Shown here one piece after another: positions 1 to 64,000 of a stretch of DNA of 64,000 nucleotides (position 1 is the first letter of the stretch; each line of letters starts with the position of its first letter). Source of the DNA: a virus; the IMG/VR virus record IMGVR_UViG_3300028840_003967, positions 1-64,000 of that record; one strand, written 5' to 3'. A program made the position numbers and the translations under genes. Below the pieces are notes generated by a model. It searched no databases, had not been told where the DNA came from, and saw only the letters and a list, made by a program, of their open reading frames with translations.

Positions 1-659
1 CGTTGGTTTGAAAACACCTTGTCTTTTTCGGAAAAGATTCCACTCTCCAATATCACCTTTATCGCATCTGGATGGCCGTCAGCGGGTTGGATGAAAACTT
101 CTCTCACAAAGACTTCTTCTTTCAGGATTTCCTCGACTTCCCTCATGTCCTGTTCCGTGCCGACAACGAACTTGAAATAGCAATTCGTCATATAACGGAC
201 CAATGTAGGAAGCGCACTGCGCCTACCGGAGCTAGAGAGTTTCGGAGAAATGATCCATGCGTCAATGCAAACGAAATGTTTCGGATCGCACTTGTCCAGA
301 AGTTCCCCGTTCGTTTCGATTGAAGTCCCGAACGCCGGTTCGATCTCTTTGCAGATTTGAACAATCTGTGGAAGGAAGATAGTAGGCTCACCGCCAGTGA
401 AAACAACATGGCGCTTGTGAAGAGGAAAAGACTTCAAAACAGAAATAACATACTCGACAGATAACGAAAGGTGTTTTGTTTCCGCCTGACTCGGTTTGAT
501 ATTTTCCGGTTTGTAGCCGCTATCGCACCAACTACATGTTCGATTGCATCCAAGAGTCCTCAGAAAAACAGAAGGAAGGCCAACTGTTGGACCTTCCCCG
601 GAAATCGTCTCATAAATTTCATGTACACCAATTTCTTTAGGAGTTCCTTGCCTCCGCAT
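1..659 (-). CDS. queE: 7-carboxy-7-deazaguanine synthase QueE (3' end cut off by the window)
   Basis: Radical-SAM enzyme that converts carboxytetrahydropterin to 7-carboxy-7-deazaguanine, the ring-contraction step of preQ0 synthesis. The frame opens at an ATG at 659 and stays open to base 1, so about 219 residues are visible and the C-terminus is missing. The SAM iron-sulfur motif is CX3CX2C (C38, C42, C45; GCNRTCSWCDSGY), preceded by a GEGPTVG turn typical of QueE. A GGEP motif follows near residue 85. The start overlaps the end of queD by 23 bases, which suggests translational coupling. Family assignment is firm. The lost C-terminus prevents a check of full length. Confidence 0.93.
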   Translation of the reverse strand, partial: MRRQGTPKEIGVHEIYETISGEGPTVGLPSVFLRTLGCNRTCSWCDSGYKPENIKPSQAETKHLSLSVEYVISVLKSFPLHKRHVVFTGGEPTIFLPQIVQICKEIEPAFGTSIETNGELLDKCDPKHFVCIDAWIISPKLSSSGRRSALPTLVRYMTNCYFKFVVGTEQDMREVEEILKEEVFVREVFIQPADGHPDAIKVILESGIFSEKDKVFSNQ

Positions 660-1053
660 AAGATGTATTCGTTTCCCAAACGCGAAGGGAGTCCAGTCTT
701 GCGGATTCATGCTCGAAACACTCCTTCATCTCCGCGAACCAATGAAGCGCCAACACTTCAACCGTAGGGTCTTGATGGATTATGAACACGTGTTCCCTGA
801 AGCCGCCCTCAATGAGAACGCCCGCGAGAGGATCGTCTATTTTGAGAACGACTTTATGATCCCATCTCTCCACGACGTGTTTCAACTTTTTGAGTTCCGC
901 GAAGTCCACCACAAATCCGTTGTCGCCTATGTTGCCGTAGGCCGTCAACTCCACGCGGTAGTTGTGCCCGTGCAAGAAACGACACTTCCCTTCGTGCCGC
1001 ATCAACCTATGGGCGATAGAGAACTCGCCCAAAAATTTCGTTACCTTGACCAT
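637..1053 (-). CDS. queD: 6-carboxy-5,6,7,8-tetrahydropterin synthase QueD
   Basis: Zinc enzyme of the PTPS/QueD family, making 6-carboxytetrahydropterin from dihydroneopterin triphosphate, the FolE product. The 138 residues match the family's usual length. Zinc ligands H15, H28 and H30 (HGHNY motif) and the catalytic Cys24 just before the HGH are all present, as is a downstream WDHK motif with the second catalytic His. The start ATG has GAGGTAA upstream. It lies between a small zinc-knuckle gene and queE in one leftward operon. Nothing looks degraded. Confidence 0.95.
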   Translation of the reverse strand: MVKVTKFLGEFSIAHRLMRHEGKCRFLHGHNYRVELTAYGNIGDNGFVVDFAELKKLKHVVERWDHKVVLKIDDPLAGVLIEGGFREHVFIIHQDPTVEVLALHWFAEMKECFEHESARLDSLRVWETNTSYAEARNS

Positions 1054-1057
1054 TAGT

Positions 1058-1255
1058 TTACCTCATTCCTAGGCTACCTCTTCCTTTGTCCTTGCACGCA
1101 TTCCGACCGAGTTTTTGTTCGATCCACACTTGCGCCATGGGCCGATCTTCTTTCTTCAACGTCTTGAAATCCTCAAAGCACTCATTACACACGGCATGTC
1201 CCGCGATTGTCCTATGAGGATTCCCTTCGTTTTCCCGGCAGGCGCAACATCTCAT
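1058..1255 (-). CDS. Small zinc-knuckle protein, unknown function
   Basis: A 65-residue protein with CxxC near the N-terminus (CCACREN) and a second CNEC about 17 residues later, the spacing of a treble-clef or zinc-ribbon knuckle. The remainder is basic. Its start has AAGGAG eight bases upstream. It is embedded in the deazaguanine operon, but nothing in the sequence ties it to that chemistry. Similar tiny Cys-pair proteins recur in this phage (7397-7798, 8871-9203). Function unknown; a nucleic-acid- or protein-binding role is an inference. Confidence 0.7.
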   Translation of the reverse strand: MRCCACRENEGNPHRTIAGHAVCNECFEDFKTLKKEDRPMAQVWIEQKLGRNACKDKGRGSLGMR

Positions 1256-1258
1256 ACC

Positions 1259-1669
1259 CTACTCTCCTTTGTCTTCTTCGGATTTTTCACCTTCATCTTC
1301 CTTGGGCGCTTCTTCAGGGGATACGACAGTCTTCGGAGGAGCGTCAAAGACGTACTCGACAGTCTTGTTCTTTACGGCTTCGGTGAAATTCCGAAACATG
1401 TTCACGCAATCGACACGGTTCTCGTAGCCTTGCCCGCCTTGCGAGCCGGTGCCGAAGAGATAATTCCCGTTGGCACTGTACACGCTTACCTCGTGTTTGG
1501 CTTTCTTTCCCTTTCCCTGCCTGCTGAACACGACTTGATGAGTCATCTTTCCTGAAATCGCCATTGATTCGCTCCTTTCTTTCTCTTCAATCTTACTTCT
1601 CCAAAAAGCAAAAAACGACAATGCTCCCACAAGAGCTATGATCGTGAGCGCATACATTAGGTCTACCAT
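1259..1669 (-). CDS. Small membrane-anchored acidic-tailed protein, unknown function
   Basis: Begins at the ATG at 1669 (GAGAG just upstream) with one strong membrane segment at residues 4-22 (ALTIIALVGALSFFAFW). A soluble domain follows with a YSANGNYLFG segment and a paired aromatic/Gly pattern, then an acidic Glu/Lys-rich tail. A second in-frame ATG at 1564 has a better ribosome site (AAAGGAG, seven bases away) and would give a soluble 101-residue form, so dual starts are possible. The frame also stays open upstream through the tRNA-like fragment at 1727-1766, but that extension reads tRNA sequence and is probably not translated. Function unknown. Confidence 0.62.
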   Translation of the reverse strand: MVDLMYALTIIALVGALSFFAFWRSKIEEKERSESMAISGKMTHQVVFSRQGKGKKAKHEVSVYSANGNYLFGTGSQGGQGYENRVDCVNMFRNFTEAVKNKTVEYVFDAPPKTVVSPEEAPKEDEGEKSEEDKGE

Positions 1670-1726
1670 GTGATCTCTCATGGTTTTACTCGCTCGTGAT
1701 TCGAAGTTCTCCAAAACAGCGCGTCG

Positions 1727-1766
1727 TGGCTCCCCCGCCTGGATTCGAACCAGGAATCGCGGATTA
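1727..1766 (-). other. 3' half of a tRNA gene (Asn/Gln type), candidate attachment core or tRNA relic
   Basis: On the minus strand a perfect T-arm is visible: five-base stems CCTGG/CCAGG around TTCGAAT. It is followed by a seven-base acceptor strand CGGGGGA, discriminator G and an encoded CCA. Upstream, TAATCCGC matches the 3' side of an anticodon loop and stem. No complementary 5' acceptor (TCCCCCG), D-arm or 5' anticodon stem exists in the preceding 150 bases, so this is not an intact tRNA. An A72/G73 pair is typical of tRNA-Asn and tRNA-Gln. Such 3' halves are what phage attP cores copy from host tRNA genes. No integrase is in the window, so this is a suggestion. Confidence 0.6.
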
Positions 1767-1879
1767 CGCAGAAAGACGGAGCCTCCCAACAGTAACGGCA
1801 CGATGACAAACAGCACAGAGCAACACGCACTTCTCAGCTTCTTTCCGCAGTCGTTCATATGATTCATTACACCCAGCAA

Positions 1880-1972
1880 TTACAAATAGCTTTCGTATGC
1901 CTTTTCGATGATGAAAGTCAAAGCCTTCTCGCCCATCTCGCGTCGGCGTTTTGTCTTCGTCCCTTTCTGCAT
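1880..1972 (-). CDS. 30-residue basic small protein
   Basis: A short frame (MQKGTKTKRRREMGEKALTF...) of 30 residues, basic at the N-terminus and helical at the C-terminus. AAGGAG sits seven bases before the ATG, one of the clearest ribosome sites in this stretch. It fills the gap between folE and the downstream membrane protein. There is no recognisable family; the call rests on the ribosome site and position. Confidence 0.55.
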   Translation of the reverse strand: MQKGTKTKRRREMGEKALTFIIEKAYESYL

Positions 1973-2016
1973 TTTCAATCTCCTTCGCCGTCGTGATACC
2001 ATTTCACCACAGGGAA

Positions 2017-2583
2017 TCATTTTATGTGCTCCAGGATTTCATCCTTGACTTGCAAACCCGCTTGCCCGAGCACGACGCAGACTTTGGTCGCCGCATGGAT
2101 GTCACCAGTTCCCGTGCATACACACGCATGGTGGGCCTTGGAGAGAACGCAAACGGCTTCAGGTTTGAGCCTTTCTTCAAGCTCTGCGGCGATTCTATGC
2201 GTGAACTCTTCTTGAAGAGTTCCGACCTTCGAGAAGAATTCAACCAACTGTGGAAGTTTCGAGAATCCGACGATGTGTTTTCCTGGTAAATAACCGATTC
2301 CGACTGTCCCATAGAACGGCACGAAGTGATGTTGGCAGATCGATACGAAACAGATGTCTCGCATGACAACGATGTCGTTCCCTCTTGATTTGAACAACTT
2401 GAAGTCGAAAGGTAATCGGTGAGGATAGCGATCATTGATCTTGTCCTTGTTCGCTGTCATCTGTTCAAGCATCTTGACGACACGCCGGGGAGTCTCCAGC
2501 GTTTCGTTCTTCAGCTTTATGCCTAGATGGTGGCACATCCGGGCATAGGCTTTTTCAGCCGATTTACGCTTTCTGGCGTTCAC
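2017..2583 (-). CDS. folE: GTP cyclohydrolase I (FolE)
   Basis: Converts GTP to 7,8-dihydroneopterin triphosphate, the first step toward preQ0 (shared with folate synthesis). At 188 residues it matches bacterial FolE. The zinc-binding CQHH motif sits in SICQHHFVPFYG, and the second metal Cys lies in the HHACVCTGT region. The central substrate-pocket segment (GYLPGKHIVGFSKLPQLVEFF) is also typical. The start is GTG with GGAGGAG upstream, overlapping the end of queC by 20 bases. A phage-borne folE next to queD/queE/queC supplies the pathway without depleting host folate precursors (inference). Confidence 0.96.
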   Translation of the reverse strand: MNARKRKSAEKAYARMCHHLGIKLKNETLETPRRVVKMLEQMTANKDKINDRYPHRLPFDFKLFKSRGNDIVVMRDICFVSICQHHFVPFYGTVGIGYLPGKHIVGFSKLPQLVEFFSKVGTLQEEFTHRIAAELEERLKPEAVCVLSKAHHACVCTGTGDIHAATKVCVVLGQAGLQVKDEILEHIK

Positions 2584-3265
2584 AGAACTCCTCCCAACCC
2601 TTCTTTCGGAGTAAGCAAGCTGGACATTTTCCGCATCCGTGTCCCCAACTGTGTTTGCCTAACCCTGTGTTATAGCAAGTCGCTGTTTCAGTCAAGATGG
2701 TTTCCAGAACGCCCAACTCATCCGCTGCTTCAAAGATGCGCGCCTTCGTCATGTTTATTAACGGCGTGAACAGGCGCACAGTGTTCTTAGGCAATCCCAA
2801 GGCGAAGTTGATAGCGTCTTCACACGCAGCAACAAACTCATAACGGCAATCAGGATAGCCGCTGGAATCCGCTTGGCACACGCCGCTGTAGATGTGCTCT
2901 ATCCCCCGGCTGACGGCCACTCCGGCAGCGATAGAGAAGAACACCATGTTCCGGCCAGGAACAAACGACGTGGGCAATCCCTTGAACCTCTTGCTTTCCT
3001 CGATCTTCTCAAAACTGTACCCTGTCAGAGCGGAATCGAGGAGTGCTCCGTAGTTCTTCAAATCAACGGTGTCGTGCTTGCGGACTTCGAAGATTTTCCC
3101 TATCCGCTTTGCTTGGAGCAGTTCCATCTCATGCCGCTGGCCGTAACAAAAAGACAGAGCATCCACGAACGGATACTTGAAGTTCCGTTTCATCAGCGCA
3201 AGACAGGTTGCCGAATCCTGTCCGCCGGAAAGAAGAATCAGTGCGCCTTTTTGTCCTGATTCCAT
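2564..3265 (-). CDS. queC: 7-cyano-7-deazaguanine synthase QueC
   Basis: ATP-dependent amidation and dehydration of 7-carboxy-7-deazaguanine to preQ0. The PP-loop SGGQDS is at residues 13-18. A conserved FVPGRN segment, the DSSGYPDCR substrate loop and a C-terminal four-cysteine zinc site (CYN...CGKCPAC) complete a canonical QueC. The start chosen is the ATG at 3265 (AGAAGGT about ten bases upstream). The frame is open further upstream, but that part overlaps the neighbouring gene and lacks family features. It overlaps the upstream QueC-like gene by 28 bases, implying coupled translation of the two paralogues. Confidence 0.95.
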   Translation of the reverse strand: MESGQKGALILLSGGQDSATCLALMKRNFKYPFVDALSFCYGQRHEMELLQAKRIGKIFEVRKHDTVDLKNYGALLDSALTGYSFEKIEESKRFKGLPTSFVPGRNMVFFSIAAGVAVSRGIEHIYSGVCQADSSGYPDCRYEFVAACEDAINFALGLPKNTVRLFTPLINMTKARIFEAADELGVLETILTETATCYNTGLGKHSWGHGCGKCPACLLRKKGWEEFCERQKA

Positions 3266-3936
3266 TTCTTGTACACCTTCTGTGCAGAGGTTATCGCGGA
3301 AGCCCGAACCAAACATGCGAGGCACACTTCGCAACCTTTTGGATCGTAGTTGCAGGAATTCGTTTTTTCAAGATCGATGCCGAGACTAAGCGCGAGCAAA
3401 GCAACTTGATGCTTCTGGAATCCGCATTCAAGAAACGGCGCTCGTATCTCGGTGATTTCGTCTTTCGTGAAGCCGCCGACTTCCTGAAGTTCCCGATACG
3501 TGTCAAGGAAAGCGGAAGTGCGATCCGAATGCGGTTCCTCCTCTTCGTGATGGAAACCCACGAACAGGTCCATCTCTTCTATGCTGGCCAAACAAGCGCC
3601 CTGTGTGATGAGGAAAGTGTTCCTTCCGTTGATGTAGTCCTTGGCAATGGAACTGCGTCCAGGTTCTATCTTCTCGCCAAAGCGGAAAATCGGCCCGCCT
3701 TTGACTTCATCTTTCATCGGTATGTCAGCCCTGTGCCTCACCAAGAATCCTCTCCCGAGAACTCCTTGATGATACTCGACGTACTCTATGGACTTTTCTG
3801 TTGTCACTTGCCCGAAGTCAACGACCAAGTTGATGATCCGTTCTTCAGGGTTCACTCCGTACACAAAGGGGTTCTTTGCGATGGCATAGAACAGCGCGGT
3901 AGAATCTAGTCCTCCAGAAGCCAGGATCACGGGCAT
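3238..3936 (-). CDS. Second QueC-family PP-loop ATPase (divergent paralogue)
   Basis: A 232-residue PP-loop protein starting at the ATG at 3936 (AAGGAG seven bases upstream). SGGLDST is at residues 7-13, an INGRNTF block replaces QueC's PGRN, and a C-terminal zinc cluster (CNYDPKGCEVCLAC) has QueC-like spacing. The region between is clearly different from the adjacent queC: HHEEEEPHSDRTSAFLDTY replaces the usual GYPDCR loop. Retained ATP and zinc sites imply a working adenylating amidotransferase-type enzyme on a related deazapurine, but the substrate is unknown. It may act beyond preQ0 or on another carboxylate. A degenerate duplicate is less likely given intact motifs. Confidence 0.85.
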   Translation of the reverse strand: MPVILASGGLDSTALFYAIAKNPFVYGVNPEERIINLVVDFGQVTTEKSIEYVEYHQGVLGRGFLVRHRADIPMKDEVKGGPIFRFGEKIEPGRSSIAKDYINGRNTFLITQGACLASIEEMDLFVGFHHEEEEPHSDRTSAFLDTYRELQEVGGFTKDEITEIRAPFLECGFQKHQVALLALSLGIDLEKTNSCNYDPKGCEVCLACLVRASAITSAQKVYKKWNQDKKAH

Positions 3937-4325
3937 TTTCTTTCTCCTTCCGCTGTGCAACGTATCCTCACACCGCCGCGAGAGTTGAACGTGGTACTCA
4001 CACTCACAGTCAAAGGATCGATGGCTTTCAAGAAGTCATCTCGAATCCTTGCTGTGATGCTTTCCTGAAACGCCTTGAAGTTCCTGTAGCTCCCCAAGTA
4101 CAGCTTCAGCGACTTCGATTCACAGATGCTTTCGAAAGGCGTGTACTGTATGTCGATTGCCCCGAAGTCCGGTTGTCCCGTCACCGGACAGAGAGACGTG
4201 AACTCTTCGAAAGAAATGCAGATACTCGGCGTTGGATGCTTCACTTGGAAAGGAACGCCTACGAGCAAGGATGGCGAATATTCTTCTGGAAACGGAACCA
4301 CTTTGCCGAGCGGGATGTCTTCCAT
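3927..4325 (-). CDS. queF: NADPH-dependent preQ0 reductase QueF (type I)
   Basis: Reduces the nitrile of preQ0 to the aminomethyl of preQ1. The 132 residues match type-I (YkvM-like) QueF. The catalytic Cys46 is in SLCPVTGQPDFG with the general acid Asp53, and the family ESKSLKLYL signature is at residues 69-77. The ATG at 4325 is chosen; a GTG at 4340 in frame is an alternative. It is the first gene of the deazaguanine operon after a hairpin at 4361-4404. Its presence implies that this phage makes preQ1, not only preQ0; whether preQ1 ends up in DNA or tRNA cannot be read from the window. Confidence 0.94.
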   Translation of the reverse strand: MEDIPLGKVVPFPEEYSPSLLVGVPFQVKHPTPSICISFEEFTSLCPVTGQPDFGAIDIQYTPFESICESKSLKLYLGSYRNFKAFQESITARIRDDFLKAIDPLTVSVSTTFNSRGGVRIRCTAEGERKCP

Positions 4326-4350
4326 GGCCGTACCGTCCACTGCGGAGAGT

Positions 4351-4404
4351 AAAAGAAAAAGGCGAGTATTTCTAGCGTCCGCAAACGCTAACGGTTGACT
4401 CGCC
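4351..4404 (-). terminator. Hairpin with T-run upstream of queF (intrinsic terminator or attenuator)
   Basis: On the minus strand GGCGAGT pairs with ACTCGCC around an inner AGCGT/ACGCT stem, followed directly by TTTTTCTTTT. It separates the small basic gene at 4424-4579 from queF, so read-through would be needed to express the deazaguanine operon from the promoter at 4631-4659. I looked for preQ1-riboswitch features and did not see a convincing class I or II aptamer. Confidence 0.7.
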
Positions 4405-4423
4405 TTCCCCCTACAACGAATGC

Positions 4424-4579
4424 TTACGGTCGCGGGGGACGCCTTCGCTTGCCAGCCTGCACGCCCAGGCGCTGTCTGCCACGGCCTGCCGCTGCACCCC
4501 CACGGCGACGGCCTGCACGAACGCCTCGACGCCCTTTGCGGCCTGCCGCTGCTGTTCCCCCCTTTCCTCCCCCTGGCAT
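4424..4579 (-). CDS. Small Gly/Arg-rich basic protein
   Basis: A 51-residue protein made almost entirely of Gly, Arg, Ala and Lys (MPGGGKGGTAAAGRKGRR...), resembling RGG-type nucleic-acid-binding tails. AGGAGG lies six bases before the ATG. The DNA is noticeably GC-rich compared with its neighbours. It is the first gene after a candidate promoter and is followed by the terminator before queF. Function unknown. Confidence 0.6.
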   Translation of the reverse strand: MPGGGKGGTAAAGRKGRRGVRAGRRRGGAAAGRGRQRLGVQAGKRRRPPRP

Positions 4580-4630
4580 GATCGCCTCCTCTCTTCCTTG
4601 TACCGGCCTGAGTGCCAGTACGACGATCAC

Positions 4631-4659
4631 AGCCTAGTAGAATCCCGGCTTCCCGTCAA
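4631..4659 (-). promoter_or_regulatory. Candidate sigma70-like promoter
   Basis: TTGACG and TAGGCT separated by 17 bases on the minus strand, upstream of the Gly/Arg-rich gene and the queF operon. A similar TTGACA-N17-TAGCCT lies at 24784-24812. The -10 is a weak match, so this needs transcript mapping. Confidence 0.4.
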
Positions 4660-5120
4660 GCGGACGGCTTATCCGAACTTGCTTCTTGAGGGGTTATTTT
4701 ATGCACAGGACGCCAGTTTGCAACCCTGAAATTCTTGTGATTCTCAGGAACCACACTCACAAGGCGCAAAACTGAGCAATCTTTGATGATTTTTTCCTTC
4801 GTTTCCCGGTTCTCGACTACGACGCTCGTCCAGTAGGGGATACAGGCGACACGCAGCCTGGAACGCTTGGTGACGAAATCCCTGTTGATGGCCCTGCATG
4901 TGATGATCGCGCACTTGTACGCTTGGTGGCCCGCGTTCGCCCCGAGAAAGACGAACTCGATAGGGCGCACTCCCCGTGCCCACAGGTTGTAGGCGTCCAT
5001 CCCTATCTTGAAAACTTGGGTCGCTCCGCTGATCCTCACAGACCCCCGGTGGTAGCTGTACTCAGCCTTCTTCACCGAGCCGGTCTTCTCTTCTTTGATG
5101 TTCCCGTTTGCTTCCGGCAT
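4656..5120 (-). CDS. Hypothetical protein
   Basis: A 154-residue protein from the ATG at 5120 (GAGGATGG upstream). A charged N-terminus is followed by a compact mixed alpha/beta domain with several Cys and aromatic residues (GMDAYNLWARGVRPIEFVFLG). No family recognised. It overlaps the nuclease gene upstream by 49 bases and sits at the end of the replication/recombination block, which suggests but does not prove a role in DNA metabolism. Confidence 0.65.
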   Translation of the reverse strand: MPEANGNIKEEKTGSVKKAEYSYHRGSVRISGATQVFKIGMDAYNLWARGVRPIEFVFLGANAGHQAYKCAIITCRAINRDFVTKRSRLRVACIPYWTSVVVENRETKEKIIKDCSVLRLVSVVPENHKNFRVANWRPVHKITPQEASSDKPSA

Positions 5121-5476
5121 TGTTCCATCCTCGCTTTCGGCAGTAGGGCAGCAATGGTTTTGATGTCTCCCGGATCGATCAACACAAGGAACTGAGGGCA
5201 TCCCTTCTGTCTGTGTTGTCGCCGTTGGGCCAAGGCCACGATGAGAGGCTTACCCTCTTCCTGTGCCTTGGGAAGCTGCTCCTTCCACAGCTCCACAGCC
5301 GCGTGCTTGTCGCGGTACTTCGTTTCGATGTAGAAGTGAGGGCTACGGGAGTCTGATTGGGTGTCGTGGCCCGAGTTGCTACCAGACAGAGGAACGCGCT
5401 TGGTTCCGAAGAACGCCGCTACATCGGCTTCGACCTTCTTCCAGTGCTTCGATCTCTGCTTCGCTGTGCGGGCCAT
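5072..5476 (-). CDS. PD-(D/E)XK-type small nuclease, Holliday-junction-resolvase-like
   Basis: 134 residues with a restriction-endonuclease-like core: an N-terminal helix with Glu (KKVEADVAAFFG), a GSNSGHD segment supplying the metal-binding Asp, then the IETKYR strand giving the E-x-K pair. A helix follows (WKEQLPKAQEEG) and a final hydrophobic strand (LIVALAQ). This order fits small resolvases of archaeal-Hjc or phage type. The C-terminus is basic. CAGGAG precedes the ATG. Resolution of branched DNA before packaging is the expected role; the exact subfamily is uncertain. Confidence 0.7.
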   Translation of the reverse strand: MARTAKQRSKHWKKVEADVAAFFGTKRVPLSGSNSGHDTQSDSRSPHFYIETKYRDKHAAVELWKEQLPKAQEEGKPLIVALAQRRQHRQKGCPQFLVLIDPGDIKTIAALLPKARMEQCRKQTGTSKKRRPAR

Positions 5477-5573
5477 GACTCTCTCCTGATCTGCCGAAGT
5501 CTACGAGGTTTTCACCGCCTGTCAACCATTTCCTCTTCGACTTCTCGTTGATGACTCGGCTTTCTCCGGCAAC

Positions 5574-6065
5574 TCAAGCTCGACTAGAGCGTTCATACTC
5601 GACACTCCTTCTGCTTTGATCGCGGCTCAACGCCTTGGATTTCCGGTCGTAGTTGTCCACTCGCGTTTCAAGGGCGATTTTCATCGCCTCAAGTTCCTCG
5701 CACCTACGGACCAACTTTTGAATCTTCGGATCAAGGTCCATCTCCGCATCCTGTTCGTACTTCTTTTTCCCTCCGCTTGCGAATCGAATCCTCGCCCTTG
5801 CCGTGCGCAAACTTCTTTGCGCACCGATCAACTGGATTCTCGTTTTGGCGAGATGATCGTTGGCATAGGCATACCACGCCACCATAGCCGTGTAAGCTCG
5901 TTGCAGCCTCTTGGGCGGCAGGCGTGTAGGGTCAATCGGCATTTGCGCCGTGCTGTCCTTCGGCTTGTCCGTATCGACGATACCTACAGCGCGAATGCGG
6001 CGCTCCGTTTCTTCGAGGATGGTCCTTTTCTTTTTGCTTTTCGTCCCTTTGCGTTTTTTAACCAT
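5574..6065 (-). CDS. Basic coiled-coil hypothetical protein
   Basis: 163 residues with a Lys-rich start (MVKKRKGTKSKKKR), a Pro-containing middle and a long helical region with heptad-like spacing (residues 105-150), ending in a basic tail. No domain recognised. It overlaps the end of the Cas4-like nuclease by 82 bases, so the two are probably co-translated. A DNA-binding accessory role to that nuclease is only an inference. Confidence 0.65.
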   Translation of the reverse strand: MVKKRKGTKSKKKRTILEETERRIRAVGIVDTDKPKDSTAQMPIDPTRLPPKRLQRAYTAMVAWYAYANDHLAKTRIQLIGAQRSLRTARARIRFASGGKKKYEQDAEMDLDPKIQKLVRRCEELEAMKIALETRVDNYDRKSKALSRDQSRRSVEYERSSRA

Positions 6066-6892
6066 TTCCTTCCCTTTCTCTCATCCCAACAAATGTTGGT
6101 GTAGAAACATCCCTTGCAAGGAAAACGGTGCACAGACTCCCCTTCCCTCTTCGGCAACTTCCGGTTGTCCACGTGGTCACGGAGATAATCCAAACGCTTC
6201 TTCCGTTTCCTTTCGTCGCTCTTGTTGAACTCGAAAAACGTCTCGCGCAACGTTTGATCGTTCTTGTTCTCGTAGATGAACACGGCACGATGAATCTTCA
6301 AGTGCTTCATGTACATGTGAATCTGCTGCTTGTACCCTTCCTTCCCGTAATGCCGTCCAAGGTTCTTGAAGCCGTAGTCATTGATGGATTTGAAATCGAC
6401 GATGTACTTCTTCCCCTTTAGACTCACTATGGCGTCACAGGTTCCTTGTTCATCGCCGACAGTGAAGGGAACTTCGATGTCATCTATCGTACAAAGGCCC
6501 ATTCGGACGAAGAGGACTTGCATTCGCAAGTGAAGCGAATCGCCCGTGGCAAAGATTCGCTGTGACTTGGCGATGTCCGCGATACCACCCATCGGAGGTT
6601 TGTTCTTGGGTGCGCGCATGGATTTGTAGACAGTCCTTCTAGCGCATCCCCCGATAGCGGAAGGATGATAATACTTGTCCCTGTAGTCTTTCTTCGCGGC
6701 CTTCCACTGCTTGAACTTGCGTTCGGCCAATGCCAGTTCGATCTTTGCTTCGGCACGCCGAATGTCAACGTCCGTTATTTCCCGGCGCATGAGGGCCATC
6801 TGTTCATCGTAAAGGAAGCGATCAATGACGTTGATGAACGAGACTTTCCTCTTCTTCATCTTGTTCACGTCTTTCCACAGGTTGCGAAGCAT
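5984..6892 (-). CDS. Cas4/RecB-like PD-(D/E)XK exonuclease with iron-sulfur cysteines
   Basis: 302 residues. After a helical N-terminus comes YHPSAIGGCARR, the first cluster Cys. GTCDAIVSLKGKKYIVDFKS supplies the catalytic D-(x)n-D-x-K, then a QQIHMYM helix (motif QhxxY), and a C-terminal CKGCFYTNIC triplet completes a Cas4-type 4Fe-4S site. The tail is very basic. Phage Cas4-like nucleases usually act in recombination or end processing, which fits the nearby RecA-like gene. The start at 6892 is chosen; an in-frame ATG at 6859 is possible. It overlaps the upstream gene by 71 bases. Confidence 0.85.
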   Translation of the reverse strand: MLRNLWKDVNKMKKRKVSFINVIDRFLYDEQMALMRREITDVDIRRAEAKIELALAERKFKQWKAAKKDYRDKYYHPSAIGGCARRTVYKSMRAPKNKPPMGGIADIAKSQRIFATGDSLHLRMQVLFVRMGLCTIDDIEVPFTVGDEQGTCDAIVSLKGKKYIVDFKSINDYGFKNLGRHYGKEGYKQQIHMYMKHLKIHRAVFIYENKNDQTLRETFFEFNKSDERKRKKRLDYLRDHVDNRKLPKREGESVHRFPCKGCFYTNICWDERKGRKWLKNAKGRKAKRKGPSSKKRSAAFAL

Positions 6893-7286
6893 TCTTCTTT
6901 GACTCCCTGTATTTGTCGATCTGACCCTTAGCTTCTTTCAAACCAAGACCTGTTCTGGCACGGTACTTCTTGACGGCAGGAATGATTCCATCCTGAATGT
7001 GTTTATCGACCAGCTTCTTCTCTTCCTCGTTCAATTCTGGAAACGTACCAACACGAACGGCCTTGGTGATCTCCGGGTACGCTTGCCACACATGAGCCGC
7101 CCGAGTAGTGACCACGCGATGCTCCGTTCCGGGAGCGTAGGCGTCGATATACTTCTGAAGTGTTCTTTTCTTGTGCGCCGTCACAAGATCGACAGTTTCA
7201 TATTCGAAGCCTTTTCCTTTGATAGTTCGCAAAAGTCCGTAGTAAGTCCGCTTCGTCCTTGTACCAAACCCCATTGCGCTAGCCAT
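6822..7286 (-). CDS. Hypothetical protein with an L7/L12-C-terminal-like helix motif
   Basis: 154 residues starting after AAGGAG. The segment IPAVKKYRARTGLGLKEAKG (about residues 102-121) closely resembles the alpha-helical TGLGLKEAK core of ribosomal protein L7/L12 C-terminal domains, which also occurs in small phage and bacterial proteins. The rest is basic and unassigned, and the tail is Glu-rich. It follows a terminator-like hairpin at 7311-7362, so it may begin a new transcript. Function unknown; the resemblance is a local motif match only. Confidence 0.65.
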   Translation of the reverse strand: MASAMGFGTRTKRTYYGLLRTIKGKGFEYETVDLVTAHKKRTLQKYIDAYAPGTEHRVVTTRAAHVWQAYPEITKAVRVGTFPELNEEEKKLVDKHIQDGIIPAVKKYRARTGLGLKEAKGQIDKYRESKKNASQPVERREQDEEEESLVHQRH

Positions 7287-7310
7287 GATCGTTTCTCCTT
7301 TCGGTCAGTG

Positions 7311-7362
7311 AAAATGCAAACGCGGGTTCAAGGCGTCGGCTCTCCCTCTCCCCCGCGTTTGC
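7311..7362 (-). terminator. Intrinsic terminator
   Basis: Minus-strand GCAAACGCGGG pairs with CCCGCGTTTGC over 11 bases, with a long loop, followed by ATTTTC. It lies in the gap between the zinc-cluster gene (7397-7798) and the next gene. Beyond this hairpin the gap 7363-7396 shows nothing. Confidence 0.6.
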
Positions 7363-7396
7363 AAGCCGCCCGTCCCAGGGGGCAGCCGTTTTCCAA

Positions 7397-7798
7397 CTAG
7401 TTACCCAATGTTTGTGCACAAAATGTACACAAATTAACCTTCTTGACGCAGCATCCATCACACACACGTTGCCCACACGAAGGGCATGTGCTCAATTCCC
7501 ATGGAGGTGTAGAAGAAATACAAATAGCACAAAAATGATCGTCATCATCTAACTCATCATCTAACTCATCATCGTCTTCAACTTCTGCGTTGGCTTTTTC
7601 AATACACTCATCACAATGCCCATCACACTCGTTGTCGCAGCCACAAACGGTGTCAAAACAATCAGAACAAATAGGCTTTTTCTCAGTTTCCATTTCAATG
7701 AAAAACACACAAAACGGACACGTATTCTGTCCGCACACACAACACTTACGGAGTTCTGTGCCCGCCCTTCCGCAAACACCGCATTTGCAACTATCGGG
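7397..7798 (-). CDS. Multi-zinc-knuckle cysteine-rich protein
   Basis: 133 residues from the ATG at 7798 (GGAG five bases upstream; a further in-frame ATG at 7831 has a poorer site). At least seven CxxC-type pairs occur (CKCGVC, CCVCGQNTCPFC, CSDC, CGC..CDGHCDEC, CAIC, CPSC, CTFC), with an acidic Asp-rich spacer in the middle. Spacing suggests two or three RING/treble-clef-like zinc sites. It ends just upstream of a terminator. Likely a protein- or nucleic-acid-binding adaptor; no catalytic signature seen. Confidence 0.72.
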   Translation of the reverse strand, partial: PDSCKCGVCGRAGTELRKCCVCGQNTCPFCVFFIEMETEKKPICSDCFDTVCGCDNECDGHCDECIEKANAEVEDDDELDDELDDDDHFCAICISSTPPWELSTCPSCGQRVCDGCCVKKVNLCTFCAQTLGN

Positions 7799-8072
7799 CA
7801 TTCGCTCTCCGGTTAATCCGTCTTCGATCATTCCGTGTCCCTTTCGCGTTCGCACTTCTTGAAACCGGACGAAGATTCGATGAAGCGTTTTTGCTTGTCG
7901 GCCCGCCCTGAATGTTGTGGTTCTTCTTGTCCCGCGTCACGGGCTTGACATGGCCAACAAGTTTTCCCGTCCCGCGTAACTTGTCCCGCATCTTTGCCAT
8001 GTTCGCCCATCTTCCGTCCTTCCAGTTCGATCCCGCCTTTCCCTTCTTGCTCCCTGAACCTTTGCCGCCCAC
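7791..8072 (-). CDS. Small very basic protein downstream of the HNH element
   Basis: 93 residues rich in Lys, Arg, Gly and Ser. The start is taken as the GTG at 8072 because AAGGAGG lies eight bases upstream; the frame is open slightly further but without a ribosome site. It begins immediately after the HNH gene's stop and overlaps the zinc-cluster gene by eight bases. A competing frame (7828-8190) covers the same DNA but lacks a ribosome site. Function unknown. Confidence 0.5.
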   Translation of the reverse strand: MGGKGSGSKKGKAGSNWKDGRWANMAKMRDKLRGTGKLVGHVKPVTRDKKNHNIQGGPTSKNASSNLRPVSRSANAKGTRNDRRRINRRANAR

Positions 8073-8074
8073 TG

Positions 8075-8651
8075 TTACGCCCTCCTTTTTCTCTGCTTCG
8101 TAAGCCAGCCCCAAGATCGACCAAGTTTGATGTCTGTAATCGTAACTTGATGAACACCAAACTTCCTAGAGATTTCAGTTGGGCCTTCACCTTGCGCTAA
8201 CAATCGACAGATACGGCGCACATCTCTTTCCTTCAACTTAGCCCCGTTTTGCTTCGATCCTTGAACATGCGTTCCGTGCCGCTTTTTGTCAGCTATGTTT
8301 TCTTTCTTAGTCCCCCAAACCAAATTGCCGATCCTGTTATTGGCCGGGTTCCCGTCCAGATGACGGCATTCCATGCCTTCAGGACACGGGCCGACGAAAG
8401 CAAGAAGCACAAGACGGCAAACCTTGAAGTTGAACGACTTGTTGCTAAGGCTAAACGTAATGATCGGTCTTCCGTTTTCCGAGATGTTGTGCGGGCGTAT
8501 CCTGGCCGTCTGGCCGATGAAGTGTCTAAAGCCACGACACGCCCCCTCTTGTTTTTCGCGCCCAAAAAGAACGCACACGTCCCTGGTCGGAGACTTCATA
8601 TCCTTCCCATCCGGGAATGGGCTTCCAGATTTCTCTCTTCCGCCCGCCCAT
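8075..8651 (-). pseudogene. NUMOD4-HNH homing endonuclease, split by a frameshift
   Basis: From the ATG at 8651 (GAGGAGGAG upstream) the first frame reads a NUMOD4 domain (WKPIPGWEGYEVSDQGRVRS) and stops after about 43 residues. The HNH_3 domain (CRHLDGNPANNRIGNLVWG), the KRHGTHVQG linker and a C-terminal helix-turn-helix continue in a frame shifted by one base to the stop at 8075. Removing one T from the five-T run (plus-strand A run 8564-8568) would restore one protein of about 190 residues. Either a real inactivating indel or a sequencing error. It sits between two small genes and interrupts no essential gene. Confidence 0.8.
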
Positions 8652-8662
8652 CGCTCTCCTCC

Positions 8663-8893
8663 TCAATCTCCGTTCACTGCTTCAAACTTGAACACTTCCC
8701 CCGGCAAAAAGTTCTTGGCTTCTTCCTTGGGCACGAATATACGAAGCTTTCCATCGTCCACGTCTACACAGTTTTCCTTTCCATCCTGTGTGTATCGCAA
8801 ACACGCGGAAAACAACACACTGTAAGCGTTATCGGCCATACTTTCTCTTGCGATGCCTTCCACACGCAAATCAACTTCCTTTAATATCAACAT
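8663..8893 (-). CDS. Small acidic hypothetical protein
   Basis: 76 residues with a beta-rich look (DGKLRIFVPKEEAKNFLPGEVFKFEAVNGD). AAAGGAG is six bases before the ATG, and the gene overlaps the upstream zinc protein by 23 bases. No family recognised. Confidence 0.65.
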   Translation of the reverse strand: MLILKEVDLRVEGIARESMADNAYSVLFSACLRYTQDGKENCVDVDDGKLRIFVPKEEAKNFLPGEVFKFEAVNGD

Positions 8894-9203
8894 TTTTTTC
8901 TCCTTTCAGGAACTCGACAAGATCGGGATTGAAAACGGCAAACACATCATCCTCTTCTTTCATAACTTCGACAACTTCTTCGACAGTAGGCGTAGGGCGT
9001 TCTCCGCATGAGTACCTTGCATCCATCACGTAACGCTTCGCTTCCACTTCCCGCAACTTCGTAAAGAGAGGATGATTCCGAACAAACTTATCCGCTTCGT
9101 TCTTGCAAGGACAACAAATATATGCCGTGATTCCTCCTCGAAACTTTGTCATTTCCCTGCCGAAAAGACCGGCTGCTCTTCCACATCGCTCACACTTGTT
9201 CAT
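8871..9203 (-). CDS. Small zinc-ribbon hypothetical protein
   Basis: 110 residues. CERC near the N-terminus and CCPC about 25 residues later form a zinc ribbon. The middle is helical and ends in an acidic VEEVVEVMKEEDD segment. AAGGAG is well placed before the ATG. Part of a string of small overlapping genes between the HNH element and the recombination genes. Function unknown. Confidence 0.68.
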   Translation of the reverse strand: MNKCERCGRAAGLFGREMTKFRGGITAYICCPCKNEADKFVRNHPLFTKLREVEAKRYVMDARYSCGERPTPTVEEVVEVMKEEDDVFAVFNPDLVEFLKGEKNVDIKGS

Positions 9204-9204
9204 C

Positions 9205-9360
9205 TCAAATCTCCTTCCCTCTCAGCGCCCGGTACTTCTCCAAAGCTTCCTCTTTTGAAGCACAGCTTTTCAACTCCAAGTACCATTCCCTAGGCAGCTT
9301 CTTCCCGTGGACTTTCTTAACTGCGCGAAGGATTTTCTTTTCCTCCTTGTACCGGGCCAT
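9205..9360 (-). CDS. 51-residue helical small protein
   Basis: MARYKEEKKILRAVKK... is a fully helical, Lys/Glu-rich 51-residue protein. AAGGAG lies eight bases before the ATG and the stop sits two bases upstream of the next start. It overlaps the end of the HicA-like gene by 44 bases. No family recognised. Confidence 0.6.
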   Translation of the reverse strand: MARYKEEKKILRAVKKVHGKKLPREWYLELKSCASKEEALEKYRALRGKEI

Positions 9361-9547
9361 GTAGGTTTCTCCTTATCGCCCTCTTTGCCTTGTGCTCGAT
9401 TCCCGGTGACGCTTCCGTGTGCGCGCCACTGAGAGGGATGTTCACTATCTCGCCGTTTGGCATCCGGTAAATCTTGTGACTCCCCTTGCTACGTAGGAAC
9501 TTTCCCCCTTCACTCTCCACTAATCTGATTAAGGCTTTTGTCTTCAT
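9317..9547 (-). CDS. HicA-like (YcfA family) double-stranded-RNA-binding-fold protein
   Basis: 76 residues from the ATG at 9547 (GGAG upstream). The HicA pattern is clear: an N-terminal helix (LIRLVESEGGKFLR), the GSHKIYR strand with the catalytic His, NIPLSGAHTEASPG, and a final helix. HicA toxins are mRNA interferases paired with a HicB antitoxin. The gene upstream (9510-9725) is not recognisably HicB, so this may be an orphan or a repurposed RNA-binding protein. The C-terminus is longer than usual and basic. Confidence 0.75.
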   Translation of the reverse strand: MKTKALIRLVESEGGKFLRSKGSHKIYRMPNGEIVNIPLSGAHTEASPGIEHKAKRAIRRNLHGPVQGGKENPSRS

Positions 9548-9725
9548 CGAGTTTGTCTCCAAAGGCCAATACGAACGCCCCGATCAACGCAGACGCTTCT
9601 TTTGAATTAATGGGGCGGTTTTCTCCGCTTACCCCGAACCAGGTTTCTCCGGTTGTGTCTCGGGAAACAGTTAGAGACGGACCTTTCCGCAAGTGCACAT
9701 TAATTTCAAGATCGATCTCAGGCAT
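9510..9725 (-). CDS. Small beta-rich protein upstream of the HicA-like gene
   Basis: 71 residues (MPEIDLEINVHLRKGPSLTVSRD...), starting at an ATG that overlaps the upstream stop (TGATG), with GGAGG seven bases upstream. Two or three beta strands and a C-terminal helix are predicted from the pattern. It overlaps the HicA-like gene by 38 bases, the arrangement expected of an antitoxin, but it lacks the HicB core and DNA-binding motif. Function unknown. Confidence 0.6.
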   Translation of the reverse strand: MPEIDLEINVHLRKGPSLTVSRDTTGETWFGVSGENRPINSKEASALIGAFVLAFGDKLDEDKSLNQISGE

Positions 9726-9823
9726 CACTCATCCTCCACAAAGTGATAGTCGAACGTTGATTCCGCCAGGACATACACGCGCATGTCCTCAATCCCTAAG
9801 CTGTTTGCCACACTGTTCCACAA
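9725..9823 (-). CDS. Possible 32-residue peptide related to the end of the neighbouring nuclease
   Basis: A short frame from a TTG at 9823 ending in TGATG. Its middle (MRVYVLAESTFDY) closely resembles the C-terminal stretch of the next upstream gene (VNVYILTETTFDF), suggesting a partial duplication. The start codon is weak and coding status is uncertain. Confidence 0.35.
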   Translation of the reverse strand: MWNSVANSLGIEDMRVYVLAESTFDYHFVEDE

Positions 9824-9845
9824 TGTATCTTACTCACCCTCTCTT

Positions 9846-10163
9846 TCATTCTCTAAGTCTCCTTTCTATCGCATCTCGGACAAAATCAAAAGTTGTCTCG
9901 GTCAAAATATAAACATTCACATCTTGAATTTGAATCTCCATGAGCGGTTCCAATCCTTCTTTAGCCGCCCGTTCAATGATCTTCTCGATGTCAGCCTTCT
10001 TCAAGATGATTTGTTTCTTGTCCGTCCTCTTACATTCCGCAAGCCACTGCGGACCTTTCACATCCCCTTTGTTGCGCCATCCGCATCCCGATCCCGGCTG
10101 GACACGCCCGTTCAACTTCTCAGCCAAGCGTTTCTCTTGTTGATCCGATTTCAGCCGCTTCAT
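9846..10163 (-). CDS. PD-(D/E)XK nuclease, Holliday-junction-resolvase-like
   Basis: 105 residues: an N-terminal helix (SDQQEKRLAEKL), a GSGCGWRNKGDV loop with the metal-binding Asp, the LAECKRT strand with the E-x-K pair, and a following helix (IEKIIERAAKEG). This is the minimal order of a small resolvase. It overlaps the RecA-like gene by four bases (ATGA type), so the two are expressed together. This supports a role in resolving recombination intermediates. Confidence 0.72.
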   Translation of the reverse strand: MKRLKSDQQEKRLAEKLNGRVQPGSGCGWRNKGDVKGPQWLAECKRTDKKQIILKKADIEKIIERAAKEGLEPLMEIQIQDVNVYILTETTFDFVRDAIERRLRE

Positions 10164-11269
10164 AGCGCGAACGCCTTTCTGTTCTTCTTCTGCCGCTTTT
10201 TCGCTTTATCCCCGGTGCGCTTCAGTTGGAGTTTTCCTTTGTGTACCTTCATCACATCGTTGTACAAGTCCTGCAAGACGTACTTGTCCATGTAGATTTT
10301 CTTGCAGAACTTCTCTCTCCCGTTGGCCTTGATCCCCTGATAGGAGTAGGCGTGTCCCTTCTTTCGGACAATCCCGTATACCACGGCCATGGGAAGAAGG
10401 TCAAGCGCATTGTCGATGGTTCCCCCTTCCCGGTATCCATATGCCCGATTGTAGAAGTTGAAGAATCCCCGTTCGTTCGCGTTGCCGCCGGTCTTGTTCT
10501 TCACAACGACGAATCCCACCGTTGTTCCCACGGCCTGTTTCAACGTCTCCCCGCTTTCCTTGATTTCCTCATAGATGTAGCCTTTGCGGTACAGCTTCAC
10601 GCAGACAGATGCCGCGTGTTCAAGCGCCTTTCCCCCCGGTGCCGTTTCAGGATCGCCGAACATCACGCCGATTTGAACACGGACTTGATTCAACAAAAGG
10701 ATGGTCGATTTCGGCGTAGAAGAAAGCAAATCCTTCTTCAATCGCGGAATCAGCTTACGCAGCATCTTGGACACGAAACGCGGGTGCATCCCGACACTGC
10801 TTTTCTCCATCTTCTTCTCGACTTCGAAGTGCGGTGTGATAGCACCGATGGAATCGAAGATCACCAAGACTTGATCCCCCTCGTCCAACACATCGCAAAC
10901 GATGTCCACGGACTGTTCGCTTGTCGTCGGCGACACGAGAAGGAACTTGTTCGGATCGGCGTCGAGGAACTTCAACCACTTCACATCGAAAGCGTTCTCC
11001 ACATCGATGTAGACAACGTACCGCTTCTTAGGCTCTTTCTTGATGAACTTCGTGGCTCCGCAAATAGCGAGCGTGCTTTTATACGCGCTGTAGTGTCCTA
11101 TGACTTCGTTTATCCGGCCTTCCACGAAGCCCCCGCCTAGAGCAATATCAAGGGAATGGCTCCCTGTGCTGAAACGCTTGATCGTCAATCCAAGTGCATC
11201 GCTGGCACGGACGATTGTTCCCCTACCGTAGCGTTTATTTATGCGGTTCATCACAGTCTCTATCGACAT
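10160..11269 (-). CDS. RecA/UvsX-like recombinase
   Basis: 369 residues from the ATG at 11269 (AAAGGGG upstream). After an N-terminal helix, GTIVRASDALGLTIKRFSTG leads into the ATPase core. Walker A is GHYSAYKST, with an aromatic in place of the second Gly as in T4 UvsX-type proteins. Walker B lies in QVLVIFDSIG, followed by an L1/L2-like region and a LLNQVRVQIG segment (motif with the sensor Gln). The C-terminus is very basic. It catalyses strand exchange during recombination-dependent replication and repair, with the resolvase gene directly downstream. Confidence 0.9.
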   Translation of the reverse strand: MSIETVMNRINKRYGRGTIVRASDALGLTIKRFSTGSHSLDIALGGGFVEGRINEVIGHYSAYKSTLAICGATKFIKKEPKKRYVVYIDVENAFDVKWLKFLDADPNKFLLVSPTTSEQSVDIVCDVLDEGDQVLVIFDSIGAITPHFEVEKKMEKSSVGMHPRFVSKMLRKLIPRLKKDLLSSTPKSTILLLNQVRVQIGVMFGDPETAPGGKALEHAASVCVKLYRKGYIYEEIKESGETLKQAVGTTVGFVVVKNKTGGNANERGFFNFYNRAYGYREGGTIDNALDLLPMAVVYGIVRKKGHAYSYQGIKANGREKFCKKIYMDKYVLQDLYNDVMKVHKGKLQLKRTGDKAKKRQKKNRKAFAL

Positions 11270-11299
11270 CACGCTATCCCCTTTCTAAGAGAAACGAGT

Positions 11300-11572
11300 T
11301 TACGGGTAAACAAAGTATGGCATCTCTACGACACTTATTGAAGCTCCACTCTCATCTAACAACTCAACTATGTAAATCTTTTCTTTCACAGCTTTTTTTG
11401 AACCATAACTGTCTGCAAAGTGTTTCGAGAGAACTTCTTTTGCAGAAGCGTCTTCGCCGACAAATCTTGTCAACACAAGAGCAAAACCCTCGATCTCGTG
11501 AGCATAGATAACGTCAGGAGGAAGAGGGTTTAGACTTCTTCCTCCATAGGTAGTGGGTTTTTCTTCACACAT
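11300..11572 (-). CDS. Hypothetical protein between recA-like and polymerase genes
   Basis: 90 residues from the ATG at 11572, which has AAGGAG six bases upstream; an earlier in-frame ATG at 11626 lacks one. A beta-rich pattern ends in the repeated short strands SISVVEMPYFVYP. No family recognised. The 105-base gap upstream (11573-11677) shows no convincing gene apart from that possible N-terminal extension. Confidence 0.6.
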   Translation of the reverse strand: MCEEKPTTYGGRSLNPLPPDVIYAHEIEGFALVLTRFVGEDASAKEVLSKHFADSYGSKKAVKEKIYIVELLDESGASISVVEMPYFVYP

Positions 11573-11677
11573 CGAAATCTCCTTCTTATACTCCCTGTAG
11601 ATGTTTTCTACGGCTTGCTTTAACATCTTGACAGTCAGCGTCCCACCCCCGGAGAGAAAAACTGTCCCATGATCTCA

Positions 11678-13585
11678 TTAGTTTTTCGCGGTAGCCCATG
11701 AGTCTCCGATCCCCACTGAAACCAGTAACGGAATCACAAGTTTCCTTGTCAGATTTGGCGGCGGTGTTTCCATGAGTCTTTGAACGACCTTCGCTGCTTC
11801 GTTCGCGTACTTCGCGGGAACTTCGAAGATCAATTCGTCGTGAATCTGCATAAGCATCCTGCACTTCATACTTTTCAACTCCTTGCTTGCATCGCAAAGG
11901 ATCATCGCGTGCTTCAGCCAATCGGCGGCGGAACTCTGAATCTGTGTGTTGATGCATTGCCTTTCAGCCGCCTTTCGTTCCCGGAATACTTCGCTGGAAA
12001 TGTTCCTGATCCTGAAAGGACGGCCACAGATGTTCTTGATGAAGCCCCTTTCCCGGCAGGATTCATAAAGCTGTTCCCGGTAGATCGGCACACCGTAATA
12101 GATGTTCCAATACTTGTCGATGATGTCTATCGCTTCTTCTTTCTCTATGAAGACGCCTTCAAGAATCAACTGTCTTTGGAGGGTGAACCACATTCCCTCG
12201 TATTGAAGAGCAAAATTGCAATTTTTAGCAATCATATAAGACCGATCGTATTTTAATTCCGCCTTAATCTCATCCTTCGTTATTCCTTTAGGCAGCAATC
12301 CTGTTTCCACTCCCGTTTGGATGTGAATCGATATTCCCTTCCGAAAACAACGGAGCATCATTTTATCCAAACTGAAGATTGCCATAAGACGCAATTCAAG
12401 TTGTTCCATATCCGCGACAATCAGTTTGTTTCCAGGTTTCGGCACGAAGCATTCGCGGATATGAAGGATGTCCGTTTTAGAGGGAATCTGTTGAAGATTC
12501 GGGTTGGACGACGAAGACCGGGCCGTGCGCGCTCCCACTTGCGAATAGGTAGTATGAATCCTGTTGTTATCGTCGCAGTAGAGAAAGAGTCCCGTATCCG
12601 GCCCGGTAAATCTACGTAATGAGAGATAGGCGTTGTAGTTGACAATCTGTTTCACCAACGGATGTTCATCCAGCAAATACGCCAAGCAAACCTTGTCAAC
12701 TTTCGGCCTGCCTGTGGGTGTCTTCTCCACAGGTTCCAATCCCAATTTTCCGAAAAGAAACTTTCCTAGCTGTATCTTGGAATTGAGATTGAATTCCTTC
12801 CCGTTCTTTTGATAGACTTTGGCCGCACATTTGTCCATCTTATCTGCCAAAAGACGATCTATCCTCTTGATCCCTTTCGGATTCAGTCTGATTCCCCGGC
12901 GTTCCATGCGAATCACACCTGCGAGGCTTTCCATTTCCATCTCGAAAAACTTTCGGCGCGTTCCTTTCAACAGCATGTTGCGAACGCCGTCAACGGTCCT
13001 GGCTTTGTACCCACGCTCATATGCGTCATAAAGTTTCCACGTGGAGATAGCATCGTTACAGGCATAGGGAACAATTTCATCGATGTTCTTCATGTCCACA
13101 CTGGACGTTTTTCTAAGCCGCATTCCGATAAGAACAGCGCGTTCCTTGAGCGCATTAGGTATTCTCTCGTCCCAACAGTGTCCCGCAATCATCGTGCAAT
13201 AGATGGAGCGAAGATCGAACTTCACGCCGTGGTTCATAACCATGTTGATGTCGTAGTTGGCATGATGCATTACCTTGGTGAGTCTTCTGTCCGCGAAGAA
13301 AGGTTCCAGCTTCTTCATAACGTACTGTGTGTCGAGATACGCCGGATCGAAGCTGGATAGAGGGATTCCCCATGCACGATTCTTTCGCGCGATGGATATG
13401 AACATCACACGTCCACGGTCAATAACCAACCCCTCTTTCTTAAAAGTCTTCTTTCCGCCCGGAGCATATGTCTCCGTGTCGAAAGCAAAAGCCCGCCAGA
13501 ACGGATTCTTGCGCTTGCTGACTTCCTCAAGATATTCACACAGAAGACGCAAGTCCTTCTTCGTCTTGACAGTCTTTATCTTCAT
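11678..13585 (-). CDS. Family A DNA polymerase with 3'-5' exonuclease
   Basis: 635 residues, replicative phage polymerase. The proofreading domain is intact: Exo I AFDTET, Exo II HHANYDINM and Exo III YACNDAISTWKLYD. The polymerase motifs are A (LIVADMEQLELRLMA), B (KNCNFALQYEG, with Phe at the E. coli Phe762 position) and C (MQIHDELIFEVP). There is no 5'-3' exonuclease domain, as is usual for phage enzymes of this size. It overlaps the upstream gene by four bases. The Phe at the sugar-selectivity position predicts discrimination against dideoxynucleotides. Confidence 0.97.
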   Translation of the reverse strand: MKIKTVKTKKDLRLLCEYLEEVSKRKNPFWRAFAFDTETYAPGGKKTFKKEGLVIDRGRVMFISIARKNRAWGIPLSSFDPAYLDTQYVMKKLEPFFADRRLTKVMHHANYDINMVMNHGVKFDLRSIYCTMIAGHCWDERIPNALKERAVLIGMRLRKTSSVDMKNIDEIVPYACNDAISTWKLYDAYERGYKARTVDGVRNMLLKGTRRKFFEMEMESLAGVIRMERRGIRLNPKGIKRIDRLLADKMDKCAAKVYQKNGKEFNLNSKIQLGKFLFGKLGLEPVEKTPTGRPKVDKVCLAYLLDEHPLVKQIVNYNAYLSLRRFTGPDTGLFLYCDDNNRIHTTYSQVGARTARSSSSNPNLQQIPSKTDILHIRECFVPKPGNKLIVADMEQLELRLMAIFSLDKMMLRCFRKGISIHIQTGVETGLLPKGITKDEIKAELKYDRSYMIAKNCNFALQYEGMWFTLQRQLILEGVFIEKEEAIDIIDKYWNIYYGVPIYREQLYESCRERGFIKNICGRPFRIRNISSEVFRERKAAERQCINTQIQSSAADWLKHAMILCDASKELKSMKCRMLMQIHDELIFEVPAKYANEAAKVVQRLMETPPPNLTRKLVIPLLVSVGIGDSWATAKN

Positions 13586-14010
13586 CGTCCTCTTCCTCTC
13601 TTCTTTCTAGGCGGAGGACCAAACTTGTTTCGGTATTGAGGGCTTCCGGGCGTGATGATACCTCCCGCATTCGGCTTTGTCTTCATCGCGGCTGCTTGCG
13701 TGATTTGCTTCAGGTTCACCACATGCGCTTGAAGCAAAGACCGATGTAGTTGGATGTTCTCGCCGGGAATGTTGCTGTCATGGACGATCTTCATGTTGAA
13801 CAATCCGACGCTGTTGATGTTGTCTTCGTACAGAATGCTCAAGCACGTGAAGTAGGAGATTCCTTCACGAAGGGTGACAACGGTACTATACTTTTGCTTT
13901 TCCTTTTCTTCTTCGTCTTGGTTTGGTACTCCCATGAGAATGTCGATTGACTTGACTTTCCCCGATGACTTCGGCGGCTCCTCTTGCGGCGTTTTTTCTT
14001 CCTCGCTCAT
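13582..14010 (-). CDS. Hypothetical acidic protein upstream of the polymerase
   Basis: 142 residues. A disordered Glu/Pro-rich N-terminus, a compact domain around YSTVVTLREGISYFTCLSILYE, and a Gly/Pro/Arg tail. AAGGA is eight bases before the ATG. Both ends overlap neighbours: four bases with the polymerase and 125 bases with the gene upstream. It is probably a replication accessory, by position only. Confidence 0.65.
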   Translation of the reverse strand: MSEEEKTPQEEPPKSSGKVKSIDILMGVPNQDEEEKEKQKYSTVVTLREGISYFTCLSILYEDNINSVGLFNMKIVHDSNIPGENIQLHRSLLQAHVVNLKQITQAAAMKTKPNAGGIITPGSPQYRNKFGPPPRKKRGRGR

Positions 14011-14242
14011 TGGAATCGTCCTTTACTTTCAACTTGGCCAAGTGTTTTCTCAACCTTCTGAGGGTTGTCGGAGTGAATCCGTCCATACGCCCGATGTAAA
14101 CATATCCAGGTTGTGCTTCTCCGTCGTTCAGCGTCTCCCTTCGATTGCGCCACATCTCAATAGAAACACGAAGAAAAGCGTGAGAATCAAACTTCTTCTC
14201 CCTCAGTCGAAACACTGGAATCGTCTTTATCTTTTTTGCCAT
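13886..14242 (-). CDS. Hypothetical basic protein with a long out-of-frame overlap
   Basis: 118 residues (MAKKIKTIPVFRLREKKF...), starting after AAGGG and a purine-rich stretch. The N-terminal 75 residues look like an ordered domain; the last 40 are basic, low-complexity and overlap the next gene by 125 bases. No family recognised. Confidence 0.6.
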   Translation of the reverse strand: MAKKIKTIPVFRLREKKFDSHAFLRVSIEMWRNRRETLNDGEAQPGYVYIGRMDGFTPTTLRRLRKHLAKLKVKDDSNERGRKNAARGAAEVIGESQVNRHSHGSTKPRRRRKGKAKV

Positions 14243-14254
14243 CGCTTTTCCCTT

Positions 14255-14300
14255 AAAAGTAGGGACAGGGTGGAAGAGGCTCGCAACTCAACCACCCTGT
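14255..14300 (-). terminator. Terminator-like hairpin
   Basis: Minus-strand ACAGGGTGG pairs with CCACCCTGT around an 18-base loop, with CTTTTAAGG following. It lies in the gap downstream of the acidic ssDNA-binding-like gene. The T-run is short, so it may be partial or also act in transcript processing. Confidence 0.45.
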
Positions 14301-14336
14301 TCCCCGAGACACCCCCATTTAGGTAGGAGAGGATGT

Positions 14337-15305
14337 CTAATCCTCGTCCATCTCCGCGCCTTCGCTCAGACGGCCACGAATGACCTTCTTTGCTTCCTTA
14401 CTCTTTAGCGGAGCGTAGTATTTCTTGAACCTCTTCGTGAGATTCGGCAGTTTCTTTTCGTCGGCCTTTGCCGGACTCTTCTTTTCCGGCCAGAAAGTGT
14501 AGGCCACATTCCGCCGTTCCCCGGTTCGGCTGACTTCAACGAGCCACAGAGGCAGCTTGTCCTTTTTCTTCTTGCGGATCATCTGAATCTGTTTGTGCCG
14601 CGCTTCGTTGACTTCGTAGAATCTCGAATTCATCCTCACGACTTTCTTCGTCGCTCTCGAACGATATTTAGTGAAGTCAACGACTTCGTACAGGAAGACG
14701 ACGGAACGAGGGATATTCTGTTGACAGAACAGACACGAGTCTTTTTCCGAACAAGTGTACTTCGGAAAGACAGCCTTTCCCCCTCTGCTGCGAGACGGAA
14801 CCGTGTGCATGAACAGCATGGCAATCGGTTCGTTGCTGCGAAAGCGGAAAGTCTTCTTGTCCTCCTTCTCGGTGAGATAGGTCACAGGACGAAAACTTGC
14901 AGCGACTTCTTTCTGATGTGTTTTTAGGCGGCGATCCGCCTTCTTCCCACGATGATACCAACCTTCATCGTCGTCTTCCTTGTCTTCGTCCTCACTTTCC
15001 TCATCCTCATCCTCATCCTCTTCGTCTTCCTCATCCTCCTCATCTTCGTCTTCTTCGTCTTCCTCATCCTCGTCCTCTTCCTCTTCATCCTCCTCGTCTT
15101 CTTCATCCTCCTCTTCGTCCTCTTCCTCTTCTTCGTCTTCCTCCTCTTCGTCCTCTTCGTCCTCTTCATCTTCTTCAACTTCAACTTCTTCGTCGTCGTC
15201 TTCTTCCTCTTCGTCCTCTTCATCTTCGACAGGACGAGCAGCCTTGCGCTTCTTTTTCTTCGTCTTTTTCCGTGACTTCTTACTTCGGCGAGTCCTTTTT
15301 GCCAT
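14337..15305 (-). CDS. ssDNA-binding-like protein with a very long acidic tract
   Basis: 322 residues from the ATG at 15305 (AAAGGAG upstream). A Lys/Arg N-terminus is followed by about 90 residues of nearly pure Asp/Glu (27-115). The C-terminal half is an ordered domain with a CSEKDSCLFC zinc-type cluster and aromatic/basic strands (TFRFRSNEPIAMLFMHTVPS). The zinc site, basic aromatic strands and place between primase and polymerase fit a phage single-stranded-DNA-binding protein. Unusually, the acidic segment is internal, not C-terminal as in gp32 or SSB. The family call is an inference. Confidence 0.6.
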   Translation of the reverse strand: MAKRTRRSKKSRKKTKKKKRKAARPVEDEEDEEEEDDDEEVEVEEDEEDEEDEEEEDEEEEEDEEEDEEDEEDEEEEDEDEEDEEDEDEEDEEDEEDEDEDEESEDEDKEDDDEGWYHRGKKADRRLKTHQKEVAASFRPVTYLTEKEDKKTFRFRSNEPIAMLFMHTVPSRSRGGKAVFPKYTCSEKDSCLFCQQNIPRSVVFLYEVVDFTKYRSRATKKVVRMNSRFYEVNEARHKQIQMIRKKKKDKLPLWLVEVSRTGERRNVAYTFWPEKKSPAKADEKKLPNLTKRFKKYYAPLKSKEAKKVIRGRLSEGAEMDED

Positions 15306-15468
15306 GACTGCGTGCTCCTTTCTCTCTGTATGCCTCGACAATCTCCCGCAACGTTCTTGCCACTGACGGCCTTCCCCCGTCCCGTTTGGCCCGTTCCTTC
15401 GCTTCACGCTTCAGAAAAGCAAACTGTTCCTTGCTGAACTGACCCATGTAGCGGATAAAAGCGGACAC
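15280..15468 (-). CDS. Ribbon-helix-helix DNA-binding protein
   Basis: 62 residues from a GTG at 15468 with GGAAGGGGG nine bases upstream (an ATG at 15447 is an alternative). SVARTLREIVEAYREKG fits the second helix and turn of an Arc/CopG-type fold, preceded by a helix (KEQFAFLKREAKERA). It follows the best promoter candidate in the window and is the first gene of that transcript, so it may autoregulate. It overlaps the next gene by 26 bases. Confidence 0.6.
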   Translation of the reverse strand: MSAFIRYMGQFSKEQFAFLKREAKERAKRDGGRPSVARTLREIVEAYREKGARSHGKKDSPK

Positions 15469-15502
15469 ACTTCCCCCTTCCTGCCGACGTAAGCCAGTCC
15501 AC

Positions 15503-15530
15503 ACTATAGCAGACTGATAGCGTGCTGCAA
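15503..15530 (-). promoter_or_regulatory. Candidate sigma70-type promoter
   Basis: Minus-strand TTGCAG and TATAGT separated by 16 bases, with a predicted start about 30 bases before the GTG of the ribbon-helix-helix gene. It would drive the ssDNA-binding-like, polymerase and recombination genes. Confidence 0.5.
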
Positions 15531-15549
15531 GCAGTAAAAACATATTCTC

Positions 15550-16503
15550 CTAAACTCCTAGCCAGTTGGAACTTGTGAGGGCTTTAATGATCTGGAGATG
15601 GCTGCAAGAGCCAGGGTCTTCTTCCGGCCAGCGAACGTGCTTCAGGGGGCAGGAGCTACCCAATGTCATTTCCAGTATCGTCGTTCCCTCGTTGCCGTCC
15701 TCGTCATTGTCCAGTCCACCAACGAACGGTCCACCGATCTCCCGCAACTGTTTAACTTGGGCCTTTGAAACTTTGCAGTTCCCCAACCCGACGCCCAACA
15801 TCCGGGTCTGCTTGTACGTCTGACTCACTCGTATGGCATCGATTTCGCCCTCCACAATGACGTAGGCCAACGGTTCGTATCTCTGCCACTTCATGTGGCC
15901 AAAAAAGAGATGGTTGCTTTTCTTCAGCCCGAAGTATGGCATGTATCGTGGGATGCCGCTTTTGTTCACAATCGATCTTCCAGTGCATCCATAGAAATTC
16001 CCATCCGAATCATACCACGGAAACATCACACGATACTGTTCAAGATCGTAGCCAATCTCGTGAAAAGTCTTGGTTAGTGTACCGGATTTTCGGTACAACA
16101 CCCCACGCTGCCGAAGGTACGCATGAGCGAGTTCGAGATTCTCTCTTGACGTGAAGGGCGCATATCTCGAAGGCAAGACGATCTCGATTTGCTTCTTGTC
16201 TTTGCACGCGAAAAGAAGATTCTCCCTGTCAGTGAGTTCTATCCCGTACTCACCAAAGTCCTCTATGAACTCAAGCGCCTTCTCAAGAGTGAACTTCTTC
16301 AGTCGAGCTACGAGCGTGAGGAGCGTGCCGGAAGCCCTGCACCCGTAGCAATTGAATATCAGTTTCTCCGTGCTCACGCCGAACGAAGGACGATGCTCGT
16401 CATGGAAGGGACAAAGGCCGGTTATCTCGTTCCCCCTTGAAGTCATCTTCAGCCGCTCGATCTTCAACGTGTCCAACAAAAACATGAGTTCGTCACTTTC
16501 CAT
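15550..16503 (-). CDS. DnaG-type DNA primase
   Basis: 317 residues from the ATG at 16503 (AGGAG six bases upstream). The N-terminal CHC2-type zinc finger is CPFHDEHRPSF...CYGC (residues 31-56). The RNA-polymerase domain follows, and the TOPRIM strand YVIVEGEIDAI carries the catalytic Glu with a downstream GLDNDEDG for the metal-binding Asp pair. It lacks a DnaB-binding C-terminal helicase-interaction domain. It makes primers for the polymerase and works with the DnaB-type helicase encoded at 17819-19093. One of the repeated palindromes lies inside it (16078-16097). Confidence 0.92.
   Translation of the reverse strand: MESDELMFLLDTLKIERLKMTSRGNEITGLCPFHDEHRPSFGVSTEKLIFNCYGCRASGTLLTLVARLKKFTLEKALEFIEDFGEYGIELTDRENLLFACKDKKQIEIVLPSRYAPFTSRENLELAHAYLRQRGVLYRKSGTLTKTFHEIGYDLEQYRVMFPWYDSDGNFYGCTGRSIVNKSGIPRYMPYFGLKKSNHLFFGHMKWQRYEPLAYVIVEGEIDAIRVSQTYKQTRMLGVGLGNCKVSKAQVKQLREIGGPFVGGLDNDEDGNEGTTILEMTLGSSCPLKHVRWPEEDPGSCSHLQIIKALTSSNWLGV
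16078..16097. promoter_or_regulatory. Palindromic site A of a four-member set (TGTACCGG-ATTT-TCGGTACA)
   Basis: Near-perfect dyad within the primase gene. The same TGTACCGA-N4-TCGGTACA architecture with an AT-rich spacer recurs at 23847, 47685 and 49369. Likely an operator or stoperator for an unidentified phage DNA-binding protein. Confidence 0.55.
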
Positions 16504-16513
16504 CACGTTCTCC

Positions 16514-16954
16514 TCAAAACGAATTAGAGGCTTCCCCATGTTTAGCGTGCCATTGACTATGGTGTGCAACACAAAGCCATCTTACGTTAAGTGGTTTAGC
16601 GTAATCGTCGTGATGTGCATGAACTTTTTTTGATCCACAAATTACACACGGTTGACGAGATAACTTCCCATTTTTAATAGCACGAAAAACAATGCATGTA
16701 GCCTTATTCTTATTCGGATAGCGTATTACATACTTTTTACCGTAATCTGGCGATTGTCTATTTCCCCGTTTTCTATCGAACGCCCGATAATACTCAATCC
16801 GTTTAAGTCTGTTTGCTTTAACATCTTTTTTCGTACATTTCTTACACTTATTCACACACCCGTCGCGCATTTCTCTGTGCGCATAAAAATCACACAGCTT
16901 TTGTCGCTTCCCACACTTGAAACATATTTTCGTTTTTTTCGTTTTTTTCTTCAT
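16514..16954 (-). CDS. HNH-type zinc-finger nuclease, putative
   Basis: 146 residues after AGGAGG. CFKCGKRQKLCDF and CVNKCKKC form a zinc site at the N-terminus. The C-terminal half has CVICGSKKVHAHHDDYAKPL and LCVAHHSQWHAKHG, the Cys/His arrangement of small phage HNH/ParB-like nucleases with two zinc knuckles. Unlike the two other HNH genes it lacks NUMOD4 and a helix-turn-helix. The DNA is more AT-rich than its neighbours, so it may be a recent arrival between primase and its partners. Mobile-element status is plausible but unproven. Confidence 0.75.
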   Translation of the reverse strand: MKKKTKKTKICFKCGKRQKLCDFYAHREMRDGCVNKCKKCTKKDVKANRLKRIEYYRAFDRKRGNRQSPDYGKKYVIRYPNKNKATCIVFRAIKNGKLSRQPCVICGSKKVHAHHDDYAKPLNVRWLCVAHHSQWHAKHGEASNSF

Positions 16955-16993
16955 CTCAACACCTCCTGCCTTTCTATGTACAAAAGTATTTTC

Positions 16994-17815
16994 TCAGAAA
17001 GGAGCTACGTCGTCCGGTTTTTTCGCCAACAGTTCGGGAAACTCCTTGAATCCCTTCGGCCTAGTGTATGAGTACACAGGAAACGAATGCACAGGAAACG
17101 ACACGTCCTCGAATCGAACTTCAGCACCTTCCACAACACGATTCGGAGATTTCACAACATACTCATCCCATTCTGCTATATCGAAACACAAGTCCTCCAC
17201 AAACGCTTGAAAAGGCGCGTCTCTCAGCTTCTCCAGAAAACGGTGTCCGATCTGAATCACTTTATACTCCTCTCCCTTTTCATTGCGCCAAGTCTGATAC
17301 TCCCGATAATAGCACGTATCCGGCTCCTCTCGGCAAATACGGTCTATGATCGTCCAATGAATGATGTCCAAGCACTTGACGCTGGCTAGGACTCTCTCGA
17401 TCATGTGCCGGACGTTCTTGGACTCTTTCACCAAATTGAGAGCCGTGTACGTCCACAGGTAGTACACCACCTGATAGTTCTCCCCCTCGTAAGCATGTTC
17501 CTTTACGAGTTCTTCGTACAAGTCGAATTGCATACTGGACAACTTGAAACAATGACTTCTCTGTGCCGCTTTGCTTTCGATATACGTCCTAGTGCCGCTG
17601 TTGAGAAGATCGGGACAAAGGTCGTTGTCCGAATCCGTGGTCAGACGCTTCCACCGGTTTCCGCCGATCACAAGAGACAGGCGTTCGAAAATCTCCCCCG
17701 TAAGCTGCGCCGCGAACTGAGGCTTATTCACTTTGTTCCTCAACGTGATTCCAGGAAACAGATATGACCCATCCGCGTCACGTTTCCTGTAACGCCGCGT
17801 CACTCGTATGTTCAT
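16994..17815 (-). CDS. Putative PD-(D/E)XK-fold protein next to the helicase
   Basis: 273 residues. The segment DSDNDLCPDLLNSGTRTYIESKAA places an Asp, a beta-turn and an E-S-K triad in the order of a restriction-endonuclease fold; a YEELVKEHAY helix follows. The C-terminal half (PNRVVEGAEVRFEDVSFP) is unassigned. It begins right after the helicase stop, with GGAG in the helicase's last codons. A nuclease role in recombination or replication is inferred from one motif only. Confidence 0.55.
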   Translation of the reverse strand: MNIRVTRRYRKRDADGSYLFPGITLRNKVNKPQFAAQLTGEIFERLSLVIGGNRWKRLTTDSDNDLCPDLLNSGTRTYIESKAAQRSHCFKLSSMQFDLYEELVKEHAYEGENYQVVYYLWTYTALNLVKESKNVRHMIERVLASVKCLDIIHWTIIDRICREEPDTCYYREYQTWRNEKGEEYKVIQIGHRFLEKLRDAPFQAFVEDLCFDIAEWDEYVVKSPNRVVEGAEVRFEDVSFPVHSFPVYSYTRPKGFKEFPELLAKKPDDVAPF

Positions 17816-17818
17816 GGC

Positions 17819-19093
17819 TCACTCCATGATTTTGCGCATCTTGAACATCTTCCCTTTCTTCCCGCCCCGTGCTGCCCCTATTTCGCCAAGGTCAACAGGC
17901 TTCATGTTCATGTTGATGTGAACTTCCCCGTACTGCGTGTTCCTTCCCTTGATGATCTTGAGCACTCTAAACGGCCTATCTCTTCCTTCAGGCGCGATTA
18001 GTTCCAACACGATGTCCGATTCCTGTCCCACGGTATCGGACCAAGAAAGCGTTGCCACGCCGCCGCCTTTCTTCTTCCCTTCGGCTTGACGGTTCAACTG
18101 AACGGTTTGTAGGAAGAGAACTTTCCTAGCTTTCGCAATGCGCTTCGCTGTTCGAACGACCTTTATCAAGCGTTGGACTTCATCCCGAACGCCCGTGACT
18201 TCGTAGTGATAGATTCCGTCCACGAGAACAACATCGGGACCAAAGTTGTCGATCTCCCGCACAAGGCTGTCCAATCCTTGCGCCTCTATACTTTCTTCCC
18301 CGACGATCTGAATGACACCGCTGCACTTCTTCCTTGCCCGCAAACGCTTCTTGTATCGCTTTCTCTGGACGGGCTTCAAGGAACCACTCAGGAAATCCGT
18401 CCAGTTTAGTCTCGCGTCTATCGCGTCCAAACGATCCTCAAACTCTTGTTCGGACATTTCCTTTGTGATAATCAGCACCTTCGCCCCGCTCCAAAAGTAA
18501 TGCAGCGCGAACTTCAACAAGAGCCAACTCTTTCCGATGCCGAGACGTGCCGCTATCGTGATAAGATTTTCAGGTCGAAGAGATATGATGTACTTGTTCA
18601 ATTTCGGATACGGTGTATCAAAAACATCTCCGCTCATAAGCTGCTTCCTTCGTCGCACCACGGCGTTCTTGTAGCGCAACGTTCCTTTTTTCTTCCAATC
18701 GAGCGCCTTTGACGACGTGTGCAATGCCGTTGTTTCCAACCCTATCCGCAATTCGGAAATCGCTTTCGATACATCGCCTTGATCGATCAAAGGCGATATG
18801 TTTTTGCTGAGTTCCTTCAAGCGAATCAGGTTCTCACGCTCGACTAGTTGATCGCAGTAATACTCCATCCCTTCCTTCGTAGTGACAATCTTGAAGTCCT
18901 TGAACTTCCGCTTGAACGCGGCCTTGCTAGGCGGCTTGCCGTACTTCTCTTCGAAGTCTTGCAGAAAATTGAAATGCGCCGTGTACGTGTGGAACATGTC
19001 GCTCACGAATCCATACGCAGCAAACTTCGCTCTCGTTGCCTTGTTTCCGCGAAGCCAACGCGAGAGCACAAGGCGTTCAATGTTGACAGCCAC
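17819..19093 (-). CDS. DnaB-type replicative helicase
   Basis: 424 residues from a GTG at 19093, which has AGGAGG seven bases upstream; the longer open frame overlaps the glycosylase gene and looks non-coding. A helical N-terminal domain precedes the RecA-like core. Walker A is ARLGIGKSWL, the KEMS motif is TKEMSEQEFEDRLDA, Walker B is PDVVLVDGIYH, and an Arg/Gln sensor region follows (LFLQTVQLNRQAEG). It unwinds the fork 5'-3' with the primase and the loader encoded at 20115-20726. Confidence 0.9.
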   Translation of the reverse strand: MAVNIERLVLSRWLRGNKATRAKFAAYGFVSDMFHTYTAHFNFLQDFEEKYGKPPSKAAFKRKFKDFKIVTTKEGMEYYCDQLVERENLIRLKELSKNISPLIDQGDVSKAISELRIGLETTALHTSSKALDWKKKGTLRYKNAVVRRRKQLMSGDVFDTPYPKLNKYIISLRPENLITIAARLGIGKSWLLLKFALHYFWSGAKVLIITKEMSEQEFEDRLDAIDARLNWTDFLSGSLKPVQRKRYKKRLRARKKCSGVIQIVGEESIEAQGLDSLVREIDNFGPDVVLVDGIYHYEVTGVRDEVQRLIKVVRTAKRIAKARKVLFLQTVQLNRQAEGKKKGGGVATLSWSDTVGQESDIVLELIAPEGRDRPFRVLKIIKGRNTQYGEVHINMNMKPVDLGEIGAARGGKKGKMFKMRKIME

Positions 19094-19104
19094 GCGGTTT
19101 CCTC

Positions 19105-19779
19105 CTATCCCAACGGCAGCTTCCACCGGATTGTCGTTTTCTTGTGCTTGAAGTTCACGATCACTTTCCTCATCGCCTTCCAGAAGGCTTCCCACTCGTC
19201 TTCTCTTCCGCGATTGTACATGATGGCGGCAGGATGAAGGGACTTCACAAAGCTAACGCCGCCGATCTTCAGATTCGCGGGAATGTGAGTCAGCGCAAAA
19301 ACGCTTTCTGTCGCGCTGTTCCCTAGAAGAATCACGAGTCGAGGACGCGCGGCCCTCAGGATGCTTTGAAGCCGTGGCCTGCAATTCTCCAACTCTTTCG
19401 ACGTGGGTCGTCTGTTCTTCACTCGGTTGAAGTCGTTGCACGGGCGGCATCCGAGCGCATTAGTTATAAAGCAGTTCGAGTTCTTTCCCTTGTACCGGAG
19501 TTTGGCTCTTCGCATCGCGTTGTCGAGATTTTCTCCACACTCCCCGACAAACGGGACGCCTTCCTCGTCTTCCACTCTCCCCGGCGCTTCGCCAACCAAG
19601 ACGATGCCGCTATCCAGTTTTCCTTTCCCCCAAACCATGTTGGTCCGGTAAGCGGAAAACTCGCATTTCATACAACGACGCCACTTGTTTTGAACATCAC
19701 ACAACTTCTCAAAAGATGATTTCTTCTCGTATTGAATTGAAGACAGACAGCCAATCCCCTTCAGGGTACTCGTAGACAT
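19105..19779 (-). CDS. Family-4-type uracil-DNA glycosylase
   Basis: 224 residues. Iron-sulfur cysteines occur in the CMKC pair and the CRPC pair. Catalytic motif 1 is GEAPGRVEDEEGVPFVG, motif 2 is ITNALGCRPCNDFNR, and the DNA-intercalating loop is SLHPAAIMY. The spacing fits thermostable-type family 4/5 enzymes. It excises uracil from DNA. The gene overlaps its upstream neighbour by 71 bases; no later start codon fits. It is one of two glycosylase-fold genes in this replication block (see 22104-22682). Confidence 0.88.
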   Translation of the reverse strand: MSTSTLKGIGCLSSIQYEKKSSFEKLCDVQNKWRRCMKCEFSAYRTNMVWGKGKLDSGIVLVGEAPGRVEDEEGVPFVGECGENLDNAMRRAKLRYKGKNSNCFITNALGCRPCNDFNRVKNRRPTSKELENCRPRLQSILRAARPRLVILLGNSATESVFALTHIPANLKIGGVSFVKSLHPAAIMYNRGREDEWEAFWKAMRKVIVNFKHKKTTIRWKLPLG

Positions 19780-20131
19780 CGTTGTATTCCCCTTTCCACA
19801 GTCGTTGCGGGATGTTGCTGTGAATGGTGTGAGGAAAGAACCTGTCCCTGAACATTTCGAACTCGGCTTTACAAGACGTTCGAATCAGGTAGTTGTAACA
19901 AGCGGGTTCAATCACTTTCTCCGCGAGCTGAAGCCGCCAGATTTCATAGTCACAAAGCAAACAAACCACGGCGACCTTTTTCAACTGAATCGCCATGTAC
20001 TCCGCGTCTATGTTCGCCATGTCCAACGGACGTGCAAACGGTTTCATCACTTTCCATTTCGGCGGCGGCTTCAGCAACAAGACATCTACGTCGAGCGCGA
20101 AAAGCGGTAGAGACTCATTCGTCAGTGCCAT
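19709..20131 (-). CDS. Hypothetical protein
   Basis: 140 residues from the second of two close ATGs (GAGGG upstream). A mixed domain with several Cys and aromatic residues (VVCLLCDYEIWRLQLAE) and an acidic, Tyr-rich end. No family recognised. It overlaps the helicase loader by 17 bases and the glycosylase by 71 bases; the context suggests replication. Confidence 0.6.
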   Translation of the reverse strand: MALTNESLPLFALDVDVLLLKPPPKWKVMKPFARPLDMANIDAEYMAIQLKKVAVVCLLCDYEIWRLQLAEKVIEPACYNYLIRTSCKAEFEMFRDRFFPHTIHSNIPQRLWKGEYNDVYEYPEGDWLSVFNSIREEIIF

Positions 20132-20726
20132 CGTCATCCCTCACTCGTTTCCGTTTCCACTTTGCCACTCGAATGCAATCAAGCGGCATGAAATTTTCTT
20201 CTAACAATCCCATTACACTGTCTCCAAAAGTCTTTTCAATTTCAATATCGGTCATTCGCGTTGTTACGACTGTTGGAAGAACTTGCTTATCCCTGAATTT
20301 CAGCACGTCATAAAACGCTGCAACCATTCCATCGTTGATAGCATACTTATCCGCTTGATGCTCTAGCTTCAATCCATCAATAATGAGAAAATCTATTCCT
20401 AGGATTTCATCAAACGCTGTTTCATCGAAGTTGCCTGTGTCGAATTTCAAAGCTGTGAGTTCTGAAAGCGAAAGAAGCTGGACTTTGAATCCATAAGCCA
20501 AAGCAGACATGCCGATCAAGTTTGCAAGCAAGCTCTTTCCGCTTTGATCCGCTCCTTGAATCAAAAGTCCTTCGCCCTTTGAAGCCTTGGACTTCATGTA
20601 CTTCATGTAGCTTCGAACAACCTTCCGTTCTTTTGAATTCCCGAGGAAGTTCTTCAACGACTTCCCAAGGAACTTTTTGCTGAAGCCGATTTGAAGCAAC
20701 TGCGTTTCGGTCATTTCAACTTCCAT
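20115..20726 (-). CDS. DnaC-like helicase-loader ATPase
   Basis: 203 residues from the ATG at 20726 (GGGAGG upstream). Walker A GADQSGKSLLAN is near residue 58. Walker B is DFLIIDGL, sensor 1 is PTVVTTR, and a basic C-terminus follows. This is the AAA+ architecture of DnaC/IstB-type loaders. The neighbouring initiator-like gene and the DnaB-type helicase make a loader function likely. Upstream lies the AT-rich palindrome proposed as an origin. Confidence 0.85.
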   Translation of the reverse strand: MEVEMTETQLLQIGFSKKFLGKSLKNFLGNSKERKVVRSYMKYMKSKASKGEGLLIQGADQSGKSLLANLIGMSALAYGFKVQLLSLSELTALKFDTGNFDETAFDEILGIDFLIIDGLKLEHQADKYAINDGMVAAFYDVLKFRDKQVLPTVVTTRMTDIEIEKTFGDSVMGLLEENFMPLDCIRVAKWKRKRVRDDDGTDE

Positions 20727-20784
20727 GTTGAATCCTCCCAAGAACGCGCGCACGCGCATAAAAGAAGACTTCAATGACATCCTC

Positions 20785-20863
20785 TGTTACGATAGTAACA
20801 TAGGTGTCTCTATATATCACGAGCGAAGCGAGTGATATATAGAGACATATTATAATAATTATA
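20785..20863. repeat. Inverted repeats and AT-rich tract, candidate replication origin
   Basis: A perfect 16-base inverted repeat (TGTCTCTATATATCAC and its complement, 20805-20820 and 20832-20847) encloses an 11-base loop that itself can pair (GC-GAA-GC). A second perfect six-base repeat TGTTAC-GATA-GTAACA is at 20785-20800. A run of A/T (TATTATAATAATTATATT) follows at 20848-20863. The region lies between the initiator-like gene and the loader gene and has no coding sequence. It could also be a promoter region: TATAAT occurs on both strands. Confidence 0.6.
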
Positions 20864-20894
20864 TTGCGTATGCAGTGTACTAGTACAAGAAGGT

Positions 20895-21506
20895 CTACAG
20901 GCGAAGACAGATGTTGCTGCGCATTTTGAAAAATGTTTCGGCGTCGTATTCCTGTTTCATTCGAACGAAGTTGTCGGCAAAGAACTCCAACATCAATTTT
21001 GTTTTCTTCCCCCCGAACTCCGTAAGCACTTTTCGAAGCAACGACAAGTGCCTTGTGTTGTCCGATTTCTTGCGCTTGCATTTCTGATCCTTTCGCCTAC
21101 CTAGAAGATCGAAGTAGTGCATCGCGTCCCTTGGTTGCCAATCTCGTGGATTTGAAGTCAAAGACTCCACGACATCGGGATTCTTCGATTCGACAGCCGC
21201 AAAGCGCCAAATCCAAGGCTTGACTTGTGTCTCTCGCTTCAATCCATTCAACCTCAACAACTTCTTCAGCCGCAACTTGTAGACGACCCGGTTTCCTTCC
21301 CCGGCGGATTTCCTCAGCACGCCCATTTCGACCAACTCGCTCAAATGCTTTTGTATCGTTGATCGAGATGTGTTCCTTATCCGCTTTAGCTCATTCAACG
21401 AAGGCAGTTTTCCTCTGTCGAAGTGCAAAAGCATTTCCGTCAGCGTAACTTTGGCTCCGTCGCTCAGGCCGGGACACCTACACACCAAGGCGATGTAGGT
21501 TTCCAC
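20895..21506 (-). CDS. Replication-initiator-like winged-helix protein
   Basis: 203 residues from a GTG at 21506 (GAAGGA upstream). Residues 14-65 form a winged helix (LSDGAKVTLTEMLLHF, SLNELKRIRNTSRSTIQKHLSELVEMGVL). The C-terminal third has a DnaD/phage-O-like helical region ending in DAETFFKMRSNICLRL. This combination is typical of initiators that bind an origin in or beside their own gene and recruit the loader. The AT-rich palindromes at 20785-20863 lie directly downstream. The role is inferred from fold and synteny. Confidence 0.7.
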   Translation of the reverse strand: METYIALVCRCPGLSDGAKVTLTEMLLHFDRGKLPSLNELKRIRNTSRSTIQKHLSELVEMGVLRKSAGEGNRVVYKLRLKKLLRLNGLKRETQVKPWIWRFAAVESKNPDVVESLTSNPRDWQPRDAMHYFDLLGRRKDQKCKRKKSDNTRHLSLLRKVLTEFGGKKTKLMLEFFADNFVRMKQEYDAETFFKMRSNICLRL

Positions 21507-21521
21507 GATCCTTCTCCAAAG

Positions 21522-21779
21522 TTATCTCATTTGCCTCGCAAGTGCACGCAACGCTTTCTTCATGTCAGGCACTTCGACTTCAAGAACCTCGTCAACAGTT
21601 CTCTTCAGCTTCGCGACGGTCTGTTTGACGGATTCTCCTTTCGACGTGTCAATGGCGGCTTTCATTCCTGCCGTTGTTCCCATCGACTGGTATTCATGGC
21701 TCAACTTCACATCTTGCGAGAAAAACACTTCAACGATCTTTCCCGCCTTTTTCTTCGTCAGTTTCTTCTTTACTGTCAT
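21522..21779 (-). CDS. Small helical hypothetical protein
   Basis: 85 residues with GGAG before the ATG. A Lys-rich start and a long C-terminal helix (VKQTVAKLKRTVDEVLEV...). It overlaps the next upstream gene by four bases. No family recognised. Confidence 0.65.
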   Translation of the reverse strand: MTVKKKLTKKKAGKIVEVFFSQDVKLSHEYQSMGTTAGMKAAIDTSKGESVKQTVAKLKRTVDEVLEVEVPDMKKALRALARQMR

Positions 21780-22099
21780 GCCCTAATCTCCTTCTCCAGA
21801 CGTTTCTTGAGCGCCTGTATTTCTGCAAAGACACGCTCTGTAAACTTGGTTTCGCCGAAGCCTTTGCCGGGTTTGACTTGTTCCTCTTCGGCTATGCGCT
21901 CGTAGATTTCAATTTCTCCTTCCGTGTACCAGCGCCAGCCGTCTTTCGTTTTGAGAATCGGTTTGGGAATAACTTTCTTCCATTCCCATCTCCGAATCGT
22001 TTGCGGCCCGCGATGCAACTTCATCCCCAAGTATCTAGGAGAGAATACAGCAACTTCCGCATCTCCAATGAAGACTTTCTTTGTCAATGCTTGTGCCAC
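21776..22099 (-). CDS. MerR/excisionase-like DNA-binding protein
   Basis: 107 residues from a GTG at 22099 with AGGAGG seven bases upstream; the longer open frame lacks a ribosome site. SPRYLGMKLHRGPQTIRRWEWKKVIPKP is a winged-helix turn of the MerR/Xis type, followed by WRWYTEGEIEIYERIAEE, the second MerR helix. A coiled C-terminus follows. It could be a transcriptional regulator or a recombination directionality factor. No integrase is seen in the window. Confidence 0.72.
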   Translation of the reverse strand: MAQALTKKVFIGDAEVAVFSPRYLGMKLHRGPQTIRRWEWKKVIPKPILKTKDGWRWYTEGEIEIYERIAEEEQVKPGKGFGETKFTERVFAEIQALKKRLEKEIRA

Positions 22100-22103
22100 T
22101 GGT

Positions 22104-22682
22104 CTACCTCCTACGTTCCGTGTACGACTTGAATGCCCGTATCTCTTTGACGATCCTACGACGCCAGTAGTCGTTTTCGTAGGCTTCTTCCAGGTCCACT
22201 TTTCTATAGTCGGAAAAGAAGAAAAAAGGATAGGGATAGGCTGCTTCTTTATGGCCGGTTCCATACAACAATTCCGGGATTCCCCCGTCGTTGAAGAAGG
22301 CTTTATACACGTCATTTCCGCAAACAATTACCAGTTTGGCTTTCGTTAAAAAGAGGCTGGTAAATTCGAAACAATTCCTGGCGCATGTCACGGTCATTTT
22401 TGAGATGCAGAACGTGACCGGGACTTGTAAACCTTCATGCCTAGCATCGAACCCACCGACATCCAAAAGCGTATCGAGAAACCAATGGGCTTTGGATGAA
22501 AACATGATGTTGGCTTCGCACATATCGGGAATAGTTGGTGCGGGCATGAGCATGACAGTATCCGCGTCCAAGTAACCCTTTGGACTTGTCAGTCGCGGAG
22601 TTCCGTGAAACTTCTTTCCGCACAAAGTACATGCCAACACTTTCTTCTTGAACTTCTTCAGGTTGATCTTACGTCTCGGCAT
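22104..22682 (-). CDS. Divergent uracil-DNA-glycosylase-superfamily protein
   Basis: 192 residues from the ATG at 22682 (GGAG upstream). CTLCGKKFHGTPR at the N-terminus is followed by DTVMLMPAPTIPDMCEANIMFSS in place of the GEAPG/E motif, a conserved-looking VTFCISKMTVTCARNCFEF block and VIVCGNDVYKAFF like glycosylase motif 4. The catalytic loop is changed, so activity on uracil is doubtful. It may recognise another base or act as an inhibitor-resistant or structural variant. It overlaps the gene upstream by 14 bases. Confidence 0.6.
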   Translation of the reverse strand: MPRRKINLKKFKKKVLACTLCGKKFHGTPRLTSPKGYLDADTVMLMPAPTIPDMCEANIMFSSKAHWFLDTLLDVGGFDARHEGLQVPVTFCISKMTVTCARNCFEFTSLFLTKAKLVIVCGNDVYKAFFNDGGIPELLYGTGHKEAAYPYPFFFFSDYRKVDLEEAYENDYWRRRIVKEIRAFKSYTERRR

Positions 22683-23127
22683 CGTTTTTCTCCACAAGAA
22701 AGGCTTCGCTCATTTTCGTGTCGTACATCTTGGCGATGTCGTCTTCGGTCAAATCGCCGTCCGCGAACAGCCCTTCAACCTTCTCTTCTTCGATGATGGT
22801 TATCCGTGTCTGCGCCTTTTCGAGAACGCCACGATGCTTGAGCACTCTTTCCGCTTTGTCTGGATTGAACGCTCCTCTTTCCCGCGTTTCGATTGACATT
22901 TTCACGGAGCCGGATCGGACGACAAGATGATTTTCGTCTTCCTGTTCGCCCAATTCTTTGATAACAGGCATGAATGTGTTTTTGATTGCTTCTTCGCGTT
23001 TTTTGTTGTCCTTGTCCGCTTGCTTGAGTCCCATATACTCAAGCCCTTCTACTTCAGCTTTGTAGAGAGCCACGTTCTTGTCCTCTTCCGTCACAAGGCT
23101 TAACGGTTTCGCTTTTGCCTTTGCCAT
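22669..23127 (-). CDS. Hypothetical helical protein
   Basis: 152 residues from the ATG at 23127 (AAAGGAG upstream). A charged helical N-terminal half with KQADKDNKKREEAIKN, then a beta segment (HLVVRSGSVKMSIETRERG) and an acidic C-terminus (LTEDDIAKMYDTK). No family recognised. It starts 14 bases after the helicase gene and is probably part of the same operon. Confidence 0.62.
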   Translation of the reverse strand: MAKAKAKPLSLVTEEDKNVALYKAEVEGLEYMGLKQADKDNKKREEAIKNTFMPVIKELGEQEDENHLVVRSGSVKMSIETRERGAFNPDKAERVLKHRGVLEKAQTRITIIEEEKVEGLFADGDLTEDDIAKMYDTKMSEAFLVEKNDAET

Positions 23128-23141
23128 TCGCCTCTCCTTTC

Positions 23142-24689
23142 TCATGCGATGTACATATCCCGGTATCGAGGAATGTTCAACTTGTCTCGATACAACGGAA
23201 CTGCACGCTTGATGAAATGCCGACGACACATCGGAATCTCCCAATCGACACAATGGATTATCTTCGCATCCTTCTTCTTTTCCGCTTTCCGCCTGATCCT
23301 GCCCACAACTTGCTCCAAGTCTTGCTCTCCCCCAACCGTAGTTGTGATGAAAAGCCGATTCAGCGGGGGAATTGAAGCGCCCGACTTGATTAGCTGCATC
23401 GTCGCGACAACACAGCGGAGTTTCCTTTCCCGAAGCATGTTTTCGTACTTCTCGACTTTCTTTCGACTGCCGCCGAGCATGATTGCGACGCCTTTCTTGT
23501 AGACTCTTTTAATGGCTTTGCGTAGAGCCTTGGCGTGTGCCACTCGGTGTGTGACCACAAGAACGGAATTGCTCTTGTCCGCTTTCAATTCCTCGTACAC
23601 TCTCTGTGCGATGATCTCCGTTCTCTCCTCGCTCTCGGTGACAACATCCAGGACAACTTTGTAGTCGCGTTCGCCGTCAGGAGGAACCCTGATCTTCTTC
23701 TTCACGAATCGTCCATCGATCTTTGCTTTCACGATGCGGGTTATCTTTTTCGGCAGCCGTGTTTCCAACTTCAACAATTCAGCATCGGCGATAGGCAACG
23801 AGTTCTCGGTTTCTTTTCCAAACGTTCCTTCCATGCTATAGAATGCTGTACCGAATACTCGGTACATGACTTTGTGCATCCCGTCTTTCCTCTTAGGTGT
23901 TCCGGTGATTCCGATCCGATACGCGGCAGGACTTTGGTTGACGCATTCGAGGAAAGTTCTCGCGGGACAGACATGGCACTCATCGAACACAACACATCCG
24001 AAGTTCTTTTCCCATGTCTTCCAATGCTCTTGGCGTTTGAACCACGTCTGCGCCATGGCGACGGTGAAATGCGGGCCTAACGTAGCTTTCGGTCCTCGAA
24101 TGATCCCGATCTTTTCTTTGTACTCTTCGCCGAACGCCTTCATAAGATCGTGAATCCATGCGTTCATCACTACGCTCGTGTGAGTGAAGATGAGCGTCTT
24201 CTGTTCCAGTTGCATGGCCATGAGGATCACGCCGATAGTTTTTCCTGCAGCAACCTCCATCACATTGAGGTAAGTGCCCAACGGACGTTGCCTGTCTTCG
24301 GCCAGGATGTCTTTTCGGAATTGATCGAGAGAGACTTGTTGTTCCTTACGAGGAGAAACTTGAAGATCGGGATACGGTTCTTCGATGTCACAGAAGATTC
24401 TCTTGTCTATGACTTCTGCTCGGCCTAAAGCATCGTATGCGTCCTTACCTATAACGCCGCTTTCGAAGACGTATCCACGTGGAACGTAGATCGTCTTACC
24501 CTTCTCATCATACATCTCTATGTACTTCTCGACGTTCTTAATAAAGGCCGGATTTATGCCGGAATACTTCACAGCTTTCTGGAAAACAGGGTTGGGTATG
24601 GTCAAATGGTCCTTGATTCCTTCTCTTACCGATCTTCTGAATCCTGAGACACCAACTCTCCTTCCTACGACAAAGCGTAGACTTCCCAT
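23142..24689 (-). CDS. SF2 DNA/RNA helicase (UvsW/type-III-restriction-like)
   Basis: 515 residues from the ATG at 24689. Motif I is VMEVAAGKTIGVIL, motif II is CVVFDECHVC (DECH box), motif III is GITGTPKRKDG, motif V is VVATMQLIKSGASIP and motif VI is QDLEQVVGRIRRKAEKKK. The N-terminal region contains an upstream QxxR-like segment. Phage proteins of this type remodel branched DNA during recombination-dependent replication, fitting the recombinase and resolvases in this block. A longer N-terminus is open but unlikely. The gene carries palindromic site B (23847-23866). Confidence 0.9.
   Translation of the reverse strand: MGSLRFVVGRRVGVSGFRRSVREGIKDHLTIPNPVFQKAVKYSGINPAFIKNVEKYIEMYDEKGKTIYVPRGYVFESGVIGKDAYDALGRAEVIDKRIFCDIEEPYPDLQVSPRKEQQVSLDQFRKDILAEDRQRPLGTYLNVMEVAAGKTIGVILMAMQLEQKTLIFTHTSVVMNAWIHDLMKAFGEEYKEKIGIIRGPKATLGPHFTVAMAQTWFKRQEHWKTWEKNFGCVVFDECHVCPARTFLECVNQSPAAYRIGITGTPKRKDGMHKVMYRVFGTAFYSMEGTFGKETENSLPIADAELLKLETRLPKKITRIVKAKIDGRFVKKKIRVPPDGERDYKVVLDVVTESEERTEIIAQRVYEELKADKSNSVLVVTHRVAHAKALRKAIKRVYKKGVAIMLGGSRKKVEKYENMLRERKLRCVVATMQLIKSGASIPPLNRLFITTTVGGEQDLEQVVGRIRRKAEKKKDAKIIHCVDWEIPMCRRHFIKRAVPLYRDKLNIPRYRDMYIA
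23847..23866. promoter_or_regulatory. Palindromic site B (TGTACCGA-ATAC-TCGGTACA)
   Basis: Perfect eight-base dyad with a four-base spacer, inside the helicase gene. It has the best symmetry of the four copies. Confidence 0.6.
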
Positions 24690-24783
24690 GAGAGGATTTC
24701 CCTTCTCTTGAAGCACTCCTACGCCCAAACGGCCCGGAAAATCGCAAGCTGTGAAAGCTGTGCGAGCTAACTGTTTTGGGGAA

Positions 24784-24812
24784 AGGCTAGGGGGTTCCAC
24801 ACGTTGTGTCAA
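24784..24812 (-). promoter_or_regulatory. Candidate promoter for the replication block
   Basis: Minus-strand TTGACA and TAGCCT with 17 bases between, directly after the structural-operon terminator and about 90 bases before the helicase ATG. The -35 is consensus and the -10 is poor. It resembles the element at 4631-4659. Confidence 0.45.
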
Positions 24813-24815
24813 GAG

Positions 24816-24845
24816 AAAAATAACTCCTTGTGGAGCAAGGAGTTA
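24816..24845 (-). terminator. Strong intrinsic terminator ending the structural block
   Basis: Minus-strand TAACTCCTTG and CAAGGAGTTA form a perfect ten-base stem with a five-base loop (CTCCA), followed by TTTTT. It separates the last virion gene (24878) from the replication block. Confidence 0.85.
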
Positions 24846-24877
24846 AGGGGACAATCCAGGGGAAGCGCGAGCGTGGA

Positions 24878-25897
24878 TCAGACAGGATCGTACTTGAAGC
24901 CAAGACGGAGCGGAAGGGCCGCGATGTTGATAGCGCCCTTCGGAACGTTCCTCTTCAGCCACACGGAAAGAACCTCTCCTGCCGCAAGAGTGAAGGCTGT
25001 CTGGTAGTGCGGCGGATCGGACGTGGGGGGCGCAAAGAAGTTGATCCCTGAAGGAGCCACACTGTCTTGAACGATGACCGGCTCCCCTGTGGTTGAATTA
25101 TACATTCCAATCGACATGTCAATTGGCGAAACAAGTTCGATGGTATCGCCTTCGTTTCCTTCGGCTGGAGAAGACATCCGCTGTCCTCTTGCAGCGGCAG
25201 AAACAACAAGTGTTCGCCCGTCCGTCCCTCCACGGCTGTTGTAGTACATGATTTCCTGTGTGCGTGTATTGCGGATGTAGTAGCTCGAAGGAAAGTTCCT
25301 GGCGTCGTCGATCTCGATCTGCACATCTCCGCTCTGAGGATAGTATCCTTGACAACGAACTCTTGTTGGAAGACCGGGAACTTCGATGACAGGAACAACA
25401 TTCTTGTAGCTCACAGCCCCCGTGTTCTTCAGGAAAAGACATGCGTAGTTCGGAGTGCCCTTCATCGCTTCATCCAAAGAAACGTCGTCAAAGAGAACGT
25501 TCTTGACAGCATCGATGACGGCGTTTTCTTCCGTGTCTGCGATAGGAAGATCGACAGCCACGACACTGACTTCGATCCAAGCGTTTTCCGTGCTGCTTTC
25601 GAGTTCGAAAGTCCCCCCGGCACCCACGGCCACGGATGTTCCGGCTGTCTTGTCTCTCGGTGCCTGCCAAGCAAGCGTCTGTCCTGAGTTCTTGAAGACA
25701 AACTTTCCCACGCCACTGAGGTTCTTTCCGCCTATCTTCGTGATAGTGACGGCACTCAGGACGAGCATAGGACGCGCGATGAGGCTGGAAACAAGATCGG
25801 CACTTATCCTGCCGCCCAAACCATCGTGTCCGGCTTCGTCATCCGCCGCAGCGGCGGACTTGCTGTGGAAAAGTTCAATGTCTGAATTGTGCGCCAT
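24878..25897 (-). CDS. Virion/tail structural protein, unknown
   Basis: 339 residues, Gly/Ser-rich and beta-strand-dominated, with repeated hydrophobic strands (MLVLSAVTITKIGG, FVFKNSGQTLAWQAP) and an ordered end (SVWLKRNVPKGAINIAALPLRLGFKYDP). This pattern is common in phage tail or capsid surface proteins. It is the last gene before the terminator at 24.8 kb, in the distal-tail end of the virion block. No family recognised. Confidence 0.65.
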   Translation of the reverse strand: MAHNSDIELFHSKSAAAADDEAGHDGLGGRISADLVSSLIARPMLVLSAVTITKIGGKNLSGVGKFVFKNSGQTLAWQAPRDKTAGTSVAVGAGGTFELESSTENAWIEVSVVAVDLPIADTEENAVIDAVKNVLFDDVSLDEAMKGTPNYACLFLKNTGAVSYKNVVPVIEVPGLPTRVRCQGYYPQSGDVQIEIDDARNFPSSYYIRNTRTQEIMYYNSRGGTDGRTLVVSAAARGQRMSSPAEGNEGDTIELVSPIDMSIGMYNSTTGEPVIVQDSVAPSGINFFAPPTSDPPHYQTAFTLAAGEVLSVWLKRNVPKGAINIAALPLRLGFKYDPV

Positions 25898-25900
25898 CGT

Positions 25901-26200
25901 TTAACCTCCCTGGAACACTTTGTTCACACGACTCTGATTGTCTTGAGTCGCGACAGCCGCATTCCTGAAGAAGTTCTCGAATTCATCGAGAACCTCCATG
26001 AACTCTTGATACTTTTCTTTCGTGATCTCGGGAGACACATCGGGAACAGGCGTTGTGGGCGTAGCAAGCGCGGCGACTTCAGCCTGTACGCCTGTTGAAA
26101 CATAGGCTTCCCGAACGTCGCTCACCAAGTTATTCGCCGAGCGAAGATACTTCGCTACTGACTTCGCTCTTGTCAGCACGTTTTGTGCTTCCACGCTCAT
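25901..26200 (-). CDS. Small helical structural-block protein
   Basis: 99 residues. Two amphipathic helical regions flank a Pro/Thr-rich linker (ALATPTTPVPDVSPE). The start has GGAG-like purines and overlaps the upstream gene by 71 bases. No family recognised. Confidence 0.58.
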   Translation of the reverse strand: MSVEAQNVLTRAKSVAKYLRSANNLVSDVREAYVSTGVQAEVAALATPTTPVPDVSPEITKEKYQEFMEVLDEFENFFRNAAVATQDNQSRVNKVFQGG

Positions 26201-26528
26201 CAGTTTCTACCTCCTCTTCCCTCGTTACTTTGATCCCTGAACGTTCCAAAGCGGCAATCATCTTAGCCGCTTCTTCAGGACTGTCAAACTCAATTTCTTC
26301 CGCTCTTTCCCCTCGCTTCTCTCCCTTGGAATCCCTCAAGGCTTTGATGAAGGGTTCCAGGTCTTTCTCGGCCACATTCGACGCCAGCCGAAACACTTTC
26401 GCTTTCTCGTCATACGCCAAAAAGACGAACTGCCGCACCCCGCTCGCCATCAATTTCAACTCGTCCGACATGTTTGCTTTCATGTAGAACGCATAGCGAG
26501 CCTTGTTTGGATCAACCATGTCCGCCAC
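26130..26528 (-). CDS. Hypothetical protein
   Basis: 132 residues from a GTG at 26528 (AAGGAG nine bases upstream). A folded N-terminal half with FVFLAYDEKAKVFRL precedes a charged C-terminal half (VETDERGSTKRADKSE). It overlaps both neighbours. No family recognised. Confidence 0.58.
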   Translation of the reverse strand: MADMVDPNKARYAFYMKANMSDELKLMASGVRQFVFLAYDEKAKVFRLASNVAEKDLEPFIKALRDSKGEKRGERAEEIEFDSPEEAAKMIAALERSGIKVTREEEVETDERGSTKRADKSEVSSEVSSLGE

Positions 26529-26970
26529 AGCATCCGCTCCTTACGTTCGTGTTGATGGCAATGGACGGGGGTTTCTTGCCCGCGTCCCGGTACATGACAG
26601 TCAAGTTCATGTGCGCCTTGGCGATCTCGTCTTCTATGCTTTTTCCTTTCAAGTCAATGGTGATCGTGTGATCCCTGTTGTTCCCGAAACAGAACTTCGC
26701 AAACCAACCTTCCGTTTGGATGAGAACAAGATTGTACATTGCCGCCGTTTCCTGAATCCTTTGCGGCAACGGCGGTTCTTTGTAGATGTGCTGCTTGAAC
26801 GCCTCTCTCACAACGTCCAAGTTCTCAAGAACGAGATAAACGCTTCCATCTCCCTGCATGATGGCTGTCTTTGCAGGACAGTTCTTGAAGTTCACAGCAT
26901 GAACGTTTATCACGCTCACAGGAACTTCTATGGGCGTTTCATCCGGTGAAGTCATCGTGATCGTGTCCAT
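26512..26970 (-). CDS. Hypothetical protein
   Basis: 152 residues; GAGG before the ATG. Beta-rich N-terminal half (PVSVINVHAVNFKNC), a helical middle, and a Cys/Gly end (SGCCGGHG). No family recognised. It sits in the distal part of the structural operon. Confidence 0.58.
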   Translation of the reverse strand: MDTITMTSPDETPIEVPVSVINVHAVNFKNCPAKTAIMQGDGSVYLVLENLDVVREAFKQHIYKEPPLPQRIQETAAMYNLVLIQTEGWFAKFCFGNNRDHTITIDLKGKSIEDEIAKAHMNLTVMYRDAGKKPPSIAINTNVRSGCCGGHG

Positions 26971-26980
26971 GGCAGTATCC

Positions 26981-27400
26981 TCACCACTTTCCCAACGGGC
27001 AGTGTTCGTTCTTCGCTTTCCACTTCACAGTCAAAAAACATCCGCATCCTTCTTCGGTTTCGTTTCTAGGTTCCGTGTCCAGGTACTTCGGTTGTCCGCA
27101 CACGGGAGCGCCTTGCCAAGCCATCCTGAAGAGTCTCTTTCCTTCAGGATTCAATGCCGTACACGCTTCACAAATAGCCTGTCTTTCGTTAAACTCCTCT
27201 CTTTCGACCTTCGGACCGACCACAGCCTTAGAAAGCTGATACGCTGCCTTCACCATGTCTTTAGCTTTCTCGATGGCCGTATAGTCATGCCCTTCGGAAG
27301 CCATTTGATCGACAATCCTTTGATGCCGAGTCTCGGCGGTTTCTTCTTCTCGGGGAGCGTCTTCCGTTGCCCCGCTGTCACCCACATACTCTTCCGGCAT
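26981..27400 (-). CDS. Small zinc-cluster protein of the structural block
   Basis: 139 residues. The last half carries CEACTALN, a further Cys (PVCGQP), CGCFL and CPLGKW, a spacing seen in small phage zinc proteins that end in CPxxKW. The first half is acidic. GGAG precedes the ATG. Probably a zinc-stabilised accessory; function unknown. Confidence 0.65.
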   Translation of the reverse strand: MPEEYVGDSGATEDAPREEETAETRHQRIVDQMASEGHDYTAIEKAKDMVKAAYQLSKAVVGPKVEREEFNERQAICEACTALNPEGKRLFRMAWQGAPVCGQPKYLDTEPRNETEEGCGCFLTVKWKAKNEHCPLGKW

Positions 27401-27409
27401 CGTCTTCTC

Positions 27410-28450
27410 CTACGGACAAGTGTTGCACGTAATGCAGGGCGGCAACTGAGCCGCGCAGAAGCCTGGATTCGCGAAGTCAACACAACACGCTGCCATTTCC
27501 ACAGTGAATCCGTAGCTCCCGCAACAAGGAAGACAGTTGAAGTCATCAACCCAAAATGCGATGTCCGTTGTCACGATGTTCCCAAAAGGCTGACAAAGAC
27601 ACTGAAAATACTTTGCCCCTCCCGGTCCTCCACCGATCAAGTTTCCACACGGAGTACATCCGCCTGAAACCAAAGTTGTGCACAGTTTTGTAGGGCACAC
27701 GCCGAAGATGTTTGTAAAACGGATCAGCGTCATTATACATCTCGATGGAACAGTGTTGTTGACACTGGAAATCCTGAGAAGATGTGTAGCGTCTGGAGGA
27801 CCGCCCGGCCTTCGGCCCGTGCAGACATTCATGGAAACGCCGCTGACAGGCACATATGCTGGAACAAAGCAGTTCGCGCTCCACCCTGGGGCGGCTTGTG
27901 ACCAAACAGGCATGAGAAACGTGTGTGCTCCTGGAGCGCAAGGCACAGGCACATCTCCCGTGCAGCAAAGGTTCAACTCGATTCCCACATCTACATTCAG
28001 TTCACAGCAAGAGCAAAGTTCGTCTGCCGTGTTTTTCAACGTAACGGAAATCGTCTTTGTTTCCCCGGCGTTGATCCAACAACGGGAAGCAAGCGATTCG
28101 ATGAACTCGGTTGAAGAGGGACAGAGAAGACATCCTTCTCTGTAACTGTTGATTGTAACCGCTCCTCTCACAGCGATGGCACAGGTAGTGTTATTGAACA
28201 CGTCCACTGTGTAAGTAAGTGTGAATCCGTCTATAGCTATACACTGGCCGTAAGGACGGATGAAACAGATTGTCTTGTTTGTCCATCCGGTAGCGTAGAG
28301 TTTCAACGGCGGTGGTGTTGCACAATCCGAAGGGCCAACAGTTATTGTTCCGATGCTTCCCAAGTCAAGGGAATCCTGTGCGCATCCGATGGCAATGTCG
28401 GAATTGTCACAACAACAATCAGGATGTGGAGACATTGCCGGAACAGCCAT
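27410..28450 (-). CDS. Cysteine-rich virion-block protein (35 Cys)
   Basis: 346 residues with 35 Cys, about one in ten, including DCCCD near the start, CSCC, LCC, CCG and CITCNTCP at the end. It is otherwise beta-rich with Gly/Pro turns. No membrane segment or signal peptide. Such Cys density is unusual for a cytoplasmically assembled protein and suggests metal clusters or disulfide cross-linking after release. It lies between a zinc protein and a second cysteine-rich gene, downstream of the tail hub. Possibly a decoration or tail-tip protein. Confidence 0.7.
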   Translation of the reverse strand: MAVPAMSPHPDCCCDNSDIAIGCAQDSLDLGSIGTITVGPSDCATPPPLKLYATGWTNKTICFIRPYGQCIAIDGFTLTYTVDVFNNTTCAIAVRGAVTINSYREGCLLCPSSTEFIESLASRCWINAGETKTISVTLKNTADELCSCCELNVDVGIELNLCCTGDVPVPCAPGAHTFLMPVWSQAAPGWSANCFVPAYVPVSGVSMNVCTGRRPGGPPDATHLLRISSVNNTVPSRCIMTLIRFTNIFGVCPTKLCTTLVSGGCTPCGNLIGGGPGGAKYFQCLCQPFGNIVTTDIAFWVDDFNCLPCCGSYGFTVEMAACCVDFANPGFCAAQLPPCITCNTCP

Positions 28451-28459
28451 CGTGATCCT

Positions 28460-29578
28460 CTACGGACAGTTGCCAACGTCAGTGTAGCTTCCCGGAGTTC
28501 CTGGGTTCACCACTTCAATCGTGATGAATCTCTTTTTCAACACACACGTACTTGTATCAAAACAGATGTCATGTAGAACCTGAACAGACGTGTGCGTAAG
28601 CCCGCCGCCCTCTTCGATGCAGCCGTAGGTAACTGTGATCGTTTTTCCACACTGACAGTCGCCTTTGGACGCCACAGTTATTCCCGTGACAACTTCTGTT
28701 TCACTCCCGGAACAAGAACCTGGAGGAGATGTAGGAGTCCAGTCGTCTTCAGGAATCACGATCTCTTTCGTATTGTACGTCAATTTCCACTGCGTTGAAG
28801 TTGGAGACGGTGTACAAGAAAAAGTCATTCCGGTAACTACATGAAGTTCTTCGCAACAGTCAAGAGTTCCTTCGTAGTTCTCTTCTGTCGAAGGAAGCAA
28901 CAGCCGATAAGTTTCAACGCCTTTCACGTGCCCGCTACAATCGATTTCAATGACTTTGGGAAAGATGAGATTATCGCAATCGATCCCTCCAGGCATTGCG
29001 TTTCCTTTGTCTGCCTGTGGACATCCTACGTTTACACATCCCCCCGGAGCTATGCCTGCCGCGAAAGCGTTCCAAGGATGAAGAATAGTCAAAGTGGGAT
29101 CGCATCTCGTCGGATTCCAATTTACGGCGTTTACAGCGTTCCCTTGTCGGTCGTTTACACGAAAGCCGTCATTCTGTCTGAGAAGTTGTGTTGTATTTAT
29201 GGTTTTGAGTTGTACGTCTCCAACGTGCCTGTCGTTTCCCCCGGCACCATCGCAAGGCTCGAACATCTTGATAGAGCCAACGCCTTGATGTTGATGATTG
29301 AACGGGGCTTTCGCCTTTGCCATTCCAGGATCGTTTTCGCACGTGACAGGTTTGATCTGATTACCTAACCCTCCGACACCATCTTTGCCCGGTTCAGAAG
29401 GCTCTTCCGCGTCTTCTACTTCTTCGTCCGTGACTCCGCTCACTGAAGACGAAAGAGCATTGAGTTGAGCCTGGACTTTTCTGAACTCGTTTTCGAGCCA
29501 TCCAATACGAGCATCCTTTTCCACCAGTTCTTTCTGGAGGAAGAGAAGTCTTTTTGCTACTTCGGTTTCCCAAGCCAT
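28460..29578 (-). CDS. Coiled-coil plus cysteine-rich structural protein
   Basis: 372 residues, starting right after the upstream stop (TGAAACAATG). The N-terminal 45 residues form a coiled coil (AKRLLFLQKELVEKDARIGW). The rest is beta-rich with 17 Cys, including GDCQCG and LDCCEE. It shares the cysteine-rich style of the gene at 27410-28450, so the two probably act together at the tail tip or baseplate. No family recognised. Confidence 0.65.
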   Translation of the reverse strand: MAWETEVAKRLLFLQKELVEKDARIGWLENEFRKVQAQLNALSSSVSGVTDEEVEDAEEPSEPGKDGVGGLGNQIKPVTCENDPGMAKAKAPFNHQHQGVGSIKMFEPCDGAGGNDRHVGDVQLKTINTTQLLRQNDGFRVNDRQGNAVNAVNWNPTRCDPTLTILHPWNAFAAGIAPGGCVNVGCPQADKGNAMPGGIDCDNLIFPKVIEIDCSGHVKGVETYRLLLPSTEENYEGTLDCCEELHVVTGMTFSCTPSPTSTQWKLTYNTKEIVIPEDDWTPTSPPGSCSGSETEVVTGITVASKGDCQCGKTITVTYGCIEEGGGLTHTSVQVLHDICFDTSTCVLKKRFITIEVVNPGTPGSYTDVGNCP

Positions 29579-29582
29579 TGTT

Positions 29583-31379
29583 TCACCGTTGTAAGTTGGT
29601 AAGCGGCCTGTCGCCAAAGATGAACGGACTGTTGGCGACTCTTAGGACGAGCGATTGCTTCGCCCTGTTGAACGACATCCCCATTACACGAAGGTCCATC
29701 GTTTCCCACGTCAAGTCTGTGCCTGCCGGTCCAGCATCGGGAACCACCCCTTTACCATCTGGGTAAGGATCGACTCCGAAAGTCTCGGTAGGATCGTACA
29801 TGACATTGATCGAATCGCCAAGTTCGATTCCGAGATAGTCGATATAGGGTATGATGTCGGGTCTGGTGTAGCTTTCGTCTCCCGTTCCCGTATGCCGGGG
29901 ATGGAGATGAATTTGAATTTCGCCGGACACTTTAGGACGCCCGATCTGTTCCATGAGTTGATCGGCGAAGTCTATCAGGAAAGCCTCATCGTCTCTGACT
30001 ACGCCTCCGCTCTGATCGAGAATCTTCACCCAATCGATGTTGTATCGCTGATAGACTCTTCCGTTCGGACATCCTCCGGTCTTCACCACAACAAGTTCGC
30101 CAAGGTCTTCCCAAAGGTTCGCGAACAAATCCCACACCAAGATTTTCGGATCGGTGGGATACTCGTCAACATGTTCGCTACCTTCAGGCGACCAAAAAGG
30201 AAGCATGGACATGAGGCGCTTGGGACAGAAGGAAACTACGTACTCACCACAAGAATTCTTGTCTGCTGGTGGTGTGATCGTAGCAACCTCTACAAGTTCG
30301 AAGTCAGCCCATTCCCAAGGCGTCTCTTGCTTTTCGCAATGAGGATCGACGCCTTCTGGAATCTCGCCCCCCGGATAGTCTTCAGCCTCTTTGCAACGTC
30401 CGAGATTTCTCTTTGGGATGTTCGCCATGACGACAATCTGATTGTCTCCCACAACGGAAAACTTCCCGTCCTCTTCCTTGAAAGAGAACGCGGCAGGTCT
30501 TATGTCGTTCGGAAAGAGATAGCGACAAGCGAACGGCGGACATCCCGAAATCTCTTCCGGGAAATAAGGCTCAACAAGATTGAAGCACGCCGGTTTGTGT
30601 TCTGCTTCTATGCACTGACTAAACCATCCCGGCAAGAGTTGGACATCCGGCCTGTAGCGGAATCGGCCAAGACCTTCAAGCCGAATCTTCTCGTAGCAGT
30701 CTGACTTGTCGATCCGAAGATTCAACTTGACGAGGTTGTCCCATTTTGGCGTCCGAAGATGCCATTGGCCGACCAACTTGCTAAGGCGAATCTCTTTCTG
30801 TTTGACGACAGTCAAATCGATGAACTTCGCCTTGTCATTCAACGAGTCGTAGTACCAGCGCCAAGCAGGACCAAACTTGAGGATTTGCGTCAGCATCTCT
30901 CCGATGCTGCGCCCCTCGACTTGAATGTTCTTTTCGATCAGCACGGAACTAGGAACGGGATCAACGAACGTCGTTCCTGTAAGGATGCTGCTCGCGTTCA
31001 CGATTGCATTCAATGCGTCTTCAAGATTTTCTTCTCCGGTGTAGCGTTCGTCATTGAAAGCAAAGCGTGCCGTCGTTTCCGATGAAGAATCGGGGTACTC
31101 ACGGTCACGAAGAAAAGGTTCCCTGGAAACGTCATCGAATCCGTCCGTCAATTCGTAACGCTGGAAGTCTTCGTTAGGAGAAATCTGTTCTTCCAATGTA
31201 CGCAGCCGACCTTTCAGCCGAACGGTTCCGTTGATCGTGTACGTCCAGACCAAATCCATGTCAAGAGGAGTGTCATCCGATCTCTTCTCAACAAGAGTGA
31301 ACGACAAACGCCATGCGCTTTCAAACTGCATCTCAAGTTGATCCTCTCTAAATCCCGTAAGGGTTGTGACTTCAGGCAT
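29583..31379 (-). CDS. Large tail/baseplate hub-type protein
   Basis: 598 residues from the ATG at 31379 (the frame upstream overlaps the preceding gene). Large, beta-rich and acidic. The C-terminal region ending near DSINVMYDPTETFG and a WTYTINGTVRLKGR strand set resembles tail hub or distal proteins. It follows the tape measure and distal-tail genes in the order expected for a hub. The identification is by synteny and size. Confidence 0.6.
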   Translation of the reverse strand: MPEVTTLTGFREDQLEMQFESAWRLSFTLVEKRSDDTPLDMDLVWTYTINGTVRLKGRLRTLEEQISPNEDFQRYELTDGFDDVSREPFLRDREYPDSSSETTARFAFNDERYTGEENLEDALNAIVNASSILTGTTFVDPVPSSVLIEKNIQVEGRSIGEMLTQILKFGPAWRWYYDSLNDKAKFIDLTVVKQKEIRLSKLVGQWHLRTPKWDNLVKLNLRIDKSDCYEKIRLEGLGRFRYRPDVQLLPGWFSQCIEAEHKPACFNLVEPYFPEEISGCPPFACRYLFPNDIRPAAFSFKEEDGKFSVVGDNQIVVMANIPKRNLGRCKEAEDYPGGEIPEGVDPHCEKQETPWEWADFELVEVATITPPADKNSCGEYVVSFCPKRLMSMLPFWSPEGSEHVDEYPTDPKILVWDLFANLWEDLGELVVVKTGGCPNGRVYQRYNIDWVKILDQSGGVVRDDEAFLIDFADQLMEQIGRPKVSGEIQIHLHPRHTGTGDESYTRPDIIPYIDYLGIELGDSINVMYDPTETFGVDPYPDGKGVVPDAGPAGTDLTWETMDLRVMGMSFNRAKQSLVLRVANSPFIFGDRPLTNLQR

Positions 31380-31380
31380 C

Positions 31381-31911
31381 TTATGGTCCCACCAAAGGTT
31401 CTTCCGAAGTCTCGAAAAGCAAGCTGTACTCCACGAAGTTCTTCGACCCATCGTAAGCGTGACTCATCTTCCGATAGTAACTGTTCACATATCTTCGATA
31501 GACTGTGGTGTAGTCGTCCTCATAGACACGCAAAATTCCAGCATACGGCCCGATGGCGTTCGGAGCGGCACGGATGAAGTCTTCCACTTCCTGAATGTTC
31601 CGCCCATGATAGTACAGTTTGTCGAGAACAAGCGCATACTTGCTTGTGGTTCCCAGCAACAACGGTGCTGGAGTCGAACGAGCCAATCCCTGCCAGTTCA
31701 ATCCGAAGTCACGAGTAGGATTGGGATTCAAAAAGCCGCCAATCCCCAAACCAAGTGTTCCACTGGCGGCTGGCGTCGTTTGATCGGACACAAGAGTATA
31801 GTATACTCCTATGTCTTTCAATCCTTGGCTCGGTCCTTGTGTCCTCTCGAAGGTGAATCGAGAGGCGATCTCGCAGCCTATTTCCAGGACCATTGGCTCA
31901 ATCACGGGCAT
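31381..31911 (-). CDS. Distal tail-type structural protein
   Basis: 176 residues from the ATG at 31911 (AGGAG upstream); the longer open frame upstream is a shadow of the tape-measure end. Compact alpha/beta composition with SRFTFERTQGPSQGL and a YGRR-like surface. Position directly after the tape measure fits a distal-tail protein. No catalytic motif. Confidence 0.58.
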   Translation of the reverse strand: MPVIEPMVLEIGCEIASRFTFERTQGPSQGLKDIGVYYTLVSDQTTPAASGTLGLGIGGFLNPNPTRDFGLNWQGLARSTPAPLLLGTTSKYALVLDKLYYHGRNIQEVEDFIRAAPNAIGPYAGILRVYEDDYTTVYRRYVNSYYRKMSHAYDGSKNFVEYSLLFETSEEPLVGP

Positions 31912-31921
31912 TACTTTTCTC

Positions 31922-34900
31922 CTACAAAGTTGCGCTGTTGAGGATTTCCTGTGCCGTCGCCACGTTCTCTTTTTTCTCCGCGATGTAGTTCGTGTGCTCT
32001 CTCGTCTTCTCGGCGGACTGTAACGCAAAATCAGCGACATTTTCGGCAAGCCCGTTGATGGCTTCGATGTTTTCACTTTGAACATCGAGAAGACCTGTGA
32101 GCGAAGCATTCGCGTCAGCGACGGAATCATTCAAGGTTGTAGTTGCCTCACTGAGTGTTTCCAAGTTAATGCCTTTCAGCATTTCGGTAAACGGCACGAT
32201 AGCTTTGTCAAAAACGGCTTGTACTTCATTCAACTTTCCTGCAACAGCCGTGAATCCTTCTTGAACTTTGGCCGTGAAGGTTTCTGTAGCCGTCTTGACA
32301 CGATCTGTGGCTTCTACGGCGGGTTCCGCGATAGGAGCGGCTTCGGCGGCTTCCGTAGCTCCTTCGACTCCTCTTGCGCCTTCGGCTCCTATTTCTTCCT
32401 TCATAACTTCTTGAATTTCGCGCTCTATCTCTTTTTCCTTTTGTTGTTTTTCAGCAAGAGAAACAACCGTGTGACGAAGCCTTGAATCAGTTTCCTGGAA
32501 CTGCCTGAAGAGTTCGTTCATCTGCGTGATCGCGGCGTGTCTGAAAGCAAACGCCTTATCAAGCGGGAACTCTGCCGCGTCAAAAGCCGCTTTCCCGGCG
32601 TTCTCTATGAGCGTGAACATCCTGTCGAAGAGTTCTTTGTTCGCGCTGCTTTGTTTGCTCCAGAAGTCATTCAAAGCGGCCGTTGCCTGAATCAGCCTTT
32701 CTCTTGCGGCGGCAACAGCGCCTTCGTCAGTCAAGTCAACGTCGTACACTTCTGCTTGGGCCTTGACAAGATCAAGGGCAAACTGAGTGAACTTTGCCTG
32801 TTGCTTCTTCACCAAATCGCCGACTCTTTTTCCTTCTTCGGCGGCGGCTTTGGTGAACTCAGACGTATCCTCCTTACTCACCTTGGCGGCTTTCTTCTCA
32901 CGCTCGGCAGGTGCCTTCGCCGCTTCTTCGACGGGCTTGACAACTTCAGGCTTCGAGAGAGCGCGCTTCGCGATGTCTTCCGCTTTGTCAGCGGCTTCAT
33001 TCAGTTTTTCATTACCCTTCTTGAACGCTTCGAAAGTCTTTTCGATTGTTTTGGGAAGCGCCTCAAGGAACGTGTCCATTTTGTCGGACAACTTCTGCGT
33101 GCTCTTCTCGATCTCAGTGCGCCTGAAGTTGATGTCGTTGATAAGATCGCGGATGGCTTTGTCGGTAAGTTCACTGACAAAACCAAAAGCCTCTTGTGTC
33201 GGGCCAGCCCTTTCAACGGACGTGAGGATTTTATCGAAGCCTTCAGCAAAGGCTTTCTGCAAGTCCTCTCTTTCAGGAAAGGCTTCTTTGAGTCTTTCCG
33301 CGAACTCAACAGCCAAAGCACCTTGCTTTTCCCGGAACGCTCTCAGCGTTTCCCTGTTTTGCTTCTCGGTTTCCTCAAGCCTCTTCCTGTCCCTCTTGAG
33401 ACTCTTTTGCCGCGCTTCGGCGTTTAGAAGGGCTTCCCTTTCAGTTTCAGTGAGTATCTCTCCGCTAGTCTCCTTCAGTTTAAGCTGACGGATCAACTGT
33501 TCCGTCTCACCAAGACTAGCATTGATGGCAACCAACTTCTTTCCTGAAGTCAAAAACTCCGTGCCGAAGTCTTCGAACGTTCGCGCGAACTCACTCAGCT
33601 TCTCTCGGAATTCGACATCCAAAAGCTGTTGGAGACTGGTGAATGTTTTGATGGTCGCGTTTGCGGCATCCAAGCGCGCTTCGTTCGTGGCTTTTTGCTG
33701 ATCGAACTCTTCTTTGAAGATTCGGCGGAAGAACGCCAGCTTCGCGGCTTCTTCAAGTTTCCTTGCCGCATCGGCAAGTTCACGCGAAGCCGTGATAATA
33801 CCGTTGGAAGCATTCTTGGCGCGTCTCTCCATCTCTTTCACGCGAGCATCGCCAATAGCAAAGGCTTTCTGCAATTCAGCAGACGCGCTTTTGTAAAGAG
33901 CTTGTACTTTGCCTTGATTGTTGAACGTCCTGTTTTGGATGTCTGTGATTTTGGTTTCGGTTTCTTCAAGTTCTTTGGTAGCACTTTCGAAATTGCGGTT
34001 TCGAACCCTGTCTTCCTGTTCGATTTCAAACATCCGCTTCTGCAATTCGAGTTCGAGTGCTTGTCCTCTCAAGCCCTTCTCACGCAACAACTGACGTTCA
34101 CGATTTTGGTTGAGAGAATCGAGTCTGGCCTTTTCGTCTTCGAAACCGAGTTCCTGAAGCCTCTCTTGGACTTCAATCCGTTTCTTGAACAAGTCTTGAA
34201 GTTGAGTCTGATCTTCCTTTTTTTGTTCTGCCGCGACTTGCTGGAAACGCTTCTGGAAGCGCGTGAGAGCCACACGTTCAAGACCTACGAAGCCGCCCTT
34301 GAGGGCTTCCTTCTGGAACTCATCAAACAGGTCTTCAAGAGCGTTGATCTGCTTGTTAGGATCGAGCAGCCGAAGTTGTCTTCGAAGGAACGCTTCTCCG
34401 CTCTTCTGAAGTTTGTCCAAGTCACGAACGGCTTTTTGCTGTTCGCGCCGGAAAACTTCAAGCTGCTTCGTCAAGAAAGTTGTTTCAGCAAGGAGGGCAT
34501 TTTGTGTGGCCTTGACACGCGCCTTCGCGATGTCCTGGGCAGTCGCTCCTTGCTTACGCAGTGTATCGACGATTGCCATCTCGCGTTTATGAATCGCTTC
34601 GATTTGCGCCGCCATATCCTTTGCAGTTTCCGCCTGTCGCGCGAGAAGAGATTCGTTACGCCGATTGATTCGCTCAAGGAGACGATTGATCCGCACACGT
34701 TCCTTGTCGTTATCCTGGGTCTTCTTCGTTTCCTTCGCAATCTTTTCTTCAAGCTGAAGAATGATTGTTTTGGTATTTTCTTCATCTTTAAGCAGTTCTG
34801 GCGACTTGTCCTTACCTTGAAGTTCCAAATTCCTTTGGATGAAGCGCAGTATTTCTTTCTGAAAGTTCAAACGCTTGCGGAGTGCTGTAAGACCTTTTTC

Positions 34901-37900
34901 TTCCTGTCTAGCAATTTCCTTAGCATTATCCGCAATGCCTTTTTGTAGTTTAGCACGAACTTTCTGTTGCTCCACGATCTCAACGAGTTTGGTTTGCTGT
35001 TCCGCCGTCAAATTGACGAACGTTCGCAATGACTCGTTGGCCGTATCCAATTTCAGGTCCGAAACAAAATCGATGTCAGGAATAGAAACAATACTGGATC
35101 GGAATTTTGTGAGCGTGTTAATGAACTCATCGAACACTTCTATTCCACGCTGTCCACTCCCGAATAGTCGTTCAAGCTGGAACATGAAAGGATTCAGGCC
35201 ACCAGCAACTTGCGCAAGAGGAATCCGGCTTGCCTGGAGTTTCGTGGCGAAGATAAGCGCCTGTTCCGATGTGATGTCAAAAGTTTCTCGAAGGCTTTGC
35301 AGGTCTTTATCAAATTGTTTAAGAGCTTCGGCACCAAAAGTGGCTGCGTCGATAGCACCAAAGACTTGAAGAAACTTGGCGAGAGCTTTACTTGCTTTTT
35401 CGCTGTCATCGGAGACAGCTTCAAAAGCAAGTGCCTTGATAAACTCGTTGACTTGTCCGCGCACTCTATCGAAATTGGCTTTATCAACTTCGATTTTGAA
35501 TTGCGGCGCATCCTTTCCTACGATGAAGTTGATCCGATCCACAACGCGCTGAACGCGAGCAATAGCTTCCTCTTCGCCTACTTTGCCTTCACGGCTTGTC
35601 AACGCTTCCTGTATGAATTGATCGAAAGCCTGCCGCACGCCCACAGCGCCTTGCCGAAGCGTTCTTGCGATGCCTTCGGTCAAACCTTCCTGATCGATCA
35701 ACTCTTGAAGTTTTACGTCTGTACGACTAAACTGCGTGAGCAAATTGTTGATGGACTCTCTTGAAACTTCCGTGAAGTCCTTCAACCCCGTGCTGACACG
35801 CTCTGTAGCATCCGCAATCGTCTTGAACTCTTGGTTCAAAACGTTCACAGCGTTCGTCAACGCGCCGGTTTCTTCTGCCGATTTCTTTGCTTCTTCACGT
35901 ATTTCCCTGAGCCTGTTCCTGGTTTTCTCCGTCTGTTTCTCGACAAAGCCGAACGTCTCTCCGAGTTTTTTCCATCCAGTGTTCAAGAATTCCGTAGGCT
36001 TTTGAATCAGACCAAGAGCATAGGCTAATTCGGAAGCAAGATCGATGATGGCCACAAGGCCAGCAACAAGGATTCCGACAACGGCAATGATCTTTGCTGC
36101 GGATGCAAGGAAGATGAGTGCGGCTTTAGATGCTGCAAGAAAAGCGATACGCACTTTTCCGAGCGCGCCGATAAGACTCACGCCGCCCACACCTGCTCCT
36201 GTGATAGCCGCGATGAGATTGGCAATGGCAATCTTTGCTGCTCTTGTCGAAGCCACCGAGAAGAAAAGGATGGCCCTTGAAGCTGCTCCAAACGCGGGAA
36301 CAAGTCTGGCCAACCAAAGAAGAAGTCTTCCCACAGAACCAACGAAAGCCGTTATGACACCGAGCGCACTTCCAAAAACTTCGATGAAGATGAATGCCGC
36401 TGTCGCCACGGTGCCAAGCACAGCAACCAACGCACCAAACTCAATGGCAAGCGTTGCGATCTGCTTTGCGAACTCAGGGTTCTCCTTGATCCATTCGCGC
36501 ACTTGGAAAAGCACGTCTTTAACGATCTTACCGAACGGTTCGAACGCATCTCTGATAACACGCCCGATTTCATTCGCCGTTTGCTGGAACTGACTTTGAA
36601 GCGTTGCCAACTGCCGTTGCACCTCCGCTTCAACGGAGACGCCGTCTCGGAAAGCCTGATTGGCGATGAGTTGTTTCTGTGCCACTCGTTCCGTGTTCGC
36701 GGCCAGTAAGTTAAGAACACGTCCAACGCGAATGTTGTTAAGGCCGAGAAGCGTTTGCGCCGTGATCTTTCCTTGCGCATCAAGAGCATTGAATCCCTTC
36801 AACACAAGATCGAGAGCGCCGAGCATATCCGTTTTGAGGAGTTTCGAGAACTCTTCGAAGGAAACGCCCGCGACTCTTGCCGCTTCCCTGGAACGGTCTG
36901 TGATCTGCGCGAGGATTCTCTGCAAGCCTGTTCCTGTGACTTGCGCCGAAACACCCAACTCCGCGAGCACGGCACCAAGAGCCGTCATAGCTCCAATGCC
37001 TTCCGTGCCGAGAATGTTGAACTGATTCGCCACAGGTCCAAGGAACTGCACGAAACGAACGAGAGAAGCAGCGGAGACGGCTGAAGCATCGGCCACGGCA
37101 TTGAATGCGTCGCCGATCTTGGTGATGTTCGCAATGTCGATCTTGAAGAGAAGCGTAAACGACTTGAACGCTTCAGCCGCTTCCTGTCCGGTCAACTGCA
37201 ACGCGATAGCGACTTTTTGGGCTTGCTTGACAAACTGCACGAGATTGTCTTGAGCAACGCCCAACCTCGCAGCCGCTTCCGCAAGATCGAGAACTTCGTT
37301 CGTTGCGATGCCGAGACTGCTTGCAACGTTCGTAAGTTCTTCTCCCAAGTCCCGCAACTGATCGCCGGACTTTCCAACCAAACGCCCGACACGAACAAGT
37401 TTTGTTTCGAACTCGGTGAACGTTTCAACAACGCTGCGCAAGACACGCTGGCCTATCGCGGCAGCCGCCACAAAGCCGAAGAACGACTGTCTCGTTATTC
37501 CGAGAGCACGATTGAGCAATCCCGCTGACTTCGTGGTTTCCGCGAATGCTCCACCAGCACCACCGGCAATACGAGCGCGGTTCAAGTCTCTGATTGCTTT
37601 GTTGGCTTGATTCACCACAGTAGAAAACTGAGTGAAGCCTTTAGATGCCGCCGTGGTAGATGCAGCGATCTTCCGAGTGAAGTTGTTTATCGAAGCGAGT
37701 GCCGTTTGGAGTCCGGCCAATGCCGCGCTGTCAACTTGGATTCTCGCTTTGATAACAAGTCTGTCTTGTGCTCGTTTCCGAAAAGCATCCAGCTTCTTTT
37801 CGGCGGCTTTGAGAGTAGCCGTAAGCGCAGCCTGATTGATTTTGATCTTCAGGTTAAGCCTTGCTTCGACTCGCGTCTTAAACTTCTTCAAGCGTTCTTC

Positions 37901-37957
37901 AACGACTTGAATACTTCGCGTGTCGAGTTGAAGCCTAATCAGAATGGTTTCGGCCAC
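31922..37957 (-). CDS. Tape measure protein
   Basis: 2011 residues, start GTG after AAGGGAG. The N-terminal part (about residues 100-500) fits TP901/PhageMin-type tape measures, with an Ala/Leu-rich helix-turn core (AQKVAIALQLTGQEA). Hydrophobic, potentially membrane-inserting segments occur at about residues 520-670 (VLGTVATAAFIFIEVFG, KIIAVVGILVAGLVAIIDLA). The rest is long coiled-coil. Using the known rule of about 0.15 nm per residue, the tail should be near 300 nm. It sets tail length and is ejected with DNA. Confidence 0.95.
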   Translation of the reverse strand: MAETILIRLQLDTRSIQVVEERLKKFKTRVEARLNLKIKINQAALTATLKAAEKKLDAFRKRAQDRLVIKARIQVDSAALAGLQTALASINNFTRKIAASTTAASKGFTQFSTVVNQANKAIRDLNRARIAGGAGGAFAETTKSAGLLNRALGITRQSFFGFVAAAAIGQRVLRSVVETFTEFETKLVRVGRLVGKSGDQLRDLGEELTNVASSLGIATNEVLDLAEAAARLGVAQDNLVQFVKQAQKVAIALQLTGQEAAEAFKSFTLLFKIDIANITKIGDAFNAVADASAVSAASLVRFVQFLGPVANQFNILGTEGIGAMTALGAVLAELGVSAQVTGTGLQRILAQITDRSREAARVAGVSFEEFSKLLKTDMLGALDLVLKGFNALDAQGKITAQTLLGLNNIRVGRVLNLLAANTERVAQKQLIANQAFRDGVSVEAEVQRQLATLQSQFQQTANEIGRVIRDAFEPFGKIVKDVLFQVREWIKENPEFAKQIATLAIEFGALVAVLGTVATAAFIFIEVFGSALGVITAFVGSVGRLLLWLARLVPAFGAASRAILFFSVASTRAAKIAIANLIAAITGAGVGGVSLIGALGKVRIAFLAASKAALIFLASAAKIIAVVGILVAGLVAIIDLASELAYALGLIQKPTEFLNTGWKKLGETFGFVEKQTEKTRNRLREIREEAKKSAEETGALTNAVNVLNQEFKTIADATERVSTGLKDFTEVSRESINNLLTQFSRTDVKLQELIDQEGLTEGIARTLRQGAVGVRQAFDQFIQEALTSREGKVGEEEAIARVQRVVDRINFIVGKDAPQFKIEVDKANFDRVRGQVNEFIKALAFEAVSDDSEKASKALAKFLQVFGAIDAATFGAEALKQFDKDLQSLRETFDITSEQALIFATKLQASRIPLAQVAGGLNPFMFQLERLFGSGQRGIEVFDEFINTLTKFRSSIVSIPDIDFVSDLKLDTANESLRTFVNLTAEQQTKLVEIVEQQKVRAKLQKGIADNAKEIARQEEKGLTALRKRLNFQKEILRFIQRNLELQGKDKSPELLKDEENTKTIILQLEEKIAKETKKTQDNDKERVRINRLLERINRRNESLLARQAETAKDMAAQIEAIHKREMAIVDTLRKQGATAQDIAKARVKATQNALLAETTFLTKQLEVFRREQQKAVRDLDKLQKSGEAFLRRQLRLLDPNKQINALEDLFDEFQKEALKGGFVGLERVALTRFQKRFQQVAAEQKKEDQTQLQDLFKKRIEVQERLQELGFEDEKARLDSLNQNRERQLLREKGLRGQALELELQKRMFEIEQEDRVRNRNFESATKELEETETKITDIQNRTFNNQGKVQALYKSASAELQKAFAIGDARVKEMERRAKNASNGIITASRELADAARKLEEAAKLAFFRRIFKEEFDQQKATNEARLDAANATIKTFTSLQQLLDVEFREKLSEFARTFEDFGTEFLTSGKKLVAINASLGETEQLIRQLKLKETSGEILTETEREALLNAEARQKSLKRDRKRLEETEKQNRETLRAFREKQGALAVEFAERLKEAFPEREDLQKAFAEGFDKILTSVERAGPTQEAFGFVSELTDKAIRDLINDINFRRTEIEKSTQKLSDKMDTFLEALPKTIEKTFEAFKKGNEKLNEAADKAEDIAKRALSKPEVVKPVEEAAKAPAEREKKAAKVSKEDTSEFTKAAAEEGKRVGDLVKKQQAKFTQFALDLVKAQAEVYDVDLTDEGAVAAARERLIQATAALNDFWSKQSSANKELFDRMFTLIENAGKAAFDAAEFPLDKAFAFRHAAITQMNELFRQFQETDSRLRHTVVSLAEKQQKEKEIEREIQEVMKEEIGAEGARGVEGATEAAEAAPIAEPAVEATDRVKTATETFTAKVQEGFTAVAGKLNEVQAVFDKAIVPFTEMLKGINLETLSEATTTLNDSVADANASLTGLLDVQSENIEAINGLAENVADFALQSAEKTREHTNYIAEKKENVATAQEILNSATL

Positions 37958-37969
37958 GGTCTTGCTCCC

Positions 37970-38934
37970 TTACCCCATAGAGGGCGGCGGGGGTCTTCTA
38001 GGGACTCGTCCTTTGTAGTTCGGTCGTCCCTTGTTTCTTGCCCCGCTCCCTCTAAGTTTGTTGAGCACTTGCAACTTCTCCACAAACTGAGAATTGATCC
38101 CGCGTTCTTTTGGTCGATCTCCCTTTCCGGCTTCGTCGTACTCTTTCATCACTCGTTTGAACTGTTTCGCGTCGGCATTGACGCCAAGACGAGTGGCGAT
38201 GGCCATTTGTTTGATGTCCTCCAACTCCCCCGTGATGACTTCCTTGTACAAGATGCTGATCTCCTCTTCGCTGAACTCCCACAAGATGTTCCTTATCGTG
38301 TACCCGTGCCTTACCAAGCGCGAGATTATTTGCGCGTCGGAGACAGGTTCGGACTGGCGATCTTTTCCATCGTCACCAGTCCGCTTAGCAGGTTTTTTAG
38401 GATGAACTCAAAGTTCTGTTCGAAGATGATCTTTCCAAGTTCAACGATGTCGAAGAACTCAAGTTCATGGACGTAATCGAAAGCCTCCTTTTCGCTGCTG
38501 AAGTTGTACGGCCTTTTGTTGTCATCTGTTTGCGCGAGCGTCTTTGCGATGATTTCCGTCACAGACGCAGAATTGTCCGTGAGCATCTTTCCGATGTTGT
38601 CTTCGGTGAAAATGCCGATCATGGATGAAATGCTGATTGCCAACTCTCCTTGGGGAGAAATCAAACCTCCAAGAGAAGAGCCGAAAATCTGAACGCCTTG
38701 GGGTAGAAGTGTCATTCCCAAGCCCCACGGCCAGCGACGAAGAATCAGTTTCTTCGGGCGCTTTTCCGCGTACATGCCGAGAGGTTCATACTCTTCTTCT
38801 CTCGTCGTAAGAAGTTTCCGAAGCCTTGCCTTTCTTTCTTCTTCGGTTTCTTCCTTCTTCTCAGGAACTTCCTGCTTTGCTTTTTCTTCTTTTTCCGCCG
38901 CCAACTCGTCTACCTTCGTGGCTTCTCCGTTCAT
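37970..38934 (-). CDS. Tail assembly chaperone, -1 frameshift fusion (gpGT-like)
   Basis: The zero frame reads ...ATC CTA AAA AAC CTG. Slipping back one base at A-AAA-AAC (38398-38392) continues as AAA AAA CCT GCT AAG into the downstream frame, which runs through VRHGYTIRNILWEF to the stop at 37970. This gives about 321 residues. The downstream frame has no ribosome site of its own. G/GT frameshift fusions guide tape-measure folding; both products are usually needed. Confidence 0.9.
38326..38934 (-). CDS. Tail assembly chaperone, unshifted form (gpG-like)
   Basis: 202 residues from the ATG at 38934 (GGGAG eight to nine bases upstream; an ATG at 38943 is an alternative). Glu/Lys-rich disordered start, a Pro/Trp hydrophobic patch (RRWPWGLGMTLLPQGV), then an acidic helical domain. 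It lies between the tail tube gene and the tape measure, the standard place for the lambda G/T pair. The frame ends about 66 bases after an A-AAA-AAC slippery site. Confidence 0.85.
   Translation of the reverse strand: MNGEATKVDELAAEKEEKAKQEVPEKKEETEEERKARLRKLLTTREEEYEPLGMYAEKRPKKLILRRWPWGLGMTLLPQGVQIFGSSLGGLISPQGELAISISSMIGIFTEDNIGKMLTDNSASVTEIIAKTLAQTDDNKRPYNFSSEKEAFDYVHELEFFDIVELGKIIFEQNFEFILKNLLSGLVTMEKIASPNLSPTRK
38392..38398 (-). promoter_or_regulatory. Programmed -1 frameshift site (A-AAA-AAC)
   Basis: Classical slippery heptamer within the chaperone gene, in the correct phase (CTA AAA AAC). The downstream frame is open and has matching protein-like content, which supports programmed slippage over an error. 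Confidence 0.9.
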
Positions 38935-38950
38935 GTCAGTCATCTCCCGT

Positions 38951-38999
38951 GATAAATGAAAGAGAGAGAGTGAGGTTCAAGGCCCTCACTCCCTCTCTC
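38951..38999 (-). terminator. Terminator-like hairpin upstream of the chaperone genes
   Basis: Minus-strand GAGAGGGAGTGAGG pairs with CCTCACT-CTCTCTC around GCCTTGAA, followed by TTTCATTTATC. It lies between the tail tube and chaperone genes; probably partial termination that sets high tube and lower chaperone expression. Confidence 0.6.
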
Positions 39000-39037
39000 C
39001 TTTTCGGACAGTAACAGCCGACAGCACATGCTATCGA

Positions 39038-39853
39038 CTAAATGTTCTGGCCAGCCCCAAGTTGCTGAATGACCCCGTAGGGCGCACTCGGCGCAGCAAG
39101 GCTGTTGTCCAGAATGTCCAGTTCCAACTGGAACGAAGTCCAGTCGTCGCTGTTCCAACTGAAGTCACCAGTCGGATTGATCTGAACGTTGTCAAACTGT
39201 GCGATCATTTCCTGTCCGGTATCCGACACACCGATGAACTGGACCTGCGCAGTCTTGAGAATTTGGGTGAGCGGATTGAAACTTCTGCTCTCCAAAACAT
39301 CATGCGTGTAGTCCACTTCAACGAAGTCGCCATCGCCGATGCTGCCAGTGGCAACACGACGGATGGCCTTGTGGCCGAAATGATCCTCGATCACGTAGTC
39401 GGTCGTGACAGTGAACGCAGCGCCGCCACCATACGGTTCAACAACAACCGAAGAGGCGTTGACACCATCCTTCAGAATGCGCCTTTCCGTTCCGGTCAGC
39501 TTCATCACTTCGGTTGTCACACTCCCACCACCTGGAGAAGCAGCAACGTCCGTGATGTCCCCACCAAGGAAGAAGAGCCGAAGGTTCTCGGGATCGGCTT
39601 CAACGATGGTGACAGTGATGGTCGAAGAGATTTCCTTGACAATCTTTCGATCCTTCACCCGCGTTCCGGTGGACGCGCAGAAGTGCTCTTGAAAGTCAAT
39701 CGCTTGTGCGAAAGGAGCCTCTTCGATGCAGCCAAGATCGACAAATCCGCGATACTTAGGCGGAGTTGCGGAAGCATCGAGAAGTTCGTTCACCCACAAA
39801 CGAATGCCCCCAAGAGTGTAGTTGTAGGGACTTGGGCGCTCGTAATGAGCCAT
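39038..39853 (-). CDS. Major tail tube protein
   Basis: 271 residues after GGAG. Beta-rich, with an N-terminal HYERPSPYNYTLGGIRLWVNEL, a middle domain (EYKL-like strands) and a C-terminal domain with DFSWNSDDWTSFQLELDIL. Its location upstream of the chaperone pair and tape measure is the standard place for the tube protein. It should be the most abundant tail component. Confidence 0.85.
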   Translation of the reverse strand: MAHYERPSPYNYTLGGIRLWVNELLDASATPPKYRGFVDLGCIEEAPFAQAIDFQEHFCASTGTRVKDRKIVKEISSTITVTIVEADPENLRLFFLGGDITDVAASPGGGSVTTEVMKLTGTERRILKDGVNASSVVVEPYGGGAAFTVTTDYVIEDHFGHKAIRRVATGSIGDGDFVEVDYTHDVLESRSFNPLTQILKTAQVQFIGVSDTGQEMIAQFDNVQINPTGDFSWNSDDWTSFQLELDILDNSLAAPSAPYGVIQQLGAGQNI

Positions 39854-39877
39854 TGTTCCACACTCCTGTCTTTGTCC

Positions 39878-40402
39878 TTATCGAAGGCGTCTCAGTTCCT
39901 CAAGGAGAAACTTCCTCGCCTTGGACACAGCCTTTTGCAAGAAACGATTGGGCTTCGCTCCAGGGTGAAGTACGTGAGTGGCATATTGCTTGTAGAGATT
40001 CCCCTTACCCAATCCCTTCCTTTGTGCTTTGCTCCGTCTTCGACGAAGCGTGTCTGTCCCTTTCCGCAACAAAAAGTTCTTGTTAGGAAAGGCCAGTATT
40101 CCCCCCGCCCTCTTTGCGAAGATGAAGTTCGGGCCGAAGCCTTCAGTCAACGGCAACAAGTGCGGGGCATCCGAAACGACAGTAACGCTATCGCCACGGA
40201 CGACAACACGGAGAGAATCGACTAGTCCTTTTCCTGTTTCTCTACGATAAGGACCGGGAGCATTCTTATCCCCGCGCGGTGCGGTTCTTCGAATCTCCTT
40301 TTCGAGTCTCACACCAACATTCCGCAACGCCTCGCGGAATTCTCTGCGGGCACGCTGTTTGTCAGTCCCAAGCATGACTGCCAATCTGCTTTCAGCCATC
40401 AT
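39878..40402 (-). CDS. HK97 gp10-like head-tail joining/tail completion protein
   Basis: 174 residues. TAPRGDKNAPGPYRRETGKGLVDSLRVVVRG is the core helix-strand pattern of gp10-like neck proteins, followed by a basic C-terminus (KARKFLLEELRRLR). It overlaps the upstream gene by four bases and precedes the tube gene, the expected order for a neck/connector protein. Confidence 0.75.
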   Translation of the reverse strand: MMAESRLAVMLGTDKQRARREFREALRNVGVRLEKEIRRTAPRGDKNAPGPYRRETGKGLVDSLRVVVRGDSVTVVSDAPHLLPLTEGFGPNFIFAKRAGGILAFPNKNFLLRKGTDTLRRRRSKAQRKGLGKGNLYKQYATHVLHPGAKPNRFLQKAVSKARKFLLEELRRLR

Positions 40403-40869
40403 GGAGTCCTAACATACTTAGTGGCCCACTGACTGCGGAGCCGGTACGTATCCGTTCTCTCATCGAATACGTTATCCTCAACCGACTCTTGCCGGAAAAG
40501 AGCGACATTGATCTTCAAATCCGGCACGGGAGACGGAACCACGGCTTGAAGAAGCCTTGGGGTCACGGCCAACTGAATGGCCCGGTGAACCAACCAAATG
40601 GTTTTCTTCTCCTTCGTCTGCCCTTTGTGAATCACATCGATCTGAACCGTCCCGTCGATCCTTCCGCAAGGATCAACAGTTTCGGCCAGCATGTTAAACG
40701 TTACGGCAGGCAGCTTGCCGTCTGTCAAATCCTCAAGCATCTTGCTGTCGGACGGATAAATCCGATCACCAACAAGCGGCCCAACGCCCGTGGTAGGATC
40801 GTCAGAAGCCACCAACGCGCGTCTAACAGCTTCCAAAATCTCGTAACTAATCGTTAGTGCCCTCCTCAT
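40399..40869 (-). CDS. Minor tail/tail-terminator-type protein
   Basis: 156 residues from an ATG at 40869; GGGAAT is upstream. An ATG at 40881 without a ribosome site and an ATT with AGGAGG upstream (near 40854) are alternatives. Mixed alpha/beta content with YEILEAVRRALVAS and LKINVALFRQESV fits gpU/tail-terminator proteins that lie between connector and tube genes. The plus-strand HNH gene begins 55 bases away, and its insertion may have altered this start. Confidence 0.62.
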   Translation of the reverse strand: MRRALTISYEILEAVRRALVASDDPTTGVGPLVGDRIYPSDSKMLEDLTDGKLPAVTFNMLAETVDPCGRIDGTVQIDVIHKGQTKEKKTIWLVHRAIQLAVTPRLLQAVVPSPVPDLKINVALFRQESVEDNVFDERTDTYRLRSQWATKYVRTP

Positions 40870-40888
40870 CTTTATTCCCATTTCTGAC

Positions 40889-40917
40889 TTGACTATCGCA
40901 CGATTTTCGTGTAATAG
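40889..40917 (+). promoter_or_regulatory. Candidate promoter of the plus-strand HNH gene
   Basis: TTGACT and TAATAG separated by 17 bases on the plus strand. The predicted start lies within a few bases of the ATG at 40925, so the message would be leaderless. No ribosome site is seen before that ATG. Confidence 0.5.
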
Positions 40918-40924
40918 TTAAGAC

Positions 40925-41419
40925 ATGAGATGGAAACAGATTCCAGGCTACGAAGGCTTCTACAGTGTCTCCCACACAGGACTTGTGAGAAGAGACACTA
41001 CGGAAAAAATACTCAAGCCTTCGCCAACGGGCAAAACAGGATATGTAAGCGTTGATCTTTCCAAGAAAGGAAAGCGCAAACGCATAAACATCCATCGTCT
41101 TGTGATGCTTGCCTTCGTCAGTCCTTGCCCTCCTGGCCTTGAAGTCAACCACATTGACGGAAAAAGAACCAACAACAGACGAGACAATCTTGAGTACGTC
41201 ACACGCTCTGAAAACCACCTTAACGCCTACAGAGACAGAGGCGTTAAAGTAAACCAAGGTTCCAACCACGGAATGAGCCGCCTTACGGAACAAAAAGTGA
41301 AACGCATTCGACGCCTTATTCGAAAAGGTTGGAGCCTCAAACGAATAGCCAAGAAGTTCAGAGTTGATCCTTCCTGCATTTCTAGGATCAAATCCTACGA
41401 ACTCTGGAAACACGTTTAA
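40925..41419 (+). CDS. NUMOD4-HNH homing endonuclease, opposite strand
   Basis: 164 residues and the only clear plus-strand gene in the window. NUMOD4 is WKQIPGYEGFYSVSHTGLVRR (residues 3-23), the HNH_3 core is LEVNHIDGKRTNNRRDNLEYVT, and a C-terminal helix-turn-helix (KRIAKKFRVDPSCISRI) binds DNA. Free-standing phage HNH genes cut intron- or intergene-less alleles and spread by repair. It sits between two tail/neck genes without interrupting either. It has its own promoter. Unlike the related gene at 8075-8651 it is intact. Confidence 0.93.
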   Translation: MRWKQIPGYEGFYSVSHTGLVRRDTTEKILKPSPTGKTGYVSVDLSKKGKRKRINIHRLVMLAFVSPCPPGLEVNHIDGKRTNNRRDNLEYVTRSENHLNAYRDRGVKVNQGSNHGMSRLTEQKVKRIRRLIRKGWSLKRIAKKFRVDPSCISRIKSYELWKHV

Positions 41420-41433
41420 GTATGACATCTCGG

Positions 41434-42204
41434 TCAGTTCTCCCCGTACCGGCGACACAACAGCCGGTAGAAGTCTTCTCTCGGATCGAAACGAACGCCG
41501 ACAACAATGAACTCTTGATCCGCTCCGGTATGATCCGTGTCAAGAATCCTATCTTCCATTGTTGGCCGGAATTCCGTTTCGTCAAGCAACTTGAATTCTT
41601 CCTTCAACGCCCAAAAGACGACATCTCCAACAGCGATGATCCCCGAAAAGATCAACTCGGCTTCCATGTCCACGTCGCTTTTGTTTACAGTCAGTACGAT
41701 CTTTTCAACGTCGTCTGTCACTTGCCAAGACGGCCCTGCAAATGTCTGAGCCTTGATTCGCGTGTACACAACACCTTTCAAATGGTTGTCTTGGCGAATG
41801 AGCATTTCACAGCGTCCACTTGCAGGGTTGTACTCCTTTCGTTTGATCGTGAACAGATTGCCCGATCCAGACGGCCAAGTAACCACGGAAAGGATGTTCG
41901 GGTTTACATCGTACACACTCAAAAAACGATCCGTGGGAAGAATCAATCCGCCGCTGTTGGCGATTTGTTCGTCATCCAGATTCGGCACACTGGCGGGAAT
42001 GGCAGTGTACTGTTTCACCAATTCCCTTCTAGGCCGAATGTTTCCGCTTCCAAGGTCTTCCCGACAAAAAGCGTATTGGTGAAAGTCTACAAGAGGATCA
42101 TTCAGCAATGAACGCTCTTGATGGAAAATTGATTTGAGTTCCTCGTTAAAGGTTACGACTTCACGAGGACCAAGCCCCTTTGGAAAGTTCGGAAGAAGAG
42201 CCAA
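41434..42204 (-). CDS. Head-tail/neck-type virion protein, unknown
   Basis: 256 residues from a TTG at 42204 with AAGGAG seven bases upstream. Beta-rich with a charged N-terminus (NFPKGLGPREVVTFNEELK) and C-terminal alpha/beta domain. It lies between capsid and tube genes, as expected of a connector or neck protein. No family recognised. Confidence 0.6.
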   Translation of the reverse strand: MALLPNFPKGLGPREVVTFNEELKSIFHQERSLLNDPLVDFHQYAFCREDLGSGNIRPRRELVKQYTAIPASVPNLDDEQIANSGGLILPTDRFLSVYDVNPNILSVVTWPSGSGNLFTIKRKEYNPASGRCEMLIRQDNHLKGVVYTRIKAQTFAGPSWQVTDDVEKIVLTVNKSDVDMEAELIFSGIIAVGDVVFWALKEEFKLLDETEFRPTMEDRILDTDHTGADQEFIVVGVRFDPREDFYRLLCRRYGEN

Positions 42205-42205
42205 C

Positions 42206-42526
42206 TCAAATCTCCTTCAGCGGAACGATGGGTTTGGTGAACTCGGCGAACACCACATCGTCTGTCACAGGCTCGCATGTGCGATGAAAACAATGATCGC
42301 ACTCTTGGGTAAAATCCTCAAAGATGTCTTTCGGCCATGCCGCGAGATGCTTTCTCAGACAAATGCGACACTTCAACACTCCTATGATGTACCTGTCGGG
42401 GTCGCCCTTCTCCTTTGGACAGTCAGCCCACGCGCACACGAAATCGTTGGGAACATCGATGTTGATCTCGCCAGCGAGAACGTCATCGATACATTTATCC
42501 CAACGTGCTTCCATCGTGGCGTCCAT
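42206..42526 (-). CDS. Small zinc-binding protein in the virion operon
   Basis: 106 residues from the ATG at 42526 (GGAG upstream); the open frame upstream is a shadow. CAWADC, KCRIC and ECDHCFHRTC form two or more zinc knuckles. The stop is one base from the next start. Function unknown. Confidence 0.62.
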   Translation of the reverse strand: MDATMEARWDKCIDDVLAGEINIDVPNDFVCAWADCPKEKGDPDRYIIGVLKCRICLRKHLAAWPKDIFEDFTQECDHCFHRTCEPVTDDVVFAEFTKPIVPLKEI

Positions 42527-42527
42527 A

Positions 42528-42722
42528 TCACGCTCTCCGATTCTTTTTCCCTGTCCGTTTCTTCGGTACACTTTTTCCACGTCCGCCCCGGACAAGTTTC
42601 TGCGATCCTTTTTCCATCTTCCCTTCTTTCTGAAGGGCAGACGTAGCGATGGCAAAAGCACGGCTTTCGTCGAAGCCTTGCCGCTTGAGTGCCGCTACTC
42701 TCTTGTCAAGAATTCTAGGCAT
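42528..42722 (-). CDS. Small conserved virion-operon protein
   Basis: 64 residues. MPRILDKRVAALKRQGFDES and AFAIATSALQKEGKM resemble a widespread short phage protein that contains an AIATxALQK motif. The C-terminus is Lys/Arg-rich. GAGG precedes the ATG. Function unknown; likely structural or packaging-related. Confidence 0.72.
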   Translation of the reverse strand: MPRILDKRVAALKRQGFDESRAFAIATSALQKEGKMEKGSQKLVRGGRGKSVPKKRTGKKNRRA

Positions 42723-43527
42723 CTGTCCTCACCTGAAGTTCGTTGGAGATGGCGATGCGCCCATTGTAGTCCGTCGTCCCAACGACGATCCAATAGACGG
42801 TATCGGGAGTCAAGTCACTCAGTCTAGCGGCGTTCTGCCACTGTTCCTGAGAGATGACAAGAATGGGTTCAAGCCCTTCTCTCACGCCTGGATTTGTCAA
42901 AGCGGAAGAAAGGCGCGTCTTATCTTCAATCTCAGGAAGCGTATCGATGTAGACAACGTAAGAGTAGAAGTCACTCACCGTTGCCCGCGTCCACTGGATG
43001 TCAATCGTCGTGTCCGTCTTCTTCAACAACTGAAGCGTTGTTTTCGGAGGAGTGTGTTGAACATCCGTAGGAACCATAGCATCGATCACAATATCTCGCC
43101 GGATGAGTTCTCCTTGAAGAATGCTCTCGTCACCGAGAGTGAGTTGAGAATCATCCAAGTAACGTTCGAACTGTTGCCGAAGTTCCTTTTTGATGAGCGC
43201 ATTGTTTTTTACGCTTTGGCCTGGATCGGTTTTCCCGACACGAGAATCAATCAGGAAATACTTGGCGAAGTGGAGTAGGCGCGAATCAGTTACCATCATC
43301 GCGGCCCAAAGAAGAATTGCAGGTTCTTCAATGGGTTTCACTTCATCGAAACTTTGAATCTCTTCATTGAAGAGACGAGCGCCGTCAAAAAGAAACGCCG
43401 AGAGTTCATTGTCTGGTAGCTCATCGTGCGGCACGCTTCCCATAGAGCGCAACCGCCCGATGAGTTCCAGACGCTTCGGGGAATCGATCACACTGTACTG
43501 ATCCAGCAACATCACTTCGAAAGACAT
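42715..43527 (-). CDS. Head-tail protein with a fibronectin-type-III-like domain
   Basis: 270 residues. The N-terminal half is helical (SPKRLELIGRLRSMGSVP). The C-terminal part is beta-rich with PPKTTLQLLKKTDTTIDIQW and PDTVYWIVVGTTDYNG, which follow the strand pattern of an FN3/Ig-like domain. Such fused Ig-like domains often decorate virion surfaces. It lies among head-completion genes. The N-terminal fold is unassigned. Confidence 0.65.
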   Translation of the reverse strand: MSFEVMLLDQYSVIDSPKRLELIGRLRSMGSVPHDELPDNELSAFLFDGARLFNEEIQSFDEVKPIEEPAILLWAAMMVTDSRLLHFAKYFLIDSRVGKTDPGQSVKNNALIKKELRQQFERYLDDSQLTLGDESILQGELIRRDIVIDAMVPTDVQHTPPKTTLQLLKKTDTTIDIQWTRATVSDFYSYVVYIDTLPEIEDKTRLSSALTNPGVREGLEPILVISQEQWQNAARLSDLTPDTVYWIVVGTTDYNGRIAISNELQVRTDA

Positions 43528-43538
43528 CGTAATTCCCC

Positions 43539-44123
43539 TTACTCAAGCGTGATGGCGTTGTCTCCCTCTTCAAGCGCGTCTGCCACGAAACGGGGGCAAA
43601 CGTATTTCATCCCGTCGAGAAAGCTGTTGTACACGTCCTGAAAACTAAACGTGCCTATCGTCGGTGCGGGATGGTGCGACTTCATGGCGCGAATCGTGAC
43701 GAGTTCCGTACTGCGCGCCAAAGTCGGATTCGCATCCGTGGGTTGATATGTCTGCATGAACCTTTTCGCCGCGTTGTCGATCTTCGCTTGAAGAGCTTTT
43801 CGCTGACGAACTTTTTCCATCGTGTTCTGCGAGCGAAGACCGCCAGCGGAAAGAACTTCCGAGCCATCTTCTCGCAAAGCAGCTTCATCCACAAACTCAA
43901 ACTCGTGCAGAAACTTTCCTGGCCTTGTTGATCGCGGCTGATTCATCTCAGCAACTTTCGCCGGGTTGTTCACGGCAGCGGAACTTTGTGGTACGATTGT
44001 TTCCGCTGTTGGAGAAGCAGACGGGGACGTGGCAGTAGCCGTGCCCACATCGCCTTTTCCTTCGTCCTTCGGTGCTTCGTTCGTGCCCGCATTCTTCGGG
44101 GGAGTTTTGTTGTCCTTCGCCAT
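43539..44123 (-). CDS. Virion protein with a disordered N-terminus
   Basis: 194 residues; AAGGAG before the ATG. The first 70 residues are low-complexity (Thr, Ala, Pro, Glu). An acidic helical middle (FEFVDEAALREDGSEV) and a folded end (TFSFQDVYNSFLDGMKYV) follow. Probably a head or tail accessory; no family recognised. Confidence 0.6.
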   Translation of the reverse strand: MAKDNKTPPKNAGTNEAPKDEGKGDVGTATATSPSASPTAETIVPQSSAAVNNPAKVAEMNQPRSTRPGKFLHEFEFVDEAALREDGSEVLSAGGLRSQNTMEKVRQRKALQAKIDNAAKRFMQTYQPTDANPTLARSTELVTIRAMKSHHPAPTIGTFSFQDVYNSFLDGMKYVCPRFVADALEEGDNAITLE

Positions 44124-44144
44124 GGTCTTTCTCCTTTGTTAGTG

Positions 44145-44182
44145 AAAAATCGACACGGTTGTTTCGAGAGAGTCCACGTGTC
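44145..44182 (-). terminator. Terminator-like hairpin after the decoration gene
   Basis: Minus-strand GACACG and CGTGTC around a 19-base loop, followed by GATTTTT. It lies in the gap between the decoration-type gene and the next gene. Moderate stem, good T-run. Confidence 0.5.
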
Positions 44183-44209
44183 ATTCTCTCTACTCACATC
44201 CTCGTCTCC

Positions 44210-45025
44210 CTAGACGAAGGTGACTTTCTTCTGCCCTTGCGAAAGAACCGCCAACGCAGCGGTATTGCTTCCAACACGAGCAGTCACGTAGACATCTTCC
44301 GCCGCCGTGTCGGCGACGTAGCCGCTCACTTTCCCGTCAGCGTCACTCAACATCTCCACACCATCGTTTCCACCTGCCTCCGTGTCAAGAAGTTGACCAA
44401 GAGACATAAGGCCAAGAGCCGTGGTAGCGATGACAACTCCAGAAGCATCCAACGCGGACAGGAACACTTTCTTGTTGGAAAGAACATTTCCTTCCTGATC
44501 CTGCACGGTGAACTCAAAAGCCCCGCCCGCTTGATCCGCACCACCAACAGCACTTCCCGGAGCAACGGCAGTAGTGAAAACACCAGCCAACTTCGCGGCA
44601 GCAGCGCCAGTGAAATACATCTTGAAACGACTGGAAGGCATTCGCGCGTTCAGCCGAAGCGTTCCACCGTTGTCTGACGCGGCGATGTACTTGTCGAAGA
44701 CGGCATTCGCGGCAAGAAGCGCGGCAAGTTCAGCCGCCGTGGTCGCGGCAGGCGTAGCGCCCACAAGACCATCGATGGAGACTTTCTTGTACGAAGCCCC
44801 GTTGTCTTCGCTGAAGTACGTGTTGAGAAGTTGGTCGGCAGTCACACTCATGTCGTAAGTGCCCGCCCCGGCATCGTGATTGGTCGCGCCACTGTGCTTT
44901 GTGACACCACCAAGGTCCGCTTCGTCAAGAACGCCGCCAATGACTTCAACAGGCGGCGATTCACGTTGAGGTTTATACCCGTCTCCGAAGACATTTGGAT
45001 CGGCATCGTTGATTTGTCGGCTCAT
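44210..45025 (-). CDS. Capsid decoration-type protein with Ig-like domains
   Basis: 271 residues. Ala/Gly/Thr-rich and beta-dominated. The C-terminal part (FEFTVQDQEGNVLSNKKVFL, VEMLSDADGKVSGYV, AEDVYVTARVGS) fits a Big/Ig-like fold. AAGGAG precedes the ATG. It lies right after the major capsid gene, and a surface decoration role is likely. No receptor-binding motif seen. Confidence 0.6.
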   Translation of the reverse strand: MSRQINDADPNVFGDGYKPQRESPPVEVIGGVLDEADLGGVTKHSGATNHDAGAGTYDMSVTADQLLNTYFSEDNGASYKKVSIDGLVGATPAATTAAELAALLAANAVFDKYIAASDNGGTLRLNARMPSSRFKMYFTGAAAAKLAGVFTTAVAPGSAVGGADQAGGAFEFTVQDQEGNVLSNKKVFLSALDASGVVIATTALGLMSLGQLLDTEAGGNDGVEMLSDADGKVSGYVADTAAEDVYVTARVGSNTAALAVLSQGQKKVTFV

Positions 45026-45264
45026 CCGATTTCTCCTTTTAGCACAAAGGAGGATAGGAACGGCTTTGAAACACTCGCCACCGTTGCCCCTATCCCCCTA
45101 TGTACTGCGCTCCACAAAACAAGGCAAGGCCGGATTCCGGGGACCATTTGGTCTAAGCGGGTCATGCCCGCCCCCTCCACGCCATCATGCACGTACCGGC
45201 CAGGGGTCTGAGGAAAGTTCCCCGTGGTGGACATGGAGTGCAGTCCTTTGTGCCACCACGGCAT
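45022..45264 (-). CDS. Small protein directly after the major capsid gene
   Basis: 80 residues from the ATG at 45264 with GGGAGG seven bases upstream. A longer frame from a GTG at 45297 has no ribosome site. Trp/His-rich start (MPWWHKGLHSMSTTG) and a hydrophobic end. Overlaps the next gene by four bases. No family recognised. Confidence 0.5.
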   Translation of the reverse strand: MPWWHKGLHSMSTTGNFPQTPGRYVHDGVEGAGMTRLDQMVPGIRPCLVLWSAVHRGIGATVASVSKPFLSSFVLKGEIG

Positions 45265-45297
45265 GATGTAACCTCCCTGCACGGTTGCCTTGCTCAC

Positions 45298-46260
45298 TCA
45301 CGCAGACTCCAACACCAGACCATGCGCACTTTCGACCAAGCCAGTACCCCAAATGCCGTAGTAGGCAATGGAGTGCTTCCGCCCATGGTCCTTCACGCCA
45401 TCGTCCCGCATTTCCGCTTCCAGGGAAATGGCAAGGCCAATCACGTGATCCCCGACGATGAGGGCCGAGTAAACATCGGCGTTCGTGCTGAACACGCCAG
45501 CGTCCACGCCGGTATCCTCGTTGTCGGTGTAGATCGATCCATCGGTGCTCAGAATCTTCCGAACCTGAGTCGTCTCGATGAAACGAACGTCTTCGATGCG
45601 CCCGATCTCCCCAAGGAAAATCTGATCGGGAGCGCCGTAGTTCGCGGCATTCACCCACGCCTGATCCCGACGAAGGAACTTCGCCTGATGAGGATGGATG
45701 AAACAAATGTAGGCATCCCCGTTGAACTTGGGAGCCTTGTTGGTTGCCAGGGTGGAAACAGCATCACGAATCAAGTCCACGTCGAAAGTGTCGGAACTCG
45801 TGATAGCGGCACGTCCGCTTCTGCCTCGCGCGTACAGCGCGCCAGGAACGGTGTACAGCGTATCGCGGATTTCCGCGTCCCGCGTCTTGGCGAAGTGCAT
45901 TCCGAGCAGTTGCGCGGAACTCGCCAAGATGTCATCGAAAGACGAGCGAAGCAACAGTTCGCTCACCCCAATGGCTTTGCCTCGCTCGCCAACAGCGATG
46001 CTAATCTGCGAAGCGGCCAGGGCATCCGGCACGATGTCAACGTTCTCGGTGAGAACATTCGAGCCGGTGAGGGAAGAATACTTTAGGAACTTGATCGTCA
46101 GGCCCGGAAGGACGTTCAACTCTTCCTTCACACTCGCCACCTGTTCAAAGCGCAGCAAGGGTTGCGCCTGGAAGATGATTTCCTGCGAGTACACTTCCAG
46201 GATCGCTTCAGGAAGAGGAGTAGCGCCGCCACCAGACGCGATTGCGGTTGCAATGGCCAT
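45298..46260 (-). CDS. Major capsid protein (HK97 fold, N4-gp56-type)
   Basis: 320 residues; GGAG before the ATG. The sequence fits the N4 gp56/P22-coat-like clade of HK97 capsid proteins: SQEIIFQAQPLLRFEQVASVKEELN at the N-terminus, the ELLLRSSFDDILASSAQLLG helix, AYICFIHPHQAKFLRRD and SIAYYGIWGTGLVE at the end. It lies between the scaffold and decoration genes, as expected. It should be the most abundant virion protein. Confidence 0.9.
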   Translation of the reverse strand: MAIATAIASGGGATPLPEAILEVYSQEIIFQAQPLLRFEQVASVKEELNVLPGLTIKFLKYSSLTGSNVLTENVDIVPDALAASQISIAVGERGKAIGVSELLLRSSFDDILASSAQLLGMHFAKTRDAEIRDTLYTVPGALYARGRSGRAAITSSDTFDVDLIRDAVSTLATNKAPKFNGDAYICFIHPHQAKFLRRDQAWVNAANYGAPDQIFLGEIGRIEDVRFIETTQVRKILSTDGSIYTDNEDTGVDAGVFSTNADVYSALIVGDHVIGLAISLEAEMRDDGVKDHGRKHSIAYYGIWGTGLVESAHGLVLESA

Positions 46261-46296
46261 TGTTCTCTTTCTCCAAACAGTCTAGTCCCTCAAAGA

Positions 46297-47316
46297 CTAT
46301 CGGCTTGTAAGAGGATTTGGATTGCGCGGATAAATCTGCCGCACTCTGCTCAAAATCTTCTTACGATTAGCCGCGTAATCTTCAGGGGACATGTTTCTCA
46401 CATCCTGGTGAAGTTTTTCTTCTTCGGTTTGCGCCGGGATGCCTTCGACGCCCGAAGTTGCCGGACGGGGAGCAGACAACGGCGTAGGAGCCGCCGGTTG
46501 CACCCCATTTGCAGCGGGGACGCTGTGCGTTTGTGGCATGGTGGCAGTAGGGGTGGTCCCCTGTGGCGTCTGTGCGGATTCAGACGATGAAGCATTCGCC
46601 GCCGGTTCTGCGCTCGAAATTGCTCCGGCAGGGAAATATCGAGCATAGACAGCCTTTGCCTCAAGAGCACTCGCGCGAAGTTCTTCTTCCGTCGAGCCTT
46701 TCACGAGTTCAGCAACAATCTTCCCACCCGCTTCATCGATGAGTCTTTGACGGAAAGCAGCTAAGCTGTCGCCTTGCAGGGCCGAGACGCGAGAAGTGAG
46801 TTCCCTGATCTCGGTAGTGTACTGTGCACGCTCTTCATCGAACTGCTTCTTCATTGCGGCAGTGGCTTGGGCGGCTGTGTCCTCGATCAACGCTTGGACA
46901 TCAAACCCAGGATTATCTTCTTTCTTTGCTTTTGAAGAAGCCTTTTCGACTTTCGCCTTCAGCGTGTCAACAGCACTTTGAAGTTCAGCGTTCTGATCGG
47001 TCAACAGCGTAACGTTCTGCTTGAGAGTTCCGTTCTCCGACTCGTAATGTTCGAGTTTGGAAAGTTTGTCGTACAACTTTTGCTTCTCTTGCTGCCGAAC
47101 TTTTTCGAGTTCAGCTTTCACGTCGGCTGGATACTCCGTCTTCGTTTGCCCATCCCATCCACAAGACGGACAACGGGCTTCGGGAGTCGGAGTAACCTTC
47201 TCGACAACAGCAGGCGTTGCCGCTTGATTCCCCTCTGCCCCAAGACGCTTCTTCTCTTCGGCGGCTTGAAGCGCAGCCGTCGCTTTTGACGCGGGGATTC
47301 CACTAGTCGTTTCCAT
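46297..47316 (-). CDS. Capsid scaffolding protein
   Basis: 339 residues. A short CPSCGWDG zinc-type motif near residue 49, then a long coiled-coil (residues 65-190), a disordered Ser/Thr/Pro/Ala linker and a basic C-terminal helix (NMSPEDYAANRKKILSRVRQI), the usual capsid-binding end of scaffolds. It sits between portal and capsid genes. No protease domain is seen, so the scaffold is probably removed intact or by a host protease. Confidence 0.85.
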   Translation of the reverse strand: METTSGIPASKATAALQAAEEKKRLGAEGNQAATPAVVEKVTPTPEARCPSCGWDGQTKTEYPADVKAELEKVRQQEKQKLYDKLSKLEHYESENGTLKQNVTLLTDQNAELQSAVDTLKAKVEKASSKAKKEDNPGFDVQALIEDTAAQATAAMKKQFDEERAQYTTEIRELTSRVSALQGDSLAAFRQRLIDEAGGKIVAELVKGSTEEELRASALEAKAVYARYFPAGAISSAEPAANASSSESAQTPQGTTPTATMPQTHSVPAANGVQPAAPTPLSAPRPATSGVEGIPAQTEEEKLHQDVRNMSPEDYAANRKKILSRVRQIYPRNPNPLTSR

Positions 47317-47372
47317 CTCTCGTCTCCTTCTTGTTCTTAGTCAGTAGTCGGCAACTCCACATGATCCACGTA

Positions 47373-47588
47373 CTACCTGCCAGCGGGCTTTGAACGAACG
47401 GTGGTGCCCCTGCCGACAGGCTGAGACAGTCCAGCGCCTTGCATCCGGGTCACGCGCTCGCCGTCCATCTTCGAGCCTTGCTGCGTGCCCTGTTGCTGGA
47501 GCATTCCGGCACGGAACGCCCCTTCCATTACGGACTGATCGCTGCCACCAAGGTAGTCATCGCTCAGACCGTGAGTGAAACGAGCCAT
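47373..47588 (-). CDS. Small virion-operon protein
   Basis: 71 residues; AAGGAG before the ATG. Gln/Gly/Arg-rich (MLQQQGTQQGSKMDGERVTRM). No domain. It lies between portal and scaffold and is preceded by palindromic site C and a candidate promoter at 47692-47719. Confidence 0.6.
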   Translation of the reverse strand: MARFTHGLSDDYLGGSDQSVMEGAFRAGMLQQQGTQQGSKMDGERVTRMQGAGLSQPVGRGTTVRSKPAGR

Positions 47589-47684
47589 GATCTTTCTCCT
47601 TCCCGAAACAAGTCTACACGAAACTTCACGATGCGCCGTGCTTCCCAGTCGTCCCTACGCCCACGGTCAGTGCCCTTACGGTAG

Positions 47685-47704
47685 TGTACCGATTATTCGG
47701 TTAT
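47685..47704. promoter_or_regulatory. Palindromic site C (TGTACCGA-TTAT-TCGGTTAT)
   Basis: The left half is perfect and the right half has three mismatches. It lies in the 127-base gap between portal and the next gene and covers the -10 region of the promoter at 47692-47719, the geometry of a repressor operator. Confidence 0.6.
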
Positions 47705-47719
47705 CCCCGAAAATGTCAA
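47692..47719 (-). promoter_or_regulatory. Candidate promoter overlapped by palindromic site C
   Basis: Minus-strand consensus TTGACA at 47714-47719, with AATAAT 16 bases downstream. It overlaps the portal stop codon and would drive the small gene, scaffold and capsid genes. Confidence 0.5.
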
Positions 47720-49347
47720 GGACTTTCTCCCCCGCCTACACCCTCTTCCGTCTTCTCCATTTCGGACAGTAGCTCGTCATAGGCTGTATCCTGCGCCTGG
47801 AAAGAGGCTTCCAGTTCAGGCAGGTTCAATCCGTATGAGCCGAGCGCGTACACGTTCAGATTCACGGGACGCTCGCCGAGAGCCGCCACAGCGCGTTCAA
47901 CGTCTTCGGCCAACGTCTGTCTTTGATCTGCGAGGATTTCCAGCATCCTCCTCTTCACGTCCTTGACACCGAGAGTTCTCAGTGCTCCCGCTCTGGACTC
48001 CAATCCTTGCTCCATCTTGGCGACAAGCATGTCCACCACGAGTTTTTCATCTCGCGGCAACGGGGAGTTGAACTCAATTCCCGTTTCGTACATCCTCGTC
48101 TTGTCCTGGATTTGTTCTCCGATCTTGACGCCGAAGCGTTGATCCAAAATCTGAAGAACGATCTCGTTCGCCTGGACGATGGAACTGCCGTATGTCGTGT
48201 ACTTCCTTCGAGTCTTTTCGATCAAAGGAAGATAGGTCACTTCCAACGCGGCGGCAGATGTGTTGCTGATTTCTTGGATCGATCCCAAGGAGTTCTCGGG
48301 CGTATTGGAGATTTCATGCAAGGACAGCTTCAGGAACTTCAAGTGATTCACTGCCGCTTCAAGTTCCCCTTCCAGTCCCAAGTTCTCCACTCTCGCCTTT
48401 TCAGGAAGGCCGGACCATACCTGATTCGGCGACTTCTCAAGTTGCTGCGCTCTCGCTCCGAAGATGAGGGTTGTCGGAGCGGAATGATACTTGATGATCG
48501 AATCGATGTCGTTAGCCGCTTCATTGATGTGCTCATTCAAAGGAATGATGTCGTCAATGTCGGACTCACCAAAGAACGAACTTGCGATAGGGATGTTCCT
48601 CGTATGGACGACAGGAATCCGGCCAAGGAAGTTCTTCCTTCTGGAACCCGGAATCTCGTCCCGGTTCCAATACTCAACGACTTCTCTCCGGGTGATGATG
48701 ATGGAGTACAATCCAAGCGGGCGTCCGCTTCTCAATGTCATGGCCCGCAAAGGTCTGTCCGAAGAGTTGAACACAGTCGGGAACTGGATGAGAACGGCAT
48801 ACATCTCCCGTTCGTCGCTTTCGTCGTAGATGGGGTGGACATAAGAACTGTTTATATTGCGAATGACGATCTTTTGCTGATCGAGAGGGAGAGGCTTTCC
48901 GTCCACACCACGATCTTCGACGGTGATGTAAAGAAAAGCATCGCCTGTCACAGCGCCCATCTGTCCGTGTTCCCAAAGCATCTTGTCTCTATCGTTGGCT
49001 CTCCACACCATATCGAGAAGCGGAACAATGTTTTCGTTCCCCGGTGGTGTAGTGATCTTAAACCCGGAGCCAAAGAGCCAATCGACGGACTTGTTTATAA
49101 TGGGACGACAGTAGTTGATGGCGAGTTTTCTTTGCCCGTCAATGGTTCGAACTTCGAAGTGTTCTCCGCGATAAAAGCGCCAGTTGCGCTTGTAGCGAGC
49201 AAGGCGTGTATGCGTGTAGTCTCGGGAGTGATCTTCAAAGAAAGTTCCGGTAACGTCCAAGACATCGTTCCCCGACAAAGCAGAATCGAGATACGTATCG
49301 GTACGTCCCGTGAAAGTCTTTCTCAAGAAGCCAAGCACTTTGCTCAT
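47716..49347 (-). CDS. Portal protein (SPP1 gp6-like)
   Basis: 543 residues. RYKRNWRFYRGEHFEVRTIDGQRKLAINYCRPIINKSVDWLFG is the conserved portal N-terminal core. The helical stem/wing (residues 240-420) contains IIPLNEHINEAANDIDSI, and the C-terminal crown is Glu-rich. It is the twelve-mer DNA channel on which terminase docks. The order TerL-portal-scaffold-capsid is standard. The start follows AGGTT; palindromic site D lies just upstream. Confidence 0.9.
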   Translation of the reverse strand: MSKVLGFLRKTFTGRTDTYLDSALSGNDVLDVTGTFFEDHSRDYTHTRLARYKRNWRFYRGEHFEVRTIDGQRKLAINYCRPIINKSVDWLFGSGFKITTPPGNENIVPLLDMVWRANDRDKMLWEHGQMGAVTGDAFLYITVEDRGVDGKPLPLDQQKIVIRNINSSYVHPIYDESDEREMYAVLIQFPTVFNSSDRPLRAMTLRSGRPLGLYSIIITRREVVEYWNRDEIPGSRRKNFLGRIPVVHTRNIPIASSFFGESDIDDIIPLNEHINEAANDIDSIIKYHSAPTTLIFGARAQQLEKSPNQVWSGLPEKARVENLGLEGELEAAVNHLKFLKLSLHEISNTPENSLGSIQEISNTSAAALEVTYLPLIEKTRRKYTTYGSSIVQANEIVLQILDQRFGVKIGEQIQDKTRMYETGIEFNSPLPRDEKLVVDMLVAKMEQGLESRAGALRTLGVKDVKRRMLEILADQRQTLAEDVERAVAALGERPVNLNVYALGSYGLNLPELEASFQAQDTAYDELLSEMEKTEEGVGGGESP

Positions 49348-49368
49348 GGTCTAACCTCACTCTATTAG

Positions 49369-49388
49369 TGTGCCGAAAATTCGGTACA
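49369..49388. promoter_or_regulatory. Palindromic site D (TGTGCCGA-AAAT-TCGGTACA)
   Basis: One mismatch between the eight-base arms. The symmetry extends outward to TAGTGT/ACACTA. It occupies the 41-base gap between the small gene 49389-49595 and portal, so it is probably regulatory for portal. Confidence 0.6.
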
Positions 49389-49595
49389 CTACTTAGCCCT
49401 CTTGCGTCCAGCGGCAGCCATCTTGGCCATCTTCTTTGCGCCGAACTTTTTCCGGCCTATGACAGCGGCCAAAGCCTTTGGGTCTTCAATCCCGTCTTCC
49501 TGTCTTCCCAAGGATCGTTGAAGCCGTTGAAAACGTTTCCCGGTTCCCAACTTGGGCAGCTTCTTTTTCTGTCCACGTCCGCCACGCTGTGCCAT
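49389..49595 (-). CDS. Small basic virion-operon protein
   Basis: 68 residues, Lys/Arg-rich (GQKKKLPKLGTGKRFQRLQR and AGRKRAK at the end) with a KFGAKKMAKMAA segment. Its start overlaps the TerL stop (TAATG). Small basic proteins beside terminase often bind DNA or protein during packaging. No family recognised. Confidence 0.62.
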   Translation of the reverse strand: MAQRGGRGQKKKLPKLGTGKRFQRLQRSLGRQEDGIEDPKALAAVIGRKKFGAKKMAKMAAAGRKRAK

Positions 49596-52375
49596 TACGC
49601 TATTACCCCCGCTCCTACCATGAAGTTCTGTTGAACTTCGATTTCGCCCGTGTCTGCCGGTTCCTGCGCGCCGTAGGCGGCAAGCATGAGAGAAACAGGG
49701 TAGTCGTCATGCGCTCCCGGTTCGTCTGGATGCTCGCACACCATGTAGTTGTTCTTGTACAACTTTCTCAAGTCCAACATCTCTCCCACGAAGCGCCTGA
49801 AGTGTCTTGACTTTCTCGCCTTCTCTCCGGCAGGGAAGGAGAGTCTACCCGACATGAGATCGGAATGCAATATCTTAAAACCATCCGACTTCGAAGCCGG
49901 GGTGAACTTCACTCCCTGCACTTCGACAAATCCCATTTCAGGCGTTCCATCCGCCCCCTTCCCGCGATCAAACTCGCTGTAGTACACGGTGAACTTGTCA
50001 AGTCCCCATTCCCCCACACCTGTTGCATCGAGAGTGATCTTCCTCAGTCCTTTGAAATTGGAGAGGAAGTTCACAATCTCGTGGAATTGGTGCTCGTAGT
50101 TGTCGCCGAGAAGCATGTGCCAAGCAACGACACGCTTGTTGTAGGCGATCCAATGGAAACTCCCTTCAGGCGTGTCAACCCATTCATCAGCGACGGGAGT
50201 TCTCCAATCCACGTCCATTACGGTAATCACACTTGGATCGTGGATTTTTCCGAAGTCAATCCCGGCGATCTGAGTTGTCACACGAGAAGATCGGTGCCAA
50301 ATCTCGTGATAGCCGCCGTGCGTCTTAGCGATTGCGGGCGTCATAAGCTGCTTGTCCGTGATGAACTGTCCACGCTCAAGCAACCATTCGCAGCAATAGC
50401 TAAGACGGAACTCATCGCTGTCTTCACCAAGGCGAACTTTTTCTTTCTTGATGTAGTCCCGATACATGGAGTTGTACTTTTGACAAACAAGATAGTCGTA
50501 TCGGTAGTGGTTCTTCGCTTCGCCTTGCGCGTACAAACGCTGATTGGACTTGATCGACGTGTAGAAATCAGACTTCTCCGTCGAACAAGTTCCGATCTTC
50601 ACAATGACGCCGTTGTACGCGGCAACCATGGGATGAAGGCTGTTACCTGTTACGATTCCATTAGCAATGACAAAATGCCGTTCATCTGGAACAGTCACGC
50701 AGTATGTGGGTTTCTTTCCGATATGTCTGACGGATTTAACACTAACAAACTGTATGTCTTCAGGATAAAACTGACTTCTACTCCGCCCTCTTTTTCCTTG
50801 AATAGTGCGGATACCCGCTTCAAGAGCGTCTTGTTTTGGCCCTAAGTTAAACTGCTTATGAAATTCACGCACATCTTCAACAGACTTTATATGCAGTCGG
50901 TACATATAGGTGCCTAGACGTTCTTTTATTCCCGGCAAATTCCCTGTGCTTTCCACGAAACCTTCGAACTTAGCACATTGAATGCCGAAGTGTAACAAAG
51001 TTTTCCGAAGGCCGTCTACAAGATACTCTGAACAGTTGGAAAATGAAACAACAGGTTTCACAGTCGGATTTTCTATACTGCCGTCAGCTATAATCAACCC
51101 GGAAGCAAGTCCGCGCAGAAATTCTAAGCTCCAAGGAAGATTGGGTATACGCTTGTTCTCACGCTTTGCCCCCCAAACGCCGATTTTTTTCAGCCATTCT
51201 GTCAACTTATTAGAGCCTTTCTTGTTTCCAGGCGAAGTAAGCCCACATTCAAGCATTCCACTAGATTGCTCGTTATAGACTACAGGACGCACGCCGAATT
51301 CATGCGGACATATACGGTCAAGTAGTTTCTTTACAGAAGGCTCAACAATTATTTGCGGCTTATCGCCAGTGAAACATCCGTCACCAAGAAGCAAGCCAAG
51401 CAAGAATCCTCGATCAAAGTTCCCTAAGACACCTGCTGCATTATTCAATCGTGTAGGAACAGCCATTTGCCAGCCGGGCTGGATTTCGTAAGTCAAGGCT
51501 TCGAAAGGAACCCTCCGAGTTCTGCTGCGCACAAAATGCCGGTGATTGGCCGTAACGTCTAAGTATCTTCCTCCTGCTAATGTCACACGATACACGGGTT
51601 GCACACCATTATCATGGTACTCAATATCACGAGACTCAAAAAAGCCAGAAGGAGTCAACACAGGCAGTTTCTTTTTGACAACTTCTTCCACAGGAACTTC
51701 GATTCCTCCAGAAGTAATGAAAAGCGTGCCTTCAGCAAAACACTTCCTCACCTTCAGCGTCCCGATGTCTTGCGCCTCATCAAGAATCAGGATGTGGTAC
51801 GTGTCGCCTTCGATGTGTGACTGTTCCGAAGCCGACTGAGAACGAATCCGGCTTCCATTCGAAAGACGAGTCTTGTTGGCGTTGCCGATGTCAAGGGCAA
51901 CGTTCAATTCGGCGGCTACTTCCTTCGTGGTGTCCGTTTCGAGCGTGTCACGAAGGCGACTGTAAACGATGTCAGCCTGTTCCTGTTTCGGCGCGTAGAT
52001 GCCGACAACGACACCGTACTTGTAGCCGCGATAGTTGCCTTGCTCGTCGGTACAGTTCAAGCGCCAATCGTCTTCGAAGATTTTCATTCTCGCAAGAAGC
52101 GGAAGAATCAAGCAGCACGCGGCGAGAATGTCCGCAATCAACTGAGACTTGCCGGACTGCCTAGCCCAAAGCGCGGTAAGCATGTCGCCGTCATGGAGAA
52201 GAACGGCTTCCACAAAACGATAGCCGAACTCCTTCTGATACTTGAAGTGCCTCTTCTGAGAAAGGATTTCGGCAAGACGGAGAATACGCAAAACAAGACT
52301 ATCCAACGGCACAGTCGGTTGACTGGTTTCCCGCGTGCAGACACGCGGTGCCATGGGTTCCATAAGACTGTTCAC
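49595..52375 (-). CDS. Terminase large subunit with an intein
   Basis: The precursor is 926 residues, about 559 after splicing. The start is taken as the GTG at 52375 because it overlaps the upstream stop as GTGA. Walker A is ARQSGKSQL, Walker B is ILILDEAQD, the coupling motif is VKIGTCSTEKSD and the RNase-H nuclease is GIDFGKIHDPSVITVMDVDW with later KITLDATGVGEWG and HDDYPVSLMLA. The intein sits between Walker B and the coupling motif. It translocates DNA into the capsid and cuts concatemers. No small terminase gene is recognised nearby. Confidence 0.95.
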   Translation of the reverse strand: MNSLMEPMAPRVCTRETSQPTVPLDSLVLRILRLAEILSQKRHFKYQKEFGYRFVEAVLLHDGDMLTALWARQSGKSQLIADILAACCLILPLLARMKIFEDDWRLNCTDEQGNYRGYKYGVVVGIYAPKQEQADIVYSRLRDTLETDTTKEVAAELNVALDIGNANKTRLSNGSRIRSQSASEQSHIEGDTYHILILDEAQDIGTLKVRKCFAEGTLFITSGGIEVPVEEVVKKKLPVLTPSGFFESRDIEYHDNGVQPVYRVTLAGGRYLDVTANHRHFVRSRTRRVPFEALTYEIQPGWQMAVPTRLNNAAGVLGNFDRGFLLGLLLGDGCFTGDKPQIIVEPSVKKLLDRICPHEFGVRPVVYNEQSSGMLECGLTSPGNKKGSNKLTEWLKKIGVWGAKRENKRIPNLPWSLEFLRGLASGLIIADGSIENPTVKPVVSFSNCSEYLVDGLRKTLLHFGIQCAKFEGFVESTGNLPGIKERLGTYMYRLHIKSVEDVREFHKQFNLGPKQDALEAGIRTIQGKRGRSRSQFYPEDIQFVSVKSVRHIGKKPTYCVTVPDERHFVIANGIVTGNSLHPMVAAYNGVIVKIGTCSTEKSDFYTSIKSNQRLYAQGEAKNHYRYDYLVCQKYNSMYRDYIKKEKVRLGEDSDEFRLSYCCEWLLERGQFITDKQLMTPAIAKTHGGYHEIWHRSSRVTTQIAGIDFGKIHDPSVITVMDVDWRTPVADEWVDTPEGSFHWIAYNKRVVAWHMLLGDNYEHQFHEIVNFLSNFKGLRKITLDATGVGEWGLDKFTVYYSEFDRGKGADGTPEMGFVEVQGVKFTPASKSDGFKILHSDLMSGRLSFPAGEKARKSRHFRRFVGEMLDLRKLYKNNYMVCEHPDEPGAHDDYPVSLMLAAYGAQEPADTGEIEVQQNFMVGAGVIA
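50642..51742 (-). mobile_element. Intein with LAGLIDADG homing endonuclease in terminase
   Basis: 367 residues. It begins with Cys in KVRK|CFAEGTLF (block A), has TANH in DVTANHRHFV (block B TxxH) and two LAGLIDADG-like helices (GFLLGLLLGDG and LASGLIIADGS). It ends in FVIANGIVTGN before Ser (block G). The penultimate residue is Gly, not the usual His, so splicing may be slow or need another catalytic residue. Insertion in the ATPase core is a classic highly conserved site. Confidence 0.93.
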
Positions 52376-52758
52376 GGATTCCGCGTCTCCAGTTCCTTCT
52401 GAATGACTTTCACGTCTATCTGCATCTGTTGCTGGCGCGTGTCCATCTTTGTGTTCCACGCCTTCTGTTCTTCCATGTGCCGCTCGATTCTCTTGTACGC
52501 TTTCTCGGTGATCTCCTTGTTGTGCTCGTTATCTTTCTGCAAGTCCTTGATGTTGCCGTGGTTTTCCCAACTCCGCTTGTTGACCGGCAAAAGGCGCTCT
52601 TCGTTTCTCTGAATGCCTTCTTTGTTCTCTTTCACATCCCGCTGCATCTGAAGAAACGTGTAGTAGAATCCGATGATCGCGGCGCATAGCGCGAGCACGA
52701 ACTTAATCAATTCAAATCCATGCTTCGACGCATGTTTCTTCAGCGTTGAAGTGTTCAT
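52372..52758 (-). CDS. Membrane-anchored coiled-coil protein upstream of terminase
   Basis: 128 residues from the ATG at 52758 (AGGAG nine bases upstream). One membrane segment at about residues 16-33 (IKFVLALCAAIIGFYYTF) is followed by a long charged coiled coil. A spanin-like or holin-like role, or a membrane anchor, is possible. The stop overlaps the terminase start. Confidence 0.65.
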   Translation of the reverse strand: MNTSTLKKHASKHGFELIKFVLALCAAIIGFYYTFLQMQRDVKENKEGIQRNEERLLPVNKRSWENHGNIKDLQKDNEHNKEITEKAYKRIERHMEEQKAWNTKMDTRQQQMQIDVKVIQKELETRNP

Positions 52759-53126
52759 ACAGGCGCACTCCTGTTGCTGACCCTCGCTACGTAAGGAGTG
52801 AGAGCCGCTTGAACATCCGGCAACGACGGCTTCCTGATGAAATCCCGTTTGCACTCCGACATGAGATTCCACGCCATATCCGTGCTCAACGGTGTCCAAA
52901 TGACGACGAGAGTCTTGATTTCAGAAAGAACAGCGATAACTTCGTCTGCATCGATTGTGGACAACACATCCGCCAAAATCAAATCGTAGGTTTTGTTTTC
53001 CAGCCTACGTTTGAGTATGTATATATTGGGACATGTGTCCACGAACGCTTGCGGAACGAAACCTGCGATCCTCTCCGCAACATGATTCGCAAAAACCCTA
53101 TTGGAATCGAAAACGAGAATGTTCAT
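52755..53126 (-). CDS. Free-standing CheY-like receiver domain
   Basis: 123 residues with all receiver landmarks: acidic pocket FDSN (Asp7), phosphoacceptor Asp53 in YDLILADVLST, Thr78 in VVIWTPL and Lys99-Pro100 in FIRKPS. The alternating beta/alpha pattern fits the full length and there is no output domain. GGAG precedes the ATG. It overlaps the membrane/coiled-coil gene downstream by four bases. A phosphorylatable regulator or a mimic of a host response regulator are both possible. Phosphorylation is inferred from conserved residues. Confidence 0.8.
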   Translation of the reverse strand: MNILVFDSNRVFANHVAERIAGFVPQAFVDTCPNIYILKRRLENKTYDLILADVLSTIDADEVIAVLSEIKTLVVIWTPLSTDMAWNLMSECKRDFIRKPSLPDVQAALTPYVARVSNRSAPV

Positions 53127-53437
53127 CGCTTTCCTCTCCCGCTACGTGTAGTTGCTATATCCCATTCGTTGAACTCTTTCCGGGTCAAATAGATTCCCGG
53201 AAAACCTGAAACAGTCGCGTCAAGATCGTTGATGTCCTTCTTGGCGTCATCTATCCTCTGGTAGAGATGTCTCACATCTTCACGGTGTTTCTCTTCGTGA
53301 GCGATCAATCTTCCTTCGACTTCTTTCAACTTGCCCCAAAAGAGCCGCCCAATAACAAAGATCAACGTTCCAACGACAGCTAAGAGCGCCGAAAGGAGCG
53401 TAAAAATGATCGTCATTGTGTAGTTGTCACCTTTCAT
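53123..53437 (-). CDS. Single-pass membrane protein with coiled-coil
   Basis: 104 residues. Membrane segment at about residues 9-31 (TIIFTLLSALLAVVGTLIFVIG), then a charged helical segment (RLIAHEEKHREDVRHLYQRI). It overlaps the receiver gene by four bases. It resembles small phage holin- or spanin-type proteins, and a putative hydrolase lies about 1 kb away. No family recognised; lysis role inferred. Confidence 0.65.
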   Translation of the reverse strand: MKGDNYTMTIIFTLLSALLAVVGTLIFVIGRLFWGKLKEVEGRLIAHEEKHREDVRHLYQRIDDAKKDINDLDATVSGFPGIYLTRKEFNEWDIATTRSGRGKR

Positions 53438-53446
53438 CTCACACTC

Positions 53447-53794
53447 CTATCCGCTGTAAGTCACGTCGCCTTTGATCTTGAACACGCCTTGAAGAACTGT
53501 GTGAATGTCGCCAGAAGGCAACTCTACTTCAACGTCATACACGAAGTTTCCGCAATAGTTCAACTCCCTTGTGTCAGCGGGAACAAGATAGATTTCGAGC
53601 ACGCCATTTGTTGGATCGGTGATCGCGGCTTCGCCAGCAACGGCAGAAGACTTCTCGATCAAAGCTGTGGTGTTGAAGTCCTTTCGGACGGTGAATCGCG
53701 CTGTGCTTCCGGTGATGTCAAACACAACGCCGTCAACGTCCTTAACGGTCACTTCAAGCGTTTGGTTGTCACCCCTGAAGATTTCAACGTCCAT
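53447..53794 (-). CDS. BppU-N-like baseplate/fibre protein
   Basis: 115 residues after AAGGAG. The pattern FRGDNQTLEVTVKDVDG and FDITGSTARFTVRKD matches the N-terminal domain of phage upper baseplate proteins of the BppU type, here without the receptor domain. The end is beta-rich. It may attach fibres or be a virion accessory. Confidence 0.72.
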   Translation of the reverse strand: MDVEIFRGDNQTLEVTVKDVDGVVFDITGSTARFTVRKDFNTTALIEKSSAVAGEAAITDPTNGVLEIYLVPADTRELNYCGNFVYDVEVELPSGDIHTVLQGVFKIKGDVTYSG

Positions 53795-53804
53795 CTTCCG
53801 CTCC

Positions 53805-53975
53805 TTAGACGCAACAGCACTTTAGGGTGCCGACAAGTTGGCTCTTGTCAACAATGGTTCCTTTCAAGCCGGTTCGCTTGACAACGATTGTTCCCGTCAA
53901 AGGAAAGTGCAGGCACAAGTTTCTTCTCGGCCTGCAAATCATTCCCTTGGTTGCCAAACACACGCCTGAAGCCAT
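53805..53975 (-). CDS. 56-residue Cys-containing small protein
   Basis: A frame with AAGGAG seven bases before the ATG, filling the gap between two structural genes. Short beta strands with internally repetitive TGTIV/KGTIV/VGTLK and a CCC near the end. Probably translated; no family recognised. Confidence 0.6.
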   Translation of the reverse strand: MASGVCLATKGMICRPRRNLCLHFPLTGTIVVKRTGLKGTIVDKSQLVGTLKCCCV

Positions 53976-53979
53976 CGTA

Positions 53980-54537
53980 CTACTCCTTGACCACCTGATA
54001 CGTAAGCATCTCGTCGTCCACGTTGTACGTCGCCGATACGGAGTATTCCGCGAGAACGTTCGTGTTCGCGATGGTATCCGCCTTGGAAGGGTATATCCTG
54101 ATCGTCGCGGAAGTCAAGTTGTGTCTCGCGTCATACACCGGAGAGAAGATTCTGAAGTTCTCTTGGACAAGCCCAAGGACTCTTTGCAAGAGGGTCAGAA
54201 GGGAAGTTACGTCTCCGGTAACTGTATCGACGGCAGTCCGAATGGAATCCAGATCGTTTGCTTCCACGAGCACGGTTTCAAGTTCGGTCGAAATGTATTC
54301 GTCCAGCGTCGTGTGTCCTGCATCGGTGTACGTCACGAAACGAGCGTTGTACTTCCCTACGGCAGTGAAGGTGTAGGACGCTTCATAGTAGCCGCCCGAA
54401 CGATGCGGAAGATCGACAGTGACAAAGGGTGTTGCCGATCCGGGAATGAAGATTTCCACTTGAGGAAACTTCGTGGTTTCCCTATCAGCCAACTGAAGGC
54501 CCAAAGAAGTTGTCTCGTCTTTGACGCCACGTATCAT
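53980..54537 (-). CDS. Minor virion protein with an adhesin-like beta domain
   Basis: 185 residues from the ATG at 54537, which overlaps the upstream stop (ATGA). FPQVEIFIPGSATPFVTVDLPHRSGG opens a beta-rich N-terminal half, followed by a helical segment (LLTLLQRVLGLVQENF) and a second beta domain. This two-part structure is frequent in short tail-tip proteins. No family recognised. Confidence 0.62.
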   Translation of the reverse strand: MIRGVKDETTSLGLQLADRETTKFPQVEIFIPGSATPFVTVDLPHRSGGYYEASYTFTAVGKYNARFVTYTDAGHTTLDEYISTELETVLVEANDLDSIRTAVDTVTGDVTSLLTLLQRVLGLVQENFRIFSPVYDARHNLTSATIRIYPSKADTIANTNVLAEYSVSATYNVDDEMLTYQVVKE

Positions 54538-55355
54538 TTCAAGAACCTCGTTGCATCCGGCGCTGTCAACACTGCCTGTCTCACTTTTTCCGGCCACATG
54601 CTTTGCTTGCTGAACATTGGATTGTTGCAGGCCACGGAACAACAAATCATCGGGAACTGCAAGAACGCATCCGCTAGATAGACTCTCTGCTTGAATCTAT
54701 CGAACGGAAGAAAGATCGCTGTCAGAGAAGCCTTGATTTTCCTCTTCGACGGAGCATGTCGCTTGATCTTGTCACAGCAGAAAGCGCCAAGTTCGGTGCA
54801 ATACGAAGCGGGCTTACCGCTCGGCTTGAAATCGAAGTTGTAGCCGATGCCGGATTGACTCAATGCGGCATCAACAATGATCTGCGCTTCCGAATGCACG
54901 ACCCACGGACGAACGACAGCGGCATAGTCGGAATGGAACAGAAGTTCTCCCAAGTCTTGAACAACCACTCCTTCGCTGATCGCGTGTGTAATCGTTCTTA
55001 CGAACGTCCCCACTTGTTGTCCGCCCGTATGAACTCTGTCCACTCCAAGAGATCGAGGTTTGTAGATGAACTTCGTTTTCTGATCCCTGTATCCGGTGAC
55101 AGGCCCGGTAAACACAGCAAGATGTTTCCATGCTCCAGGAATGAACTTCGCGGAACCAATATAGTGTCTGGATTGTGTAAGGATGAAGTCTCCGGGCTGC
55201 ATGAGACTCGTAAAGCAACGGTAGTCATCCCATGTGAAATGCACTTTTGGCATCCCGTAGACAACAGCGGGCCAAAGAAGCGGATTCAGACAGAGACACT
55301 TGGGAGAAGCCCAAATGTCGCCGCCAAAAGCCGCTAGCCTCGCCTGAATGTTCAT
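54534..55355 (-). CDS. Permuted papain-like (YiiX/NlpC-type) hydrolase, candidate endolysin
   Basis: 273 residues. QPGDFILTQSRHYIGSAKFIPGAWKHLAVFTG carries the catalytic His of the permuted NlpC/P60 (YiiX) fold and SYCTELGAFCCDKI carries the Cys. A further hydrophobic segment and a LPFDRFKQRVYL helix follow. This fold cleaves amide bonds, often in peptidoglycan. With the membrane proteins nearby it may be the lytic enzyme, though tail-borne peptidoglycan cleavage is an alternative. No cell-wall-binding repeat is seen. Confidence 0.75.
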   Translation of the reverse strand: MNIQARLAAFGGDIWASPKCLCLNPLLWPAVVYGMPKVHFTWDDYRCFTSLMQPGDFILTQSRHYIGSAKFIPGAWKHLAVFTGPVTGYRDQKTKFIYKPRSLGVDRVHTGGQQVGTFVRTITHAISEGVVVQDLGELLFHSDYAAVVRPWVVHSEAQIIVDAALSQSGIGYNFDFKPSGKPASYCTELGAFCCDKIKRHAPSKRKIKASLTAIFLPFDRFKQRVYLADAFLQFPMICCSVACNNPMFSKQSMWPEKVRQAVLTAPDATRFLK

Positions 55356-55364
55356 TCCTGTTCC

Positions 55365-55688
55365 TCACACGCTTTCCACGTCGAGCACTCCGTTGTCACA
55401 GACAATGCGGAAAAGAGCACCTGTTGTTTTGTCCTTTATCAAAAGCCTGGAAGGAATGTTACCTGGAAAAGCGGCCATCCAATCTTCGTTCATAAGAATT
55501 TCCTTGATGGCCGCGTTGTCGTACACGTCATATGAGTCGAATAGTTCTTGGGGCGGGAGGAATTCCACCACGACTCGTGTTCCGTCGATTGACTTCAACA
55601 TGGTGCCGAGCGACAACGACGTGGACACGTCAATCATCTCTTGCGTGATTTCGGTAGAGGGAACGATTGCGTATGCTACATTGCTCAC
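55365..55688 (-). CDS. Small virion-block protein
   Basis: 107 residues from a GTG at 55688 with GGGAGG upstream. Mixed alpha/beta with IDVSTSLSLGTMLKSIDG and VVVEFLPPQELFDSY. Overlaps the upstream LamG-like gene by four bases. No family recognised. Confidence 0.6.
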   Translation of the reverse strand: MSNVAYAIVPSTEITQEMIDVSTSLSLGTMLKSIDGTRVVVEFLPPQELFDSYDVYDNAAIKEILMNEDWMAAFPGNIPSRLLIKDKTTGALFRIVCDNGVLDVESV

Positions 55689-56554
55689 GTGTTCATCCTC
55701 CCGCCAGGAGGGTAGTTGTTCCTAAACGGGGACGCGGGGAAGTTGACCATCGTCCCATTATTGCTGTTGACGGAGTTGTCCGTGATTGTCGGAGCGGTGT
55801 CTGTTTGGTCACAGCGCCACCAGCCGACAAGATTCGCGGATAGACTATGGAAAGTCGGATCGGACGGAGTTCCGGCATTATAGAGTTCGCGGACTTCTTC
55901 AGCCGTCAACTCAGCGTTCCAGATTGTCGCGCTCGTTGAGAATCCATCGAAGAATCTGCTAAATCCGTCACGGGAACTTATGGCAAGATTCGCCGCCGCT
56001 TCGACTATGGTGGCCGTCAAGTTGTCTCCCGTGATGTTGTTCCGCGTTAGTTCCTTGCCGTCCAAATACAGCTTCACACCTGAAGCCGCGCTGCTTCCGT
56101 CATAGGTCACGCACACATGATGCCACAGGCCGTTGTTGACTTCTCTGTAGCCTATGGGAAAATCCACTTCGATCCCGTTCAAGGTATCCGTACTCGTTAT
56201 GCCAACGACAAAATCGGGATTAGACGGACGGTAAACAAGCGACCAACCTCTCCTTGTTCCTCCGTCCAGCCGCTTGCTCAAAAGAGCGCCGACAGTGGAA
56301 AGTTCAAGAGTGCAAAACCAAATGCCGAAAGAAAACGAGTCCAGCCGGTCGAACTGAATCTCTGCCGGATTCCCGATGTCAATCCAGTCGTTGACTCCAT
56401 CGAATTCAAGAGTCTCTGTCAATGCCAGGGCGGAAGCAACAGGTATGCCCGCGATCAACTTTTCCTGGTCCGTAAGACCACCAGGAAGAGTATCCCCGAT
56501 AGGAAGTTCCTGCTTCTGTCCAGCAATGACAACAACCGGCCTTCGAACGGCCAT
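55685..56554 (-). CDS. LamG/concanavalin-A-like tail adhesin
   Basis: 289 residues. N-terminal MAVRRPVVVIAGQKQELPIGDTL closely resembles the start of the gene at 56565-57020, suggesting a common anchoring motif. From about residue 45, ETLEFDGVNDWIDIG, FSFGIWFCTLE, WHHVCVTYDGS, YLDGKELTRNN and LVGWWRCD follow the strand and Asp/Asn pattern of laminin-G lectin domains. It probably binds carbohydrate at the host surface, located on the tail fibre. Confidence 0.85.
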   Translation of the reverse strand: MAVRRPVVVIAGQKQELPIGDTLPGGLTDQEKLIAGIPVASALALTETLEFDGVNDWIDIGNPAEIQFDRLDSFSFGIWFCTLELSTVGALLSKRLDGGTRRGWSLVYRPSNPDFVVGITSTDTLNGIEVDFPIGYREVNNGLWHHVCVTYDGSSAASGVKLYLDGKELTRNNITGDNLTATIVEAAANLAISSRDGFSRFFDGFSTSATIWNAELTAEEVRELYNAGTPSDPTFHSLSANLVGWWRCDQTDTAPTITDNSVNSNNGTMVNFPASPFRNNYPPGGRMNT

Positions 56555-56564
56555 GATTCAGTCC

Positions 56565-57020
56565 TTATACCAGAAGAACGGTGTCGCTGATCTCGATTTC
56601 GATCTCGGTGGTGCTGATCGCCTTGCCGAGAAGAATCACGACTTCGCCCGCTCCGGTCGGGGCGACTTCCGTTCGCAATCCCGCCGTCGCCGCCGAAAGA
56701 CACTGCTTGGCCCCCGGCGTGAGTCCGGTGAATCCGTCCAGGACGCCATCATGCTGGATGTCTCCGATGGCGGCGGGGGCAATGGACGAACTTCGAACGA
56801 ACCTGTAGGTCGGATTGGAGGTTCCAAGGGCATCCGCCTTGGCCAGATCAACGGAGTTGGCTCCGTTGATGTAGACCACTTGGCCTTTGGAGATCGCTCC
56901 CGCGTTTCCATTCGTCATTTGGGAAACGCCGACACCGGTCACGGGTGCATCCAAGGTATCTCCTGCGGGAAGCTCCTGCTTTTGACCCTGAATGACGACA
57001 AGAGGTTTTCGCAGCGCCAT
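56565..57020 (-). CDS. Tail-fibre-associated Gly-rich protein
   Basis: 151 residues. N-terminal MALRKPLVVIQGQKQELPAGDTL is shared with the neighbouring adhesin. The body (DGFTGLTPGAKQCLSAATAG, FVRSSSIAPAAIG) has the GLTPG pattern common in phage fibre and capsid-tip proteins. GGAG precedes the ATG. Likely a fibre or chaperone-like component. Confidence 0.65.
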   Translation of the reverse strand: MALRKPLVVIQGQKQELPAGDTLDAPVTGVGVSQMTNGNAGAISKGQVVYINGANSVDLAKADALGTSNPTYRFVRSSSIAPAAIGDIQHDGVLDGFTGLTPGAKQCLSAATAGLRTEVAPTGAGEVVILLGKAISTTEIEIEISDTVLLV

Positions 57021-57031
57021 CTCTCTTCTCC

Positions 57032-57439
57032 TTATGCCAAAATGATCGAGGGTTCAATCTTGATCTCCAAAACCTGCGGACTCAAAGCTCTTCCAACTTT
57101 CTGAACGATTTGTCCTGTTCCTGTCGGTGGAACGGTAGCCATTTTACCGCTCACAAGATCGAGATAGTAGATCGCCATTGCCGACAAAGAAACGGTTCCT
57201 GTTATTGGCGTCCAGTCACTCAACTCGAATCTTCCCGAAAACTGAACTTTCGCGACAAAAGTAGGAGCAGCCCCGGCGACAACAAGCCCTATGGCATTGC
57301 GCGTGTTGTTTGCCGATGTGGCCCGCAAAACTCCTATTCCTGAACTGTCCACGGCGACGACATGACCCTTGATTAGAGAGATAGCGTCCTTGTTCACTCC
57401 CTTCAAGAATTCCGTAGGAAGTACGGTCGCTACAGCCAT
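57032..57439 (-). CDS. Fibre-block structural protein, related to the upstream gene
   Basis: 135 residues. GHVVAVDSSGIGVLRATSANN and the VSGKMATVPPTGTGQIVQKVG segment resemble the second half of the gene at 56565-57020. This suggests an old duplication of a beta-rich fibre domain. No catalytic motif. Confidence 0.6.
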   Translation of the reverse strand: MAVATVLPTEFLKGVNKDAISLIKGHVVAVDSSGIGVLRATSANNTRNAIGLVVAGAAPTFVAKVQFSGRFELSDWTPITGTVSLSAMAIYYLDLVSGKMATVPPTGTGQIVQKVGRALSPQVLEIKIEPSIILA

Positions 57440-57450
57440 CGCTCAGTTCC

Positions 57451-57786
57451 TTAGGCCGGATAGTTCTCTTGAGTTCCGCCTAGAATCGCTCCGTCTGACA
57501 CGAGATCGAGGTAAATCCGATCTTCCAGATCAGCAGGTGTGGATTCCCCTATCAACGTGTCGTAGTCACTGTCCTCGTACACCTTCAAGCCGCTGTGGCC
57601 GGGAGCCGTGGAAGGAACCCAATCGCTGCCGTCGGTCCTGCCGATCTCCCAAAAGGCTTCAAGCCTTCTGAGCGCCGGATAGTTGATGTATCTTGAAAGG
57701 CGCACATGATCGTAGGAAACAGGCGTTCCGCCTGCCGTGTCCACGCTTACGGCGTTCTCACCAAGATCATGCTGGCGTCTTGCCAT
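57451..57786 (-). CDS. Small fibre-block protein
   Basis: 111 residues from the ATG at 57786 (AAGGAG upstream); the open frame above it is a shadow. Beta and turn content with SYDHVRLSRYINYPALRRLE. It marks the junction: G+C content rises sharply just upstream. No family recognised. Confidence 0.58.
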   Translation of the reverse strand: MARRQHDLGENAVSVDTAGGTPVSYDHVRLSRYINYPALRRLEAFWEIGRTDGSDWVPSTAPGHSGLKVYEDSDYDTLIGESTPADLEDRIYLDLVSDGAILGGTQENYPA

Positions 57787-57856
57787 GGTCCATCTCCTTG
57801 TTCTTCTTCGTGTCGGCCACGTGCATGGACTCGACATCCTCGATCAGATCGTACAA
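57767..57856 (-). CDS. Possible 29-residue peptide at the edge of the GC-rich cassette
   Basis: An acidic short frame (LYDLIEDVESMHVADTKKNK...) from a TTG at 57856, open further into the GC-rich cassette without a good start. It overlaps the gene at 57451 by 20 bases. It may be the remnant of a longer gene broken at the cassette junction. Confidence 0.3.
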   Translation of the reverse strand: MYDLIEDVESMHVADTKKNKEMDHGKTPA

Positions 57857-57894
57857 GTCGCCCGCGGCCCCCAGAAAGGGGGACCGCCAAATCC

Positions 57895-58113
57895 TTACGC
57901 TTCCGTCCCGGCCGCCTCGCCCGGGGCCTTCCGGACGATCGCGCCGTCCCGCGTGACGCGGTCGCCTTCGCCCAGGCCGTACTTCGCGGCGATCAGTTCG
58001 CGCAAGAGTCCCACGCGTTCCGCCGCGTGCCGCGCGTCGCGTTCCGCGGCCCCTTGCGCGTCCAAGGCCGCCGCCAGCCGCGCCAGGTCCTTTTCCTCCA
58101 CCCGCTCCGCCAT
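57895..58113 (-). CDS. Small GC-rich helical protein A
   Basis: 72 residues from the ATG at 58113. Ala/Arg/Glu/Leu-rich helices (EEKDLARLAAALDAQG). GC content and codon use are clearly different from the rest of the window. The ribosome site (AGGAGCC) lies inside the repeat at 58116-58178. No family recognised. Confidence 0.5.
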   Translation of the reverse strand: MAERVEEKDLARLAAALDAQGAAERDARHAAERVGLLRELIAAKYGLGEGDRVTRDGAIVRKAPGEAAGTEA

Positions 58114-58115
58114 GG

Positions 58116-58178
58116 TTCGGCTCCTGGCTCTTGGCTCCTGGCTCTTAGTTGTGGCTGTCAATCCGCAATCCGCATTCC
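58116..58178. repeat. 63-base direct repeat, copy 1
   Basis: Identical over nearly the whole length to 58503-58565. On the minus strand it consists of a GCGGATT-type tandem followed by AGAGCCAGGAGCCA units, ending a few bases before an ATG, so the repeat supplies the ribosome site for the small gene. Confidence 0.85.
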
Positions 58179-58189
58179 CCAGCGGGCCG

Positions 58190-58498
58190 CTACCGAACGG
58201 CGTCCAACGACGCGCCGATCTCCTCGTCGACCGCCGCCCGCGCCGCGTTCAGCGCTTCCAGGCGCGCGGTCAGTTCGGCTTGCTCGGCCACGGCGTCGGT
58301 CAACAGCGCTTCCCGCGCCCGCTCCAGCGCCCGGATCGCGTCGGAGAGAAGCATCTCATGCAGCCGCGCCTTGGCCTCGGCCTTGGAGACCGCGCCGCTC
58401 GCGATGTCCGCGGCCAGGTCCGCTTCGCGCCGCGCGGGGTCGATTCCCACGCTGACTTGCACCTTCCCGTCCGTCGCCGTCTTCACTTCCACGCTCAT
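58190..58498 (-). CDS. Small GC-rich helical protein B
   Basis: 102 residues, Ala/Arg/Glu/Leu-rich (SDAIRALERAREALLTDAVA) with helical heptads. Starts at the ATG at 58498 directly after repeat copy 2. Same foreign codon style as protein A, with which it shares the upstream repeat but not sequence. It may be a fibre chaperone; function unknown. Confidence 0.5.
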   Translation of the reverse strand: MSVEVKTATDGKVQVSVGIDPARREADLAADIASGAVSKAEAKARLHEMLLSDAIRALERAREALLTDAVAEQAELTARLEALNAARAAVDEEIGASLDAVR

Positions 58499-58502
58499 GG
58501 TC

Positions 58503-58565
58503 TTCGGCTCCTGGCTCTTGGCTCCTGGCTCTTAGTTGTGGCTGTCAATCCGCAATCCGCATTCC
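58503..58565. repeat. 63-base direct repeat, copy 2
   Basis: Same unit as 58116-58178. Upstream of the second small GC-rich gene and just downstream of the mosaic fibre gene. Confidence 0.85.
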
Positions 58566-58580
58566 TCAATCCGCAGTCGT

Positions 58581-59957
58581 TCAACTCACGACGGCGAGCT
58601 TCCGGCTGTTGCCCGCGGCATCCTTGACCGTGATGTACCCCGTGACCGTTTCCGCGCCGATGGCCGCGTGCGTGCCGAACTTGACGGAGCCGGTGGGGTT
58701 GAGGAAGAGATCGCCGGCGAGGGTGTCGATTTCCCCGTCGGTCCCGTCGTGGCGGATGCGCAGATCGTCGGTGCCCGCCACGCCGCCGGGCTGGCGCACG
58801 ACGAAGCGGCCGTCGGCGCCCGCGCCGCCATACCCAAGCGCTCCAGGCTCGAAAACGAAGCTGCCGCCATCGGGGTTGGCGCCGCCGGATACCCCGCCGC
58901 TTTGGCCCTTAAAATAGGCATCCATTCCCGATACGGTCGTGGCGGCACAGAAGTCTCCCGGTTCCGTGTCGGCGAAGCGCAGGAACGTATTCGTATCGCC
59001 GAGTAGCTGTCCGGGTTTCACAAGCGAGAAGACTTGCCCCGTGCCGGTCCCCAAACCGCGGACATATGCGGTTCTCCAGTTGAACGTCACGTGCCCGAAA
59101 TCGACGTTGCCATCGTTCCCGGGGAAGACATTCGTCGCCAACAGGTACAGCGACGACTGGTTGTTCTTGAACGAGATGACCGCGCCGCCCGGAGAAGAGA
59201 TCTTGCCGAAGCTGCCGTCGTTATAGATGCTGAGATCGTCGCTTCCCGCCACGCCGCCGGGCTGGCGCACGACGAAGCGGCCGTCGGCGCCCGCGCCGCT
59301 CGCGCCCTTGGCGCCCGGTTCGAAGATAAAGGACCCGCCGTCCGGGTTGGCGCCGCCGGATACCCCGCCGCTTTGGCCCTTAAAATAGGCATCCATTCCG
59401 TCCGTATCGACCGCGGCGGCGAAGTCGGAAGGCTCCGCGCTGCCCAGCTTGAGCAAAGCGTTGGCGTCCGAAGGGTCGTCCGGGTCCGTGCCCACCACCA
59501 GGTCGGTGCCGTCGTCGGTCAGCCGGGACGCGCCGAGCGTCTGGCCGCCCGCGTCGGTCCACCGGGGGATCGCGTACTGCGTGCCTTCGGCCTGGAGGCC
59601 GCCGCCGGACAAATCGTGATCCGTTCCGGCGTCGTCTGTAAACATGATGACATTCGGAGTATCGCTTTTCACCCACAAGATGCCTTTTCCGGGTGCCGGA
59701 GTTCCTGGGTGATCCGCGCGTTCCGTGAAAGCAACGCCGCCACTCAGATCAACAGTCTTGTCCGTGTTGTTCCATTTGAAAGCGTTGTCCGTTCCAAAGG
59801 TCGAAGTGTCTACAACAAATAGAACTTGATTCGCGGCAGCGGTCGGTCCGTTCAAAGAATCCGGTTTCAATTTTTCGTGATCGACCACGCCGCCTCTTGT
59901 TACAAGAAGTTCGCCTGTACTTCCAGACGTGAGTTGTTTCACGGCTACCTGAGGCAT
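58581..59957 (-). CDS. Mosaic tail fibre with two GC-rich internal repeats
   Basis: 458 residues. The first about 110 look native to this phage (MPQVAVKQLTSGSTGELLVTRG). The rest is GC-rich with two copies of a segment of about 55 residues that starts GMDAYFKGQSGGVSGGANPD and continues through GRFVVRQPGGVAG (nucleotides 58762-58928 and 59233-59399). The C-terminal tail (VTGYITVKDAAGNSRKLAVVS) is a typical trimeric-fibre end. The G+C jump inside one gene suggests replacement of the receptor-binding part. Confidence 0.75.
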   Translation of the reverse strand: MPQVAVKQLTSGSTGELLVTRGGVVDHEKLKPDSLNGPTAAANQVLFVVDTSTFGTDNAFKWNNTDKTVDLSGGVAFTERADHPGTPAPGKGILWVKSDTPNVIMFTDDAGTDHDLSGGGLQAEGTQYAIPRWTDAGGQTLGASRLTDDGTDLVVGTDPDDPSDANALLKLGSAEPSDFAAAVDTDGMDAYFKGQSGGVSGGANPDGGSFIFEPGAKGASGAGADGRFVVRQPGGVAGSDDLSIYNDGSFGKISSPGGAVISFKNNQSSLYLLATNVFPGNDGNVDFGHVTFNWRTAYVRGLGTGTGQVFSLVKPGQLLGDTNTFLRFADTEPGDFCAATTVSGMDAYFKGQSGGVSGGANPDGGSFVFEPGALGYGGAGADGRFVVRQPGGVAGTDDLRIRHDGTDGEIDTLAGDLFLNPTGSVKFGTHAAIGAETVTGYITVKDAAGNSRKLAVVS

Positions 59958-59981
59958 GGTAAGACTCCTAAACGAAGACTA

Positions 59982-60012
59982 GGGATGGGGGAGATAATCA
60001 CTCCCCCATCCC
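59982..60012 (-). terminator. Hairpin between fibre genes
   Basis: Minus-strand GGGATGGGGGAG and CTCCCCCATCCC form a perfect 12-base stem with a seven-base loop. It is followed by TAGTCTTCGTTT, so the T-run is poor. A terminator or transcript-protecting hairpin downstream of the fibre gene 60035-61441. Confidence 0.6.
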
Positions 60013-60034
60013 TTCCCATGCGGCGTCAAAAAGA

Positions 60035-61441
60035 TCAGACATGCGTATCCAGAACGATGTCGATCTTATCTGTCGCGGCCAACTCGTATCCGGCGACACT
60101 ACCGTTCCAGCGCAGCGTATCGCCGTTGGCGAGATTGGTCTTATCGCGGGCCGTGGTGGTGTCTCCCTGGCCGAAGTAGCATTCACCGGAATTGTCGTCG
60201 CTGACGTACATCTTCACACCGTTGACATACACAGCCACATCACAATCGCCCTTTGGCAGAGCCGCCGTGGCAATGGTGGTATCCGTGGCCTTGTCGCCAT
60301 CCGAAGACGTGACGTTCGCAGTGAGATTCTTGTAGCTCTGAGTGGACACCGGAGCCTTGATCCCGCCAGCCGCCACGAGAACGGAAGTACCATCGTTCTT
60401 GACAGAGAGCGTAGCGCCTGCCCCGCCGTCAATCCCGTTCCCTTGAGCAGCCAAACGCAGATTGGCCGAACCATCCGCTTCGATTCCAGTTCCGGCGATA
60501 GCCGCAATGTCAACGCCCACACCGTTTGACGTGACATTCACGCCTTGGATGTTTCCGCCGGTTTCGGAATCGATGTCGATAGTGAGAAGATGTTCGTTTC
60601 CGCCGCCAGCCGTCTGCGCAAGGCCGTTGCCCGCAATTTCACTGGCATCGACCTGAACGTTGTCGGCGTTGACTTGAACACCCTTTCCGGCATCGCCCAC
60701 ATCGAGATCGCTTCCATTTTCGACAAGGCCCGCACCAGCGCCCGCCGACGTAATAGCGGTGAACTGCGTCCATGATCCCGTCGGCACAGTGCCGTCGAAA
60801 ACGTAGCCGTAGTTCTCGAACACGCAGGCTTCACCACGAACCAACGCAGCTTCGCCATCCGTTACCGTGATGAAAGAGGGAGTAAGACTCGTCCCATCCC
60901 ACTCCGCAATCTTGCCGTCATCCGTGCCGTCCGTGGCAGGACTGTACAAGGTTTCGCTTTCCGAAACGATAGCACGAGTGCCGTCAGGCGGATAGTTGCT
61001 GGAATGCCCGACAATGATCTTCCAGGAAGTCCCGTCGAACTCCGCAATGTCGCCTTCATCCAGTTCGTCCGACGTTCCGGCAGTCGGTGTCCCGGTGGCT
61101 CCCGTCGCAACAACGGCCCAACCCGCGCTCGGCGAAAGAGCATTGATTTCCGCGACGGTCCTGTTCCCTATGTACGTGCGAACATGCACGGGTTCAAGCC
61201 AACTCAATCCCGCGACAGCGGCATCAAGTTGGCCCTTGTTCACGGCATCGGTTGAATCGGTGCCGTTCGCAAGATTGGTCAGCTTGTTGCTGCCCATACT
61301 CTGAGCAGCAGTGAACGCTTGACCACCGTCAGCCTGAATCACGGCTTCGGCCAATTTCGAAAGCGCGATGGCGGCAGAAGCCGAGATTTGAGAGTTGGTG
61401 ATCGTCAGCGCCTTGATCTGTTTGCCGTTGATCTGAGGCAT
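60035..61441 (-). CDS. Tail fibre protein
   Basis: 468 residues, GGGAG before the ATG. N-terminal MPQINGKQIKALTITNSQIS is followed by Gly/Asp/Thr-rich repeats, and a C-terminal domain from about residue 400 (VYVNGVKMYVSDDNSGECYFG and LRWNGSVAGYELAATDKIDIV) is shared with the neighbour at 61456-62175. Probably trimeric and exposed at the fibre end. It differs from the mosaic fibre by lacking GC-rich repeats. Confidence 0.82.
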   Translation of the reverse strand: MPQINGKQIKALTITNSQISASAAIALSKLAEAVIQADGGQAFTAAQSMGSNKLTNLANGTDSTDAVNKGQLDAAVAGLSWLEPVHVRTYIGNRTVAEINALSPSAGWAVVATGATGTPTAGTSDELDEGDIAEFDGTSWKIIVGHSSNYPPDGTRAIVSESETLYSPATDGTDDGKIAEWDGTSLTPSFITVTDGEAALVRGEACVFENYGYVFDGTVPTGSWTQFTAITSAGAGAGLVENGSDLDVGDAGKGVQVNADNVQVDASEIAGNGLAQTAGGGNEHLLTIDIDSETGGNIQGVNVTSNGVGVDIAAIAGTGIEADGSANLRLAAQGNGIDGGAGATLSVKNDGTSVLVAAGGIKAPVSTQSYKNLTANVTSSDGDKATDTTIATAALPKGDCDVAVYVNGVKMYVSDDNSGECYFGQGDTTTARDKTNLANGDTLRWNGSVAGYELAATDKIDIVLDTHV

Positions 61442-61455
61442 TTTCTTTTTCTCCC

Positions 61456-62175
61456 TTAAACCACGTAGACTAGATCGATCTTGTCCGTTGGGGCTAGTTC
61501 ATAGGTCGCTACGCTCCCCATCCAACGCAAACTATCGCCAGCTTGAATGTTGGCGATTGCCCTTGGCACACTGGGTGTAGCTGGATCGGCGAAATAGCAC
61601 TCTTTCGTCTTAACACCGTCTCCAACTTCAACACCAAGCCCGTTGACAAAGACAAGGACCATTCCATTTGCTACAGGCGTGATTGAAATGCCGCCAGCCA
61701 TGGCAGCATCTTCGTCGCTGGTAGTTGCATTGGCAGTAATGCCTTTGTCTGCGATGGCCAGCGCATCCGTTGTTCCTCCCCCACCGGCCAAGGGAAAAAC
61801 TTTCATAAACGTGAGTGTGGTAACGCCGACAGTAATAGGATCGTCAGTTACAAGTATCCATCCCGTATCGCCGTTCGTCGTTCCTTCTGTGACGACTACC
61901 ACAAGTCCGGCAGTAACATCTTGATCCTGGTTCGCGTCCGTCGCGCGGACGGGGGGACCAGCAGATTGAATTACCCAAATTCCGTTCTCGAAGTTCCCAT
62001 TGTCCTTCACGAGAACACGGTCGCCACCAACAAGAACTTCACCGTCGAGATTGAATCCGGGTATCAGATTGGTAAGAACAACAGGTGCCGTCGTAGCGGC
62101 ACGAACACTGGCTTTGAAGTCCAGTGCATCTATGACGGCTTGACTTACTCCACTAGCTGCACTAAGGCGACTCAT
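61456..62175 (-). CDS. Second tail-fibre protein with shared C-terminal domain
   Basis: 239 residues. The middle has GDRVLVKDNGNFENGIWVI, a repeat seen in many phage fibre tips. The C-terminal VFVNGLGVEVGDGVKTKECYF and LRWMGSVATYELAPTDKIDLV closely match the end of the 60035 fibre. The overlap with the next gene (14 bases) indicates tight coupling. Confidence 0.8.
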   Translation of the reverse strand: MSRLSAASGVSQAVIDALDFKASVRAATTAPVVLTNLIPGFNLDGEVLVGGDRVLVKDNGNFENGIWVIQSAGPPVRATDANQDQDVTAGLVVVVTEGTTNGDTGWILVTDDPITVGVTTLTFMKVFPLAGGGGTTDALAIADKGITANATTSDEDAAMAGGISITPVANGMVLVFVNGLGVEVGDGVKTKECYFADPATPSVPRAIANIQAGDSLRWMGSVATYELAPTDKIDLVYVV

Positions 62176-62596
62176 CTAAGACACCCTCCGCACACGTCAC
62201 GGCCAAAGGATACGTGGTCGTCTTCGGAGTCCAGGCGTAATCTCGTTTCAACCAAAGATTGCGCCAAACGAAGACACCATTCCCATGTTCGTTGATTCTG
62301 TTGACCAAGGCCGTAACTTGCGGAGATTGCCGGTAGTCGGGATTTGGTCCCTTGTAGTTTGCTCTGTCACTAACGTAAGGACAACCATTGGGAAGTTGTC
62401 TTTGCTTAACTGCCTCGCGAACAGTGAGACAGAAATGAATCCTTGTGAACCTACTCTGATAGCACGAACAAAGTTTGGACGCCAACTTGCAGCAATAGAA
62501 AGGCGTGAAAAACAAAACGCCCTTCTCATCAGGAAGTGCCACGTAGCAGCAAATCCCGCATTTCGTGCACAGAGTCGGATCGTCCAAGTTCACCAT
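62162..62596 (-). CDS. YkgJ/UPF0260-like Cys-cluster protein
   Basis: 144 residues from the ATG at 62596 (GGGTG upstream). CTKCGICC at residues 10-17 (CxxCxxCC), CCKLASKLCSCY and FCLTVREA...GCPYVS match the iron/zinc-chelating UPF0260/YkgJ family. Conserved cysteines are complete. Such proteins are usually housekeeping; presence in a fibre gene cluster is unexpected. It may help mature or bind metal in a virion part. Function unknown. Confidence 0.78.
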   Translation of the reverse strand: MVNLDDPTLCTKCGICCYVALPDEKGVLFFTPFYCCKLASKLCSCYQSRFTRIHFCLTVREAVKQRQLPNGCPYVSDRANYKGPNPDYRQSPQVTALVNRINEHGNGVFVWRNLWLKRDYAWTPKTTTYPLAVTCAEGVLDESP

Positions 62597-62931
62597 CAGA
62601 CTTTCATCACCCTGATTGCCGTTACAGCTTTTGTGTTCCCACAAAGAAGTTCAAGCGTCTCAGGTTGTCGATTCGGTTCCTCGAATTCCAGGTCTTCGCC
62701 CGGAATGAGGAAAGGGTACGAAGCATCAAGAACAGCTTCGGTCTTCGGCAACGTTCCACCAAGCATTCCAGCTTTCCCAAGCGTATAGTAAACCTTGTCC
62801 GAGTTAGTGAGGGGATTCTTGATGATGAAACGACGCATGGGACGGCCAAATACAACGATTGATCCATCGTCGTGATTGACATCCACGATGCCACCTTGTT
62901 TGTCCGTCAAGTCAAGAGTTGTGACAGCCAT
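62596..62931 (-). CDS. Small virion-block protein
   Basis: 111 residues. MAVTTLDLTDKQGGIVDVNHDDG and GKAGMLGGTLPKTEAVLDA with beta-strand pattern; GGAG before the ATG. Shares one base with the next start. No family recognised. Confidence 0.6.
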   Translation of the reverse strand: MAVTTLDLTDKQGGIVDVNHDDGSIVVFGRPMRRFIIKNPLTNSDKVYYTLGKAGMLGGTLPKTEAVLDASYPFLIPGEDLEFEEPNRQPETLELLCGNTKAVTAIRVMKV

Positions 62932-62943
62932 CTTTCACACTCC

Positions 62944-63192
62944 TTACAATGGGCTTTGACGGCCACGTTGAATCCGAAACTTCTTGTTGCTGCGTTCGGT
63001 GGAGGGACGCGCAGAAAGCGTGTTGTCTCTTCCGCCTCTCGGCAAAGCGCCTGCCTCTCTTTTGAAAGCACTCTTGGCGCTACCCATGTTGATTGTCACA
63101 TCGGGAGTATATTTCGCCGAAGACTGCTTTCTCGTCCGCTTCGCGGTATTCCGTTTCGGTTCACGAGGGCCTTGATTGACTTTCTTCCCCAT
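62944..63192 (-). CDS. Small basic protein
   Basis: 82 residues, Lys/Arg-rich (GPREPKRNTAKRTRKQSSAK), with AGGAG before the ATG. Basic, probably disordered; may bind nucleic acid in the virion. No family recognised. Confidence 0.55.
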   Translation of the reverse strand: MGKKVNQGPREPKRNTAKRTRKQSSAKYTPDVTINMGSAKSAFKREAGALPRGGRDNTLSARPSTERSNKKFRIQRGRQSPL

Positions 63193-63195
63193 GAT

Positions 63196-63591
63196 TCACA
63201 CTCTCCTATTCCGAACGCTCCTCGCAAGTCTTTCATTCAGATTCCCGTGCCGACTTCCCCTTCTTGTGTCACGAGGACGAGCGATCTTTTTTCTGAATGC
63301 CTCTTTCTTACGCTCTACCTCGCGGTTTGTTTTGGCCTGTTCTTCGAGGAATTTCTGACGGCGCTCCAACTCGGAATCCCTTGCGTTTGAGACTGGACTC
63401 GGTTGAAGGCTTGAGTTTTGTCTTGCCAAACTTTCCCCGCCTTGTGCTGATTGCCCGGATTGAACTTGCGATTGCATTTCGCGGAGCCTTAGCGCCTCTT
63501 CGATCCGGTACTTTACTCTTTCCTTGCGGTGCTTTTCCCTTACCAGCCTGTCCTTTGATGGGCTGCTTCTGCCGGGATTGATCCACGCCAT
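63196..63591 (-). CDS. Coiled-coil small protein overlapping the next gene out of frame
   Basis: 131 residues from the ATG at 63591. Charged helical pattern (DRLVREKHRKERVKYRIEEA and ERRQKFLEEQAKTNREVERKKE), a coiled-coil. It overlaps the gene 63308-63799 for 284 bases in another frame. Either one is a shadow, the two overlap truly, or an indel split one gene. Confidence 0.45.
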   Translation of the reverse strand: MAWINPGRSSPSKDRLVREKHRKERVKYRIEEALRLREMQSQVQSGQSAQGGESLARQNSSLQPSPVSNARDSELERRQKFLEEQAKTNREVERKKEAFRKKIARPRDTRRGSRHGNLNERLARSVRNRRV

Positions 63592-63799
63592 CGGCACGGG
63601 CTTGTGTTGTGGCGGAAGCGGACTCGGGGAACTCTTCAGGGGGTCTTCCACGAGGAACCCTTTCACTCAATTCCTTCGCCCGTTTGTAGAACTTCTTGCC
63701 GCCAGAAACAAAAGAAGCCCCCAATGCGTCTAGGGGGATTCCCTGTGGCGCTCTTTCAGCGTTTTGCAGAGCAATGGCATAGTTGATCTTCTTTGCCAT
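63308..63799 (-). CDS. Basic low-complexity protein
   Basis: 163 residues. The non-overlapping N-terminus (MAKKINYAIALQNAERAPQG) looks like real coding sequence. The rest is Lys/Arg/Pro-rich and disordered. It begins two bases before the stop of the partial gene at 63802. Overlaps 63196-63591. Confidence 0.55.
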   Translation of the reverse strand: MAKKINYAIALQNAERAPQGIPLDALGASFVSGGKKFYKRAKELSERVPRGRPPEEFPESASATTQARADGVDQSRQKQPIKGQAGKGKAPQGKSKVPDRRGAKAPRNAIASSIRAISTRRGKFGKTKLKPSTESSLKRKGFRVGAPSEIPRRTGQNKPRGRA

Positions 63800-63801
63800 T
63801 G

Positions 63802-64000
63802 CTATTTGCTCAAGCGATCAACTCGCGCAGTCTTGCTCGCGCGGTTCCCACCCTTGCCGCTGTACGGACCACCAATGGCCTTCTGCATAGAAGAGCCTGC
63901 ACTTCCGCCGTAAGCAGCATTCCGCCGAGCAGTCACTTTTCTTCCGGTTGGAGACTTCGAATCGCCAGAGCCTGGAACAATGGACTTGCTCTTTCCAGGG
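63802..64000 (-). CDS. C-terminal fragment of a basic protein (cut by the window end)
   Basis: The last 65 codons of a gene whose start lies beyond base 64000. Gly/Ser/Arg/Lys-rich, with SMQKAIGGPYSGKGG near the end. Frame stays open to the edge. No family recognised. Confidence 0.6.
   Translation of the reverse strand, partial: PGKSKSIVPGSGDSKSPTGRKVTARRNAAYGGSAGSSMQKAIGGPYSGKGGNRASKTARVDRLSK

Follow-up and report, generated by a model that had tools for sequence, protein, structure and literature searches.

A phage gene set for 7-deazaguanine synthesis that probably leads to preQ1 in DNA, with a distant transglycosylase gene

The left end of the 64,000-nucleotide stretch of viral DNA analysed here (the window) carries genes of 7-deazaguanine synthesis, which raises the question of which base this phage makes and whether that base is destined for DNA or for tRNA. 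The sequence-only reading had named six functions encoded leftward and had proposed that the phage itself converts GTP to preQ1; the six functions are confirmed, and the conversion is supported, by family matches (Pfam, NCBIfam, PHROGs), which cover all steps of the route.

Organization of the que genes

The set occupies positions 3-4325 of the window on the minus strand and encodes QueE, QueD, FolE, a canonical QueC (QueC1), a divergent QueC2, and QueF. The genes queF (7-cyano-7-deazaguanine reductase, or preQ1 synthase; 3927..4325), queC2 (3238..3936; Pfam QueC, 5.2e-22), queC1 (canonical preQ0 synthase; 2564..3265; Pfam QueC, 1.5e-64), and folE (GTP cyclohydrolase I; 2017..2583; Pfam, 3.5e-39) overlap their neighbors by 10-28 bases. 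The run of genes does have gaps: folE is followed by 452 bases containing an interrupted tRNA gene and small ORFs, and then, on the same strand, by a 101-aa ORF with no function assigned (1259..1564), a 65-aa Cys-rich, zinc-finger-like ORF (1058..1255), queD (6-carboxytetrahydropterin synthase; 637..1053; Pfam PTPS, 3.4e-30; TIGR03367, 79 bits; PHROG QueD, 2.2e-31), and queE (radical SAM 7-carboxy-7-deazaguanine synthase; 3..659). Both small ORFs have the Shine-Dalgarno sequence AAGGAG; the 101-aa one is also supported by its coding score, and the 65-aa one has a weak zf-C3HC4 match in Pfam (0.0032, under the cut-off). The gene queE, whose start codon is at 659 or 710, is truncated by the contig start; on an overlapping contig, described below, it is of full length (271 aa; L004 11616-12431) and ends in RFVPQVHKFLGMA. 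The complete protein matches the QueE PHROG at 3.8e-33, and its CxxxCxxC motif reads GCNRTCSWCDS.

Aligned with seven phage FolE proteins, FolE keeps the Zn residues and LQE, and has CTGTGD in place of the conserved RG after HxC and CQHH in place of CEHH; because the conserved Arg-Gly is lost, its activity is less certain. Just upstream of queF, direct reading reveals a terminator-like hairpin, GGCGAGT..ACTCGCC, followed by TTTTTCTTTT (4351..4404, minus strand), which was missed by a simple hairpin scan with a loop limit of 8. An Rfam search for a preQ1 riboswitch gave no match at E<=5.

The interrupted tRNA gene (1724..2016, minus strand) lies between folE and queD. Its 5' half (2016 to about 1988) comprises the acceptor, the D-arm, and the start of the anticodon stem, and its 3' half (about 1780 to 1724), the T-arm, the acceptor, and CCA; the insert of about 200 nt holds small ORFs. 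Depending on the joint, the joined forms give an Arg, Ala, Leu, or Pro anticodon. A tmRNA reading was rejected, as ARAGORN found none, the D-stem is present, and there is no Ala-type tag. Rfam gave no match to a group I intron in the split gene.

QueF, DpdA, and the destination of preQ1

The E-S-K-S-x-K-x-Y NADPH motif separates QueF from QueF-like proteins. The phage QueF and that of B. subtilis have in common the ESKSLKLYL motif and the active-site Cys and Asp, intact in the phage protein as LCPVTGQPDF when aligned with PDB 4f8b (2e-21). Identity as a QueF-like archaeosine synthase was rejected, given an E-value of 0.0026 with the QueF-like structure 5jyx vs. that with 4f8b. The protein clears the TIGR03139 preQ1-synthase model (116.5 bits vs. 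a cut-off of 86.9); in the same search, QueF of Streptococcus phage Dp-1 scores 167 bits, and that of halovirus HVTV-1, 64 bits, with 2'-deoxy-preQ1 (dPreQ1) having been measured in both viruses (PMC6884629).

The window starts at the first base of its contig. A second IMG/VR contig reaches 19.66 kb to the left of this base and overlaps the first one over about 56.5 kb at 99.95-100% (12.3 kb, including the operon, at 100%, and the remainder at 99.95-100%); hence the two contigs belong to the same virus. Together they span about 95.5 kb; the ends are not joined, and the genome is incomplete. The sequence-only reading had seen no DpdA-type transglycosylase and had pointed to the sequence left of base 1 as the place to look for one. 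Its absence holds for the window, but not for the virus: reading the ORFs of the overlapping contig revealed a 427-aa DpdA (L006 3159-4442) that lies some 15.2-16.5 kb to the left of base 1 of the window. It was confirmed with PHROGs (phrog_887, 7.4e-41) and tblastn (a protein of Bacteroides phage BS162P1 at 4e-33, and weaker matches to proteins annotated as transglycosylases in EC151, PaMx25, and BRock-type phages); the Pfam models of DpdA (PF23859) and TGT (PF01702) gave no match over both contigs, this protein included. In alignment with the DpdA proteins of 9g and Dp-1, the motifs DSGAF, VDSTTW, and KVHVFG show the presence of the two catalytic Asp motifs as well as of the DpdA histidine, which is absent from DpdA2. 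A follow-up study on phage 7-deazaguanines, published in NAR in 2023, reportedly describes DpdA3/4, DpdL, DpdM, and DpdN. A zinc domain associated with DpdA occurs as a fusion in Streptomyces phage BRock, whereas in the studied virus it has a gene of its own.

FolE, QueD, QueE, QueC, QueF, and DpdA thus all occur in one virus. FolE, QueD, and QueE would convert GTP to 7-carboxy-7-deazaguanine, from which QueC1 would make preQ0, to be reduced to preQ1 by QueF with NADPH. DpdA would exchange guanine in phage DNA for a 7-deazaguanine base, either preQ1 itself or preQ0 reduced later, and the resulting dPreQ1 should block host restriction enzymes. We consider it probable that the phage encodes a 7-deazaguanine DNA modification pathway ending at preQ1. 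What is observed is that the genes are present and linked in one virus, that their products belong to the named families, and that the active-site motifs are intact in QueF, QueC1, and DpdA; the chemistry, the order of reduction and insertion, how far the DNA is modified, and its protection are predicted from this.

The sequence-only reading had offered DNA and tRNA as alternative destinations for preQ1. The presence of a DpdA with intact catalytic motifs argues for DNA, and tRNA has become less likely because neither contig yielded a tRNA-type TGT and no QueA, QueG, or QueH was seen in this virus. Supply of preQ1 to the host tRNA queuosine pathway instead of DNA therefore appears improbable, even if bacterial TGT normally takes preQ1 as its substrate and such a role has been proposed for phages with preQ0 genes and without DpdA (PMC6884629); moreover, dPreQ1 occurs in the DNA of Dp-1, a phage that carries this gene set.

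By capsid, the nearest relatives of this virus are Streptomyces Borockvirus phages and Bacteroides phage BS162P1. Several observations weigh against the dPreQ1 reading: the loss of Arg-Gly makes FolE activity less certain; DpdA lies outside the operon; the nearest structural relatives (BRock, BS162P1, MT835482) have DpdA and no QueF; QueC2 may lead to another end product; and the incomplete genome could hide other finishing genes.

QueC1 and the divergent QueC2

The canonical QueC signature consists of SGGxDS, YxQxHxxE, VPxRN, YPDC, and the zinc cysteines (PMC13329287). QueC1 has it in full (SGGQDS, YGQRHEME, VPGRN, YPDC, and the four-Cys zinc site CYNT..CGKCPAC), scores 202 bits with TIGR00364, over the cut-off of 150, and matches PDB 3bl5 at 1.3e-47. 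The claim of two QueC-family genes stands, as both match Pfam QueC, but the second one is not a canonical QueC: it scores 51.2 bits with TIGR00364, under the 150-bit cut-off, and fails the signature, with YxQxHxxE changed to FGQVTTEK, VPxRN to INGRN, and YPDC to HSDR. Its zinc site is C(x)6CxxCxxC, with a spacing of C(x)6C and not C(x)8C. QueC2 has thus lost most of the canonical signature, but retains residues for ATP, zinc, and recognition of the deazaguanine; SGGxDS (as SGGLDS), GRN, the YPDC Asp, and all four cysteines of the zinc site are kept.

QueC2 did not arise as a mere duplicate of QueC1 in sequence terms: it matches best the QueC part of the 9g Gat-QueC, HVTV-1 QueC, and Achromobacter phage Motura QueC (29.8-31.6 bits), vs. 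2.6 bits for QueC1. In the tree it groups weakly with Motura QueC, with a support of only 0.82-0.88 for short, divergent sequences. Close relatives were sought by peptide patterns (IMG/VR, GTDB), a zinc-motif DNA pattern (IMG/VR), and an alignment-based scan, with no useful match, and tblastn against phages gave distant QueC and Gat-QueC only. AlphaFold2 models built on single sequences were unusable (pLDDT 34 for QueC2, 40 for DpdA).

Most likely, QueC2 carries out an additional ATP-dependent reaction on some related base. It is a rather unlikely possibility that, as a new QueC-family enzyme beside QueC1 and QueF, it gives rise to a virion base other than or additional to dPreQ1, or to conjugation of the base. 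We give about the same low weight to a real DNA modification whose endpoint is not dPreQ1, QueC2 with or without QueF leading to another base (e.g., an amidated or archaeosine-like one) and the DNA carrying a different or mixed 7-deazaguanine. The retained residues, the distance from QueC1, and the grouping with Motura QueC, whose gene adjoins those for an AsnB-type amidotransferase and a transglycosylase, are consistent with it; however, the proteins scanned included no recognisable glutamine amidotransferase or ArcS, QueF is intact, and the tree support is that given above.

QueC-family proteins have also been repurposed for N-terminal deazaguanylation (PMC13279940), and QueC2 scores 54.9 bits with the CBASS QueC model, slightly above its score with TIGR00364. 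This Cap9-like identity looked promising and was rejected, as the model does not discriminate, scoring most ordinary phage QueC proteins at 70-100 bits. Partner genes of Cap9 or QatC (CD-NTase; QatA, QatB, QatD) were not recognised among the proteins scanned, QueC2 has neither QatC extensions nor a QatC match, and its gene sits within a base-synthesis operon. Hence, it is very improbable that QueC2 modifies proteins in the manner of Cap9 or QatC and has no part in making the DNA base.

Known systems and implications

The sequence-only reading had cited a halovirus as the precedent for preQ1 in DNA, which proves not to be the only one, since preQ1-type phage systems with QueF and a phage DpdA are already known. 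Dp-1, with the operon queF-queC-queD-queE-folE-queT-dpdA, has dPreQ1 in its virion DNA (PMC6884629). It shares with the studied phage FolE, QueD, QueE, QueC, a small one-module QueF, and a DpdA of phrog_887, whereas here DpdA is about 15 kb off, a second, divergent QueC-family gene is present, the order of the genes is another, and no QueT transporter is seen. Dinoroseobacter phage vB_DshS_R26L and Pseudanabaena phage Pan1 (Nanhaivirus), known from their genes, also have QueD, QueC, FolE, QueF, QueE, and a DpdA-type transglycosylase, but each has one QueC, without the C-terminal cysteines, and their que genes are scattered among replication genes. In the halovirus, HVTV-1, dPreQ1 accounts for about 30% of G (PMC6884629); FolE, QueD, QueE, QueC, and QueF are common to both viruses, but its QueF is more distant (64 bits), no DpdA was recognised in the 2019 study (PMC6884629), and we found no phrog_887 match. 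The Motura QueC-AsnB-TGT system resembles this phage in the QueC, which has GRN, VGFHxE, P..D....FLD, and APF in common with QueC2; unlike QueC2, it has no other standalone QueC beside it in its phage, has an amidotransferase as its partner, and retains PFPD and YGQ, and the Motura transglycosylase has no phrog_887 match.

What is unusual here is the divergent QueC2, the separate gene for the DpdA-associated zinc domain, and the tRNA gene split by an insert. The phage probably shields its DNA much as Dp-1 does. It represents an uncultivated lineage that joins the few phages known to encode the full GTP-to-preQ1 route together with their own DNA transglycosylase. Because the pathway can be divided between distant loci, little can be concluded when dpdA is missing from the neighborhood of que genes or from a partial contig. 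For the discovery of new bases or DpdA partners, QueC2 and the DpdA-associated zinc domain with its own gene offer concrete targets.

dpdA on an overlapping contig

The virus record comprises 75,833 bases and the window covers its bases 1–64000, so that base 1 is a contig end; a search of the record for a terminal repeat found none. A query with QueF and QueC2 recovered IMGVR_UViG_3300018080_000165 (76,077 bases), which is 100% identical to the window's contig over 12,325 bases, operon included, and 99.95–100% identical over the remaining overlap, which ends at window base 56,483; the alignment omits a short segment around 32.8 kb. It reaches 19,660 bases further left than window base 1 and completes queE. 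The sequence-only reading had proposed looking left of base 1 for dpdA, and the gene was found there, on this contig of the same virus (L006, the stretch left of the window, 3159–4442; window −16,501 to −15,218).

The 427-aa product matches phrog_887 (queuine tRNA-ribosyltransferase) at 7.4e-41, as do DpdA of 9g, Dp-1, MS1, R26L, Pan1, and BRock. According to the alignment, motifs DSGAF, VDSTTW, and KVHVFG are counterparts of the catalytic aspartates and the conserved DpdA histidine; the second Asp is missing in BRock and GiJojo. The Pfam TGT and DpdA models, applied to both contigs, did not match this protein, and thus DpdA here is divergent. In Streptomyces phages BRock and GiJojo, DpdA carries the C-terminal part of phrog_887 (about 354–486) as a fused domain, which suggests that this Cys-rich domain functions together with DpdA; BS162P1, MT835482, and this virus (L006 446–1516, about 18.1–19.2 kb left of window base 1) encode it as a separate protein close to dpdA. 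In gut phage MT835482.1 (record 61850 onward), an intein-like insert (SDSSVGYD...GVVVHNTTW) appears, judging by translation only, to split the 747-aa DpdA frame at the position of the catalytic Asp motif.

The phage encodes PolA-type DNA polymerase, UvsX-like recombinase, DnaB-like helicase, primase, terminase, portal, and a major head protein with 38–45% identity to those of BRock-group Streptomyces phages, Bacteroides phage BS162P1, and MT835482. An intein with a LAGLIDADG domain lies within the large terminase ORF (919 aa; window 49595–52354, minus strand), and left of the window a MoxR-type AAA ATPase adjoins a VWA-domain protein (L006 8825–10519 and 10416–11654).

The que operon and the predicted base

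ORF reading and profile matches confirmed all six enzymes at the positions initially assigned (window 3–4325, minus strand). QueF exceeds the cut-off of the curated preQ1-synthase model, and its alignment to B. subtilis QueF covers the active-site Cys and Asp and the ESKSLKLYL motif. QueC1 shows the complete canonical QueC signature described in 2026 (PMC13329287); QueD and QueE are typical family members; and FolE is recognizable, although the alignment shows that it no longer has the conserved Arg-Gly that follows the zinc HxC. The reading frames from queF through folE overlap, and an interrupted tRNA with small ORFs separates folE from downstream queD and queE. A very basic, Gly/Arg/Ala-rich 51-aa ORF (window 4424–4579, minus strand), with a strong Shine-Dalgarno sequence in a GC-rich setting, stops just before a terminator-like hairpin upstream of queF.

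In the established pathway order, FolE, QueD, and QueE would convert GTP to 7-carboxy-7-deazaguanine, QueC would form preQ0, QueF would reduce it to preQ1, and DpdA would exchange the base into DNA. Streptococcus phage Dp-1, which has the same genes, and halovirus HVTV-1 carry dPreQ1 at ~1.7% and ~30% of G, respectively, and whether reduction precedes or follows insertion into DNA was left undecided (PMC6884629). As the QueF score falls between those of Dp-1 and HVTV-1 under one shared model, dPreQ1 is the best prediction for the base in this phage's DNA. The earlier proposal of DNA modification is better supported now that DpdA has been located.

Interrupted tRNA gene

The sole tRNA signal is a gene (window 1724–2016, minus strand) split close to the anticodon by ~200 nt of inserted sequence that carries small ORFs. 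Its 5' half directly follows the folE stop codon, the 3' half ends in CCA, and their 7-bp acceptor strands pair. Over 23 bases the 5' half matches tRNA-Trp genes on other viral contigs exactly, and over 25–28 bases the 3' half is identical to bacterial and phage tRNA-Asn genes; both halves are therefore tRNA-derived. ARAGORN with introns allowed gave one match in 95 kb (score 103.5), compared with two, lower-scoring, in 20 shuffled genomes. Rfam intron families did not match the insert, and joining the halves restored no anticodon with confidence. Candidatus Gottesmanbacteria MFJL01000035.1 (L038, our stretch of that record, 6374–6401) has a tRNA 3' half that ends identically and follows an apparent group I intron end (GAGATAGTCC); at that site, ARAGORN detected no uninterrupted tRNA.

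Divergent QueC2

A recent copying of QueC1 is ruled out as the origin of QueC2, which scores 2.6 bits against QueC1 and 31.6 against 9g Gat-QueC; small trees place it with Motura QueC (support 0.82–0.88). QueC2 retains the ATP loop, GRN, the four zinc cysteines, and the Asp that in Cap9 reads the Watson–Crick edge of 7-deazaguanine and has a QueC counterpart (PMC13279940). Of the canonical motifs, YxQxHxxE has lost its Tyr and His, VPxRN its VP, and YPDC its Y, P, and C; E. coli QueC becomes inactive when the corresponding Tyr residues are changed to alanine (PMC13329287). Vibrio phage 1.081.O also has a second, more divergent QueC-family gene, and in the relatives BS162P1 and MT835482 a divergent QueC-like gene adjoins dpdA; hence, divergent QueC genes are found repeatedly in phages of this kind. 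We infer that QueC2 may act on a 7-deazaguanine in an additional, ATP-dependent step.

The system is an additional member of the already known Dp-1 type. Its surprise is limited, and QueC2 is the part that deserves experiment.

Follow-up and report, generated by a model that had tools for sequence, protein, structure and literature searches.

The window analyzed here is a 64-kb stretch of a 75.8-kb phage contig from IMG/VR. A second contig, IMGVR_UViG_3300018080_000165 (76.1 kb), was identical to that contig over the overlap tested and runs ∼19.7 kb past the left end of the window; the phage genome is at least 95 kb long and is not closed. On the minus strand of the window, the genes lie in the order QueF, QueC2, QueC1, FolE, two small open reading frames (ORFs), QueD, and QueE, where QueC1 and QueC2 denote two neighboring QueC-family proteins (Table 1). 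The entire QueE is found at L003:11227-12042. Overlaps within the QueF-QueC2-QueC1-FolE block are 10, 28, and 20 nt. QueF, for which an alternative GTG start is possible at 4340, overlaps QueC2 by the first of these and retains CPVTGQPD and ESKSLKLYLGSYRN.

A sequence-only reading of this DNA had drawn attention to two adjoining, overlapping QueC-family ORFs. It was right about their coordinates and their overlap, which measures 28 nt, and both proteins score above the Pfam QueC (PF06508) cutoff of 22 bits. Its description of the first gene as a canonical QueC also held: QueC1 scored 202.9 bits against TIGR00364, above the equivalog cutoff of 150.3 bits, and clustered with Escherichia coli and Bacillus subtilis QueC at 100/99 in a tree without QueC2 relatives. 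QueC2 scored 51.2 bits, below that cutoff; since it passes the Pfam cutoff but not this one, QueC2 is a genuine but divergent member of the family.

Both genes start with ATG (QueC1 at 3265 and QueC2 at 3936, minus strand). Translational coupling between them is likely, though it would be dispensable for translation of QueC2 because this gene has its own strong Shine-Dalgarno sequence, GGAAGGAGAAAGAAAATG. The suggestion that the two proteins act jointly gains support from the overlapping genes, from a block that consists wholly of pathway genes, and from the canonical QueC that stands beside all five QueC2-type genes described below.

Eight predicted proteins of the phage, one of them a RecA/UvsX-like recombinase, end in a mostly basic stretch and then F[AS][FL] (FAF, FAL, or FSF); this common tail may serve in clamp binding or sorting. 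The phage also encodes a DUF1643 protein (L010:12019-12606, plus strand; G000 72019-72606) as well as UDG-type, sulfotransferase, and intein-containing genes.

Table 1. Coordinates of genes and motifs in the window and of F[AS][FL]-tail proteins of the same phage
Feature	Position	Strand	Evidence or remark
QueE	1..710 (cut by window start)	-	phrog_2076 115 bits, Radical_SAM
QueD	637..1053	-	PF01242 104.9 bits, phrog_2389
FolE, GTP cyclohydrolase I	2017..2583	-	PF01227 134.5 bits; 20-nt overlap with QueC1
QueC1, canonical 7-cyano-7-deazaguanine synthase, 233 aa	2564..3265	-	Pfam 218 bits, TIGR00364 203 bits
QueC2, divergent QueC-family protein, 232 aa	3238..3936	-	PF06508 79 bits, TIGR00364 51 bits, AF2 pLDDT 88.8
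QueC2 zinc site CNYDPKGCEVCLAC, residues 195-208	3313..3354	-	all four Cys retained
QueC2 GGF motif, residues 154-156	3469..3477	-	common to 4/5 clade members
QueC2 altered substrate loop GFHHEEEEPHSDRTSAF, residues 127-143	3508..3558	-	alignment
QueC2 GRN, residues 104-106, VPxRN counterpart without VP	3619..3627	-	R105 = E. coli R99
QueC2 PP-loop SGGLDS, residues 7-12	3901..3918	-	invariant across all aligned members
QueF, preQ0 reductase type	3927..4325	-	TIGR03139 QueF-II 116.5 bits (cutoff 86.9)
F[AS][FL]-tail proteins, window	5984-6892, 10160-11272	-	
F[AS][FL]-tail proteins, L017	5311-5766, 6918-7274, 7584-8387, 14616-15440, 16361-16690, 8194-8730	-	

Active site and predicted fold of QueC2

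Residues were counted in a common alignment of five QueC2-type proteins (QueC2 and four relatives) and 45 canonical rows, and residue numbers such as Arg99, Tyr131, and Asp133 follow E. coli QueC. The S/D/S of the PP-loop, Arg99, Lys165, and the four zinc cysteines (spaced C(x)6CxxCxxC in QueC2) were retained in all five QueC2-type proteins, and the sequence-only reading was correct that the second gene keeps its PP-loop, SGGLDS, and the four cysteines of its zinc site. Asp133 was retained in at least four of the five, QueC2 included; in the fifth protein (L212), this position is D or N, varying with the alignment. In Cap9, this Asp recognizes the Watson-Crick edge of the base, and its location in QueC is the same (PMC13279940).

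QueC2 has INGRN for VPxRN and HSDR for YPDC, motifs whose P, R, N, Y, D, and C are present in 45 of 45 canonical rows. Across the five QueC2-type proteins, Pro97 was altered throughout, Tyr131 was replaced by H, H, V, G, and G, Cys134 was replaced by R, T, D, T, and T, and the Tyr189 column held N, E, V, E, and E; each of these residues is kept in every canonical row. In QueC2, N196 lies at the Tyr189 position, and Y197 may substitute for it with a one-residue shift in one alignment (SC-N-YDP versus SC-YDP). The loop GFHHEEEEPHSDRTSAF stands where canonical proteins have GVCQADSSGYPDCRYEF, with H136 for Y131, D138 equivalent to D133, and R139 for C134. This loop had been read as a replacement of the substrate loop by an acidic/His stretch. 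The different loop is there, but it keeps the CDG-recognizing Asp (D138) and is therefore an altered loop and not a replaced one; the acidic/His string is present in QueC2 but is not shared by the relatives found.

Overall, QueC2 shares with canonical QueC (PF06508 cluster 1, TIGR00364) the fold, SGGxDS, the four zinc cysteines, Arg99, Asp133, and Lys165, but it has neither YPDC nor the VP of VPxRN, its YxQxH motif is without the His, Tyr189 is probably missing, and it gains GGF and PF(x)6K. In E. coli QueC, the substitutions Y35A, R99A, Y131A, and Y189A abolish queuosine formation, and Y131F is partly active, according to PMC13329287. Because residues that are essential in E. coli (Y131 and Y189, the latter possibly shifted) are changed, QueC2 should not form preQ0 by the usual route, yet it looks like a working adenylating enzyme. 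The different activity proposed for it is plausible, given that Y131 and Y189 are changed while the ATP and zinc sites and the Arg and Lys are intact, and nothing in the protein points to a catalytically dead enzyme.

The AF2 model of QueC2 had a pLDDT of 88.8 and a pTM of 0.88. In a Foldseek search against the PDB, the top match was Cap9 with a modified CD-NTase (9nto_B; E, 3.5e-10; TMt, 0.83), and QueC came next (4.9e-9). A control AF2 model made with canonical QueC rows only left this order unchanged (Cap9, 8.4e-10, TMt 0.82; QueC, 1e-8). We therefore lean toward Cap9, the protein deazaguanylase of type IV CBASS, as the solved structure nearest to QueC2; the ranking is a lean and not a proof because TM-scores normalized by QueC2 length are alike for Cap9 and QueC (0.62 to 0.68). 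Profile scores of QueC2 were 65.7 for canonical QueC, 48.5 for the Cap9-like group, and 48.9 for the NDT-linked group. A PADLOC QueC match (PDLC00911) was rejected as evidence for Cap9, since canonical QueCs from other genomes match it better.

Cap9 (9NTO) and QueC2 share GRN without VP, FGQ, and the loss of His from the YxQxH motif, and in neither is the first zinc Cys followed directly by Tyr, a position where Cap9 and three clade members have Glu. However, the published Cap9 signature, H(x)4YxDCxxxF and CE(x)6CxxCxxCxD, does not occur in QueC2 (HSDR and CN(x)5C), which has His-Ser-Asp-Arg for Tyr-x-Asp-Cys, Asn for Glu after the first Cys, and a longer loop. QueC2 also differs in lying in a phage biosynthetic operon, where its neighbors are QueF, QueC1, and FolE and not a CD-NTase.

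QueC2 relatives and their gene neighborhoods

Single-protein and fixed-spacing scans of IMG/VR returned only the phage of the window, but the view of QueC2 as a singleton was overturned by alignment-based scans, which found related proteins on four phage contigs: L143 (3300033067), L205 (3300045806), L144 (3300043400), and L212 (3300003873). A profile of three proteins (QueC2, L143, and L144) gave 235 bits for L205, which was outside the profile, and 75 bits for L212, with canonical proteins at 30 to 71 bits. In the tree, QueC2 falls outside ordinary QueC; the five QueC2-type proteins made up one side of a branch at 94/94 (with L144), four of them were held together at 97/85, and a tree holding QueC1 and QueC2 together was rejected (p-AU 0.0002). 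Early trees without the relatives left QueC2 unplaced; one early tree paired it with Cap9 at 86/68, and the two came apart once real clade members were added. QueC2 is not a recent copy of QueC1, nor is it peculiar to one phage.

The relatives have in common [AG]F[QH], GGF, PF(x)6K, and the loss of YPDC. Four of the five clade members have GGF, a two-residue insertion, and PF(x)6K; L212 is without GGF and the insertion and, as the most distant protein, appears to be the least certain member. We propose to recognize the clade by GR[NQ] without VP, GGF, PF(x)6K, a residue other than aromatic Tyr/Phe at Y131, and an adjacent canonical QueC. QueC2 fits this description, and the full set of motifs is common to four of the five members. 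It is important to note that the clade comprises five members only, all from metagenomic fragments, and that L143 and L205 are close relatives. Phylum-level genome searches for QueC2 relatives or Cap9 gave nothing useful, and no clade member was recognized among INPHARED phages by tblastn. A likeness of HEE..D.TSAFL to Rhizobium TIR-TGT/Ogg/QueC-like proteins was rejected as a sign of kinship, as the clade does not retain this stretch and the profile scores given above do not favor that group. QueC2 apparently belongs to a small, old, and undescribed phage paralog group. A second QueC beside a canonical one in phages is not described in the open-licence literature searched, including the accessible parts of PMC13329287, which sorts PF06508 into clusters, and PMC6884629, which surveys phage QueC and Gat-QueC.

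Each of the five clade records contains two PF06508 genes and no more, a canonical one and a divergent one. By comparison, 64 of 67 viral QueC loci had a single QueC within the stretch examined (the set as it stood before the last scan), the exceptions being L143, L144, and L148. The last of these, L148:5982-7668, is a phage contig whose second QueC gene has YPDT and CY and, judged by motif, is not a member of the QueC2 clade. At least three QueC lineages are represented among the canonical partners: those of L143 and L205 belong together, QueC1 and the L144 partner are near E. coli QueC, and the L212 partner goes with mycobacteriophage Knocker. Because the partners belong to different lineages, the pairing outlives partner replacement; it has been maintained or re-established with QueCs that are unrelated, and this speaks for a functional link.

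The neighborhoods themselves vary. The QueC2-type gene and the canonical QueC are separated by other genes in L143 and L205. In L143, L205, and L212, an ArcS-type DUF5591 gene with PCAADKPYPSxxH adjoins QueC2 or QueC; the L205 protein scored 21.8 bits, under the Pfam cutoff of 26 bits, and is supported by the motif and by 39% identity to the L143 protein. L144 has QueC2-QueC followed by a DpdA-like gene (phrog_887, 2e-11), whereas no DpdA-like gene was found in the L143, L205, and L212 fragments. In the window, the neighbor of QueC2 is QueF.

We also observed a second divergent type of phage QueC (L206:5947-6786, L209, L213, L215, L216, and L217) that has IPGRN, no YPDC, and a length of ∼250 to 300 aa. 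It is a distinct clade (100/100 for three), is the sole QueC in several records, and in L213, L215, and L216 has a TGT/DpdA-like gene close by. In Achromobacter phage Motura (L137, 4540-10576), a QueC-like gene with PFPDA for YPDC lies by an asparagine-synthetase-type gene and a TGT, an arrangement that looks like a split Gat plus QueC. Rhizobium plasmids (L006:1891-5053 and L004) carry an operon for a TIR-TGT-like fusion, an Ogg-type glycosylase, a QueC-like protein, and another TIR protein; it resembles a 7-deazaguanine defense variant related to CBASS.

DpdA, related systems, and the role of QueC2

Within the window's record, no DpdA was found by Pfam TGT (PF01702), by a search with phage 9g DpdA, or by PADLOC TGT. 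Nevertheless, the same phage has a DpdA on the overlapping contig, on the minus strand ∼15 kb left of the window (L017:3162-4451), with E values of 2.7e-41 for phrog_887 and 2.1e-43 in another search and with tblastn matches to the DpdA of phages 9g (2e-9) and Knocker (1e-9). We thus rejected the absence of DpdA from this phage: the PF01702 miss on the overlapping contig is a false negative that tblastn and PHROG reveal, and absence calls for DpdA that rest on Pfam TGT need care. Separate from this gene but nearby, L017:446-1516 (minus strand) matches the DpdA PHROG profile over C-terminal positions 354-479 (E, 2e-12). Phage Dp-1, with DpdA and QueF/QueF-L, carries dPreQ1, and the ArcS phage nt-1 carries dPreQ0, dADG, and dG+. 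Because of these known DpdA/QueF/ArcS phage pathways, the DNA of the window's phage is predicted to carry dPreQ0 and/or dPreQ1.

The phage systems with ArcS, QueF/QueF-L, or Gat-QueC covered in PMC6884629 likewise have FolE, QueD, QueE, QueC, and DpdA plus a nitrile-acting enzyme, which here is QueF in the window's phage and the ArcS-like protein in three relatives; the difference from those systems is the extra divergent QueC. Gat-QueC (phage 9g and archaea) is also a QueC-fold enzyme used with DpdA, for dG+ modification of DNA, but QueC2, at 232 aa and beginning at its PP-loop, is without the glutamine amidotransferase domain, and a separate canonical QueC is present. QatC of the qatABCD defense system likewise has a QueC fold with an altered CDG pocket; it has N- and C-terminal extensions to ∼400 aa and a C(x)19CGxC zinc variant, in contrast to the 232 aa and C(x)6C of QueC2, and QueC2 gave no QatC match.

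QueC adenylates CDG and then uses ammonia, and Cap9 adenylates CDG and then uses a protein N-terminus. Our view, held with about even confidence, is that the 7-deazaguanine pathway for the phage DNA may have in QueC2 a second ATP-dependent enzyme with the QueC fold, predicted from its residues to be active, concerned with a different C7 substituent and not a preQ0 synthase. QueC1, FolE, QueD, QueE, and QueF would supply preQ0 and preQ1, and the DpdA-type transglycosylase would insert 7-deazaguanine into DNA. QueC2 would adenylate a 7-deazaguanine (CDG, ADG, or a DNA-bound form) at its C7 carboxylate or amide, as QueC does, and its remodeled pocket would deliver the activated group to another nucleophile in place of free ammonia; alternatively, it may take a base that already bears another C7 group. 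The different C7 substituent, added beside or after preQ0, would thus come from adenylation with a remodeled pocket and another nucleophile or another base. The adenylation residues are kept and the pocket around the base and nucleophile is changed; QueC-type activation with another acceptor or another 7-deazaguanine, beside preQ0-consuming enzymes, is the most economical reading. Genes that act on the same intermediates accompany the clade, namely, ArcS-like DUF5591 (in three), DpdA-like (L144), and QueF (window).

Since Cap9, the closest solved structure, acts on protein, the acceptor of QueC2 could also be a protein. We consider it unlikely that QueC2 works as Cap9 does, with CDG as the source of a 7-deazaguanine that is attached to the N-terminus of a protein, from phage or host, and not made as a base for DNA. 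Cap9 leads the Foldseek ranking for both AF2 models, one of them made without Cap9-like alignment rows, the two proteins share motif losses (the VP before GRN, the YxQxH His, and the Tyr after the first zinc Cys), and one tree pairs them. Against this, the Cap9 signature is absent from QueC2, Cap9 leaves QueC2 once clade members join the tree, and the neighbors are pathway genes and not a CD-NTase; moreover, just two ORFs have an MG[GST][GSTA] start, neither convincing as a partner. The resemblance to Cap9 in the predicted structure would also suit a counter-defense decoy that competes with Cap9 or QatC for CDG or the protein partner, but we regard this as highly improbable given a biosynthetic operon whose ArcS-like, DpdA-like, or QueF neighbors are not anti-defense genes.

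Retention of the fold, PP-loop, zinc site, Arg99, Asp133, and Lys165, in an operon shared with preQ0 genes, might instead indicate a partial-reaction or redundant preQ0 enzyme, which, for example, stops at 7-amido-7-deazaguanine (ADG) or raises the preQ0 supply. This too seems improbable: Tyr131 and Cys134 are changed in five of five proteins, Tyr189 is changed or shifted, and a full QueC is always alongside, so that a duplicate activity is hard to explain over five phages. There is a still smaller chance that QueC2 is a non-catalytic or regulatory heterodimer partner that channels or tunes the QueC1 product. Gene overlap and constant pairing fit such a partner, but the PP-loop, zinc, and Lys/Arg residues are strictly retained in all five proteins, unlike in a decayed subunit, the canonical QueCs are of unrelated lineages, and in L143 and L205 genes intervene.

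Returning to QueC2 as an active enzyme of DNA modification, it is possible, and we say so only tentatively, that QueC2 enzymes make a 7-deazaguanine with an undescribed C7 group, inserted by DpdA or built on the phage DNA. Such a base might be, for instance, an amide-linked conjugate, formed when adenylated carboxy-deazaguanine is transferred to an amine. Recent work has shown that immunity systems redeploy QueC-fold enzymes to modify proteins. A phage subfamily whose members invariably occur with a normal QueC, and with ArcS-like, DpdA-like, or QueF genes, would point to an unassigned step of phage DNA modification, and QueC2 plus DUF5591 and QueC2 plus QueF are small gene sets in which this step is directly testable.
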